This document shows, one piece after another, positions 1 through 40,417 of a stretch of DNA of 40,417 nt. Both the position numbers and the translations under genes were made by a program. The stretch comes from a virus. Position 1 is the first letter of the stretch. The number at the start of each line of letters is the position of its first letter. The notes beneath the pieces were generated by a model. It saw only the letters and a list, made by a program, of their open reading frames with translations. It made no database searches and was not told the origin of the DNA. The stretch spans positions 1 through 40,417 of IMG/VR virus record IMGVR_UViG_3300045972_000809, one strand, 5' to 3'.

Positions 1-1506
1 TCAACTTTTCACATTCAACGCTGCAATAATCGCCCTGAAACTTTCCAACCCTGCTTCCAGGTTTTCTACAATATCGAGTGCCAGCACATCCGGGTCAGGC
101 AGATTGTCCAAATCAGCCAGGGACTTATCTTTCAGCCAGGTGATGTCTAAAGATGTTTTATCTCTGGCGATTATTTCATCGTAGCTAAACTTTCTGAAAC
201 GTCCTTCGGGGTTGGTTGTTGCGTGGTAAGTTTCTTTTCGCTTGTTGCGGTTTTTGGGGTTGTAGCATTCAATGAAATCTTTCAGATCATCCAGCTTTAA
301 TGGATTTTTCTTTAGCGTGTGGTGAATGTTGGTTCTGTAATCATATACCCAAACTTCTTTTGTCCACGGGTCTTTGCTTGATGGCTTACCATCCCAGAAC
401 AATACATTTGCTTTAACACCATTGGCATAAAAAATGCCTGTTGGTAAACGCAGGATGGTATGCAGGTTGGTGGTCTCCAGTAATTTTTTGCGGACGGTCT
501 CTCCTGCCCCACCTTCAAACAATACATTGTCTGGTAATACTACTGCAGCCATGCCCGTTGTTTTCAGCATGCTCTTGATATGCTGTACAAAGTTGAGTTG
601 CTTGTTGCTGGTGGTTACCCAAAAATCCTGTCGGTTGTAGGTAAGGTCTTCTTTTTCCTGTTCGCCTTCTTCGTTGGTAAAGGTCATGCTGCTTTTTTTG
701 CCGAAGGGTGGATTGGCCAGTACATAATCGTACCGGGTTTCTGAAGATGCAATGAGTGAATCGTTGGGTGAAATAAAAATGTGTTCGCTGTCTATATCAC
801 CGATGTTGTGCAGAAACAAATTCATCAATGCCAACCGCCGGGTGCCTGCTACAATTTCGTTGCCGAAGAAAGTGTTGTATTTTAAAAATTGCTTTTTCTC
901 TTTATCTAAATCCTGGTTATCGGTTATCCAGTCGTAGGCCGCTAAAAAGAAACCACCAGTGCCACAGGCCGGGTCTGCAATGGTTTTCATGGGCTCGGGG
1001 CGCAGGCATTCTACCATGGCTTTAATGAGCGGCCTTGGAGTAAAATACTGACCGGCTCCGCTCTTGGTATCTTCTGCATTTTTTTCCAGCAGGCCTTCGT
1101 AAATATCGCCCTTGTCTTTTACACCCATCAGCACCCATTGCTCTGCATTGATGAGGGCAATGAGTTTGTACAGCTTGGCAGGGTCGGTTATTTTATTCTG
1201 GCTCTTGGTAAATATCTGGCCCAGTATGCCTTTTTCTTTTGCCAGTTCCCGCAGCAGGTTGTTGTAATGTACTTCTAATGCATCGCCACTTTTATCGGTT
1301 AATGTATCCCAATTGTATTTTGTTGGGATGGGCATTTTGCGGTTGTGCGGCGGCCTGCTGTATTCATCTGCCATTTTTAAAAACAGGAGGTAAGTTAGCT
1401 GCTCTAAATAATCGCCGTAACCAACACCGTCATCTCTTAATGTATTGCAGAAGGCCCAGACTTTGGAGACGATGGAGGAAGTGTTTGTTGTGCTATTGCT
1501 ACTCAT
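1..1506 (-). CDS. hsdM: Type I restriction-modification system, methyltransferase subunit
   Basis: This is the N6-adenine methyltransferase subunit, which methylates the recognition site together with a specificity subunit (HsdS). It also forms part of the restriction complex with HsdR. The 501-residue protein is complete, from an ATG to a TGA at the very edge of the window. It has the N-terminal helical region of the family, then GQYFTPRPL (about 152-160), the AdoMet-binding DPACGTGGF (178-186) and the catalytic NPPF (265-268). Length is normal for HsdM. The specificity gene would be expected just downstream, outside the window. It lies 62 bp after the HNH nuclease gene on the same strand with no visible terminator between them, so the two may be co-transcribed. 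Confidence 0.95.
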   Translation of the reverse strand: MSSNSTTNTSSIVSKVWAFCNTLRDDGVGYGDYLEQLTYLLFLKMADEYSRPPHNRKMPIPTKYNWDTLTDKSGDALEVHYNNLLRELAKEKGILGQIFTKSQNKITDPAKLYKLIALINAEQWVLMGVKDKGDIYEGLLEKNAEDTKSGAGQYFTPRPLIKAMVECLRPEPMKTIADPACGTGGFFLAAYDWITDNQDLDKEKKQFLKYNTFFGNEIVAGTRRLALMNLFLHNIGDIDSEHIFISPNDSLIASSETRYDYVLANPPFGKKSSMTFTNEEGEQEKEDLTYNRQDFWVTTSNKQLNFVQHIKSMLKTTGMAAVVLPDNVLFEGGAGETVRKKLLETTNLHTILRLPTGIFYANGVKANVLFWDGKPSSKDPWTKEVWVYDYRTNIHHTLKKNPLKLDDLKDFIECYNPKNRNKRKETYHATTNPEGRFRKFSYDEIIARDKTSLDITWLKDKSLADLDNLPDPDVLALDIVENLEAGLESFRAIIAALNVKS

Positions 1507-1568
1507 TATAATCTTTTTATTATTGGTAATGCTCTACAATTTGTTTACTAATAAAGTTCAGGATTTTA

Positions 1569-2420
1569 TTAGGGTATATTTAAATTAAACCCACCATTAC
1601 AAAACCAGTTGTCATTAGCAGTTGCATTATACATTGCAGCCTGCCATGAATTGCGATTATCATGAGATCTACTTTCTGCTCCTTCTAATAAATATAATCT
1701 GACACCTGCGGCTCCCGATTTTGCAAATAAAACACTTAGTCTATAATTGATTTGCCTTAACTCGGAAGCCGCATGAGTTGAGTAAAGTTTTTGCAGAAAT
1801 AAAGATCCAAAATGATACTTAACCCTTTCTACCAACAAATCATCCCAATTTGCTGGGGCCTGTACATAAAATTGAATAGTGGGTGGAGTTGTTTGAATAA
1901 CCGAAGCATTTAACCATACATCATTTTCAATATTGTCATAGTATGGATGTATCATTTCTTCCTCAGGATTTTGAGGATAGCTAGTTAATTTGGAGGTGTT
2001 GCAGTCCTTGCAGGCTGGAACTAAATTAACTGGTACTACGGAAAGCCTTGGGTACTCAGCTTTAGGCAAATAATGGTCTAGGGTTGTAGCCTCTCTTTGC
2101 GAACATAGCGGGCATATACCGTTAGGTGCCGATATTTTTATCTTGTCATATAATGCTCTACCTGGTCTATTCTTCTTTGCCATTCTTTTAGTATACACAT
2201 CTTCAAGTTCTTTTGCGGTTACATTCCCATTTATTATCGCTTCTCTTATAATAGTGCAAACGTCTCCATTAGTTACCTTATCTTCAAACTCGGTATATGC
2301 ATCAGTAATTAAATGTTGGCAAGCCGTTAATCTACTCTTCAGATTTACATTTTTTACTAGGCTAATGCAATTTAAAAATACATCGACTGCGACTTCTTGT
2401 GGCTTATTAATATGACGCAT
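1569..2420 (-). CDS. ptuB: HNH endonuclease, PtuB-like (Septu defence)
   Basis: This 283-residue protein has an HNH/zinc-knuckle nuclease core: CPLC (103-106), DHYLPK (115-120), NLVPACKDCN (132-141) and HPYYD (158-162). This is the pattern of HNH nucleases paired with an AAA ATPase in Septu and in some retron defence systems. It starts 3 bp after the stop of the ATPase remnant, the usual ptuA-ptuB order, so it is probably the effector nuclease. With its ATPase broken by the prophage, it has probably lost its sensor partner and its native promoter. The family call rests on motifs and neighbour; a generic ATPase-associated HNH nuclease is the alternative. Confidence 0.75.
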   Translation of the reverse strand: MRHINKPQEVAVDVFLNCISLVKNVNLKSRLTACQHLITDAYTEFEDKVTNGDVCTIIREAIINGNVTAKELEDVYTKRMAKKNRPGRALYDKIKISAPNGICPLCSQREATTLDHYLPKAEYPRLSVVPVNLVPACKDCNTSKLTSYPQNPEEEMIHPYYDNIENDVWLNASVIQTTPPTIQFYVQAPANWDDLLVERVKYHFGSLFLQKLYSTHAASELRQINYRLSVLFAKSGAAGVRLYLLEGAESRSHDNRNSWQAAMYNATANDNWFCNGGFNLNIP

Positions 2421-2423
2421 GAA

Positions 2424-3065
2424 TTATTCTTGATTATTGTTAATTAAAGACATCACAATAGCACGGCCTTCCATACCCAATTGGTTATTAAAATAGGAGA
2501 GCACATTTTGATAACTTTCGAGATCTTGCGTAGCATCATTCAATAACTTATAAAATCCAGTTTTTGTAAGTTCAAGCCCAAAAATCTCATTAGTCAGAAC
2601 TCCAACGTTCTCACCGAAAGACTCGATCAGTAATCTCTCCGCTACAGCCTCGATGCCTGACCTTCGTAATTTCCAAACACAACTTTTGGGAACTTCCTGA
2701 AGTATCACCGGAGAGTGAGTCGCAATTATCGCTACACCATTAGTTTCATTTAATATTTCTGAAAGTGCTCTTATAAAAGCTGACAGTAATGGAGGATGCA
2801 AATGTGCTTCTGGTTCATCAATTAATACCAGACTTCTTTCTTGAAGAGTTTCAACAAGTCTTGTAATAGTTAATAATACTATTTTATGACCTGAGCTTAA
2901 TTTCTTAAAAGTGTCAAAACAAATAGCCTTAAATTCCTCTTCGTTCTCAATATCAACTAGACCTTTAATTTCTGCTTCTTGAAACATTGGGTCGGATTCT
3001 AACATTTCAATTACCTTTTTCCATCTAAAAGCGCAAATTTCAAACGTCCTATAAAATAATCCCAA
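2424..3065 (-). pseudogene. ptuA: Septu-like ATPase (PtuA-like), 5' part removed by prophage insertion
   Basis: The C-terminal part of an ABC/OLD-type AAA ATPase remains. It has a signature-like SSGHK (57-61 of the open frame), a Walker B and D-loop LVLIDEPEAHLH (79-90) and an H-loop THSP (116-119). Walker A and the rest of the N-terminal half are absent. The frame stays open to a TTG at 3065 only by chance: roughly its first 14 codons lie in the prophage end, which carries two 22-bp-spaced repeats. The missing 5' half should lie at the far end of the prophage, beyond the window. Its position directly before an HNH nuclease gene supports a Septu-type pair. It is almost certainly non-functional in this state. 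Confidence 0.8.
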
Positions 3066-3076
3066 ACGTCCTAAAA
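3036..3076. other. Putative phage right-end transposase binding sites (R1/R2-like)
   Basis: CAAACGTCCTA occurs at 3041-3051 and again at 3063-3073, offset by exactly 22 bp. Agreement extends to AAT before and AA after each copy. In phage Mu, the terminal MuA sites R1 and R2 are about 22 bp long and directly adjacent, so both spacing and location fit. They lie between the ATPase remnant and the terminator that closes the late operon. The exact phage terminus, probably 5-15 bp to the left, was not resolved. Confidence 0.65.
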
Positions 3077-3083
3077 TCCAAAG

Positions 3084-3123
3084 TAATAAAAAAAGGCTAA
3101 TAAGTGTTACTTATTAGCCTTTT
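3084..3123 (-). terminator. Intrinsic terminator of the minus-strand late operon
   Basis: A perfect 14-bp stem (3091-3104 with 3110-3123, arm AAAAGGCTAATAAG) closes a 5-nt loop. On the minus strand the stem is followed by a run of seven T. It sits just past the last fibre gene and before the phage end, so it should stop late transcripts from running into the host ATPase and nuclease genes. The A-rich side could also let it work on the plus strand. Confidence 0.85.
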
Positions 3124-3142
3124 AAATGCCTCTTAAACAATA

Positions 3143-5263
3143 CTATTTGCGCCTCCGTTTGATAATATAATTTCTTATAACTGGTGTTACCGGTGCTACT
3201 GGTGCAAGGCCATTCTCTGTAGTTATCCTGTAACTCCATGCAGGCACAATTACACTGTTATTATACTTTGTGGCTGTATCTACTGTGTTTTTATGCTGCG
3301 CTAATCCTAAATCAATTGTGATAGGTGTTGATGATGGATTAACATAAAAATGGGTATTACCAGTACCATTAAACTCTTTACTGGTTGAATCTTTATGGCT
3401 AAACGCTCTCCAGTTCGCATAGCTTAAGTTGCCAGGGCTGGTGGTATTTTGATAATTATACGTAGTACCACCAATGGTATTGGAATAATAAATATTGGCC
3501 TGCAAATCGGTTGTAGTTTGCACATAAGTATTATTATTAATTGGCCCAAAATTAATAATAGACTGTGCAAATGATAAAGAGTTATCAGGCACCTGCAATT
3601 TGCTTTCCACCCATCCAATATTATTTTGCAGCCCCCAAAATAAATTATTAGTAATTGTATCACCAGTAAGCCTGGTATTAGTTATTGTTTCTGGAAAACG
3701 TGCAATTGAAAAACCAAAATTTGTTTTATAAAATACATTGCTATCTAACTTTATATTTTTGGGATCATTAGCCAAAAATCCTGTGCCTCCATAGCCGCCA
3801 ATATTATGCTTATAGTTCACGTTCCTGCTGCGTCCATCAGCATACAGCAGATAAGTAGCAAAAGGTGCATCATTACGACCTCTTATATCTCCTATAGCAT
3901 TAAAAACAAAATTGCTATCAACCACCCTGCTCACCTCTGCTGTATCGCCCCAGGTGTATATATTACCTCCATCATCTTTATTCATGCACACATAATTTAC
4001 CCAATTCTTTTTAATTAAAACATTACTCCCTCTAAAGTCGATGCCATTGTAACCAACACTATCTATAGAATTATTATCTATAATAGTTGCATTACCGCTT
4101 TGCAAGATACCAGTACTGGCATTTGATCCATTACCTGCCATACCTTCCAACAGTGCTATTTTGTGCACCTTATTGCGGCTGATAGTTACACCAGACGTGC
4201 CACCAATTGTTCTGGCTAAAACTGCAATACCATTATTTAAGCAATTATTATAATCGCCATCAGTTACAGTAGTATTTTGTACATTCCATGCAAAAACACC
4301 CTGGTAACAATTATTAGCTGTACAATTGGTAACTGTTATGCTGGCACCATTAAAGGCCCAAACAGCAGCTTTATTATAGCCCTCAAAAGCAAGGCCATCA
4401 GCAGTAACGTTTGTTCTTGCTGTACCACCAGCCCCAAAACCATTATCACCACAATTCAAACCAATATCCTGCACTGATGCTTTTATTAAAAATGATGATG
4501 GCGCAGCTGCACCAAAATACATGTACAAATCTTTAGTGCTCTTATTTAAAAACCACTCACCCAGCGTATCAAGCGTTCTTAAATCATCCTGGATAAAATA
4601 ACCATACCCATCAGAGCCAAAATCACGTAAAGTATCGCCATCAAAACCGGTGCAATATCTAAAATTAATACGGTTACCAACTTGCGAAATAATTGGATAA
4701 TTATTGGTAGTATAATGGCGTACCCTGCGTGTTAATACAGCACCTGTCCAGTTTGTACTGGTAATACTTGTTAATTGGTTATCTGTAATAAACGGGGTGT
4801 ATGGCCCTGTTTGGTTGGTAGTGTCCTGGCTTAACCAGCCACCTGTAGCAGCATCATAGTTTGGCCATCTGCCACGCCTTTGCAGTACACCGTTTATAGT
4901 TACAATATTTAGCGAAGTACTTGCAGCTGATACATTACACTTCCATATACCACTACCCTGATTGCTCCATGATGTAAGCGTTATAAAACCAGTTATAACA
5001 GGTGCAGCACCGGTGCCGTATAATCCAAATGAAACTGTATTCCTGTTTACTGTAATTGTGCCAGGAAAAACATTCCCTCTTTTAAAATAAATAACATCAC
5101 CGCTGGCATAGGTAGCACTATTAACTTTTGTCAATGTTTGCCAGGCAAAGGCAGCTGATGTACCTGTATTGGTATCATTGCCGCCCGTTGAATCTACATA
5201 GTAATTGGTAGCCTTTCCAGCTATAAAGCACAGTAAAAATATCCCTGTAAAAAGTCCTTTCAT
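3143..5263 (-). CDS. Exported right-handed beta-helix protein (tail-spike or pectate-lyase-like)
   Basis: This 706-residue protein has a Sec signal peptide (about 1-18: lysine, hydrophobic core, then small residues). It is followed by YYVDSTGGNDTNTGTS, a typical opening of parallel beta-helix proteins. The middle (about 290-560) is rich in Asn-containing short turns of the NNxI/TxNxF kind, as in beta-helix rungs. The C-terminus ends in a basic KRRRK. Folds of this kind occur in phage tail spikes and polysaccharide lyases that bind or cut surface glycans. It is the last gene of the late operon and overlaps the previous gene by 4 bp (ATGA). A signal peptide is odd for a virion protein. A secreted depolymerase or a lysogenic-conversion protein is possible instead. 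Confidence 0.7.
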   Translation of the reverse strand: MKGLFTGIFLLCFIAGKATNYYVDSTGGNDTNTGTSAAFAWQTLTKVNSATYASGDVIYFKRGNVFPGTITVNRNTVSFGLYGTGAAPVITGFITLTSWSNQGSGIWKCNVSAASTSLNIVTINGVLQRRGRWPNYDAATGGWLSQDTTNQTGPYTPFITDNQLTSITSTNWTGAVLTRRVRHYTTNNYPIISQVGNRINFRYCTGFDGDTLRDFGSDGYGYFIQDDLRTLDTLGEWFLNKSTKDLYMYFGAAAPSSFLIKASVQDIGLNCGDNGFGAGGTARTNVTADGLAFEGYNKAAVWAFNGASITVTNCTANNCYQGVFAWNVQNTTVTDGDYNNCLNNGIAVLARTIGGTSGVTISRNKVHKIALLEGMAGNGSNASTGILQSGNATIIDNNSIDSVGYNGIDFRGSNVLIKKNWVNYVCMNKDDGGNIYTWGDTAEVSRVVDSNFVFNAIGDIRGRNDAPFATYLLYADGRSRNVNYKHNIGGYGGTGFLANDPKNIKLDSNVFYKTNFGFSIARFPETITNTRLTGDTITNNLFWGLQNNIGWVESKLQVPDNSLSFAQSIINFGPINNNTYVQTTTDLQANIYYSNTIGGTTYNYQNTTSPGNLSYANWRAFSHKDSTSKEFNGTGNTHFYVNPSSTPITIDLGLAQHKNTVDTATKYNNSVIVPAWSYRITTENGLAPVAPVTPVIRNYIIKRRRK

Positions 5264-5718
5264 TTTTTAAAAATTAAATTGTAAGTAAGATAAAAGCCAG
5301 CCCTGTTGGCTATAGACACAATGAGCGCTTTGCGTAATATTTTACGCCAGCTTTTAAAATTTGTATCATCAATAATTATGGTAAATGTTTTTGTAATTCT
5401 ACTGGCTGCACGTGTAGCATGCCAGCCATCTGTGCCAGCTACCAAAAGGCTTTTGCTAAATAAATAACGTGCTCTTAAATCACCACCATCATAATATTTA
5501 TACTTTCTTTTCCAGCTGGTTTGATAATCCCAAAAATCATAACCGGCACCAATACCGTGGTGCTGTAGAGCGTTATTTAAGCCATCAAATGCACCATCAA
5601 AAAACTGGTAACCAATTACCTTTTTATCATTGGCAGTTAAGTATTGCCAGTGCGTGCTATCATGCTGCGCACTGGCAATAAATGGCATTAAAAACATTAT
5701 GGTAATTAAGCCTTTCAA
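5260..5718 (-). CDS. Small exported protein of the fibre region, function unknown
   Basis: The 152-residue protein starts at a TTG directly after the stop of the long fibre gene. The signal peptide (about 1-17) ends in IASAQ, a good signal peptidase I site. The mature part is rich in aromatic and basic residues (YDFWDYQTSWKRKYKYYDGG) with a hydrophobic C-terminal stretch near 130-148. I do not recognise a family. The TTG is preferred over the next ATG because it gives a complete signal peptide and directly abuts the upstream gene. It might be a lysis or envelope protein, or a chaperone or partner of the two exported fibre-like proteins that flank it. Confidence 0.6.
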   Translation of the reverse strand: MKGLITIMFLMPFIASAQHDSTHWQYLTANDKKVIGYQFFDGAFDGLNNALQHHGIGAGYDFWDYQTSWKRKYKYYDGGDLRARYLFSKSLLVAGTDGWHATRAASRITKTFTIIIDDTNFKSWRKILRKALIVSIANRAGFYLTYNLIFKK

Positions 5719-8700
5719 TTACCAGTTATTTTTCCATGTAGAGCCATTGTATGTAGTCATTACACCGGTGCTGGCATCAGTTGCAGTACAATCAGTACAA
5801 TAAACAGTAAGGCCTGCAAATGGTGATGATATTGCACCTCTTTGGGTAGAAGTCATGCGAGGCGGAGCAAAACCTTTGGTTGTACTTGCAACATCTAACA
5901 AGGCTGCTGCATTTGGCGTACCACCTACGCCTACGCTACCTGTATTATAAATCCAGTTCATTCCAGCACCTGCACCAGATGAAAAAACAACATCCTGGTG
6001 CCTGCCTGTACCCCCATTTGAAATATAAGAAGTGGATGTGCCCTCTGAAACCATTGCTAAAAAAACATCATTATCTGCATTATTTAATCTTACTGTTACA
6101 CCATTGGGAGCGCTATTTCCTGTAGTAGTTGAATTGCCTACTTTTACCGGCCCGATAATACCATAACTTGTTTTAACTGGTACACCAAAATCTGCATTGG
6201 TAGGCGTTGCGCCACTTCTATTAAAAGTTAAAACCTGCGTACCACTGCTGTTTGCATCATTTACTGCACGAAATACATAAGTATTTCCTGATGCTCTCTG
6301 ATCCCAAATTTTCTCATCAGTAGTTGCAGACATATTTCTGGACATTATTTGGCCGCCATTTCTTGACAAGTTTAAAGAGCCAGTAAAAGAGGTATAATCT
6401 GTACCAATATTAAATTGCCCAGCTGTGTAAGCAAGGCCACCAGATACTGCATAAAATGGTATATCGCTTTGGTGCATTATGCCTTTCCAGGATGATCCAT
6501 TGTAAATAAAATATCTTGAACTATCGAGATTGTAAACCAATAGGCCTACATCTATTGAACCGGCTGTACCAATTGCATTGATTTGGGCATTAGTCATGGC
6601 AGGAAACCTTACACCCTTAGTGGTGCTTTTAACAGTTAAAATAGATGATGAATCTGAATTATTTACATTATCTAAACCGGTTCCAATATCAATTTTGTTA
6701 TGTACATAAAGTTTATCAGGCACCTGAATATTGCCAAATAAATTATTAAATAATTTCTTGCCACTTATGCCTGAATTTGTGAGGTTTGAATTTCTTGTTA
6801 TTGATCCTGTGGTATCAATATAAGTTACTGGCAAGCTGCCTGATGTTGTAACATTAAAGAAATTCAACCCATCAACTACACCACCAGTAGTGCCTGGGTA
6901 AACACCATAATCATAGGCATCATTGTTTAAAGTTCTTGTAATACGTCTATTTCCATTGATCCGAATATTTCCAAATCTTATATTTTTTATTTGCGTGTAC
7001 AATTGCGTGCCAGTACTTAAATATCTCCATGTAATACCATCTGCACCAGTTACATCACCACTTGTGTGCGTAGGTGCATTTGTTCCCGTAAAAGGCCCAG
7101 CGGTAACTGCCTTATAAATTTTACCGGCATTTGTAACATAGTTTCCTGTGGAATAACTATTACCACTATTCCAGGCTAACCAGCTACCTGTTAACAGTCT
7201 AACAGCAAAACCTGTAGGCGTTGGATTATTTACCGTATCAATAATAAAATCTTCAAAACTTATATCCTCTATACTATCTGCACTGTGCTGATATGCTGCA
7301 TAATCATCTGCCAATACAGCTATAGCATCATCGTAAGTGTCCAGATGCCCACCTTTAAATCTTACATGTTTACACCCATTTTGTAAATGCAATCCATCTT
7401 TAGCGCTTACAATACGTGTATCTGTAAATATTGAATTAGTAAGACTTTGAAAGTGGGTAGAAAAAACACCTGCATCATTGTTAACTAATGTAAAATTTGA
7501 AACCTGCACACGTGTGGCATACGCTAACTGTAGATTGCCATTTGCAGTTGCAGCTGCACGCCCTGTGCTACCACCATAATGGTTAGCATCAATGCTTATC
7601 CTTTCAATTACAATGTTAGAATCTAATGTGCCGTTATTTCTATAAGTAGCATCATTTACAATGGCATGAGTAAATGCAGCATTCTTTTTTATTATGGTGC
7701 CCACAGAGCCAATAAGACTTTGATTGCTTTTTATTCTTATTGCTGAATTTATTAAAAATGTTCCAGGGCTAAGTTTTGCAATACCTCCCGTTGGTATTGA
7801 ATCAAGTGCTATCTGAATTGATTTAAATGGATATAAAATACTTCCAACTTTAGCAGTAGCATCATTACCGGCACTATCAATATATACAGTTCTGTTTGAT
7901 GGTAAAAAATTAGTTACAACAGAATCTCGTCTACCATCAAAAGTCTTTACATTATTAAATCCTGCTCCATAAAATGTAGTATCGCTGGGTATTGCTGCAA
8001 TCAAACTATTTACCTGCGTTTTAGTGTATGCATCACCACTTAAGCCATACCCTGCAATGGTAGTAGGTATGCCAGTGAGCGAACTAAAAGCACTAACACC
8101 ACCAGAACCTGGTGCAACCCAGCTGCGCACACCAGCACTGGTGCTGGATAATACATATCCAGACGTAGAAGGGTTACCTAATGCAGCCTCTGCATCAGTA
8201 ATACCATAGCCACTGATAGTAGTAGGTTTTGTTGTAAGGCTTGCAAACGAATGGCTGTGGCTTATCGTTGCATATAAAGCATTAGCAGCAGTCTGTGTAA
8301 AGGCATCAGTAATGCCATAGCCGCTGATGGTGGTAGGCTTGCTGGTAAGCGTGCTAAAGGTATGCACGTGGCCAAGTGGTGCATATAAGGCGTCTGTAAT
8401 GCTCTGGCTCATGGCATCAGTAATGCCATAGCCTGCCACTGTGGTAGGCTTACTGGTAAGCGCTGCAAAAGTATGGGTGTGTGATAGTGCAGCTGCATCA
8501 GTAATGCCATAACCTGCCAACGTAGTAGGCTTACCGGTGATGGCACTAAATGCAGGCGTACCACCTGTACTGATTACAATATTTCCAGTATTATCAGCTG
8601 GCACACCGTTAACACTAACAGGCAAAAAAGCACTGCTTAGCAATGGCCTTTTTGGCATATAGAGATATGAGGCATTGCTTATAGAGTCACCACGAATATC

Positions 8701-9264
8701 AACCCATGAGCCAATTGTATTTACCAGTAATAAAGAACTACCTGTAGGCCTGCCTATTATTGTTGCATAGCTGTTGGTGTTAGATGCATTATAAGCTGTT
8801 AGCTGCCCTGTTGACTGAATATCAGTAGTAGTAAAGTTTTGCCTGGTTGTAATTTCCTGCAAAGTAGGAATGTATGGCGGTGCCCACGTTCTTGCACCTG
8901 TGGTAGATGAATATAATTGATATCCATTTGTAGATGGATTGCCAAGCGCATTCTCTTTGCCACTGAATGCACTTACTAAATCACTTTGGCTGCTCAATGA
9001 GCCACCAATAGTGCCCCAAATAGATGAGCCACCAGGGCCACCGCTATGCCAGGCGTAAATAAGTTTTTTTATCTGTGCCTCTGTCATCAGTAAATTAATA
9101 CTTTGTGATCCTACACCGGTATCAGTACTAAAGCCGGTTACTTTTTTTGATCCCAGCTGAAAAGAGTTTTTAAGCCACAGGGCATCGTATGTGTAACTTT
9201 TTGGCGTTTGTCCAATTACAGATATAGTTACAAAGGCCAATAAAATCAAAAGCAATTTTTTCAT
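5719..9264 (-). CDS. Long tail-fibre protein with repeat, beta-helix and C-terminal modules
   Basis: This 1181-residue protein is the probable receptor-binding fibre. In order it has: a signal-peptide-like N-terminus (about 1-18, ending VIGQ); a variable region with paired 'LGNPST.GY' segments; five repeats built on KPTT(I/V/L)xGYGITDA (237-412), as in lambdoid and T4-type side-tail fibres; a pectate-lyase-like beta-helix (about 455-830) starting at VYIDSAGNDA; and a C-terminal part with two modules of the TTKG(V/F).(F/P)P(A/R)MT kind (about 882-935 and 1125-1181). The last module type is common in Bacteroidota surface proteins and phage fibres. The start is an ATG 1 bp after the preceding gene's stop. 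The signal peptide is unexpected for a tail fibre assembled in the cytoplasm. Confidence 0.85.
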   Translation of the reverse strand: MKKLLLILLAFVTISVIGQTPKSYTYDALWLKNSFQLGSKKVTGFSTDTGVGSQSINLLMTEAQIKKLIYAWHSGGPGGSSIWGTIGGSLSSQSDLVSAFSGKENALGNPSTNGYQLYSSTTGARTWAPPYIPTLQEITTRQNFTTTDIQSTGQLTAYNASNTNSYATIIGRPTGSSLLLVNTIGSWVDIRGDSISNASYLYMPKRPLLSSAFLPVSVNGVPADNTGNIVISTGGTPAFSAITGKPTTLAGYGITDAAALSHTHTFAALTSKPTTVAGYGITDAMSQSITDALYAPLGHVHTFSTLTSKPTTISGYGITDAFTQTAANALYATISHSHSFASLTTKPTTISGYGITDAEAALGNPSTSGYVLSSTSAGVRSWVAPGSGGVSAFSSLTGIPTTIAGYGLSGDAYTKTQVNSLIAAIPSDTTFYGAGFNNVKTFDGRRDSVVTNFLPSNRTVYIDSAGNDATAKVGSILYPFKSIQIALDSIPTGGIAKLSPGTFLINSAIRIKSNQSLIGSVGTIIKKNAAFTHAIVNDATYRNNGTLDSNIVIERISIDANHYGGSTGRAAATANGNLQLAYATRVQVSNFTLVNNDAGVFSTHFQSLTNSIFTDTRIVSAKDGLHLQNGCKHVRFKGGHLDTYDDAIAVLADDYAAYQHSADSIEDISFEDFIIDTVNNPTPTGFAVRLLTGSWLAWNSGNSYSTGNYVTNAGKIYKAVTAGPFTGTNAPTHTSGDVTGADGITWRYLSTGTQLYTQIKNIRFGNIRINGNRRITRTLNNDAYDYGVYPGTTGGVVDGLNFFNVTTSGSLPVTYIDTTGSITRNSNLTNSGISGKKLFNNLFGNIQVPDKLYVHNKIDIGTGLDNVNNSDSSSILTVKSTTKGVRFPAMTNAQINAIGTAGSIDVGLLVYNLDSSRYFIYNGSSWKGIMHQSDIPFYAVSGGLAYTAGQFNIGTDYTSFTGSLNLSRNGGQIMSRNMSATTDEKIWDQRASGNTYVFRAVNDANSSGTQVLTFNRSGATPTNADFGVPVKTSYGIIGPVKVGNSTTTGNSAPNGVTVRLNNADNDVFLAMVSEGTSTSYISNGGTGRHQDVVFSSGAGAGMNWIYNTGSVGVGGTPNAAALLDVASTTKGFAPPRMTSTQRGAISSPFAGLTVYCTDCTATDASTGVMTTYNGSTWKNNW
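8029..8556 (-). repeat. Five tail-fibre repeats in the long fibre gene
   Basis: Codons 237-412 encode five units with the core GYGITDA (last unit GYGLSGDA), each preceded by a (S/T)xxPTTxxGYG segment and separated by HTHTF or HSHSF linkers. The DNA copies have diverged, so this is an old protein-level repeat rather than a recent tandem duplication. Units of this type form thin trimeric shafts in other phages. Confidence 0.85.
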
Positions 9265-9726
9265 TTATGATATTTTAGTAATTACGAAAATTAATACGGT
9301 GCCAGCTGGTGCCGTAACTGTTATAGATTTATTTGAGCCGCTAAAAACCTGCTCATTAAGCACCCACAATGTACCGGCAGCACTTGTGATGATAGTGCCA
9401 TCATTTGGGATAAGTGCCTCCAAATCGCCGCCCGTATATCCACAATAAGCAGTAGTGTTAGTAGTTGGTAAAACAGAAATTGAATTAAGTATATACCCAT
9501 TAGGTACTACATAATCTTTAGCTGTGCCTGATACTGTAAATGCTTCACGGCTAACAATACTGCCAGTAGGTGCCAGCGCATTTAAGATGGCCTGCAAACC
9601 GGTTATATTGATAATTTCTATGGCCTCATCTTTCCACCTGATGTTATCAAAAAACTGTTCAAACTGTACCTGCGTTGGATAGTCGTTTGTTTGAAACCAC
9701 TGCTTAACTGTGTCTTTAAGAGCCAT
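9265..9726 (-). CDS. Putative fibre-associated or tail protein
   Basis: This 153-residue protein has two visible parts. Residues 1-55 are helical and polar, with KQWFQTNDYPTQVQFEQFF, an opening often seen in Bacteroidota phage tail proteins. The C-terminal 90 residues are a beta-rich, Thr/Gly/Val-rich domain that looks like a small jelly-roll or fibre head. It lies between the collar-like tail protein (1-bp overlap) and the long fibre gene. By position it is a fibre connector or a short fibre. No catalytic motif is visible. Confidence 0.65.
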   Translation of the reverse strand: MALKDTVKQWFQTNDYPTQVQFEQFFDNIRWKDEAIEIINITGLQAILNALAPTGSIVSREAFTVSGTAKDYVVPNGYILNSISVLPTTNTTAYCGYTGGDLEALIPNDGTIITSAAGTLWVLNEQVFSGSNKSITVTAPAGTVLIFVITKIS

Positions 9727-10544
9727 TATAATTTAATTAAAGTGAGTACAACAAAAGATGGCTGAATGATATTAAAAGCAGTACCACTGCCCAGCGTTTC
9801 TGTAAAGCCTTGCCGGTTTCCTGCGCCTGCTGAATCGCCTGCATTACCTGTAGCAGCAGAGCCACCACCAGCAGCTGTACCGCCATAAACAAAAAGGCTG
9901 TCACTATCATTTGCCAAACCATTTTTAAACTTATGTACCGGCATTTCTGCAATACTTTGCTTATGCTTTTTTTCACCAGCTGCAACATTACCCACTGTGC
10001 CAAAATCAGTATCATCGGCAGCTTTATTTACCAACGCTTTACCGGCAGATGATGGCACTGCGCTGCTCAATTTTCGCCATCCCTTTTCGCGGTTAACGCC
10101 ATAGCCATCACTATCAAAATTGGCATCCTCATACGTGGCATCTACATACTTCATTTTTAAATCACCAGGCAACCAGATGTTTTGCAGGCTGGTAAGTGGC
10201 ACCAGATCACTAAAAGGAAATAACCCACTTACACCACAGGTAGCATACCTGCTTATGATTACATCATGCAAAGTGTTATCTCCAAAAGTTAAAGCGGTAT
10301 CTGTTTCGATTATTACCACATTAGCAGCATAGGCACTGGCTACAAAGGGTAGCATTTCACCATTATATACAATCCATCCGGCACTTACTGCACCACCAAC
10401 ATGCTCCACACCTGCCAGTATAGTTTTATCACCACATAGTTTTGCTATGCCATTAAATGCAGCCAGGTAACTCTGCTGCAAAAAATCCAGATCATCCTGG
10501 GTAAGAGGAAAGCCTTTGAGATTACTGAAATTGATTGTATTCAT
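9726..10544 (-). CDS. Tail-collar-like fibre protein
   Basis: This 272-residue protein begins with a conserved-looking segment (NFSNLKGFPLTQDDLDFLQQ). After a beta-rich middle it has a C-terminal half resembling phage tail-collar domains: KHKQSIAEMPVHKF, a glycine/alanine-rich loop (about 220-245) and the terminal FNIIQPSFVVLTLIKL. Collar-type domains end with similar 'N.QP....L.FIK' strings. It is likely a short tail fibre or baseplate-fibre connector. It starts 2 bp after the stop of the gp48-position protein and overlaps the next gene by 1 bp. Confidence 0.7.
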   Translation of the reverse strand: MNTINFSNLKGFPLTQDDLDFLQQSYLAAFNGIAKLCGDKTILAGVEHVGGAVSAGWIVYNGEMLPFVASAYAANVVIIETDTALTFGDNTLHDVIISRYATCGVSGLFPFSDLVPLTSLQNIWLPGDLKMKYVDATYEDANFDSDGYGVNREKGWRKLSSAVPSSAGKALVNKAADDTDFGTVGNVAAGEKKHKQSIAEMPVHKFKNGLANDSDSLFVYGGTAAGGGSAATGNAGDSAGAGNRQGFTETLGSGTAFNIIQPSFVVLTLIKL

Positions 10545-10545
10545 T

Positions 10546-11031
10546 TTAAAAAAGTTGTATTTTAAATTTCATCCCTGGTAAGCGTTTCTTATATACCAGG
10601 CTGCGCATTTCAAGCTGATTAAAACTGATATCATTTGGCACCATTACTATAAAATCATCTGCATGTAATGCACCCTCTGCACGTGTGTATAAATACACTG
10701 GCTGTGCTTCACTTCGCCTGTAAATAAATACCGGTTTTTCCTCATCACGCCTGTATAAATAAAGTGGTGGAAACTCTTCTACCTCATCAATGTAAATGCG
10801 CCTTAATACAAAATCATACCTATCATTTAGCATGGCTTCCAAATAGCAAACCTGTGGCGTTATCATCAGATCATACAGGGTAGCCTTTCTAAATCGCATT
10901 ACATCCTGATATATCACAATAAAAGGAAACACCAGTATTTTTATAAATGCCAGCATGCGCACTTTGCGCAGGTAGTGTGCAAGGTTCCAGCGTGCCTGGT
11001 TATTAAAATTGATATCATAAATATTAGCCAC
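10546..11031 (-). CDS. Baseplate-region protein with three tandem 11-residue repeats
   Basis: This 161-residue protein directly follows the baseplate J-like gene with a 1-bp overlap, the position of Mu gp48, although I cannot show homology. The N-terminal region has a hydrophobic helix (about 27-41). Residues 88-121 form three tandem repeats with the pattern P(P/V).(L/I)Y(R/T)R(D/S/A)E. The remainder is unremarkable. By position it is probably a baseplate wedge or fibre-attachment protein. Confidence 0.65.
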   Translation of the reverse strand: MANIYDINFNNQARWNLAHYLRKVRMLAFIKILVFPFIVIYQDVMRFRKATLYDLMITPQVCYLEAMLNDRYDFVLRRIYIDEVEEFPPLYLYRRDEEKPVFIYRRSEAQPVYLYTRAEGALHADDFIVMVPNDISFNQLEMRSLVYKKRLPGMKFKIQLF

Positions 11032-11882
11032 TATGCTGGTATAAATGTTAATAATAAATTTGCATCATCAATTACCAGGTAGCCTGCATCTGGTATAAAA
11101 TCCACTGCTACACTTGTAAAAGGCAGTGCTCCATATTGTGTCTGTATGGTTTCTAAAAACAAATCTTTTACACCATCTACAGCCTGCACTGCATCAACTA
11201 ATTTTTGAACAGAAAACACACCATCAAAATCAATATTGCTGATATAATTACGGATAGCAGACGGCACCGGTGCTGCTATAGTTCCATCTAAACGGTTGCC
11301 TGTAATACCTAAAACCAATGGATTAAAATACACATCCATCTTAATGTATAATTGATCTGGATCATTGCTGGTGATAGTAGTCGGCACAGTGAGTGTAGTG
11401 CGTTTTAATTTTACACCGGCATCTTTAAACCGCATTACATATTCTATCGCAGCAGTTAACTCTGTATTACTTAATTTACCCAAACCGGTGCCTACATTTT
11501 TTGCCAGCTTTAAACGGGTTTCTGGCTCTTGTACAAAACTGGCATAGGCTATTATTTTGCTGGCATCAATCACATCCTGCGCTATACCGGTGTTATCATA
11601 ATAATCTTTTTCCGGCACCAGGTTAAAGCCATACTGAAACTCTTTTACCTTATTAACGTACCAGCGGGCGCTGTGTGGGTTTTTCTCTGCAATCGTAGCA
11701 TTTACATCAGCCTTAAAAAGATCATGCAAATTTTCTACCGTCCATGCAGCAAAAGAGGCAATGTATAAAAATGCACCATACACAGCCACGGCACTGGTGC
11801 TGGTAAGCAGTGGCCCTAAAACAGCATCAGCTGCCACCTTATCCATCAAACTTTTTTTAATTTCTGTAATTGTACGTGCCAT
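11031..11882 (-). CDS. Baseplate J-like protein (Mu gp47 type)
   Basis: This 283-residue protein has the feel of the Bacteroidota branch of the baseplate J/gp47 family. It has an N-terminal helical segment (ITEIKKSLMDKVAADAVLG), an Ala/Ile-rich middle that includes GAFLYIASFAAW, and the 'DGVFSVQKLVDAVQAVDGVKDL' region near 215-236. It ends with a beta-rich domain terminating in YLVIDDANLLLTFIPA. Such proteins build the wedge of the contractile-tail baseplate. The order LysM-like, J-like, gp48-position matches Mu-type baseplate clusters. Confidence 0.75.
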   Translation of the reverse strand: MARTITEIKKSLMDKVAADAVLGPLLTSTSAVAVYGAFLYIASFAAWTVENLHDLFKADVNATIAEKNPHSARWYVNKVKEFQYGFNLVPEKDYYDNTGIAQDVIDASKIIAYASFVQEPETRLKLAKNVGTGLGKLSNTELTAAIEYVMRFKDAGVKLKRTTLTVPTTITSNDPDQLYIKMDVYFNPLVLGITGNRLDGTIAAPVPSAIRNYISNIDFDGVFSVQKLVDAVQAVDGVKDLFLETIQTQYGALPFTSVAVDFIPDAGYLVIDDANLLLTFIPA

Positions 11883-11893
11883 AAATATTTTTA

Positions 11894-12190
11894 TTAACTC
11901 ACTTTAAAATCTACACCAACAGCCATAAAGCCAATACCACCTAAAACAAAATCATCTGCATCATCATTGCTGGCTGGTACCAGTTGTTTATTTTTAAATT
12001 CATCTGCTGTTTTCTGATCTTCTATAAATGCATCCGGCACCAGTATTTTTGTGCCAACAGGCAGCACTACTGTAGTGCTTAAGCCTCCATTAAGCTGCGC
12101 AATATCAAACAGCCTGGCAGCGTTGCCACAGTACTGCATGGCCACATCAATTAACACCTGCCCTTCTTTTATTTCAATAGTTTGCATCAT
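11894..12190 (-). CDS. LysM-like tail protein (gpX type)
   Basis: This 98-residue protein has one LysM-like module over residues about 7-52: EGQVLIDVAMQYCGNAARLF, then LNGG and LPVGTKILVP. P2 gpX-type tail proteins of this size carry a similar module and sit near the hub or baseplate. The C-terminal third is acidic and of unknown role. It overlaps the gp46-like gene by 17 bp, which suggests tight translational coupling. Confidence 0.75.
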   Translation of the reverse strand: MMQTIEIKEGQVLIDVAMQYCGNAARLFDIAQLNGGLSTTVVLPVGTKILVPDAFIEDQKTADEFKNKQLVPASNDDADDFVLGGIGFMAVGVDFKVS

Positions 12191-12461
12191 AATTTAAATT
12201 ACCAGTTGCCTCATCAAAATCCAGTTTAGTTACTGCCATTGCATCCTTTATAAATTCGCTTTTTACCTCACTTAAAAACTCATCTACATCACTGCTATTT
12301 AAAAAGTTTTCAATACCCACACCCACTGTGGGCTGCTCTTTAAAATCTCCCTTTTGTGCCAGTAGTAAATGTTCCTGGTGTTGCAAATCGCTGTAGCCAG
12401 TAACCAGATCACCATTTTCTATCAGCAAATCACCTATGCTATCTGTTAAAATATCTGTCAT
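12174..12461 (-). CDS. Baseplate protein, gp46/gp25-like
   Basis: This 95-residue protein resembles Mu gp46 and gpW/gp25 wedge proteins. It has an N-terminal 'DSIGDLLIENGDLVTG' segment, then HQEHLLLAQKGDFKEQPTVGVG (about 29-50). The latter matches the family theme in which a region of fixed baseplate values is followed by a glycine turn. It sits in the expected place between the spike (gp45-like) and J-like (gp47-like) genes. It overlaps the LysM-like gene by 17 bp. Confidence 0.75.
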   Translation of the reverse strand: MTDILTDSIGDLLIENGDLVTGYSDLQHQEHLLLAQKGDFKEQPTVGVGIENFLNSSDVDEFLSEVKSEFIKDAMAVTKLDFDEATGNLNYDANY

Positions 12462-12466
12462 AAAAA

Positions 12467-12679
12467 TTAGCTTAATGTACCTGTGCCATGCTGCGCAGCT
12501 GCTGTGCCTGTTGTGTTAACTGTTACCAGTGCTGTGCGTACAAACTCATCTACTGCATCACTTAACCTGGTAGCAAAAATTTCCCTGCACTCATCTGATG
12601 TTTTGTTATCCGTATTGGCATATAAATCATCTGCTATACTTCTTACCCTGCTTTTTAATTGTGCCTTATCAAGTGCCAT
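12467..12679 (-). CDS. Small conserved-looking phage protein in the baseplate cluster
   Basis: This is a 70-residue protein: a charged helical N-terminus (LDKAQLKSRVRSIADDLYAN, then a second helix about 28-50) and a Thr/Ala/Gly-rich tail (VNTTGTAAAQHGTGTLS). Short proteins with this layout occur beside baseplate spike genes in several phages. I know of no assigned function. It lies 1 bp after the spike gene and 5 bp before the gp46-like gene, so it belongs to the baseplate transcription unit. Confidence 0.7.
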   Translation of the reverse strand: MALDKAQLKSRVRSIADDLYANTDNKTSDECREIFATRLSDAVDEFVRTALVTVNTTGTAAAQHGTGTLS

Positions 12680-12680
12680 G

Positions 12681-13166
12681 TTATTTAAATAATGCTGTTA
12701 CTCTATCATAAATCGAATTAAACTCTGCAACGTTTAAAGGGTTGCCAGATAGCCCTACGTTGGTAGGCACTACAATTGCTTTTACTGTATTAATCAGATC
12801 ATGCAAAAGCAATTTTATTGTATCATCATTTTTACCAATTAAAAAACCATCTTTAATCGCAAAGTGCGTATTGTCAATTTCATAAATTACCTGCTCAACT
12901 TCGCTGTATAGCTTTACTAAATACTCACCTTTATCACCCAGCTTTTCAATGATGACAACACTACCAACAGCAGGAAACATTTTTAAACCTTTCAAATTAT
13001 CTGCAACGGTTGCCTGTATGCGTACCTCACCTATCTCCATTTCGTTAAATTCCACATCACAGGTACTTTTTGTTTTATCAACAGCTACCACAACAGCAGG
13101 AAAACAGTTTGCACCCTTATCATTTATAAGCCTCAATGCCTTTATTAATTCCGTTGCCTGCTTCAT
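12681..13166 (-). CDS. Baseplate spike / gpV-like protein (Mu gp45 type)
   Basis: This 161-residue protein has an N-terminal OB-fold-like part. Residues about 20-75 include FPAVVVAVDKTKSTCDVEF and FPAVGSVVIIEKLGDKGEYLV, the typical beta-strand pattern of gpV/gp45 spikes. The C-terminal half is a shorter beta region (AIKDGFLIGKNDDTIKLLL). Such spikes puncture the outer membrane at the tip of contractile tails. It overlaps the gpD-like hub gene by 4 bp (13163-13166), matching the D-then-V order of Mu. Confidence 0.8.
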   Translation of the reverse strand: MKQATELIKALRLINDKGANCFPAVVVAVDKTKSTCDVEFNEMEIGEVRIQATVADNLKGLKMFPAVGSVVIIEKLGDKGEYLVKLYSEVEQVIYEIDNTHFAIKDGFLIGKNDDTIKLLLHDLINTVKAIVVPTNVGLSGNPLNVAEFNSIYDRVTALFK

Positions 13167-14158
13167 AATAAAATATCTATTTCTGGCTTTCTCCTGGCAC
13201 CGGCAGCAAATGTGGTAGTAACACTTCCAACATAATACCGGCCCTGCCTGCTAAATTGTTTCTCTGTTATTTCAGCAATATCACCAGGCTGCACAGCAGG
13301 TAGTAAAAAGGTTTCAAAGCTGCCCTTATATCCATTGCTGCTAAAGTTTACCATCTCTGCTGCTGCCATCTGTTTTAATTCTGCCTCTGTGTGCGTACCA
13401 TAAAAATGCATGGTGCGCTCTTCGCCTTTTTTGTTTCCAATCGTATAATTTTTTACTATGCCATCAGGCTGATGATTTACAATTTTTATCTGGTAGCTGA
13501 TGGCTGCATTTACCTGATACTTTAAATCATCAATGCTGATGGTGTTACGCTGTAGCTGATATTTTACACTATTCTTTTTAAGGCCATACAATAAACCACA
13601 GTACAAAACTTTTTTACCATCAATGGTAGTGAGGTAACTGGTTAAGCCATACTTATCATTTAAATCCTGTAAAGCAGCTATACCGTTTGCGCCATCCATC
13701 ATAAAATTTGTTACTGTTAATTCTGGCATTTTATCATATAACTGCAACACCAAACCACTCTGCTCTGCCAGGCCTTTCAAAATATAATTAAGCACTTCAC
13801 GCACACTGTTTTTTTTAAAATTCTTTTTATAGTAACAGCTGCGCAGTAAATACATTTCATCCTCTAATTCCAACTCTAAAGGCTGCTTTAAATTTATCCT
13901 TTTGATGTAACCGGTAAACTCATTTTTATTGTTGCCATCATAACCCAAATCAATTTTTATAAAATCACCCTCTTTAATATTATCTATCAACCTTATCCTT
14001 TCAAGCAGTTGGTTATTCCGTTTTAAAACACTTAGCGGTAATTGCAATACAGCACTTTGAACAATCTGGTGCACGCTTTTTTTTATTTCAATGCTATGCA
14101 AACCACGCAGCCTGTACCTGGTTCCAATTTCGATATTGCATGTTTGCCTTACGTACAT
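13163..14158 (-). CDS. Tail hub, gpD-like (Mu gp44 type)
   Basis: This 331-residue protein resembles late-control gpD/gp44 hub proteins. Early strands lead to DFIKIDLGYDGNNKNEFTGYI (about 66-86), a typical 'G..V.v.lGY.G....fFtG.I' hub motif. The C-terminal region carries ETFLLPAVQPGDIAEITEK and GRYYVGSVTTTF, which match the C-terminal 'v.pGd.a.i' and 'Y.v..v.h.f' of the family. It connects the tail tube to the spike. It directly follows the DUF6046-like gene and overlaps the spike gene. Confidence 0.8.
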   Translation of the reverse strand: MYVRQTCNIEIGTRYRLRGLHSIEIKKSVHQIVQSAVLQLPLSVLKRNNQLLERIRLIDNIKEGDFIKIDLGYDGNNKNEFTGYIKRINLKQPLELELEDEMYLLRSCYYKKNFKKNSVREVLNYILKGLAEQSGLVLQLYDKMPELTVTNFMMDGANGIAALQDLNDKYGLTSYLTTIDGKKVLYCGLLYGLKKNSVKYQLQRNTISIDDLKYQVNAAISYQIKIVNHQPDGIVKNYTIGNKKGEERTMHFYGTHTEAELKQMAAAEMVNFSSNGYKGSFETFLLPAVQPGDIAEITEKQFSRQGRYYVGSVTTTFAAGARRKPEIDILL

Positions 14159-14740
14159 TTATATTAGTTCTAATTCAAAATCAATATTGCTTCTCCCTGT
14201 AAACTGTATCACCTCTGTTGTCTCACTACCTTCAGCATCCAGCATGGCGATGGCAGTAAGTACCAGGTTGTTTTTATCCTGTATAAAAAGATCAGTTAAG
14301 GCGCACTTAAGTGTAACTAAATCGTCTTTTTTCCAGAGGTCTACCAGTTGTTTTAATTCCAGTTCCGGCCACTGGTTATCACCTGTTAAAGTGGCGATGA
14401 TGGTAATATCATAAGGCCTTGTAAAAACTTTTTCAAATACAGTACCTACATCTACTATATCCGTTTCAACTATACTTTTTTCACCACTTATCATCACCAG
14501 GGCATTTGGTATAGCAATACCGTTTATGGTGGCTGGTAAAAATTCGTATTGCCCTAAATCCTGATTACTGTATTTTTTAACCGGTGTGCCAACACTACTG
14601 CGCTGCTGCGCTGGGTGGCTCTCTGTTATAAATCCACCAGCTATCACCGGTGCATCTGCATGCGATGGCTTTTGAGGAAACGGCAGGCCACGCACACCAT
14701 ACACCCTGTTTAAAACTTGTATCACGTTTACACTTGCCAT
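14159..14740 (-). CDS. Tail protein between tape measure and hub (DUF6046-like)
   Basis: This 193-residue protein occupies the position of Mu gp43, between tape measure and hub. It has a mostly beta composition, with FLPATINGIAIPNALVMISGEKSIVETD (about 67-94) and the 'VFTRPYDITIIATLTGDNQWPE' region. I recall similar proteins in Bacteroidota phages under DUF6046, but that is from memory. It is probably a tail-tube or hub-adaptor protein. It overlaps the tape-measure stop by 1 bp. Confidence 0.6.
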   Translation of the reverse strand: MASVNVIQVLNRVYGVRGLPFPQKPSHADAPVIAGGFITESHPAQQRSSVGTPVKKYSNQDLGQYEFLPATINGIAIPNALVMISGEKSIVETDIVDVGTVFEKVFTRPYDITIIATLTGDNQWPELELKQLVDLWKKDDLVTLKCALTDLFIQDKNNLVLTAIAMLDAEGSETTEVIQFTGRSNIDFELELI

Positions 14741-16767
14741 TATATTGCGCTTACTTTTCCGTTAACTGAATTGATTGCCATCAGCAATTCTTCTACTATT
14801 TGTTTACCTGCTTCTTTAGCACCCATCTGTAGATTAGTTGTATGTACTACAATCTGATCCTGTAACTTATGAATGGTTAAATGAATTGTAGTAGGCCTGC
14901 TGCCACCACTGCTGATATTGCTTGCCATTGTTTTAGATGAGGCAGTGTGTTTATCAGCCTTTGCACCATGGCTGCTGATGTTGGCACCACTGGTATCAAC
15001 AATGGCCTTAACTTCTACCGGTTTGGCTACTGCATCATTTACAGCAGCCTCCATAGCAAGTGCCTGCTCTTTGGTAGCGTTGGTGCCATCATCACCAAAA
15101 CCAAAAAAACCTTTAATACTTTTCCATGCATTTTTAAACCAATCCAGCAGGGCTGTAAATTTTGCTTTTACCCAATCCCATAATTGTGTCATAGCATTTT
15201 TAAACCCAGGGAAAATATTATCTACCACATCAATCAAAAATTTAAAAGGGCTGTGCTCCCACACCCAGGCTGTAAACTTTTTTATTGCGCTCCATATCTC
15301 ATCCCAATAATAAATAAGCACGCCAATGGCTGCAACGGCAGCAACAATACCCAGCACCACAATGCCTATAGGGTTGGCATACATGGCGGCATTTAAACCC
15401 AGCTGTGCAGCTGTAGCAACTATTAAGCTACCAACATAACTGCCAACGCTTACAACAGCCTGCACGCCCATTGCTACACCTTGCCTGGCTACATTAAAAA
15501 TGGAAAGTGCTATGTTTTTTATAAAGCCACCAACAGCTACAGCAGCCTTACCAATTGCAGCACCAAATTTGGTTTCAGCAATGATGGCAACACCCTGCGC
15601 AGCCATTCCAAAATCTCCCAATATTTTAAGGCCACCACCTGCAATACTTAAGAATGGTAAAACACTTTGTGTAGCATTAAAAATGCTGATACCTACATCT
15701 TTTATTTGTGCATTCACACGGCTCATTACCTCTTTAAATGAGGTCATTTTAACAGCAGCCATATCTGTGGCAGATGTGGTGCCTGCTGTCTTTTGCGTAA
15801 ACCGGTCCAACTCTGATGTGCCTTGTACCAGGGCAATGGCAGCGGCTGCATTTTCTTTACCAAAAACCGCTATCATTTTTGAATTATCATTAACAATAGG
15901 CTTAAGCATGGCAAGCCTTTCACTGAATGTTTTATTTTTATCAGCCAGTGCAGCCACTGAAATACCGGCATCCTCTAAAACCATTTTACTGCGCTTATGC
16001 ATCAAATCACCACTGCTGATATCAGCCAATACATTTCTTATACCTACGCCACCCTCTGCACCTTTTTTACCTGCTTTATCCAGCACTTGTATAGCGCTGT
16101 TTAATTCACCAAAACTTACACCGGCACTTTTAGCCATCATACCACTTTCAGCCAGGGCATTTTTTATTTGTGGCATTTCTGCACTGCCCTCTTGTGCTGC
16201 TGCGCTCATCACATTCATCATATCAGCCATGGCCTTACTTGCTTTCATCGGATCACTAAGGCTTACACCATACTGATTCATCGCCGTTGTTAAAACCTCT
16301 GTAGCAGCACCCACATCACCACGCATCTGCTTGCTTAAGGTAACTGCACTTACACCCATTGCAGATAGCGCTTTATCATTGTTGGCAATCTCTGGCCCTA
16401 ATTGAGATAAGATAAATTTGTAACTCTCTACAGCACTGCTGGCATCAACACCAAAGGCTTTGGCATTATCCCTGGCAGCTGCACTTATTTTCTGTAGTTG
16501 CATATCGCTTACACCGGTAATGGCCTGCAAGTCTTTAAGGTTATCGTTTAAATCAATGCCAGGCTGTACAGCTGCTTTAAAATCATCAGCTATGCCACTT
16601 ACTGCACTTTTAATATTGTTGAAAGCAAAGGCAGCTGTACCAATTTTACTGATGGCAGCAGTGAGGTTATTGGTATGCTGGGCTGCACTGGTTAAACCAC
16701 GATCCAGCGCATCCAGGTTACTGGTGCTGCTGCCGGTTACTACCCTTATATCAAATTCTACTGCCAT
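14740..16767 (-). CDS. Tail tape measure protein
   Basis: This is the 675-residue tape measure that sets tail length and passes through the tube. Residues about 70-370 match the phage tail tape-measure core (TIGR01760-like): 'DLQAITGVSD', repeated AxxAKxxG motifs, 'MAKSAGVSFGELNSAIQVLDKAGKKG' and 'GTTSATDMAAVKMTSF'. Several hydrophobic stretches lie between 365 and 490, including a run of three probable membrane helices. A Trp-rich part follows (WDWVKAKFTALLDWFKNAW, about 540-558). At one residue per about 1.5 angstrom the length predicts a tail of roughly 100 nm. A terminator-like hairpin precedes its start and may lower its expression relative to tube and sheath. Confidence 0.9.
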   Translation of the reverse strand: MAVEFDIRVVTGSSTSNLDALDRGLTSAAQHTNNLTAAISKIGTAAFAFNNIKSAVSGIADDFKAAVQPGIDLNDNLKDLQAITGVSDMQLQKISAAARDNAKAFGVDASSAVESYKFILSQLGPEIANNDKALSAMGVSAVTLSKQMRGDVGAATEVLTTAMNQYGVSLSDPMKASKAMADMMNVMSAAAQEGSAEMPQIKNALAESGMMAKSAGVSFGELNSAIQVLDKAGKKGAEGGVGIRNVLADISSGDLMHKRSKMVLEDAGISVAALADKNKTFSERLAMLKPIVNDNSKMIAVFGKENAAAAIALVQGTSELDRFTQKTAGTTSATDMAAVKMTSFKEVMSRVNAQIKDVGISIFNATQSVLPFLSIAGGGLKILGDFGMAAQGVAIIAETKFGAAIGKAAVAVGGFIKNIALSIFNVARQGVAMGVQAVVSVGSYVGSLIVATAAQLGLNAAMYANPIGIVVLGIVAAVAAIGVLIYYWDEIWSAIKKFTAWVWEHSPFKFLIDVVDNIFPGFKNAMTQLWDWVKAKFTALLDWFKNAWKSIKGFFGFGDDGTNATKEQALAMEAAVNDAVAKPVEVKAIVDTSGANISSHGAKADKHTASSKTMASNISSGGSRPTTIHLTIHKLQDQIVVHTTNLQMGAKEAGKQIVEELLMAINSVNGKVSAI

Positions 16768-16781
16768 TGTTTTTTAATGAA

Positions 16782-16816
16782 AAAAGCAGCCAGTTTTTTT
16801 AAAAAAGGCTGCTTTT
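16782..16816 (-). terminator. Attenuator-like hairpin between tail chaperone and tape measure
   Basis: AAAAGCAGCC (16782-16791) pairs with GGCTGCTTTT (16807-16816); the loop itself can fold further (T-run against A-run). On the minus-strand transcript the stem is followed by TTTTTT, as in an intrinsic terminator. It lies 15 bp before the tape-measure start. A partial terminator here would make less tape measure than chaperone, tube and sheath, which fits stoichiometry. Confidence 0.6.
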
Positions 16817-16820
16817 GTTT

Positions 16821-17305
16821 TTACATTTTGTTTTGTATTTCGTCGTTACGTATGGTTTGTAAATATGCGATAGCTAAAGCCCACTCTTTTGTCGATAGCG
16901 TATCAGGATCAAGCCCAGGGTAATAGTAACGCAGCATATAATTCCAGTACTTTATGCTGCCTGGTTTAACCTCCGCAGCTGCTGCATCTAAAGTACTTCC
17001 AATTCCCCCTCTACTTTTACAATAATCTTAGATAGCTGTTCACTTAATCCGATAAAGTATTTCTGCACTTTATATACCTCTTCATCACCAGCCAAAAAAC
17101 AGGCCTTTGCTAAAATTAAATTACTATCTAAAGGCTTATTACCTACTGCTTGTGCAGCTTCTATTTGCTTTCTATCAGGGCTGCAAAAGAAAGCCTTAAA
17201 GCCGCTATCATCTTTTGCAGTAAAGGAAAAAACACCCTCATACTTTTCTTTCCACCCATCAATGATGGCCTTTGTAACCTCTTCTTTTTTTAGTTTGCTG
17301 TCCAT
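16821..17305 (-). CDS. Tail assembly chaperone, -1 frameshifted long form (GT-like)
   Basis: The short chaperone frame (16988-17305) stops at TAG, but its -1 frame is open from just after a TAA around 17024 to a TAA at 16821-16823. It adds about 58-62 residues, including KPGSIKYWNYMLRYYYPGLD and STKEWALAIAYLQTIR. This is a typical C-terminal extension for lambda G/GT- or Mu gp41/42-type tail chaperones. It has no start codon of its own that would give the full frame. Position immediately before the tape measure is the classic site for this programmed frameshift. The slip site is most likely the run of five G at 17005-17009. The exact slip point is inferred. Confidence 0.7.
16988..17305 (-). 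CDS. Tail assembly chaperone, short form (G-like, Mu gp41 position)
   Basis: This 105-residue acidic, soluble protein has an N-terminal helix (KKEEVTKAIIDGWKEKYEG), a small central domain (FKAFFCSPDRKQIEAAQAV) and a charged C-terminus (KIIVKVEGELEVL). Size, location between tube and tape measure, and the open -1 frame at its 3' end identify it as the short form of a tail assembly chaperone pair. Such proteins hold the tape measure during tube growth and are absent from the finished virion. Confidence 0.75.
   Translation of the reverse strand: MDSKLKKEEVTKAIIDGWKEKYEGVFSFTAKDDSGFKAFFCSPDRKQIEAAQAVGNKPLDSNLILAKACFLAGDEEVYKVQKYFIGLSEQLSKIIVKVEGELEVL
17000..17024 (-). other. Candidate -1 ribosomal slip region of the tail chaperone
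   Basis: In the 0 frame, read on the minus strand, the codons run GTA AAA GTA GAG GGG GAA. The five-G run (17005-17009) lets a P-site tRNA on GGG re-pair with GGG in the -1 frame. The A run (AAA) just before is a second, weaker option. Neither is a textbook X XXY YYZ heptamer, so the exact site is uncertain. Confidence 0.5.
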
Positions 17306-17346
17306 GTGATTATATTTTAAAGATTGATAAAACGTGGTTTAAAACC

Positions 17347-17769
17347 TTATGCCTGGTTGTACAAAATATCCGTACAAATGAAAGGGCATTTTACAGTCAT
17401 TTCTGCATCACCTTCTTTCATTTCTTTTGGCTGCTTCATTAAGGTTGCCTGGAAAATTTTGTCTTTTACAATATCAGTGCCTACCAGGTAATGCACCTGT
17501 ATATCAAAAACCAGATCAGTTATTTTGCCGGTTTTATTGGTAGCCTGTGCAACCCTTGTCATGGCCTCAATTTCGCTTTGGCCAAGTGTTAAACTGCCAG
17601 ATGGTTTCTCTCTGCCAGGCTGCACGCCTTTAGGTTTGCTGCCACGTCCGTAGATATGTTTTTTATCTACCTCTGTATCATAATCAATAGCAGTAATACG
17701 TTCAAAGGTTCTACCCATTGCAGTTACTGTGATATTTTCCCAGGCATATTCAATTTGATTAACCGGCAT
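17347..17769 (-). CDS. Tail tube-like protein
   Basis: This 140-residue beta-rich protein directly follows the sheath gene and precedes the chaperone. That is the tube position in contractile-tail phages (Mu gp40/M region). It has alternating strands (NITVTAMGRTFERITAIDYDT), a 'GRGSKPKGVQPGREKPSGSLTL' loop region (about 40-62) and FDIQVHYLVGTDIVKDKIFQATL near the end. The stack 'YGRGS.P.G...G......GSLTL' is seen in phage tube proteins of this group. The tube channels DNA and holds the tape measure. Confidence 0.75.
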   Translation of the reverse strand: MPVNQIEYAWENITVTAMGRTFERITAIDYDTEVDKKHIYGRGSKPKGVQPGREKPSGSLTLGQSEIEAMTRVAQATNKTGKITDLVFDIQVHYLVGTDIVKDKIFQATLMKQPKEMKEGDAEMTVKCPFICTDILYNQA

Positions 17770-17812
17770 ATTTGTAAATTTTAAAAGCTGTTGTAAAAAA
17801 GAAAAATGTTTA

Positions 17813-18991
17813 TTATGCTGTTACCCCGTAACCTATTTTAACATTGATGGTTTTGGCCTGTGCCTGCCGCACGATGGTTAGCGTTGCATCTAACTTATCA
17901 TTTACCACATCGCTGTTAGGATCAATCTGGCATTTTACGGCACTTATTTCAAGCGATTTATTTACCGTGGCTTTCATCATCTGCGCAATGATTGCCTGCT
18001 CTACATCGCCCTCCCAATCACTTGCGAGGCTGGTCTCCATCAGGCCTGTACCAGGATTGATATCTATATTTTCATTTACCTTTTCAAGTAAAATGTTATA
18101 AGCAATTCTTTTGGCTTTATTCATAGTACGATTCCAGCTGATGCTGCTATAGTCGCTGCTGATGGCAGTTAAAGTAGGATCATCTTTAAAGAAGTAGCCA
18201 CTCTTTGCACCACGTTTAACCGGCAGCAGCAAACCACATGCAGCCAGGGCATCCCAATTGTATTTATAATCTGTAGCAGGTGTGCTATCAGGCATAAAGG
18301 CTGTATTACTTACAGCACCACTTTTAACCCTGCCAATGTTCTGGTGCACCTGGTGCTTTACAATCCAGCCAGCAAGCTGGCCCTGGCTTACAATACCATC
18401 AGCAGCATTACACCAGGTATTTAGTGCTACATAATCATTGGTTAGCGTGCTACGCAAAACAATATTTGCCATGGTAGCCTTTGTAAATCCCAGCGCAGGC
18501 AGTATGCCTACAAATGGCGTATTCATATCATCATACGCTTTGGCCATCACATTAAGGTTGGCATAAGCATCGCTTACATCCTTATCTAAACCGGCAACAA
18601 TTACCGGCACATAAGCCACATCCCTTTTTACATTGGCTAAAAATATTACTGCCCTGCCATCTATAGCGTCCAATAATTTTTTACCTATGTTTTGCGTATT
18701 GTCGCAAATATTTTTTAATGTGGTAGTATTTACCACCAGCATAAAATTTAACTCTGCGCCCTGCCCTGCAACCCTGTAAAAATCCTGTATATCCTGGTAT
18801 GCCACAGGGTTATTGGCTAAAGTCAAACCCAGGGCTACTAAATCATCAGTACTAAAAATCTGGTACCTGGTTAACAGTGCCAGCGTGCCACCAACAGCAG
18901 CACCACTAAAAACCATTACTACTACTGCATCATCAGTAGGCTCTGTGCGTTTCAATTGGCCAATGGCCCTGGTTATATTTACATCTTGCAT
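17813..18991 (-). CDS. Tail sheath protein (DUF2586-like)
   Basis: This 392-residue protein looks like the DUF2586 form of the contractile sheath found in Bacteroidota Mu-like phages. Its N-terminus is short (MQDVNITRAIGQLKRTEPTDDAVVVMVFSG). The central part includes YVPVIVAGLDKDVSDAYANLN (about 127-147). The C-terminal third carries KAKRIAYNILLEKVNENIDINPGTG (about 290-314), TSLASDWEGDVEQAI and INVKIGYGVTA at the end. The C-terminal handshake strand of sheath proteins typically ends like this. It contracts to drive the tube through the envelope. Confidence 0.8.
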   Translation of the reverse strand: MQDVNITRAIGQLKRTEPTDDAVVVMVFSGAAVGGTLALLTRYQIFSTDDLVALGLTLANNPVAYQDIQDFYRVAGQGAELNFMLVVNTTTLKNICDNTQNIGKKLLDAIDGRAVIFLANVKRDVAYVPVIVAGLDKDVSDAYANLNVMAKAYDDMNTPFVGILPALGFTKATMANIVLRSTLTNDYVALNTWCNAADGIVSQGQLAGWIVKHQVHQNIGRVKSGAVSNTAFMPDSTPATDYKYNWDALAACGLLLPVKRGAKSGYFFKDDPTLTAISSDYSSISWNRTMNKAKRIAYNILLEKVNENIDINPGTGLMETSLASDWEGDVEQAIIAQMMKATVNKSLEISAVKCQIDPNSDVVNDKLDATLTIVRQAQAKTINVKIGYGVTA

Positions 18992-19032
18992 TTATAAAAA
19001 TTTAACTGTAGTAAAAAATAGTTGCTGCCGGT

Positions 19033-19488
19033 TTATACTTCAAAAACTACTACCTCAAAATCAGGGTTAAGTTGTTTTTGGTGCGCATGTGCATCAGCTT
19101 TATTGGCATCCAGAAAAACACTGTAATCACTGGTAACATGGAATTTTTTTTCTCCAGGGTATGCCTCCATGTAAGGCTGCATAAAGTCCAATGCTGATTT
19201 AAATTCAGCATCTGTCATATCAGTATCATTGGCATTATTTACCACGCCTGGTGCCTCTTCTTTTTTAGCTTCCAATTTGGCTATATCATTCAAATCAGGA
19301 AACCTTTCTAAACCTTCCTCTGTTGGTGGTATATATGATGCTGCTACTTCATTTGCTTTTTCAACCGTTTCTACAATGGCATCCTTTGTAGTTCCTGCCG
19401 GTAATGTTTCAGCCAGTTTTGTTACGGCAGCTTTTACAGCAGGTTTAGCTTTTGCAGCAACAATTTTTTTAACAGTGTTCTTTTTCAT
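19033..19488 (-). CDS. Hypothetical phage protein with Lys/Ala-rich N-terminus
   Basis: This 151-residue protein starts with a Lys/Ala/Val-rich 30-residue helix (MKKNTVKKIVAAKAKPAVKA) that resembles a DNA- or nucleoid-binding tail. An acidic linker follows (LEAKKEEAPGVVNNANDTD), then a compact C-terminal part with 'HVTSDYSVFLDANKADAHAHQKQLN' (about 117-141). I do not recognise a family. It sits between the spanin-like gene (2 bp away) and the sheath, where some phages have tail-completion genes. No signal peptide or membrane segment is seen. Confidence 0.6.
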   Translation of the reverse strand: MKKNTVKKIVAAKAKPAVKAAVTKLAETLPAGTTKDAIVETVEKANEVAASYIPPTEEGLERFPDLNDIAKLEAKKEEAPGVVNNANDTDMTDAEFKSALDFMQPYMEAYPGEKKFHVTSDYSVFLDANKADAHAHQKQLNPDFEVVVFEV

Positions 19489-19490
19489 AT

Positions 19491-20054
19491 TTAGAAAGGT
19501 TTGTATTTTTTGTATAGATACCTGGCTACTACCACAAGCAGTAACAGCAAGGCAATTGTATAGATGATGCCTACCGGAAAACTTTTGGTATGCAGGTCTT
19601 TGGTTTGTACTTCGCTTTTTTTTTCAGCAGTTGTATTGGATGTAACAGCTACCGCTTTTTGCTCTGTCTTTTTTTCAGTGCTGTGCTGCTCAATATTTTT
19701 AGGCTTAGCAATGGCCTTAATTTTAACCTTATAACCGCTGGCAGTTTTCTGCAATTCGCCGGTAACCTTTATACCGCTGCTTTCTAAGCTATCAGTATAA
19801 ATAGTGCCGTTTGCATAACTGCTGTCAGTAGTTATAGAAGATGGAAAGTATAAGCCGCCATTTAATGTATCACCATAACTGGTAGTGGTGGTGGTGGTGG
19901 TAACCGTTTCAATTTTGCTGTTATCAATACTATCTTTACTGGCAACCGTTTTAAGCGATTCTTTAGCGCTAAACTTGTGCAGGTCTTTACTGGTTTGGCA
20001 GCTGGCAAAAGGTAGCACCATGGCAAAGAGTAATATTTTAGATAGTGGTTTCAT
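19491..20054 (-). CDS. Putative unimolecular spanin (lipoprotein with C-terminal membrane anchor)
   Basis: This 187-residue protein has a type II signal peptide with lipobox PFASC, so Cys19 should be lipidated. The long Ser/Thr/Lys-rich periplasmic part (about 20-157) contains a run of seven Thr (52-58). There is one C-terminal membrane helix, VGIIYTIALLLLLVVVARYLY (161-181), and then a basic tail. An outer-membrane lipid plus an inner-membrane helix on one chain is the diagnostic topology of u-spanins, which fuse the two membranes as the last step of lysis. It directly follows the holin-like genes (1-bp overlap). The Thr run is encoded by a (GGT/GTG)-type trinucleotide tract at 19881-19901. 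It could instead be an unrelated lipoprotein, but context favours a spanin. Confidence 0.75.
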   Translation of the reverse strand: MKPLSKILLFAMVLPFASCQTSKDLHKFSAKESLKTVASKDSIDNSKIETVTTTTTTTSYGDTLNGGLYFPSSITTDSSYANGTIYTDSLESSGIKVTGELQKTASGYKVKIKAIAKPKNIEQHSTEKKTEQKAVAVTSNTTAEKKSEVQTKDLHTKSFPVGIIYTIALLLLLVVVARYLYKKYKPF

Positions 20055-20320
20055 TAAACGTTGCTGGTTTTGGTTTCAATATTGGTAACATCATTTTTAT
20101 TGGCATCAGCTTCATTTTTGCTGCTGCCGAAATAATAACTGATGATGGTGCCCGATCCGGTAAGCATTGCACCGCCAAAGATGTTTAGCAGGCTGTTATT
20201 TTCCATAGGCACCACATGAAATACCAGGACAAAAACAAAAATTAAGGTTGCTAAAATCCAGATAATAGCCAACGCGTTTCTTATTTCTGCCTTACCTATT
20301 TTCAAAAAAAATCTTTTCAT
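20054..20320 (-). CDS. Holin-like protein, two membrane helices
   Basis: The 88-residue protein has a basic N-terminus (KRFFLKIGKAE), two hydrophobic helices (about 16-37, ALAIIWILATLIFVFVLVF, and about 44-66, LLNIFGGAMLTGSGTIISYYFG) and a polar acidic C-terminal tail. This fits a class II holin or a phage membrane lysis protein. It begins within the ATGA overlap of the 56-residue small membrane protein and is followed directly by the spanin. Together these three genes form the lysis cassette. The lysozyme itself is elsewhere (24.8 kb, plus strand). Confidence 0.65.
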   Translation of the reverse strand: MKRFFLKIGKAEIRNALAIIWILATLIFVFVLVFHVVPMENNSLLNIFGGAMLTGSGTIISYYFGSSKNEADANKNDVTNIETKTSNV

Positions 20321-20487
20321 TTGTTGAGTTCTTTAAATTCTCTGTAAATTTTGATGCAGTAATAAATGATCAGTAAACATGATCCCGTTGCACCCAGGTA
20401 GAAAGTAACATCTACTTTATTGATCAATCCCAGGATAGTTAAAAACTGCGTAAAAACAAAACTCGAAATCAGTTTTACATCTTGCAT
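20317..20487 (-). CDS. Small two-helix membrane protein (holin or antiholin candidate)
   Basis: This 56-residue ORF is easily missed because of its size. It starts at ATG 20487 with MQDVKLISSFVFTQFLTILG and ends by ATGA overlap with the holin-like gene. Two hydrophobic helices are predicted (about 7-22 and 28-47), followed by a charged tail (KIYREFKELNK). The tight overlap, the composition and the neighbours support translation. Paired small membrane proteins at the head of a lysis cassette often act as holin and antiholin. Which one plays which part cannot be told from sequence. Confidence 0.65.
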   Translation of the reverse strand: MQDVKLISSFVFTQFLTILGLINKVDVTFYLGATGSCLLIIYYCIKIYREFKELNK

Positions 20488-20509
20488 TTTCAAAAAGGTT
20501 TTGTGCTAT

Positions 20510-20534
20510 GGCAGCGGCTTACAAAGCCACTGCC
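20510..20534 (-). terminator. Hairpin between capsid and lysis cassette
   Basis: GGCAGCGGCTT (20510-20520) and AAGCCACTGCC (20524-20534) form an 11-bp stem with a 3-nt loop. On the minus-strand RNA the only mismatch becomes a G-U pair. A T-run is offset by about 10 nt, so it is at most a leaky terminator or an RNA-stability element that tunes lysis genes relative to capsid. Confidence 0.5.
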
Positions 20535-20563
20535 TTTTGCACTATAATCACCAGCCAATTAAA

Positions 20564-21571
20564 TTATTTTACGATAGCACCCATGTACTTACTACGAATG
20601 CTTTTGGCAAGGCCACGCATCTGGAAGTTAAACACATCACCTTTACGGGATGGATCATTTAACACACTGAACAATTTAAATGTGCCCTGTGCTTTCATCA
20701 CTTCACTGTTAAGGAAAGCCACTGAACTTCTGCCATGTGTAGCACCTACATAAGCAGTACCCAGCGCAGCCTTTGTAAGGCCACTTTTTACATAAATAGG
20801 GTTCTTGCTAAACATGTAAATTTTAAACCCAAACAGCATAGCACCTGGTGTGCTTTCAAAACTTTTATACAGCAGCTTATCTTCTTTTGCGATGATAGCG
20901 GCATGGTTTGGATCAAGTATCAATGTACGGCCATCTACAGGCGCATCCATTGTATTAAACTGTGTTTGCAGGTCGATAATCCTATCCAGGATAACACCGG
21001 CAGCATCAGCTGTACCATCTACAATAGGATTTACAGCACTGGCAGCAGCAGGCGCATAAGCATAAGCTGCATCAACACCAAACTTTTGTAGTAATGCCTT
21101 TTTATGTTTGTTGGTGTAAAGCTGCCTTTGATCGTATGCGAGTTCCAACGCTACTGCATTGCGTACCACACTACTGGTAGTATCATAAGTTTTAAGGGTA
21201 AGCGCTAAAGCATTATCACCGGCATCAGCTTCTGCAATTGGATAAACAGTATTATCTACCAATACAGTAGGATCAGCACCGGCATCAGCCATATTGATTA
21301 CATCCATATTTACCAGGCTGCTCAAATCTGTTGGCTGGCTTAAAAAACTACTATCAGGATAAAATAAATCCATTACATCCGGCAACCAAATTTCCTGTGC
21401 CAGGCCTACAAATAAAGCAATACCAGTTTGCCGGTTTACTTTGTATTGTATGGCACCAATGGCAAGCACTACGCCTGCGCAGGTAACAGGGTTAAACCCA
21501 AAAATAAAAGCCAGCACAAAGGCGATGGTAAGGTTTACCAAAAGAGCAGATAAAAACTGTTTAAGTTTCAT
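20564..21571 (-). CDS. Major capsid protein
   Basis: The 335-residue protein starts at ATG 21571; a longer frame runs upstream into the protease gene but adds an unconvincing N-terminus. It follows the protease/scaffold gene, as capsid does in Mu. Supporting signs: LPDVMDLFYPDSSFLSQ (about 63-79), YDQRQLYTNKHKKALLQKFGVDAAYAYAP, GRTLILDPNHAAIIAKED, and a C-terminal domain ending in SIRSKYMGAIVK. The first 45 residues (MKLKQFLSALLVNLTIAFVL..., then VVLAIGAIQY) contain two hydrophobic stretches, unusual for a major capsid protein. A processed or membrane-interacting N-terminus is possible. Confidence 0.8.
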   Translation of the reverse strand: MKLKQFLSALLVNLTIAFVLAFIFGFNPVTCAGVVLAIGAIQYKVNRQTGIALFVGLAQEIWLPDVMDLFYPDSSFLSQPTDLSSLVNMDVINMADAGADPTVLVDNTVYPIAEADAGDNALALTLKTYDTTSSVVRNAVALELAYDQRQLYTNKHKKALLQKFGVDAAYAYAPAAASAVNPIVDGTADAAGVILDRIIDLQTQFNTMDAPVDGRTLILDPNHAAIIAKEDKLLYKSFESTPGAMLFGFKIYMFSKNPIYVKSGLTKAALGTAYVGATHGRSSVAFLNSEVMKAQGTFKLFSVLNDPSRKGDVFNFQMRGLAKSIRSKYMGAIVK

Positions 21572-21641
21572 AATTATTAAGTTAAAAACGGTTTGAAAAT
21601 TTAAAAGATCGTGCTGGTGATCATTTAAAATTTCGGTATGC

Positions 21642-22112
21642 TTATGCTTTGGATTTATAGCGCACGCCCTTTGCATAATCTGCCACCAGGGCTGCATAAG
21701 CCTCCGGTTCCTGCTCTTTAATCCGGCTTAATTTAAGCGTATCATGGCGCTGCATATAATCAAAAGTTTCTTTACCATCAGCAGTAGCATCTGTTTTAGT
21801 TTCCTGCTTTTTAATCAGGCTTACTACAGTGGTTTCTTTTTTAATTACGCCTGCTGGTGCAGTAGCATCTGGTGCAATTGTGCCAGGCTTGTTTAAGGCT
21901 AAATACTCAATTGCTGCCGGTAAATTTGTTTTTGAAAGGCTTACAAAAAAGGCCTTTTCCTTTTCCGGTAAATGTGCGCCTGCTGTGTTTTCAAATGCCA
22001 GTTGTATGGCATCATTGTTAGCAGCTTTTAACTGTACTGCTTTTGCAGCTGATACAATTTCATCTTCTGTAGCTGTTTCAGCCAGGCCAAAACAAAGAGC
22101 AATTTTTTTCAT
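21642..22112 (-). CDS. Internal in-frame scaffold protein (Mu gpZ-like)
   Basis: An in-frame ATG (22110-22112, codon 163) starts MKKIALCFGLAETATEDEIV. It is preceded by AACCAAAT, typical of AT-rich Bacteroidota start regions. Translation from here gives about 156 residues of the helical scaffold half. In Mu the scaffold Z is the separately started C-terminal part of the protease gene, which this mirrors. The start is inferred from protein boundary and context, not shown by a ribosome site. Confidence 0.5.
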   Translation of the reverse strand: MKKIALCFGLAETATEDEIVSAAKAVQLKAANNDAIQLAFENTAGAHLPEKEKAFFVSLSKTNLPAAIEYLALNKPGTIAPDATAPAGVIKKETTVVSLIKKQETKTDATADGKETFDYMQRHDTLKLSRIKEQEPEAYAALVADYAKGVRYKSKA

Positions 22113-22598
22113 ATTTGGTTGTGTATTTAAGTCAGGAATAAAATCATACTTGCTGCCAGCAGCCAGTGTGATTAAGTTATTTTGATGTTTTAACGCAAGT
22201 GCATTTTTGTTGCCAGGTAATGGCGCAATACTTAATTCAAAAGGAAAACTTTTTGTACAGGTTGCCCTGGTTTGGCCCTGCTTTAGTTCCAGTTCGTCTG
22301 TACTCCATTCCAATGGATCAAAGCCAATGCTGCAACCTTTCAAATCTCCGTTTTCAATTTTGCGGATAATTTCTTTCTCAATATCGTTGCCACCTTCTAT
22401 AACAACATCACCGGTTAATACGCCATTATTTAACTCTATATTTTCAACATGGCCAAGCGGTATCTCCCAGGTTTTGTGCTCATAATAAACAGGGCAGTTT
22501 TTTTTAATGCCGCTTAAATCCATACCTGATGCCTTTATCCAAAAGCCATAGCAATTGATACTTTCATCTGATAAAACAAAGCGCTTTCTAAATGCCAT
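21642..22598 (-). CDS. Prohead protease with C-terminal scaffold (Mu gpI/Z-like)
   Basis: This 318-residue protein has an N-terminal prohead protease-like domain: strand motifs with His in PVYYEHKTWEIPLGH (His41), a DGxx-type turn, and Ser in LKGCSIGFDP (Ser90). The C-terminal part (about 163-318) is helical, charged and alanine-rich (MKKIALCFGLAETATEDEIV, then QLKAANNDAIQLAFENTAG), as in scaffolds. This is the Mu gpI arrangement, in which the in-frame 3' part is also made separately as scaffold. It is the first gene of the minus-strand late operon and ends about 70 bp before the capsid start. Confidence 0.8.
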   Translation of the reverse strand: MAFRKRFVLSDESINCYGFWIKASGMDLSGIKKNCPVYYEHKTWEIPLGHVENIELNNGVLTGDVVIEGGNDIEKEIIRKIENGDLKGCSIGFDPLEWSTDELELKQGQTRATCTKSFPFELSIAPLPGNKNALALKHQNNLITLAAGSKYDFIPDLNTQPNMKKIALCFGLAETATEDEIVSAAKAVQLKAANNDAIQLAFENTAGAHLPEKEKAFFVSLSKTNLPAAIEYLALNKPGTIAPDATAPAGVIKKETTVVSLIKKQETKTDATADGKETFDYMQRHDTLKLSRIKEQEPEAYAALVADYAKGVRYKSKA

Positions 22599-22791
22599 TT
22601 AATTGATGTGTTAGGTTAAGCATGATATCTGTTTATTGTCTATTTCGTTGGATGTAAAATTGCATAACCGGCAACCCTAAAAAAAATTGCAGAATGGCTA
22701 TGGTAGAAGTTTTCGACCGCTTTGGTCGATAATATCTACCAACTAAATACAGCCTTTTTTTATGCCTGTTATATATGCTCAAATTTGTTAC
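22599..22791. promoter_or_regulatory. Divergent late control region with long palindrome
   Basis: This non-coding stretch separates the two late operons. A strong dyad runs 22702-22740: inner arms TCGACC-GCTTT-GGTCGA (22713-22729) and outer arms GGTAGA (22702) and TCTACC (22735). I see no good TAnnTTTG box for the minus side; on the plus side CAAATTTG (22779-22786) is one base off a -7 box, just before the preferred small-terminase start. No unassisted promoter is evident, so activator-driven late transcription is plausible, with the dyad as the binding site for a Mor/C-like protein. A hairpin in the plus-strand mRNA leader is the other reading. Confidence 0.55.
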
Positions 22792-23247
22792 ATGGGTAAA
22801 CAAAAAATAGCTGAACGAAAGCAGGCACGTGATCTGTTTGTAAACAGTGGCCTTACTTTAAAAGAGTGCGCAGCCATTGTAAAAGCTACACCGGCACACG
22901 TTGGCAAGTGGGCAAAAGAAGATAAGTGGGATATGCAAAAATCTGCACAGCAGGTAACCTCTGAAAAAATTATTGCCAATTATTACGGCATGCTTGCCAA
23001 AATAAATAATGCCATCATAGCCACTGATGATGGTGTACCTACCAGCGCACAGGCAGACCAGATAAGTAAAATCACTGATAGCATTTACAAGCTGGCTAAA
23101 AAAAATAATTTAAGCATGTATTATACTGTGCTTAAAGAGTTCTTAAATGATCTGGTAAACATTGATGCAGATGCTGCAAAAAAATTCAGTGATTACCTGT
23201 TAGATTTTTTTAAACGCAAAGCCAGCCAGTTAAGCAATGATTTATAA
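22792..23247 (+). CDS. Small terminase subunit-like (Mu gp27 position)
   Basis: I chose the second ATG (22792, MGKQKIAERKQARDLF) over the one at 22762. It opens directly with the HTH region and follows a CAAATTTG box by 5 bp, although the longer form is possible. The 151-residue product has an N-terminal helix-turn-helix (LTLKECAAIVKATPAHVGKWAKEDKW), as in DNA-recognising small terminases, and a helical C-terminal oligomerisation part. It overlaps the large terminase by 11 bp, as expected for a terminase pair. Confidence 0.75.
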   Translation: MGKQKIAERKQARDLFVNSGLTLKECAAIVKATPAHVGKWAKEDKWDMQKSAQQVTSEKIIANYYGMLAKINNAIIATDDGVPTSAQADQISKITDSIYKLAKKNNLSMYYTVLKEFLNDLVNIDADAAKKFSDYLLDFFKRKASQLSNDL

Positions 23248-24760
23248 ACCAGGTGATAAAAGGTTAGTTAGGGATTTTACCGATTTGGTAGAATTGATAA
23301 ACGCATCTACCGGTATCAATCCTTTTGAAAGTGCCGGTGATAAAAAGCGTAGGGTAGATGGTTTATTAAGCCACTACGAAAATTTCTGCATGTACTATTT
23401 TCCAGAATATTGTTTTGCTCCAATGGGTGCCTTTCAAAAAAACATACAAAGGGAGGTAGCAGAAAATCCAAACCATATTTTTTTAGAGCAGTGGAGCCGT
23501 GGCTTTGCAAAAAGCACGCACTTTGGTGTTTTTCTGCCACTGTTTTTAAAATTCAATGGCCTGCTAAATGGCATGATAACCGGCAGTTATAATGAAACCT
23601 TAGCCTGTGAAAGGCTGGCAGATATACAGGCCAATTTGCAAGGCAACCAACGTATAATAAATGATTTTGGTGAGCAATACAGTTTAGGTAATTGGGAGGA
23701 TGGTAAATTTAAAACTAAGGATAACGTTGGCTTTTATGCTTTTGGTAAAGGCCAATCTCCCAGAGGTACCAGGTTTAAACATAAGCGGCCAAATTATGGC
23801 CTGGTAGATGATCTGAATGATGCAAGGCAGTTAAAAAATCCGGCCATTGCTTTGGAGGATAAGCGCTGGGTATTGGAGGAATTAAAGCCAGCTTTATGGA
23901 CGCGGCAGTGGTGGCTGGTGGTAGCACAAAATAAGTTTCACGATAACGCTGTAACAGCACTGCTGGAAAATGATCCAGAGATAAAAACCACCATCCACAA
24001 AGTAAATATTGTGAATGATGCAGGTGAAAGCAATTGGCCTGAAAATCCTGATTTTAATGATGCAGCAATACAGGCGCTGAATGATACAGAGGGCGCAGGC
24101 TACACCAGGGAGCGCATGAATACACCGTTTGAAGAGGGCACCACCTTTAAAGCTGAATGGCTTAATGTATGGGTAGACTGCGATAAAGAAAAATATGGTA
24201 CGCTAATCCATTATCTCGATCCATCATACAAGGCCACTGATAAAAGTGATTTTAAAGCCTGGATATTATTGGGCAAAACAGGCAAGTACTATGATATCAT
24301 TTTACCCTGGATAAGGCGCACCACCAGTAAAACAATGTGGGAGCATGCATATGAGGTAGATGATGAGTATGATGAGCATACTATTTCACACAGCATGGAG
24401 GCTGGTTTTATACAGGAAGAGGTGCATGAGAAAGAACTTGAAAGGGTAAGTGATGATAAGGGATATATGGCACGCATCGGCTATGATAAGCGTGATAAGG
24501 GAGATAAATTTGAGCGAATAGAAACTATGCAATCGCTTTTCCAACGTGGTTTAATTCGCTTTAATGTGCATCAAAAAGATAATCCTGATATGCGATTATT
24601 ACGCACGCAAATTTTAGCCATTGAGAAAGGCAGCAGAATAAATGATGATGGCCCTGATGCTTTGGAAGGTGCCATCTGGATGGCTGATAAACACAAAGGC
24701 AGGGAGGGCAAAAAACAACGGTCTGGTAAATTCAAAAAAAATAAAGCAAGAGAATTATGA
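23237..24760 (+). CDS. Large terminase (Mu gp28-like)
   Basis: This 507-residue packaging motor has a Walker A-like WSRGFAKST (86-94), a Walker B region NYGLVDD (186-192), and the RNase H-like nuclease with YLDPSYK (about 326-332) and DDGPDALEGAIWM (470-482). The last carries the expected C-terminal acidic residues. Length and motif order fit Mu gp28-type headful packaging. The C-terminus is very basic (KKQRSGKFKKNKAREL). It overlaps the small terminase and the lysozyme genes by a few bases each. Confidence 0.9.
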   Translation: MIYKPGDKRLVRDFTDLVELINASTGINPFESAGDKKRRVDGLLSHYENFCMYYFPEYCFAPMGAFQKNIQREVAENPNHIFLEQWSRGFAKSTHFGVFLPLFLKFNGLLNGMITGSYNETLACERLADIQANLQGNQRIINDFGEQYSLGNWEDGKFKTKDNVGFYAFGKGQSPRGTRFKHKRPNYGLVDDLNDARQLKNPAIALEDKRWVLEELKPALWTRQWWLVVAQNKFHDNAVTALLENDPEIKTTIHKVNIVNDAGESNWPENPDFNDAAIQALNDTEGAGYTRERMNTPFEEGTTFKAEWLNVWVDCDKEKYGTLIHYLDPSYKATDKSDFKAWILLGKTGKYYDIILPWIRRTTSKTMWEHAYEVDDEYDEHTISHSMEAGFIQEEVHEKELERVSDDKGYMARIGYDKRDKGDKFERIETMQSLFQRGLIRFNVHQKDNPDMRLLRTQILAIEKGSRINDDGPDALEGAIWMADKHKGREGKKQRSGKFKKNKAREL

Positions 24761-25284
24761 AAGCATCTGCAAACTGTTTAGCGCTTGTAAAACACTATGA
24801 GCGCTTTATGCCTAACCCATATTTATGCCCTGCCGGTGTTGCCACTATAGGGTATGGCACTACTGTTTATGATAACGGCAAAAAGGTAAGGCTAAGTGAT
24901 CAGCCTGTAACAGAGCCAGAGGCATGTGATCTGCTGGCACATGATATACTAAAATTTGAAAGCGATGTAAACACCCTTTTAAAAGTTACTGTATCACAAA
25001 GCATGTTTGATGGCCTGGTGAGTTTCGCTTATAATGTTGGCTCTGGTATAGGCGATGGTATAGTAAAGGGTGGCTTAGCAGAAAGCACTTTATTAAAACT
25101 GATTAATGCCAATATTATGGCTACAGCAGCAGATTGGAAACGGGAACTAACTACCTCTTTTTTAATGTGGAATAAAGCACGCGTAAACGGTGTATTAAAG
25201 CCGCTGGGTGGCTTAACTGCCAGGCGTACCAGTGAGGCATTTTTAGCCACTGATGGTATAGTAAAATTTTTCACCAGCAAATAA
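24757..25284 (+). CDS. Endolysin, T4-type lysozyme (GH24)
   Basis: This 175-residue protein degrades peptidoglycan at lysis. Motif KHYERFMPNPYLCPAGVATIGYG (about 12-34) aligns with GH24 enzymes: Glu15 is the catalytic acid, Cys24 replaces the Asp of T4 as in many lambdoid R-type enzymes, and Thr30 is in the third position. YNVGSGIGDGIVKG and GLTARRTSEA are further GH24 marks. No signal peptide or SAR anchor is visible, so it should need a holin to leave the cytoplasm. It overlaps the terminase by 4 bp (ATGA). It lies in the head operon, far from the holin and spanin genes. Confidence 0.9.
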   Translation: MKASANCLALVKHYERFMPNPYLCPAGVATIGYGTTVYDNGKKVRLSDQPVTEPEACDLLAHDILKFESDVNTLLKVTVSQSMFDGLVSFAYNVGSGIGDGIVKGGLAESTLLKLINANIMATAADWKRELTTSFLMWNKARVNGVLKPLGGLTARRTSEAFLATDGIVKFFTSK

Positions 25285-25289
25285 TAAAA

Positions 25290-25745
25290 ATGTACGTAAA
25301 CAAAACCGATTACATAGGCACCATCAGCACCAGCCTGCTCAATATTTTAATAGCAGAGGATGCTGTAAATATCATAGCTGATACCAGCAAGCAGGCAGAG
25401 GACACCATAGCCACCATGGTAGGTGTACTGTATGATATTGCACCGGAATTATTGAAGGTAGCCAATGAGCGCAATGGCTATATTTTAAATCTTGCCATCA
25501 GCATAGGCCTGTATAATATTTACCAGCGTGCAGATGATGAAAGCATACCGCAAAAAGTCATAAAAAATTATGATGATGCTATGAATGATTTAAAACTCAT
25601 CAGCACCGGTAAACAGGCATTAAGCCTGCCACCTAAACCAGTTGATACAACTGGTGAAACTGCTGGCACTGTAGAGGATGCTGGCATAGGTGGCACCGGT
25701 ATAAGGCGCATAGGCAGCGCAGCAAAACGCACTCACCACATTTAA
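25290..25745 (+). CDS. Mu gp36-like head/neck protein (DUF1320)
   Basis: The 151-residue protein fits DUF1320. It has an N-terminal YVNKTDYIGTISTSLLN helix, a central helical region with YNIYQRADDESIPQKV (about 73-90) and ALSLPP at the end of the conserved part. A Gly/Thr-rich tail follows. Proteins of this family, Mu gp36 among them, lie in head-tail joining clusters. It starts 5 bp after the lysozyme. Its position before the portal differs from Mu, where gp36 comes after the capsid, so gene order has been rearranged. Confidence 0.75.
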   Translation: MYVNKTDYIGTISTSLLNILIAEDAVNIIADTSKQAEDTIATMVGVLYDIAPELLKVANERNGYILNLAISIGLYNIYQRADDESIPQKVIKNYDDAMNDLKLISTGKQALSLPPKPVDTTGETAGTVEDAGIGGTGIRRIGSAAKRTHHI

Positions 25746-25754
25746 AATTTTAGT

Positions 25755-26945
25755 ATGAAAATATTGGGCATTCAGTTTGGTAAAAAACCAGCTGTACAGT
25801 TAAAGGCAACACCAGCCACAGCAGTTAAAAACCAGCGTGCAAGCAAGGCCATTAAAAAGCAGTACAAGCGCTCTGCTGCGTTCCAGATCGCTGATATTAA
25901 AAGTGCGTTGCTGATGGCACAGCAGGTAGATACGCCAAACAGAAAACGCATCTTTGAAATTTATGAGTACATTTTAAAAGATGGCCATATAAAGAGCCAG
26001 ATTAAAATGGCTAAAATTAAAGTAAGCAGTGAGCCATGGCTATTATACAGCAGTAGTGAGACGCCTGATTTAAACCTAACTAAAGCACTTTCTAAACGCT
26101 GGTTTAACAGCATCATTGAGTATATTTTAGAGGCAGAGTTTTATGGATTTACGCTACTGGAATTAAACGAAATTGATCCGGCCAATTTTATGGTGCACTG
26201 CCTTACCTCTATTGACAGAGAGTATGTATCAATCGAAAATCAGTGGATATTAATTGAAGGTACTATCAATGGCAGCTACCTTCCTTATGGTGATATCATG
26301 CAGGAAATTGATTTGCTGGAATTTGGCAGGCATGATGATTATGGTTGCCTGCTGGAATGTGCCTATAACATCATCTTTAAATTTTATAGCCGTAGCGATT
26401 GGAGCCGTGGCAGTGAAAAGTTTGGCATGCCTATTTTAAACATTGAGGCAGACACAAATGATGATACAGAATTAGACCGGCTGGAAACCGCAGCAGCAAA
26501 TTTTGGCACTGATGGCTACATCATTACTCAAAAGGGAGATAAGGCTACCATTGTTGAAAGGCAGGGCCAAAAGCTGCATGATATCTGGTTCGATAATATT
26601 AAATACTGTGATGAGCAGGTAAGTAAAATTATCAATGGACAAACAGCCAGCAGCGATCCTAAAGCCTTTGTAGGTGCAGCACAGGTGCAGGAAAGAACAA
26701 TGGAAGATTTTACTTTATCCAGGCTGCAAAATGTGGCAGATGAAATGAATGAGAAAATTTTGCCTTACCTGCGCTTAAAAGGTTTTGCTATTCCAGATGA
26801 TATGCATTTTGATTATCCTACTTTAATCAGGGATCGTAAAAAGAAAATTGAAGGGCCAATGATACCAGCGGCTACTGATCCGATACCTGCACCTGATCCC
26901 ACCAAAAAAGAGCCAAATAAACCAAACCAAAAACCCAAAAGATAA
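25755..26945 (+). CDS. Portal protein (DUF935, Mu gp29-like)
   Basis: This 396-residue portal fits DUF935. It opens with a basic N-terminus. Core motifs are ALLMAQQVDTPNRKRIFEIYEYILKDGHI (about 51-79, as in 'a..D..i...l..r...v.g'), DIKSA-type helices, AEFYGFTLLELNEID (about 126-140), WSRGSEKFGMPI and ETAAANFGTDGYIITQKGD (about 244-262). The C-terminus is Pro/Lys-rich, typical of portals. It is the dodecameric ring where terminase docks and the tail joins. It ends in a TAATG overlap with the MuF gene. Confidence 0.85.
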   Translation: MKILGIQFGKKPAVQLKATPATAVKNQRASKAIKKQYKRSAAFQIADIKSALLMAQQVDTPNRKRIFEIYEYILKDGHIKSQIKMAKIKVSSEPWLLYSSSETPDLNLTKALSKRWFNSIIEYILEAEFYGFTLLELNEIDPANFMVHCLTSIDREYVSIENQWILIEGTINGSYLPYGDIMQEIDLLEFGRHDDYGCLLECAYNIIFKFYSRSDWSRGSEKFGMPILNIEADTNDDTELDRLETAAANFGTDGYIITQKGDKATIVERQGQKLHDIWFDNIKYCDEQVSKIINGQTASSDPKAFVGAAQVQERTMEDFTLSRLQNVADEMNEKILPYLRLKGFAIPDDMHFDYPTLIRDRKKKIEGPMIPAATDPIPAPDPTKKEPNKPNQKPKR

Positions 26946-28312
26946 TGGCAAAGTATGTTGCATTTTGTAGTTGTGGTTGTGAGGATGGCATGTACACTTT
27001 ATCCAGGGCTGCAAAAATAGAGCTATCAAAAACCATCAATGTAGATGCCATTATAAATGAGGCCATCAACCAACTTTATAATGATAGGGCCATTGATGCC
27101 AAAACAAAAAAGGCACTCTTTATAAGCCACAATGCACCACTGCAAAAAGCTGTAGAAGAGGGCTATGGTAAGCCTTTGGTAAAAATTGAGTACAACAGCC
27201 CAAACTATGATTTTTTAAAGCAGCTGCAAACCAATACGGCTATTTTCGCCATCTTTAAAGCATACGCAAGCATGGCAGATATGGCAGCACTGCTTAAGGA
27301 TGCTACAGGCAACGTGCGCAGTAAAGAAGAGTTTAAAACAGAGGCATTAAAAGTAGATGATACCTACCGTACTGCTCACCTGGATGTACAATATGATACT
27401 GCTGTACGCACTGCCAGGCTGGCAAGCCAGTGGGCTAAATTTCAGAAAAATAAAAGGCTATACCCAAACCTTAAATACCTGCTTACAAAGGCAAGCAAGC
27501 CAGATGAAAAACACCTGCGCTTTGTGGGTATAGTTGCACCAATTGACTCTTATTTTTGGGATGTGCATTACCCACCAAACAGATGGCGCTGCCAATGTGG
27601 TGTAGAGCAAACAGATGAGGACACCACAGATATACCGGATAACCTGCCAGCAGTACCGGCAGATTTTGCATTTAATGCTGGTAAAACAGGGCAAATATTC
27701 GATATCAAAAACAGTGAGTACATAAAAAGCGTACCAGCTAAAGAGCAGCCAGCCTTAATAAAACAGGCTACTGATTTTGTAAATACCGGTGCTGCAAAAG
27801 ATGCACCCTTTCAACCGGTATATACCAGCAAAACTGATACCGCTGTAGAAGTGCACCCACTGGCTTTTAAAAATGCTGATTACAATAAAACATTTGCTTT
27901 AGCCAAAGACCTTGCAAATAGTAAAATACCTGTAAACAGCATACAGATTTTACCAGCTGTAAATGATGCTGCATTAAGGGCACAATTGCAGCCAGATGCA
28001 AAGGGTAATACTAATCCTGATTACAGGATTGATGGAAAGCTATTTGATGCGATACAGCCCACTTTAAAGGCTGCTGGTGCCAATACTATACAAAACCTGA
28101 TAAGCAAGGCTAATGAGCAGGCTAATGGCCTTGTATTGAGTTTAAAGGCAGATTACATAAGTAAGCAGAGGTTGTATGATAATATTTATGCTAAGATGCA
28201 TCACCAGGCCTATGATAATTTTGAGATTTATTTGAAGTACGGTGAAGAATGGAATTTTTATAATCGGGCACTTTTTTTAAAGGCTTATAAGGAATTAAAA
28301 AAGCCACTATAA
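26945..28312 (+). CDS. MuF head-morphogenesis protein fused to a BECR-type nuclease toxin domain
   Basis: This 455-residue protein has a Mu gpF-like head domain (about 60-225) with the signature HYPPNRWRCQC (208-218). After a linker (about 230-300), residues 300-455 contain a second domain: HPLAFKN (304), a helical segment, IQILPAVN, then NPDYRIDGKLFDAIQP (357-372) and NTIQNLISKANEQANGLVLSL (380-400). That layout closely resembles the CdiA tRNase and PBECR nucleases found at MuF C-termini. MuF proteins with variable toxin tails are a known class of temperate-phage polymorphic toxins. The domain has the expected Asp/Asn/Lys features but no biochemical proof is visible. No obvious immunity gene follows. 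Confidence 0.8.
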   Translation: MAKYVAFCSCGCEDGMYTLSRAAKIELSKTINVDAIINEAINQLYNDRAIDAKTKKALFISHNAPLQKAVEEGYGKPLVKIEYNSPNYDFLKQLQTNTAIFAIFKAYASMADMAALLKDATGNVRSKEEFKTEALKVDDTYRTAHLDVQYDTAVRTARLASQWAKFQKNKRLYPNLKYLLTKASKPDEKHLRFVGIVAPIDSYFWDVHYPPNRWRCQCGVEQTDEDTTDIPDNLPAVPADFAFNAGKTGQIFDIKNSEYIKSVPAKEQPALIKQATDFVNTGAAKDAPFQPVYTSKTDTAVEVHPLAFKNADYNKTFALAKDLANSKIPVNSIQILPAVNDAALRAQLQPDAKGNTNPDYRIDGKLFDAIQPTLKAAGANTIQNLISKANEQANGLVLSLKADYISKQRLYDNIYAKMHHQAYDNFEIYLKYGEEWNFYNRALFLKAYKELKKPL

Positions 28313-28320
28313 ATAGTGGC
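28303..28320 (+). other. Hairpin over the stop codon of the MuF gene
   Basis: GCCACTAT (28303-28310) and ATAGTGGC (28313-28320) form a perfect 8-bp stem with a 2-nt loop. The TAA stop (28310-28312) sits at its tip. It is not followed by a T-run. It could slow ribosomes at the stop or stabilise the transcript end; it is not a proven terminator. Confidence 0.4.
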
Positions 28321-28417
28321 CTTAGTTAAGTGCTGGCTCTGTTTCCGATGTGGCTTACCAGTACCGAGTTTATGATAAATGCGCTGCCGCTCTCAATGCT
28401 TTTACAAATATAATAAA

Positions 28418-28957
28418 ATGGCCTTAAACAATCAAAACATTCACGGTGCAGATGAAATGATGCAACGCATTGCAGCTGCTAAGGAATATTTAAAAGATGA
28501 TGTTAAGGAGGTTATTGGCACAGAGGCAGTAAAGCATTTTAAAAGCAATTTTATTACAGAGAGTTTTGATGGCGATAAGTGGGCACCACGAAAAACAAAA
28601 GTAAGCCTGCCAAAAAAAGTACTTACAGGCCAGGGTGCCGGTGATCATTTAGGGGATAGTATAGATTTTAAAGTATCGGGTAATGCCATCACCATTTACA
28701 CTGATAAAATTTATGCAGAAATACATAATGAAGGTGGCGAAATTGCGGTAACACCAAAAATGAAAGGCTTTTTTTGGGCAAAGAGCAGGGAGGCAAAAGA
28801 GGCAGGTGATCTGGAATTAGCAGAGCAGTTTAAATGGATGGCCTTAAGCAAAGTAATTAAAATTGTACAGCGCAAATTTATGGGTGAAAGCAATGTATTA
28901 AACAACAAAATCACCGACAAAATAAAAAGAGACCTTACCAGAATTTTAAATCAATAA
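28418..28957 (+). CDS. Virion morphogenesis protein, gpG-like
   Basis: The start at 28418 is preferred because it follows an AT-rich AATATAATAAA and gives MALNNQNIHG. An upstream ATG at 28379 would add an unrelated 13-residue leader. The 179-residue protein matches phage virion-morphogenesis gpG: QRIAAAKEYLKDDVKEVIG, then AVKHFKSNFITESFDGDKWAPR (about 36-57), VLTGQGAGDHLGDSIDF and YAEIHNEGG. Related proteins fill head-tail joining roles. It follows the MuF gene after about 105 bp of spacer in which no gene longer than about 27 residues is visible. Confidence 0.8.
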   Translation: MALNNQNIHGADEMMQRIAAAKEYLKDDVKEVIGTEAVKHFKSNFITESFDGDKWAPRKTKVSLPKKVLTGQGAGDHLGDSIDFKVSGNAITIYTDKIYAEIHNEGGEIAVTPKMKGFFWAKSREAKEAGDLELAEQFKWMALSKVIKIVQRKFMGESNVLNNKITDKIKRDLTRILNQ

Positions 28958-28959
28958 TT

Positions 28960-29430
28960 ATGTTTTTAACTCCCGTTTATAAAGCAATTAAAAACCGCTT
29001 AACACCAGCTTTTGCAGATGGTACTGCTATACCTGTATTTTTCTACATTAGCCAATACCTGCCAGGTAAAGAAAACACCAGCTACCGTGTGCCTGCCATT
29101 TATATTGATATGCCAGATGATAGTAAAATAGAATTTTTGCCAAGAAAAATAATGCACTCAAAAGATGCCCTTATAAAAATACACCTGGTTACCTATGCAC
29201 CTTTTAAAAATCATGATGATGCTGTACAGGATGCAGCAGTATTACTGCATGATAGTTATTTAAAGCAGATTGATGTTTTAATAAATGGATGGTTTGCTAT
29301 TGAAGGTGGCGTTAATTTAACACAGCAATTTTTAACAAAGGGAGGTAGTTTTTTGCAGTTTAAGCACATGTGCCTGGTAAGCGTATTAACGTATCAAACA
29401 GAAATTTATAGCAGGCATTTACAAGGCTAA
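28960..29430 (+). CDS. Head-tail joining or tail-terminator protein (Mu gp37-like position)
   Basis: The 156-residue protein starts 2 bp after the gpG-like gene and ends the plus-strand late operon. It has 'TPVYKAIKNRLTPAFADG', a central 'IYIDMPDDSKIEFLPRKIMHSKDALIKIHLV' (about 48-78) and 'QFKHMCLVSVLTYQTEIYSRH' near the end. This matches the general layout of minor tail/terminator proteins in which a strand rich in Ile/Val is followed by a 'Dai....vy..l..'. I cannot assign a family with certainty. Its stop overlaps the stop of the convergent HTH gene. Confidence 0.6.
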   Translation: MFLTPVYKAIKNRLTPAFADGTAIPVFFYISQYLPGKENTSYRVPAIYIDMPDDSKIEFLPRKIMHSKDALIKIHLVTYAPFKNHDDAVQDAAVLLHDSYLKQIDVLINGWFAIEGGVNLTQQFLTKGGSFLQFKHMCLVSVLTYQTEIYSRHLQG

Positions 29431-29648
29431 TAATTAAGGTTACTGTATTTTTTTACAGTATCAGCACAAGGCACATCTACATTGTGCTCTTTTAAAATTT
29501 TGGCAACGGTTACCGGTGATAGATAAATACTGGTGGCAACCTCTTCAATCACTGCGATGATTGTCCATTTAGGATTTTTTTTGCGCACAGTTGTAAACTG
29601 CTGCCTGATGTGATTATCCCGTAATTGTCTTAGTGAAATATTGCGCAT
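29427..29648 (-). CDS. Small HTH regulator, candidate middle/late activator
   Basis: I chose ATG 29648, because it lies 15 bp after a perfect -7 box (29664-29671); a longer frame to 29768 crosses that box and a terminator. The 73-residue protein has an N-terminal basic helix (LRQLRDNHIRQQFTTVRKKNP) and a helix-turn-helix, ATSIYLSPVTVAKILKEHNV (about 40-59). It lies between the end of the early operon and the late head operon, the place of Mor and C in Mu. Mor-like activation of late genes is an inference from position and the HTH. Confidence 0.65.
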   Translation of the reverse strand: MRNISLRQLRDNHIRQQFTTVRKKNPKWTIIAVIEEVATSIYLSPVTVAKILKEHNVDVPCADTVKKYSNLNY

Positions 29649-29663
29649 GGTGTAGATGGTGTA

Positions 29664-29671
29664 CAAATATA
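29664..29671 (-). promoter_or_regulatory. -7 box of the HTH regulator promoter
   Basis: On the minus strand TATATTTG matches the Bacteroidota -7 consensus TAnnTTTG exactly and lies 15 bp before the regulator ATG. The -33 region is weak (only GTTTA in the area), so activation may be needed. Confidence 0.6.
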
Positions 29672-29713
29672 AATTTTCAGATTGTATAAACCTGCACCTG
29701 TTAATATCCTGCA

Positions 29714-29744
29714 TAAAAAAAGCCGCTCCACAATTGGAACGGCT
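29714..29744 (-). terminator. Intrinsic terminator closing the early operon
   Basis: AGCCG-C-TCC (29721-29729) pairs with GGA-A-CGGCT (29736-29744) around a 6-nt loop. On the minus strand it is followed by TTTTTTT. It lies 50 bp after the last early gene and before the regulator promoter, so early transcripts should end here. Confidence 0.8.
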
Positions 29745-29795
29745 ACCACTGCAAATCGGCAGTTGCATCAGTGCTGCTTTTACAATTTATAAAAA

Positions 29796-30188
29796 TTAGG
29801 TTTCAAAATGTTTTACATGCATATCTTTTGGCATGGCAGGTATATGCATATAAGTTTTATAAGAAGGTTTAAACAATTCTACTTTTAATATCATCCATGG
29901 CAACCTTTTTAAAGGGTAATCTTTATGAAAAATAACGATCTGCCATTCATAGCCAGGCATCAGCGTTATCCCTCTATAAATAAAATGCATCCCTTTTTCA
30001 ATCGGTGGTATCATGTGGCCATACTTCATATTTAATCCATCTACAAAATAATCCAACATAATTTGTGGTGCATGCATAAACACCTCTTTTTGTTCTGGCA
30101 GTACATTAGCTGCATTAACCTGGTACAAAAATTTATCAGCAGTAATTTCAAATAGCTTTACTAAATTCTCTAAATTTTCCCTATCCAT
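29796..30188 (-). CDS. Hypothetical early-operon protein
   Basis: This is a 130-residue soluble protein with an acidic helical N-terminus (MDRENLENLVKLFEITADKF) and a mixed aromatic/Met/Pro-rich C-terminal half (YEWQIVIFHKDYPLKRLPWM). No signal peptide or motif is visible. It lies 11 bp after the exported 161-residue protein and just before the terminator, as the last gene of the early operon. I do not recognise it. Confidence 0.6.
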   Translation of the reverse strand: MDRENLENLVKLFEITADKFLYQVNAANVLPEQKEVFMHAPQIMLDYFVDGLNMKYGHMIPPIEKGMHFIYRGITLMPGYEWQIVIFHKDYPLKRLPWMILKVELFKPSYKTYMHIPAMPKDMHVKHFET

Positions 30189-30199
30189 ATTTATGATTT

Positions 30200-30685
30200 T
30201 TAATTGTTAGAAATTACCTGTATGCTGCCGGTTTTATCAGCAACATGCAGCGTTAAAATTATCTTATCACTTACCAGGTATTTAACAGCAGTTTGCTGTT
30301 TTGCTGCATCATCAAAGCTGATGGTAGTAGGCCAATACTGTATAAAGAAATTAAGTACATCATTAAAATTACCATCCAATATAAAGGCTGCAATGGCACC
30401 ATTTTTATCAATGGTATAATGTGTTGTAAATCCTCTTTTTTCACTGGCAGAAATTTTAGGGCCAAAGGGTAAGGTGATGTGCATAGGCAACTCTTTTGCA
30501 GGGCCATCTTTAAAAGCCATACCTAAATTATCTGTAGCAAAACTGCCAATATAATTTAGCACACTGTTAGGGCTGCTGCCAATAATAACCACCAGCTTAC
30601 CATGATCACCACCAACATAATTGGCCTCTTTTTGAGCAGTAGAAAATAAGGGTAACAAGAGCAGCGCAATAAATAAATGTTTCAT
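30200..30685 (-). CDS. Exported early protein, function unknown
   Basis: This 161-residue protein has a clear Sec signal peptide (KHLFIALLLLPLFSTAQ, cut after FSTA). The mature part is about 143 residues of mixed alpha/beta: GGDHGKLVVIIGSSPN, LPMHITLPFG, and IILTLHVADKTGSIQVI at the end. No Cys pairs or lipobox are seen. An exported protein in the early operon is unlikely to be structural. Superinfection exclusion or a lysogenic-conversion role is possible, but I see no direct evidence. Confidence 0.65.
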   Translation of the reverse strand: MKHLFIALLLLPLFSTAQKEANYVGGDHGKLVVIIGSSPNSVLNYIGSFATDNLGMAFKDGPAKELPMHITLPFGPKISASEKRGFTTHYTIDKNGAIAAFILDGNFNDVLNFFIQYWPTTISFDDAAKQQTAVKYLVSDKIILTLHVADKTGSIQVISNN

Positions 30686-30703
30686 TTTACAGAGTTTTAA
30701 TTA

Positions 30704-31102
30704 CTACAATTTACTCAAATAATCCTTATACACAATTTTAAACTGTGTTACCAGTTTTGGCAATTCATTGTAGGTGTAAGCATTCAGCTTTTTTTTGTCA
30801 TAGCTAAAGTTTTCACACCACTCATTTAAGCGCTGCATATTTATCGCTTGTGTGCCAGGTAAGTGCCAGTGCATTTCGTGCGCCATGCTAATGATACGCC
30901 TGCGCATTTTCTGGCTGGCTGCATCGCTTGCATCTGTAATACTGGTGAGGTAGGTGATCATTTCTTTTGCCTCATCGTTTGTAAGTTCCTTGCTGCTCTC
31001 ACTTCTACCTTTAGTAAAGCTGGTAACTAAATCAGCTTTCTGTGGCATAAGGCCTGCTTTATTAAGCAGGCCATGTAATTGCATATTTAGTGCTGGGTTC
31101 AT
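30704..31102 (-). CDS. Mu gp16/GemA-like early protein
   Basis: The 132-residue protein has TNDEAKEMITYLTSITDAS (about 41-59), then MRRRIISMAHEMHWHLPG (66-83), NMQRLNEWCENFSYDKKKL and YTYNELPKLVTQFKIVYKDY at the end. These regions look like the DUF1018/gp16 family of Mu-like phages, where GemA-type proteins alter host gene expression and topology. The match is by pattern and by its place in the early operon. Confidence 0.55.
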   Translation of the reverse strand: MNPALNMQLHGLLNKAGLMPQKADLVTSFTKGRSESSKELTNDEAKEMITYLTSITDASDAASQKMRRRIISMAHEMHWHLPGTQAINMQRLNEWCENFSYDKKKLNAYTYNELPKLVTQFKIVYKDYLSKL

Positions 31103-31107
31103 AATTA

Positions 31108-31530
31108 TTATTTATAGTCATTTAACCATGCCTTAGACCTTAGATAAGTGTCAGGATAAAGTTTGGCCTGGTCTGGTATTTTGCGCAGGTGTTTATGGTA
31201 TTTATCCAGCCTGTCAAAAGCTAAAGCCCTATCACTTTTGCTTAGCCGATCCCATACCTGTTCTGCACGTTCCTTTTTAAATTTATGATCATATTTCTCC
31301 CAAAACTCCATAAATGATATCAGTATATCATTACCTACAATAATGGTTTGAGGGCCAAAAGACTTGCTTAAATTTTCAGCAAAAACCGGCACCTGTTTTT
31401 TAAATGCATCAATAGCAGGCGGCTGCATATCTGTTTGCGATACATCCAGTTTTTGCAGCAATCCTTTATCATTATAAACAGCAATGGCTTCACCGGTGTA
31501 ACGTGGGTTAGTTATTAAAAACTGTTTCAT
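31108..31530 (-). CDS. Hypothetical early-operon protein
   Basis: This is a 140-residue soluble protein. The N-terminal 30 residues are a short beta region (KQFLITNPRYTGEAIAVYND). The rest is helical and basic/acidic-rich, with 'WEKYDHKFKKERAEQVWDRLSKSDRALAFDRL' (about 77-108) and a closing YLRSKAWLNDYK. Similar short proteins of Bacteroidota phages with a 'LS..dr..A...l..Y...l' string are known to me only as uncharacterised. It starts 4 bp inside the DUF4406-like gene's stop region and lies 5 bp before the gp16-like gene. Confidence 0.6.
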   Translation of the reverse strand: MKQFLITNPRYTGEAIAVYNDKGLLQKLDVSQTDMQPPAIDAFKKQVPVFAENLSKSFGPQTIIVGNDILISFMEFWEKYDHKFKKERAEQVWDRLSKSDRALAFDRLDKYHKHLRKIPDQAKLYPDTYLRSKAWLNDYK

Positions 31531-31847
31531 GGCATTATTAATTTACTTAGCAGTTGTTCAAATGAATAATAGCGCTCTATTTTAAGAGCCTCTGCAATTG
31601 TATTTTCCAATATAGCACTATCGCTATCTTCCCAGTCTTTCATAAAAAAAACAGCATCGCACTTAAGTAAAGAAAGTATATGCACTTTCATAATACTTTC
31701 CCAGGCCTGATCATGGCTATAGCCTAAGTTCATTGGGTTAATTGTTTCGTGGCCCATTGTTTTTATTAACTTTTCGGTTAGGTCAAAACGTTGTTGCACT
31801 ATAGCCAATTGCAGGCCTGTAATTTTTCCGCTGATGTAGATTTTCAT
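31527..31847 (-). CDS. DUF4406-like protein (nucleoside deoxyribosyltransferase fold)
   Basis: This is a 106-residue protein with MKIYISGKITGL at the start and INPMNLGYSHDQAWESIMKVHILSLLKCDAVFFMKDWEDSDSAILE (36-81) in the middle. This is the layout of DUF4406, a small family with a nucleoside 2-deoxyribosyltransferase-like fold. It is close to a second protein of the same fold family in the next upstream gene. Substrate is unknown; a role in nucleotide or NAD-type metabolism during infection is possible. The leader before the ATG contains CTAAACCAAAAATAA, like other early leaders. Confidence 0.75.
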   Translation of the reverse strand: MKIYISGKITGLQLAIVQQRFDLTEKLIKTMGHETINPMNLGYSHDQAWESIMKVHILSLLKCDAVFFMKDWEDSDSAILENTIAEALKIERYYSFEQLLSKLIMP

Positions 31848-31874
31848 TTTATTATTTTTGGTTTAGTAAATTAT

Positions 31875-32294
31875 TTAACTGAACTCGTTAATAATATCGT
31901 GCTCTCCAATAAACAAGTCATCATATATTTTGTACATCAATTCCGGCTCTTGTTTTACAGGCGAATAAACAAACACTTTTTTGCCAGCGCCTTTCATCCA
32001 TCCTGCTTCGGTATTGGCAGAGCTACCACACGGTAACACCATTATACAAGCATCAGACCATTTCATTGCATCAAAATCGCTTTTAAATCCAGCTTCTGCA
32101 ATTGGATGTTTTAATGCTTCATAATATTCTTCGGTTGTCCACTGTTCCCAATCTTCATCAATAGAAGACCATGCAAATCCTGTTTTCCCTTCTGGGTTTC
32201 TAAAGTCATAAACTTGATGCCCTAATGCTCTTAATAATTCAACCACCCTTGGTTGATATGGATTTCTCCAACTACTTGCTACGTAAATTTTTAT
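31875..32294 (-). CDS. Nucleoside 2-deoxyribosyltransferase-like protein with ATA start
   Basis: The family opens with (M)KIYVASSWRN. Here the matching residues read KIYVASSWRNPYQPRV, but the codon in the start position (32292-32294) is ATA. The first usual start downstream is GTG at 32244-32246, which would delete this conserved N-terminus, including the first strand. I therefore chose the ATA at 32294. Downstream motifs: VYDFRNPEGKTGFAW, DFDAMKWSDACIMVLPCGSSANTEAGW (73-99), KVFVYSP. It is probably a small nucleotide-binding or glycosidase-fold enzyme. The ATA start may be real, a mutation, or an error. Confidence 0.65.
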   Translation of the reverse strand: MKIYVASSWRNPYQPRVVELLRALGHQVYDFRNPEGKTGFAWSSIDEDWEQWTTEEYYEALKHPIAEAGFKSDFDAMKWSDACIMVLPCGSSANTEAGWMKGAGKKVFVYSPVKQEPELMYKIYDDLFIGEHDIINEFS

Positions 32295-32312
32295 TTTGTT
32301 GTTTTTTAGTTT

Positions 32313-32714
32313 TTATTGTTCTTTTAAACAGTTTACACATATCTTAAAACAGCGGTTATTTTCACAAGTAGTTGTTATTACACCATCACATTTACAATCT
32401 TCTTTTACTTCCTGCGCATCAAAAACCATATTGTAAATACTTTGCAGCGTCAACTTTTTATTTAACTCTATTCTACCAAAAAACTTTTCTGCACCAGGCC
32501 ATATACTAAAAGGACAAAGCCTTTCAAAAGTGGCATGTGATTCTGTCAGTGCTTTCCATCCACCATCGCCATCACTTAGCCTAAAGCATTTTGCTTTATC
32601 ACTGTATTCCAGTAAGCCAATGTATTTATATTTATCTGCCGGAAAGTGCAGTATAATCACATCACCTAAACTACATTGATCACCGTCTCTGTCTATAATT
32701 TCAACTTGTATCAT
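32313..32714 (-). CDS. Hypothetical early protein with Cys-rich C-terminus
   Basis: This is a 133-residue protein. The N-terminal part looks like a small beta domain (IIDRDGDQCSLGDVIILHF, YIGLLEYSDKAKCF), faintly like YopX-type phage proteins. The C-terminus has CKCDGVITTTCENNRCFKICVNC (107-129), a Cys pattern that could bind zinc. No known function. It begins 2 bp after the preceding gene, so it is part of the early operon. Confidence 0.6.
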   Translation of the reverse strand: MIQVEIIDRDGDQCSLGDVIILHFPADKYKYIGLLEYSDKAKCFRLSDGDGGWKALTESHATFERLCPFSIWPGAEKFFGRIELNKKLTLQSIYNMVFDAQEVKEDCKCDGVITTTCENNRCFKICVNCLKEQ

Positions 32715-32716
32715 GA

Positions 32717-33040
32717 TTACTTTTTATCTTTTACAATCAGCAGTAAAGCCAGCTGTTTGGTTTTAAAATCTACATTTGGGTACATCCGAATGATAATATT
32801 TTTTGCCTCTTCTAAACTATAGCCAGTGTCCAGGTAGGCTATATATTCATTCATATCATCCAGCAAAAACTTTTTGCATCCTTTCAATTTACCAGTGCCT
32901 TTTAACACCCCTTTTAAAGTGTATTGTACTGGCCTATCTGGTATATGATTTTGTGAACTATAAAGCCGGATGGTAGTAAATGCCAGGCAGTCAAGTTTAT
33001 TATTCCAGTTGTAGGAGAAAGGCAGTGTAAGCGTTTCCAT
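32717..33040 (-). CDS. Hypothetical early protein
   Basis: ATG 33040 (METLTLPF) is preferred; an upstream ATG at 33046 would only add two residues. The 107-residue product has a beta N-terminal part ('LPFSYNWNNKLDCLAFTTIRLYS', then 'YTLKGVLKGTGKLKGCKKFLLDDMNEYIAYLDTG', about 40-73), which has a faint resemblance to ASCH/PUA-like small domains, and a helical end. I cannot assign it. It lies 6 bp after the exported protein's stop. Confidence 0.6.
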   Translation of the reverse strand: METLTLPFSYNWNNKLDCLAFTTIRLYSSQNHIPDRPVQYTLKGVLKGTGKLKGCKKFLLDDMNEYIAYLDTGYSLEEAKNIIIRMYPNVDFKTKQLALLLIVKDKK

Positions 33041-33046
33041 AATCAT

Positions 33047-33508
33047 TTATAGTTTAGTAAAAAAAGCCTTTACACCAACACTGTAGTACATCTGGTAACA
33101 GTGTGCAGCACTTATAAAAAACTGGCCAACATGTGCCGCTTTAGCCAGGCTTAATGCAATCATAGGCCTGTACCCTTGCAGGTGCACAATAGGTGCATGG
33201 CCACTGGCATCAGCATCGTATAAAGTAAAATCACTAAGGCTGTAATGGCCTATACCAGCAGCAGGCGTAATAATGTAGCTATCAAACTTACCAGCCAGGT
33301 AAAAAGGTTTACCTACTGTAAGGCTTATAATGGCAGGCTTATCAGCTTTGGTGAGCGGTGCCTTGCCTTGTGCCGTAAAAGTAAATTTAAAGGCATCCCA
33401 GCCTAACTGGCCACCACTACCAGTGTTGCCATGTATAATGCTTACAAAGGGCTGGCAGGCTGCGCTAATGCTAAGGAACAAAGCGCAGGTAAAAAGTAAT
33501 TGTTTCAT
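33047..33508 (-). CDS. Exported early protein, function unknown
   Basis: The 153-residue protein has a signal peptide (KQLLFTCALFLSISAACQ, with an AAC lipobox-like end, so it may be a lipoprotein). The mature part is beta-rich (HGNTGSGGQLGWDAFKFTFTAQ, FYLAGKFDSYIITPAAGIGHYSL) and ends in Phe-rich strands, a little like a small outer-membrane-type fold. It sits 12 bp after the RecA-like ATPase gene. Together with 30200-30685 it means two early genes encode exported proteins, which is unusual. Function not recognised. Confidence 0.6.
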   Translation of the reverse strand: MKQLLFTCALFLSISAACQPFVSIIHGNTGSGGQLGWDAFKFTFTAQGKAPLTKADKPAIISLTVGKPFYLAGKFDSYIITPAAGIGHYSLSDFTLYDADASGHAPIVHLQGYRPMIALSLAKAAHVGQFFISAAHCYQMYYSVGVKAFFTKL

Positions 33509-33520
33509 GTGTTTAATTTT

Positions 33521-34264
33521 TTAAAATGATTGTAAATTTTCGGCAGGCGTTTCATTTTCTGCAAAAAGTTCCTGCGCAATCACTTTTTGCTTTTTTGGTA
33601 TTTTTTCTGATGTCATTTTTTTATAATCCTTTCCCCAATAATTTTTTGCAGCATCCTCCCAAATAACCATATTTTTTCTGCTGCCGTACCGGCTCACTTT
33701 TACGATGGCTAAAAATCCCTCTACAAGTATTTTTATGTTGCAGTCTCGTTTTATATCCAGTGCTGCCTTTCCATCTGGCTGGGTGCCGTTTACATGGCTA
33801 ATGATGAGAAATATTTTACGCTTACCCAGGCTTTTGCCAAACACAAAACTTTTCTTTAATAGCTTGTAATCTTCAATCTTTAAACCGCTAAACTGCCAGC
33901 TATCCATGATGATAATTTTGGGGCTGCGTTTACGCTTTAAAAGGGCCATTAATTCCTCAATGGTTTCACCATCACTAAAGCGCAGGTTTGGCACCTCTTC
34001 ACGCAGGTTGTGGCGTACAATTAAATCCTGTATGGTTTTGCCGTGTGCCTCTTCATAACTGATGTAAAGGATATCACCCAGGCTTTTAAATTCCTTAAGC
34101 AGGCGCACTAAAAAGTTGGTTTTACCCTGGCCACTTTCACCATAAATAATAGCAGTGAAACTATCCTCTATATCACCAATGGCGGCACGCACTTCATCGC
34201 TTAAGCCTGGTACAAGCGTATATTTTTTAGCGCTTAATTGTTCAACATTTAATCTTTTACCCAT
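33521..34264 (-). CDS. RecA/RadA-like AAA ATPase
   Basis: The 247-residue protein has a Walker A GESGQGKT (42-49), an 'ISYEEAHGKTIQDLI' segment after strand 2, Walker B IIIMD (117-121) and DIKRDCNIKILVEG (about 169-182). This is the RecA/DnaB-like single-domain pattern of phage recombination or helicase-loader ATPases. The leader has ACCTAAACAAAATG, as in other early genes. It is distinct from the MuB-type ATPase at 36452 and probably acts in replication or strand exchange. Confidence 0.75.
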   Translation of the reverse strand: MGKRLNVEQLSAKKYTLVPGLSDEVRAAIGDIEDSFTAIIYGESGQGKTNFLVRLLKEFKSLGDILYISYEEAHGKTIQDLIVRHNLREEVPNLRFSDGETIEELMALLKRKRSPKIIIMDSWQFSGLKIEDYKLLKKSFVFGKSLGKRKIFLIISHVNGTQPDGKAALDIKRDCNIKILVEGFLAIVKVSRYGSRKNMVIWEDAAKNYWGKDYKKMTSEKIPKKQKVIAQELFAENETPAENLQSF

Positions 34265-34392
34265 TTTGTTTAGGTTTTTTGGGCTGCAATTAGCTACAGC
34301 AGTGTGTTTAAGTAAGGTTTAGGTGTATTTTTTCGAGTGCAAAAAGGTACAAACCCCTATACATTCGAGGTTGAAAATTGACAGAAAATGAA
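34265..34392. promoter_or_regulatory. Intergenic spacer in the early operon with partial dyad
   Basis: This 128-bp gap in an otherwise tightly packed operon holds no ORF I can support. TCGAGTGCA and its near-inverted partner TACATTCGA are about 20 bp apart in a T-rich stretch. CCTAAACCTTA, the core of the leader repeats near 37.3 and 37.6 kb, recurs at 34313-34323. TACCTTTT on the minus strand is a weak -7 box candidate. A second early promoter is possible but not shown. Confidence 0.35.
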
Positions 34393-34551
34393 TTATTGCA
34401 TAGCTGTTGGCTGCTGGGTGGGTAGGTTTTGGGCTGGCTTTTGGGTTACTACATGCAGGCATTTTTCACAGGCCTGCAAAGTAATTTCAATACTGCGCCA
34501 TGGTGCCTGGCATGCAGGGCAGCTGGTAAAAGTGGTGGTATTTTCTTGCAT
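34393..34551 (-). CDS. Small zinc-ribbon protein
   Basis: This 52-residue ORF is too short for most scans. It reads MQENTTTFTSCPACQAPWRS, then CEKC near 28-31, a CxxC...CxxC zinc-ribbon pair. The last 20 residues are Gln/Pro/Thr-rich. On the opposite strand there is a 68-residue shadow frame of lower plausibility. It is placed between the DUF3164 gene and the RecA-like ATPase, and a 6+4-bp hairpin precedes it. Function not known. Confidence 0.55.
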   Translation of the reverse strand: MQENTTTFTSCPACQAPWRSIEITLQACEKCLHVVTQKPAQNLPTQQPTAMQ

Positions 34552-34592
34552 TGTTTTAAATTTTGCTGGTGATAAATTGGCTTTTAAAATAT

Positions 34593-34618
34593 AGCCTGCT
34601 GGTAGAAACCAGCTGGCT
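34593..34618. other. Hairpin before the small zinc-ribbon gene
   Basis: AGCC-T-GCTGGT (34593-34603), loop AGAA, ACCAGC-T-GGCT (34608-34618) form a 10-bp stem with one T/T mismatch. It lacks a T-run on either side, so it is an RNA or protein site rather than a clear terminator. Confidence 0.4.
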
Positions 34619-34652
34619 TGTTTACCTAAACCCTGCCGCTAAGCAGAATATT

Positions 34653-35294
34653 TTAAAGCGTTGAAAACGTCAAATTGATATTGCGATAGCTGCCATCATC
34701 CTGCTTCTCCCAAACCCTCATATATAGCTTTGTTCGGTCTATACTCTGTGCCTGCTTAATCAGTTCACAGGCCTTTTGAAAGGCCACTGCTTTTATCTTA
34801 TCCTCATACCGTAACAGCTGAAACACTTTACCTGTATCAATCATTCCCTTTTGATTTGCAAAGGCACTTTTTACAAGTTCGCTTATCAACTCATTTGATT
34901 CAGTCATGTTGGCACTGATGTATTTATTAAGCAGTATTAATGCCTCTGTCATTAAACCACTATCCCACTTCACAATATCATTTACATCAGCCTCTACTTT
35001 TATTGATCTATCGAAATTGAACCAGGTTAACGATCCTTTGCCGGTCTTTAGCTTTTTATCGTTCTTAAGTTCGTACTCTGCTTTTACCAGGGCTGATACC
35101 TCTGTAAATGCTTCTTTCATCATACTGTGCAGCTGTGCTAATGATGCCTCTACACTTAGTGCTGCTTTCCATATTTTAGCGGCTAACACCTCTTTGCTCT
35201 TATCACTTTTAGGAACAAATTTGAAGGGCACTGAATCGCCTGCTGCGTTTAACCACGTGGCGTTTTTACTTGTTTGAATTTTTACTGTTGGCAT
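34653..35294 (-). CDS. DUF3164 protein
   Basis: The 213-residue protein fits DUF3164, which is common in the early operon of Mu-like phages: NATWLNAAGDSVPFKFV (about 11-27), a long helical middle, SLTWFNFDRSIKVEADVND (87-105) and the C-terminal RTKLYMRVWEKQDDGSY. Its biochemical role is unknown to me. It is 6 bp after the small hypothetical gene upstream. No membrane segment or signal peptide is seen. Confidence 0.8.
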   Translation of the reverse strand: MPTVKIQTSKNATWLNAAGDSVPFKFVPKSDKSKEVLAAKIWKAALSVEASLAQLHSMMKEAFTEVSALVKAEYELKNDKKLKTGKGSLTWFNFDRSIKVEADVNDIVKWDSGLMTEALILLNKYISANMTESNELISELVKSAFANQKGMIDTGKVFQLLRYEDKIKAVAFQKACELIKQAQSIDRTKLYMRVWEKQDDGSYRNINLTFSTL

Positions 35295-35300
35295 TTTATT

Positions 35301-35630
35301 TTAATTTTTAAATTGAATAGATACAGTTTCCGGTTTAGAATAATATTGCTTTATATCGTTGGATAATTTCAGTACCAGGTTACGTGTATAAACGTCCTCA
35401 TCAAAAATGGCATCCTCAAAAGCAAGCGCAAAAGCTAATGCTACATCATCATCCATTTTTATTTTATAAGCTGGTTTTAATTCTACCAGCGCCCTGGCTA
35501 TTTTGATGTAAAATTTCTTTAAAATGCACACCACTAATTTTGTTTCAATAGTTGTAGCTGATAGTGCCAAAATATAGGATAGCAGTTTTTCAAGTGCCTG
35601 CATTTCTGATTTGCTTAGCTTCATTTTCAT
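35301..35630 (-). CDS. Hypothetical early protein
   Basis: This 109-residue, mainly helical protein starts MKMKLSKSEMQALEKLL and has two further hydrophobic-faced helices (about 20-45 and 66-80) and an acidic patch (MDDDVALAFALAFEDAIFDED). No motif recognised. Its start overlaps the DnaA-like gene by 4 bp, so it is translated in the early operon. Confidence 0.6.
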   Translation of the reverse strand: MKMKLSKSEMQALEKLLSYILALSATTIETKLVVCILKKFYIKIARALVELKPAYKIKMDDDVALAFALAFEDAIFDEDVYTRNLVLKLSNDIKQYYSKPETVSIQFKN

Positions 35631-36037
35631 AAATCAATTTTTGAAATAATGTTCCTTATTTGTGCTTCAATTGGGTCCTTTGTGAAAAGAAAACCCTCTA
35701 TTTTTGTGCAGGCTACCAGTACAGTACTATGATCTTTATTAAGGTATTTACCAACAACCTTACTATTAAAACCGACTACCTTATGAGCAATGTAAAAGAA
35801 GGTATGCCGGGCATCCATAAGGCCACTTAATTGATCCCGTTTACTACTCTTCATAGCAAATTCAGTTACCTTAAATTCATTGCTTACCAGGTATGAAATA
35901 TACTCAAGCATTTCATCCTGTTTATTGGTAGGATAAGGCTTTATGCTAACCCTGTAGCGTTCACCAGTAATGGCAAGTATTCGGGCCTCTGCTCTTGAAA
36001 CCACTGCCTGTACAATGGGTAAGTGTTCTACTAACAT
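35627..36037 (-). CDS. Stand-alone DnaA domain IV-like protein
   Basis: The 136-residue protein carries DnaA domain IV, the DNA-binding part of the replication initiator, with no ATPase domain. The region ARHTFFYIAHKVVGFNSKVVGKYL (76-99) followed by KDHSTVLVACTKI (101-113) matches the DnaA signature with DHSTVL. Residues 1-55 are an uncharacterised helical part. In host DnaA this motif binds DnaA boxes. In the phage it may bind the host origin or a phage site to steer replication. It overlaps the next gene (36031) by 7 bp. Confidence 0.8.
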   Translation of the reverse strand: MLVEHLPIVQAVVSRAEARILAITGERYRVSIKPYPTNKQDEMLEYISYLVSNEFKVTEFAMKSSKRDQLSGLMDARHTFFYIAHKVVGFNSKVVGKYLNKDHSTVLVACTKIEGFLFTKDPIEAQIRNIISKIDL

Positions 36038-36423
36038 GCTATATCTTTTTGAATTTCACGGATCATGTTTGCATAATGGCAGTTAAGCACAACACCAGAT
36101 GGAAAAATCTCATGGCGCAATACATCTGCATCATTTATGTTTAAATAAATCTGCTGCCTGGTAGATGGCTTAAGCTGATCCACATCACTGGTGATAAAAG
36201 CCGTATCTCTAAACAGCCACTCATTGCGCCACCAGTTCCAAAAAATACGGTTGTTGATAAGGGCATCAATTTCATCAGGGCACTGTGGTATATAGCCCTG
36301 CAAGTACTGGCAACCCATTTTAACCTGATACTCATTGTACTCCTTTTCTGTCCAATGCATAAGCTGCATAACAGCCTCTTTTGCGGCAATCATTTTTTCA
36401 ATGATGTGTTGTGAATGATTCAT
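36031..36423 (-). CDS. Hypothetical early protein
   Basis: ATG 36423 (MNHSQHIIEKMIAAKEAV) is preferred. An upstream frame to 36477 overlaps the MuB-type gene and adds an unlikely leader. The 130-residue product is helical with a 'NRIFWNWWRNEWLFRD' Trp-rich segment (about 63-78) and no known motif. It may be a small adaptor for the ATPase or the DnaA-like protein it overlaps. Function unknown. Confidence 0.6.
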   Translation of the reverse strand: MNHSQHIIEKMIAAKEAVMQLMHWTEKEYNEYQVKMGCQYLQGYIPQCPDEIDALINNRIFWNWWRNEWLFRDTAFITSDVDQLKPSTRQQIYLNINDADVLRHEIFPSGVVLNCHYANMIREIQKDIAC

Positions 36424-36451
36424 TTTTATTGGTTTTGCTGGTGATTGAAAA

Positions 36452-37324
36452 TTACTTTTTACCATTGCGCCTGGCAATGATGTTATACTTTAGTATCTGC
36501 CTTTCGATAGCCCTTAAATCGCCTTTATAGATGTTGAAAATTTCCTGTATATCGGCAGCATTGGTAACACCATGCGCTTTGCATATTTCTATCACTTCGC
36601 TCTTATCCGTTCCATCCAATGTGATAAACTTGCCACCCAGGCGGCTATATATTTCTTTAAAGCCTTTTGTATTACGCTGCACACCTCTCACTATGCGCTT
36701 GCTTAAGTAATCAGTACCCAGCATTACAATACCACACAGGCCTTTTAACTCATTGTATAAAGTGATGTAGAAGTACAGCACATTATCTGATAGCTTGTCA
36801 ATTTCATCAATGATTAAAAGTGGCTGGTACTGCCTGCGCAGGTTGGTAACAATAGCGTTCATCATTTCGCCTACATTGTACCCAGTATTGATGATACCCA
36901 TTTCATTAAGGATAGCAGCTAAAAACATTTTCTTATTCCAGTACTCACTGCATGCAATGTGGTACACACTTTTTTTGCGGTTAACACTGGCATACCAGGC
37001 TGCTGTAAAAGTTTTACCGCTGCCACTGTTACCGGTAATGGCGAAGTTTGCACCCTCTTCGCGGGCAATATCAAAAAACTCTACCAGCGTGCGCACATCC
37101 TGCGTTTCTACCAGTGTTACCTGCTTTGTCTGCCAGCCAATTTGTTTGCCGGTGCTAATCCACATGGCATCGCTTATAGCATCCCAATTAGTGGCAATCA
37201 TTTGTATACAAGTGGCTTCGCTTACACCTTTTAAAGATGCTGCTGCTTTGGCCTGGCTGTTATAACCGCCAATGTATTTTTGCAGCAGGCTTACAATTTC
37301 TTTTTTTTGAATTTCTGTAATCAT
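36452..37324 (-). CDS. MuB-type AAA+ ATPase, transposition target selector
   Basis: The 290-residue protein has an N-terminal helical HTH-like part (about 22-48: SQAKAAASLKGVSEATCIQMI), a Walker A GNSGSGKT (98-105), Walker B LLIIDEIDK (169-177), and sensor motifs (MLGTDYL). MuB binds target DNA and stimulates the MuA transposase. The order transposase, then ATPase, is the Mu order, with a small zinc-ribbon gene inserted between them here. The start lies downstream of a repeated leader (37330-37351). Confidence 0.85.
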   Translation of the reverse strand: MITEIQKKEIVSLLQKYIGGYNSQAKAAASLKGVSEATCIQMIATNWDAISDAMWISTGKQIGWQTKQVTLVETQDVRTLVEFFDIAREEGANFAITGNSGSGKTFTAAWYASVNRKKSVYHIACSEYWNKKMFLAAILNEMGIINTGYNVGEMMNAIVTNLRRQYQPLLIIDEIDKLSDNVLYFYITLYNELKGLCGIVMLGTDYLSKRIVRGVQRNTKGFKEIYSRLGGKFITLDGTDKSEVIEICKAHGVTNAADIQEIFNIYKGDLRAIERQILKYNIIARRNGKK

Positions 37325-37329
37325 GATTT

Positions 37330-37351
37330 TTATTTTTAAGGTTTAGGTTTA
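37330..37351 (-). repeat. Direct repeat, copy 1 (leader of MuB-type gene)
   Basis: A 22-bp element with the core CCTAAACCTTAAAAATAA (minus strand) begins at the TAA stop of the zinc-ribbon gene and ends 5 bp before the MuB-type ATG. It is identical to 37591-37612. Confidence 0.85.
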
Positions 37352-37585
37352 TCTAATAAATACAGGTTCATCTACAGTATGTATATCAAATTCTTTTTTA
37401 CATGTGCCACATGCTAAATGCAGTATTTTATGGTAAGGAACAGCCCTGCTATAGCCCCATTTAAAAATTACCCAGTGTAGCCATTTGTTTATTTTCTTAT
37501 CTACTTGTAACCTTTCGCCACAATGTGGGCATGTTAGTACCGGTTCAACAAGGGTTGTAAATGATGTTACTTTTGTATTGCACAT
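37349..37585 (-). CDS. Small zinc-ribbon protein between MuA and MuB genes
   Basis: This 78-residue protein has a CPHC (19-22) and CGTC (59-62) pair that should hold one zinc. The middle has Trp/Leu-rich segments (NKWLHWVIFKWGYSR). It sits between transposase and ATPase, where Mu has no gene. It is flanked by perfect 22-bp direct repeats that contain the intercistronic leader. This suggests insertion of a cassette by recombination or duplication. Function unknown. Confidence 0.65.
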   Translation of the reverse strand: MCNTKVTSFTTLVEPVLTCPHCGERLQVDKKINKWLHWVIFKWGYSRAVPYHKILHLACGTCKKEFDIHTVDEPVFIR

Positions 37586-37590
37586 AAAAT

Positions 37591-37612
37591 TTATTTTTAA
37601 GGTTTAGGTTTA
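37591..37612 (-). repeat. Direct repeat, copy 2 (leader of zinc-ribbon gene)
   Basis: This copy of the 22-bp element starts at the TAA stop of the transposase gene (37610-37612) and ends 5 bp before the zinc-ribbon ATG. The two copies flank the zinc-ribbon gene, 261 bp apart. Confidence 0.85.
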
Positions 37613-39568
37613 CATTTTATCAATCGGGCTGCTTAGCCTTTTTTGTGGTGGTGCCTGTTGTATCTGCTCCATTTCGTTTTGCTGGTAGCTTAATTCTGCT
37701 GCCTGCCTATCGCCTTTTAAAACAAAACCAGCAGTAAGCAAAGCGTTAATATCTACACCGGCATTTTGTATGGTATCAAAACGCTCATCTTGTTTTTTTA
37801 CAACAAAATCTACATGCCTTTGCTTGCCATCTAAGTGCGCATTAAGCCTGGCACGATCACCATCCTGCTGATCTGCTAAAGCACGTGGTTGATAAGTTGG
37901 AGCAGTAGCCAAAAAGCGCAGCCTGTTAAAATCAGTAATAAGCACTCTGCTAAGATCATAAGGATCATAAATCGTATTAACCCTGCATCCTTTGTGCTCG
38001 AAATAGTATTCATCAGCGATATCATAATTGTATCTTTTATTGTTAATTGAAATATCTAAACCACGATCTGTGATGGTGTTTAATTCGTTGCGTACTGTAC
38101 CCAGCTTTAGCAAAAATTCCATATCGCTAATCGGTTTTAATTTATCAGCAGGCATATTTTTAAATGCTGCTAACCAGGCTGCTTGTTTGCTGATGCCTTT
38201 AGCATCAGGCATAAGGCGCAGGCGTTCAAAGTGTGCTTCAATATGCTGTGGTGCCTCTTGTACAGTAGGATAATTTGATGCATTTAGTTTTAGTACCTCT
38301 TTGTTTACACCTTCATTTATGGATGTAATATTATTACCTGTGTAATTGTTGGTGCCAAACTTCATACTGCGTTTCCAGTGGGTGCTGCCAAAAAATTGCT
38401 CTAAATATCCACGGCGTTTACTGCCTACCGGTGTTTTAAAATAATTCCCCAGGCCTTGGTAAAAAGGTTCCAGCTGTCCGATAGCATAGCGGTCTGTTTT
38501 AACCTCATGTGGCAGGTACCACGAACCGGTTAACTCCTTAATGTGATACATGGCATTTAGGTAGGCTTCTTTAACTGTATCTGGTGTAAGTACCTGTGAA
38601 AATGCATATCCTAAAACGTAATCATTAAAACTATCTATAACAACGATGGCCTTAAACTTATGGTAGAATTTATGAGCGGTTTTATCTTCCCAATCCACAA
38701 AAAAGAAGTCTAAATGATTATCATCACTTTCAACCAGGTACAGTGGTGCAGATGGCCTAAAGCCTTTCACTGATTTACTAAACTTATTATAATAAGCCTC
38801 TCTACCTTCACGCTGCATTACCAGTATTGCATTGTTTTTGCGTCTGTAATTACCTACTGTAGCCTCTGTAATTGTTTTGCGGTCGTTACGCATAGCCCAC
38901 GCATTATATTGCAGGCATACCCATGCATCATCGTGCTGGTTTGGGTTGGCAATCATTTCAAATAGTATGCTTTCACTTAACTCATCATCAACCTTTACAC
39001 CATTGGTATTGCCAAACCTCCAATCAATAAGGCAGGCATAACCGGTGTCCTGGTATTCTTTCATTTTTTCACGCAGGCGCTTGTAAGAAGATGGCAACTC
39101 TATTTTATCAGCCTCAATAATGGCTTTTACATTTTCATAAAATGCAGCAAGGCTTAAGTTTAATTCTTTCTTTATGTACTTCTTATCCTCATTGCATTTT
39201 ATAATCATGTTGAGCCAGCTGGCAGCAGTAACATAGTTTTTGATGTGATCCAAAGGCAGGCTTTTGTTGCCATCAAATTTGTAGTGCGTATAAAAAGTTT
39301 CAGCCTTTGCATCTGTAACCACCAGCTTTTTAATTGGTGCCTTTGCAATGTATTCGTAAGGGTTACCAAAGTGCGCAGTCAGTTTTTCTTTATCCTTTGG
39401 CCTTAGTTCTGAAAACTTAACTAAAGGCCTGCGCTTATCTGCTGGGTTCTCAATCATCATCCAGAATTCACCATTTCGAAAATTATTTTTCTTAATAGTA
39501 TCTTCTTTCCAGCCAGCCAAAAGAAAATCTGAAAATTCGATGTACAATATTTTATCTACTATTTTCAA
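37610..39568 (-). CDS. MuA-like DDE transposase
   Basis: The 652-residue enzyme cuts and joins the phage ends. The catalytic RNase H-like region carries SDDNHLDFFFV (Asp283 by analogy with MuA Asp269), KTDRY (Asp359) and RRGYLEQFFG (Glu390). N-terminal DNA-binding helical domains precede it (about 1-260), and a basic, Gln-rich C-terminus (about 550-652) should contact the ATPase. The proposed start is a TTG at 39568; no in-frame ATG lies upstream before a stop. Alignment with MuA residues is by pattern. It is the first large gene of the early operon. Confidence 0.9.
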   Translation of the reverse strand: MKIVDKILYIEFSDFLLAGWKEDTIKKNNFRNGEFWMMIENPADKRRPLVKFSELRPKDKEKLTAHFGNPYEYIAKAPIKKLVVTDAKAETFYTHYKFDGNKSLPLDHIKNYVTAASWLNMIIKCNEDKKYIKKELNLSLAAFYENVKAIIEADKIELPSSYKRLREKMKEYQDTGYACLIDWRFGNTNGVKVDDELSESILFEMIANPNQHDDAWVCLQYNAWAMRNDRKTITEATVGNYRRKNNAILVMQREGREAYYNKFSKSVKGFRPSAPLYLVESDDNHLDFFFVDWEDKTAHKFYHKFKAIVVIDSFNDYVLGYAFSQVLTPDTVKEAYLNAMYHIKELTGSWYLPHEVKTDRYAIGQLEPFYQGLGNYFKTPVGSKRRGYLEQFFGSTHWKRSMKFGTNNYTGNNITSINEGVNKEVLKLNASNYPTVQEAPQHIEAHFERLRLMPDAKGISKQAAWLAAFKNMPADKLKPISDMEFLLKLGTVRNELNTITDRGLDISINNKRYNYDIADEYYFEHKGCRVNTIYDPYDLSRVLITDFNRLRFLATAPTYQPRALADQQDGDRARLNAHLDGKQRHVDFVVKKQDERFDTIQNAGVDINALLTAGFVLKGDRQAAELSYQQNEMEQIQQAPPQKRLSSPIDKM

Positions 39569-39572
39569 TATG

Positions 39573-39580
39573 TATATTTG
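39573..39580 (+). promoter_or_regulatory. -7 box on the plus strand between transposase start and a plus-strand gene
   Basis: TATATTTG matches the Bacteroidota -7 consensus TAnnTTTG exactly, 3 bp before the ATG at 39584. A transcript from it would begin at or near the ATG (leaderless). The -33 region is weak. Confidence 0.5.
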
Positions 39581-39583
39581 GGT

Positions 39584-39883
39584 ATGTATAGAGTTATTTA
39601 TAAAATAGATGTTACCGGTTTAATCCTGGATGAATCTCAATATTTGCTAACCTTAAAAAGGGTAGAGCGTTTAATTTGCTCATTGCCCGATTATATTTTA
39701 GAAGAGGAAAAGTGTATTGGTATAAATATTCCTGCTTATGATCCGGATGGTGATTACATCTTAACCTTTACACTAATTTTTCGAGACTCTGGATTTCTTG
39801 AAGAAGGCCTGAAATTTCTGACTGCCTATTGTATTCTAAATTATATTGAGCCAGATCAAGCGCCAATAATCTCAACCTTCTAA
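39584..39883 (+). CDS. Plus-strand small gene antisense to the early operon
   Basis: The frame from ATG 39584 encodes 99 residues: YRVIYKIDVTGLILDESQYL, then EEKCIGINIPAYDPDGDYIL and a C-terminal 'DSGFLEEGLKFLTAYCILNY'. Composition is that of a real folded protein, and a perfect -7 box lies just before it. It is divergent from the transposase gene (15 bp between starts) and overlaps the 3' half of a minus-strand gene (39768-39959). If expressed, it would produce RNA antisense to the early transcript. I see no other gene in the 200-bp gap on the minus strand. The function is unknown. Confidence 0.45.
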   Translation: MYRVIYKIDVTGLILDESQYLLTLKRVERLICSLPDYILEEEKCIGINIPAYDPDGDYILTFTLIFRDSGFLEEGLKFLTAYCILNYIEPDQAPIISTF

Positions 39884-39959
39884 GTTTTGCAATCGGCTTC
39901 TGGCTGGCAATTCTGTTTGCCTCTATGAAATCTGCCTTACTAAAATTTGGATCACTCAT
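39768..39959 (-). CDS. Small helical early protein
   Basis: A 63-residue helical protein (MSDPNFSKADFIEANRIASQ, then KLRRLRLLALDLAQYNLEYNRQ) with an amphipathic, leucine-rich middle. It starts 6 bp after the HTH gene's stop, as expected in an early operon. No family recognised. Its 3' part overlaps a plus-strand gene, so one or both may be expressed at low level. Confidence 0.55.
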   Translation of the reverse strand: MSDPNFSKADFIEANRIASQKPIAKLRRLRLLALDLAQYNLEYNRQSEISGLLQEIQSLEKLV

Positions 39960-39965
39960 ATTTTT

Positions 39966-40169
39966 TTAATTAAATGGTACAAGTTTTTTAACCTCTGCTA
40001 ACAATGCGTTATCCCGTTCCTGCAAATCCATGTAGGTTGAAAAAACCTCTTCATTTTCTCGGTCGCCTCGGATTATTTTGTAGATAGCATCCTTAGTTAA
40101 GCCTGTTATTTCCATTATTCTTTTCACTCTGTATGCAGTTTCCGCATCTCTTTTATTTGGTTTCTCCAT
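39966..40169 (-). CDS. Ner/Cro-like small HTH regulator
   Basis: The 67-residue protein is a compact helix-turn-helix: YRVKRIMEITGLTKDAIYKI (13-32) and then DRENEEVFSTYMDLQERD. It is the first early gene, divergent from the repressor and next to the operator, as Ner is in Mu. Such proteins damp early and repressor transcription after induction. Length is typical for Ner. The match is by pattern and position. Confidence 0.7.
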   Translation of the reverse strand: MEKPNKRDAETAYRVKRIMEITGLTKDAIYKIIRGDRENEEVFSTYMDLQERDNALLAEVKKLVPFN

Positions 40170-40206
40170 TTTTTTTATCTTACTTTTATTGTATTCTTAT
40201 GGAATA

Positions 40207-40237
40207 CAAAGGTTGTCTAATTTTTAGACAATTGCAA
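40207..40237 (-). promoter_or_regulatory. Early promoter with repressor operator dyad
   Basis: On the minus strand TTG (40235-40237), a 20-bp spacer and AACCTTTG (40207-40214, one base off TAnnTTTG) form a plausible promoter. The perfect dyad TTGTCTA-ATTTT-TAGACAA (40213-40231) covers the spacer, and a half site GTCTAATTT recurs at 40248. A repressor bound here would block the early operon. Confidence 0.6.
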
Positions 40238-40276
40238 GTATTTAATAGTCTAATTTATCAACAGTATGTTAATAAG

Positions 40277-40417
40277 ATGATATTTTTTTCAGAAAATGCA
40301 AAATACTTAAGGTTGAATGCTGGACTTTCACAGGCTGAAATAGCCGCTAGTATTGGTATTAGTAGAACTACATGGGTAGGTTATGAGAGCGGACTTTCAC
40401 AGCCAAATATTTCAGGC
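40277..40417 (+). CDS. Phage repressor, XRE-family HTH (5' part, cut by window end)
   Basis: The frame runs from ATG 40277 to the window end: 47 residues of an XRE/Cro-CI helix-turn-helix, LRLNAGLSQAEIAASIGISR (12-31), then TTWVGYESGLSQPN. It is divergent from the Ner-like gene across the operator. Its reading direction toward the phage left end fits the Mu c gene. The C-terminal part is missing, so repressor type (serine-cleaving or not) cannot be told. Confidence 0.8.
   Translation, partial: MIFFSENAKYLRLNAGLSQAEIAASIGISRTTWVGYESGLSQPNISG

Follow-up and report, generated by a model that had tools for sequence, protein, structure and literature searches.

Why would a Mu-like phage keep the DNA-recognition domain of the bacterial initiator DnaA as a separate gene within its transposition operon? 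The question is raised by an open reading frame of 136 aa, with an ATG start, at 35627..36037 on the minus strand of IMG/VR virus record IMGVR_UViG_3300045972_000809, whose whole stretch of 40,417 nucleotides is termed here the window. The encoded stand-alone DnaA domain IV protein is called DIV.

Domain make-up and fold of DIV

The original prediction held that DIV retains domain IV of DnaA without the ATPase and that its gene belongs to the early operon, and both points were borne out. Residues 45-113 match Pfam PF08299 (Bac_DnaA_C) over profile positions 2-69 of 69 with E=3.1e-12 and 46.8 bits, above the gathering cut-off of 31.5 bits. The NCBIfam DnaA model TIGR00362 gave 44 bits against a cut-off of 343.9, and since this match was confined to the last 97 positions of the model, DIV was taken to have no AAA+ domain; in fact, family profile searches found neither the AAA+ ATPase domain III nor any P-loop family match in DIV. 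A profile of the DIV family matched 1j1v, the structure of DnaA domain IV from E. coli in complex with a DnaA box (E=5e-20), and the AlphaFold model of DIV (pLDDT 78) fits 1j1v with an rmsd of 1.5 and a target TM of 0.89. Structure comparison also matched the model to 3pvp (E=4e-4). DIV thus resembles DnaA domain IV in fold and length and, in the window copy, in all base-contact residues, but it differs from the DnaA initiator in having no domains I-III and in carrying another N-terminal module, residues 1-44, which lies outside domain IV and is kept in phage relatives. With relatives in the transposition operons of many other such phages (see below), DIV is predicted to be a genuine phage DNA-binding factor, rather than a demonstrated replication blocker.

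The early region of the Mu-like phage

The genes around DIV are listed below in the order of the operon, followed by the more distal genes of the early region.

37610..39568, minus strand: MuA-like transposase (phrog_310, E=4e-27)
37349..37585, minus strand: small Zn-ribbon protein between MuA and MuB (weak Zn-ribbon matches)
36452..37324, minus strand: MuB-like AAA ATPase, DNA transposition protein (phrog_296, E=2e-50; AAA_22)
36031..36423, minus strand: X, 130 aa, helical and bearing the W-rich motif FWNWW, with a 7-nt overlap at the DIV start
35627..36037, minus strand: DIV, with the phage-specific N-terminal module (residues 1-44) and the HTH domain (residues 45-113)
35699..35905, minus strand: DnaA domain IV proper (Bac_DnaA_C) of DIV, with the contact-residue motif K-R ... 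AR ... KDHSTV
35301..35630, minus strand: Y, 109 aa, with a 4-nt overlap (ATGA) at the DIV stop and conserved after DIV
34653..35294, minus strand: DUF3164 protein, typical of Mu-like early regions (PF11363, E=6e-25)
33521..34264, minus strand: RecA/AAA-like ATPase of the early region (phrog_6891, E=1e-44)
31108..31530, minus strand: replication-initiation-like protein (weak phage replication-initiation C-terminal match), conserved in most related prophages
30704..31102, minus strand: GemA-like early protein (weak Pfam match), conserved in relatives
29427-29768, minus strand: small HTH protein at the distal end of the early region, without family match and related to one in locus L091

MuA and MuB lie directly upstream of DIV on the same strand, which places the gene in the early operon as had been proposed. 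From MuA to DUF3164 the order is MuA, Zn-ribbon, MuB, X, DnaA-IV, Y and DUF3164, with gaps of at most 28 nt, and the overlaps of DIV with X and Y suggest that it is translationally coupled to both. Judged by phrog_310, phrog_296, DUF3164 and the weak GemA-like match, the record is a Mu-like transposable phage of Bacteroidota. The early region of Mu itself contains A and B, then semi-essential early genes, GemA, and at the distal end Mor, the activator of middle genes. The order MuA-MuB-...-DUF3164-GemA-like in the window resembles this arrangement, whereas X, DnaA-IV and Y are an addition not found in Hankyphage, a Porphyromonas Mu phage or Elizabethkingia TCUEAP3, all of which are without PF08299. 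A TCUEAP3 gene annotated as a replication initiation protein was considered as a counterpart of DIV and set aside, being different in sequence and containing no DnaA-IV.

X gave no match in Pfam, NCBIfam or the PDB, nor in a fold search, and no relatives of Y were found in Pfam or NCBIfam. No sigma-like or RNA-polymerase-binding partner was recognized beside DIV in the same searches (Pfam, NCBIfam and PDB for X; Pfam and NCBIfam for Y), and X, DIV and Y showed no Pfam match to TniQ/TnsD.

Relatives of DIV in other phages

Among 395 genomes of the phylum, the best relatives of DIV were the C-termini of full-length host DnaA proteins (~480 aa), together with two stand-alone proteins. In these two the similarity reaches into the N-terminal 44 residues, and both are encoded in Mu-like prophages in the order MuA-MuB-X-DnaA-IV-Y. 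A profile search with X led to further prophages, in which a DnaA-IV gene follows X at L079, L080, L081, L082, L083, L084, L085 and L092. As X had been the route to these loci, 219 genomes of one order were surveyed, free of that bias, for Bac_DnaA_C genes additional to host DnaA. The survey returned 12 such genes in 11 genomes, 8 of which adjoin MuA and/or MuB, and X stands directly upstream of DnaA-IV in five of these 8. The remaining four survey genes are those of L094 (another phage-like region), L098, L099 and L093. In total, a stand-alone DnaA-IV gene with MuA/MuB was found in 14 distinct Mu-like phages of Bacteroidota, directly after X in 11 of them.

The linkage is not universal. X follows MuB without a recognizable DnaA-IV at L086, L087, L089, L090 and L091, so that X may also work without DnaA-IV. 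Besides the three phages named above, the viruses with the closest MuB are also without the DIV gene; its absence from many Mu-like phages of the phylum implies that its role there is dispensable or replaced.

Members of the family are 12-29% identical to the window copy. A motif outside the DnaA domain, consisting of a helix with A-E-x-x-I followed by a V-x-V stretch, recurs at the N-terminus of 10 of 14 phage members. Pfam detects 13 of the 14 rows of the family alignment (A5, three rows of which are DnaA-IV proteins of phages outside the MuA/MuB operon) at E<=0.01, and the operon-family members of L080, L081 and L085 score under the curated Pfam cut-off. A tree in which the phage copies form one clade was not rejected (AU p=0.32; 88 columns, long branches), and the single-origin tree was set aside, as 88 columns with long branches cannot separate one capture from several.

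Stand-alone DnaA-IV proteins are already known. Three PHROG families, phrog_27829, phrog_30669 and phrog_16091, likewise represent phage-encoded DnaA-IV, but DIV reaches none of them at E<=0.01. Bradyrhizobium phage ppBeUSDA76-2 also encodes a DnaA-IV protein; it differs in its ERF and YqaJ recombination genes and has no annotated transposase within the stretch inspected. In the literature searched, with partial coverage, no description was found of DnaA-IV in a MuA/MuB operon, of the phage N-terminal module or of the X/Y partners, and the recurrence in Mu-type transposition operons of Bacteroidota is apparently undescribed.

Several observations were made at the survey loci where DnaA-IV does not adjoin MuA or MuB. 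A stand-alone DnaA-IV gene at L098 (7782-8198, minus strand) lies beside a DnaB-like helicase gene and is apparently chromosomal, and that of L099 (7867-8295, plus strand) is similar to it in sequence. No Mu-like neighbours were found for either, and the two perhaps belong to a cellular family. At L094, near another phage DnaA-IV gene, an open reading frame at 6750-7577 (plus strand) is made up of IGYGAS-type repeats in tandem, which can be read in several frames.

DNA-contact residues and DnaA boxes

At the positions of E. coli R399, D433, H434, T435 and T436, alignment places R, D, H, S and T in DIV, so that the window copy keeps all contacts. All DnaA-box contact residues are kept in 4 of 11 aligned phage copies (window included) versus 32 of 32 host DnaAs, a comparison in which the host proteins were chosen by similarity to the window protein and are thus biased to conserved copies, while divergence is greater among the phage proteins as a whole. 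At least one change at R399, D433, H434, T435 or T436 is present in the other 7 copies. Position by position, R407 is conserved in all 11 phage copies, R399 in 8, D433 in 7, H434 in 9 and T436 in 7; in the 32 host DnaAs all these contacts are invariant save T435, which is S, A or T. A strict need for the canonical box is hard to reconcile with recognition-helix residues such as G-H-E-N or P-A-T-A. The contact motif reads KDHST in the window protein and RHHTT in that of L061.

It had also been proposed that DIV marks phage DNA for replicative transposition or competes with host DnaA at DnaA boxes, with a search of the prophage for such boxes as a check. That search revealed no excess: TTWTNCACA occurs 3 times in the window, where 8.6 sites were expected, and a perfect TTATCCACA is absent. 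Nor is a consistent excess seen in the other phages that carry the gene. L061 has 5 TTWTNCACA sites, where 1.2 were expected, but they are scattered, and about 18 loci were tested in all. Counts in the flanks beyond MuA are small, with 0 DnaA boxes versus 4.6 expected for prophages with the gene and 4 versus 2.7 for those without it. No origin-like cluster of DnaA boxes was found in the phage. Canonical boxes as a mark on phage DNA were rejected for want of an excess in the window, in the early region and in most relatives; marking through canonical boxes is therefore unsupported. As a general function of the family, the evidence leans against both host-oriC competition and DnaA-box marking, and a phage-specific protein of altered specificity, predicted to act on phage sites, fits better.

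Proposed control of phage genes at phage-specific sites

The explanation ranked first, which is held tentatively and at somewhat short of an even chance, is that DIV is a GafY/GafA-like factor that would act at phage-specific sites and control phage genes together with a partner. GafY, a homologue of DnaA domain IV, binds and activates the promoter of a gene transfer agent (GTA) together with GafZ (PMC9632790, PMC11150451), and the N-terminal DnaA-like domain of GafA is required for activation of RcGTA promoters (PMC9638019). A transcription role is proposed for DIV because these promoter activators are the only characterized stand-alone DnaA-IV proteins of phage-like elements. DIV shares with Caulobacter GafY/HdaB and with the N-terminal domain of Rhodobacter GafA the character of a small phage-linked DnaA-IV without an ATPase, encoded beside a partner gene (PMC9632790, PMC11150451, PMC9638019). 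The differences are that GafY and GafA are alphaproteobacterial, that GafY belongs to a GTA regulatory locus instead of a MuA/MuB operon, and that its partner GafZ is sigma-like, whereas no match was obtained for X or Y.

Several lines of evidence point to a factor for phage sites: the domain and fold matches to DnaA domain IV, the MuA/MuB linkage in 14 phages including 8 of the 12 genes of the unbiased survey, the conserved N-terminal module with the overlaps of DIV with X and Y, the contacts altered in most relatives alongside an unchanged fold and an unchanged R407, and the unenriched DnaA boxes. For GafY-like control in particular, the precedents are joined by a weak match of DIV to NCBIfam PRK06030, a stand-alone DnaA-IV family that presumably includes GafY, but its 21.1 bits lie far under the cut-off of 136. 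Against such control, X and Y are unlike GafZ-like or sigma-like partners, no binding site was found, and the HTH gene at 29427-29768 occupies the position of Mor, so that the phage may have another activator. Moreover, the place beside MuB suits a transposition or replication role equally well, and the gene is missing in the three phages named above.

In the proposed mechanism, DIV would be a small sequence-specific binder of dsDNA, predicted from its DnaA-IV helix-turn-helix and phage-specific N-terminal module, and, given its position, would be expressed early with the Mu-type transposition genes. Devoid of AAA+, it would neither unwind DNA nor form a DnaA filament by itself, as expected from established DnaA biochemistry, and the gene overlaps suggest that it probably acts in complex with X and Y. 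DIV would bind phage-specific sites upstream of phage promoters, not canonical DnaA boxes, and with a partner protein might switch on later phage genes, a transcription step modelled on GafY and GafA.

The DnaA recognition domain thus recurs across the Mu-type transposition operons of Bacteroidota, its contacts diversified and its fold kept. If the GafY-like action is true, it would link GTA activation to the regulation of live, widespread transposable phages. It also follows as a caution that phage DnaA-IV proteins are not automatically initiators or inhibitors of replication.

Possible roles in transposition and replication

Second in rank, and unlikely, is a role as a transposition accessory or target selector, in which X, DnaA-IV and Y would form a DNA-recognition module with MuA and MuB that directs where insertion occurs or builds the transpososome at particular sites. 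The gene order is comparable to TniA-TniB-TniQ, and the place immediately after MuB is held in divergent phages with the MuA/MuB linkage conserved, but X, DIV and Y are without a TniQ/TnsD match, and DnaA boxes are enriched neither in the phages nor in the flanks outside MuA. A precedent exists in the TnpA-REP-like (TIRYT) transposases, some of which carry Bac_DnaA_C at the C-terminus in elements without DnaA boxes, and for which fork targeting or a new target sequence was suggested (PMC6006769). They resemble DIV in using the domain in a mobile element with no DnaA boxes at the element; the domain there is fused to an HuH transposase, whereas DIV has a gene of its own and belongs to a DDE (Mu-type) system. 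The more specific proposal that X, DnaA-IV and Y make up an undescribed three-gene early module, with the DnaA fold in a TniQ-like role directing insertion or replisome recruitment, is doubtful, and more so than the general one. Were action with MuA/MuB true, it would represent a new way of aiming or replicating a transposon.

Improbable too, and placed below target selection, is a takeover of host replication, in which DIV would compete with host DnaA at the DnaA boxes of oriC and lower or deregulate initiation during phage growth. DnaA domain IV by itself is sufficient for binding DnaA boxes (1j1v), the window copy retains the equivalents of R399, D433, H434, S/T435 and T436, and the few boxes in the phage would leave DIV free for host sites. 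A lone domain IV is without the cooperativity of DnaA filaments, which DIV alone would therefore miss, and relatives at the same position carry changed contact residues. Inhibition of DnaA by a prophage has a precedent in another cluster, yfdQRST (PMC4776307). Against this, PMC9632790 reinterprets the similar HdaB of Caulobacter, once proposed as a replication regulator, as the phage-like gene activator GafY, and the authors of that study propose that GafY does not act on oriC through DnaA.

Still less likely is a replication hand-off, in which DIV, acting with the ATPase and the replication-initiation-like protein, would help to draw the host replisome to a phage site or to the product of Mu-type strand transfer. 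Those two companion proteins are encoded in the early region and conserved in relatives, and some similar proteins are named DnaA-like replication initiation protein in PHROGs, although such names are annotation alone. Domain I of DnaA serves for helicase binding and domain III as the ATPase; both are missing from DIV, and the phage is without an origin-like cluster of DnaA boxes. Finally, a decaying capture, i.e. a recently acquired or drifting host dnaA fragment without function, would agree with the divergence of L080, L081 and L085 below the Pfam cut-off but is very improbable and disfavoured by conservation, namely of intact overlapping reading frames at the same location in phages with copies only about 13-29% identical, of the non-DnaA N-terminal module and of R407 in 11 of 11 copies.

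Other sequence elements of the early region

An identical 21-nt leader, AACCTAAACCTTAAAAATAAA, stands directly 5' of the Zn-ribbon and MuB genes (37590-37610 and 37329-37349, minus strand). Its core, ACCTAAACC, occurs in 5 copies against 0.3 expected, with the other copies at 25631, 34316 and 34624, and is possibly a phage regulatory or translation-leader element. Copies of the core on both strands lie in the 388-nt gap between DUF3164 and the ATPase (34265-34652), which also contains a terminator-like hairpin on the plus strand. At the right edge of the window, an incomplete HTH repressor-like reading frame (40277-40417, plus strand) diverges from the early operon. Between the two, at 40215-40263, lie an operator-like inverted repeat, GTCTAATTTTTAGAC, and a second half-copy of it that overlaps TTATCAACA.
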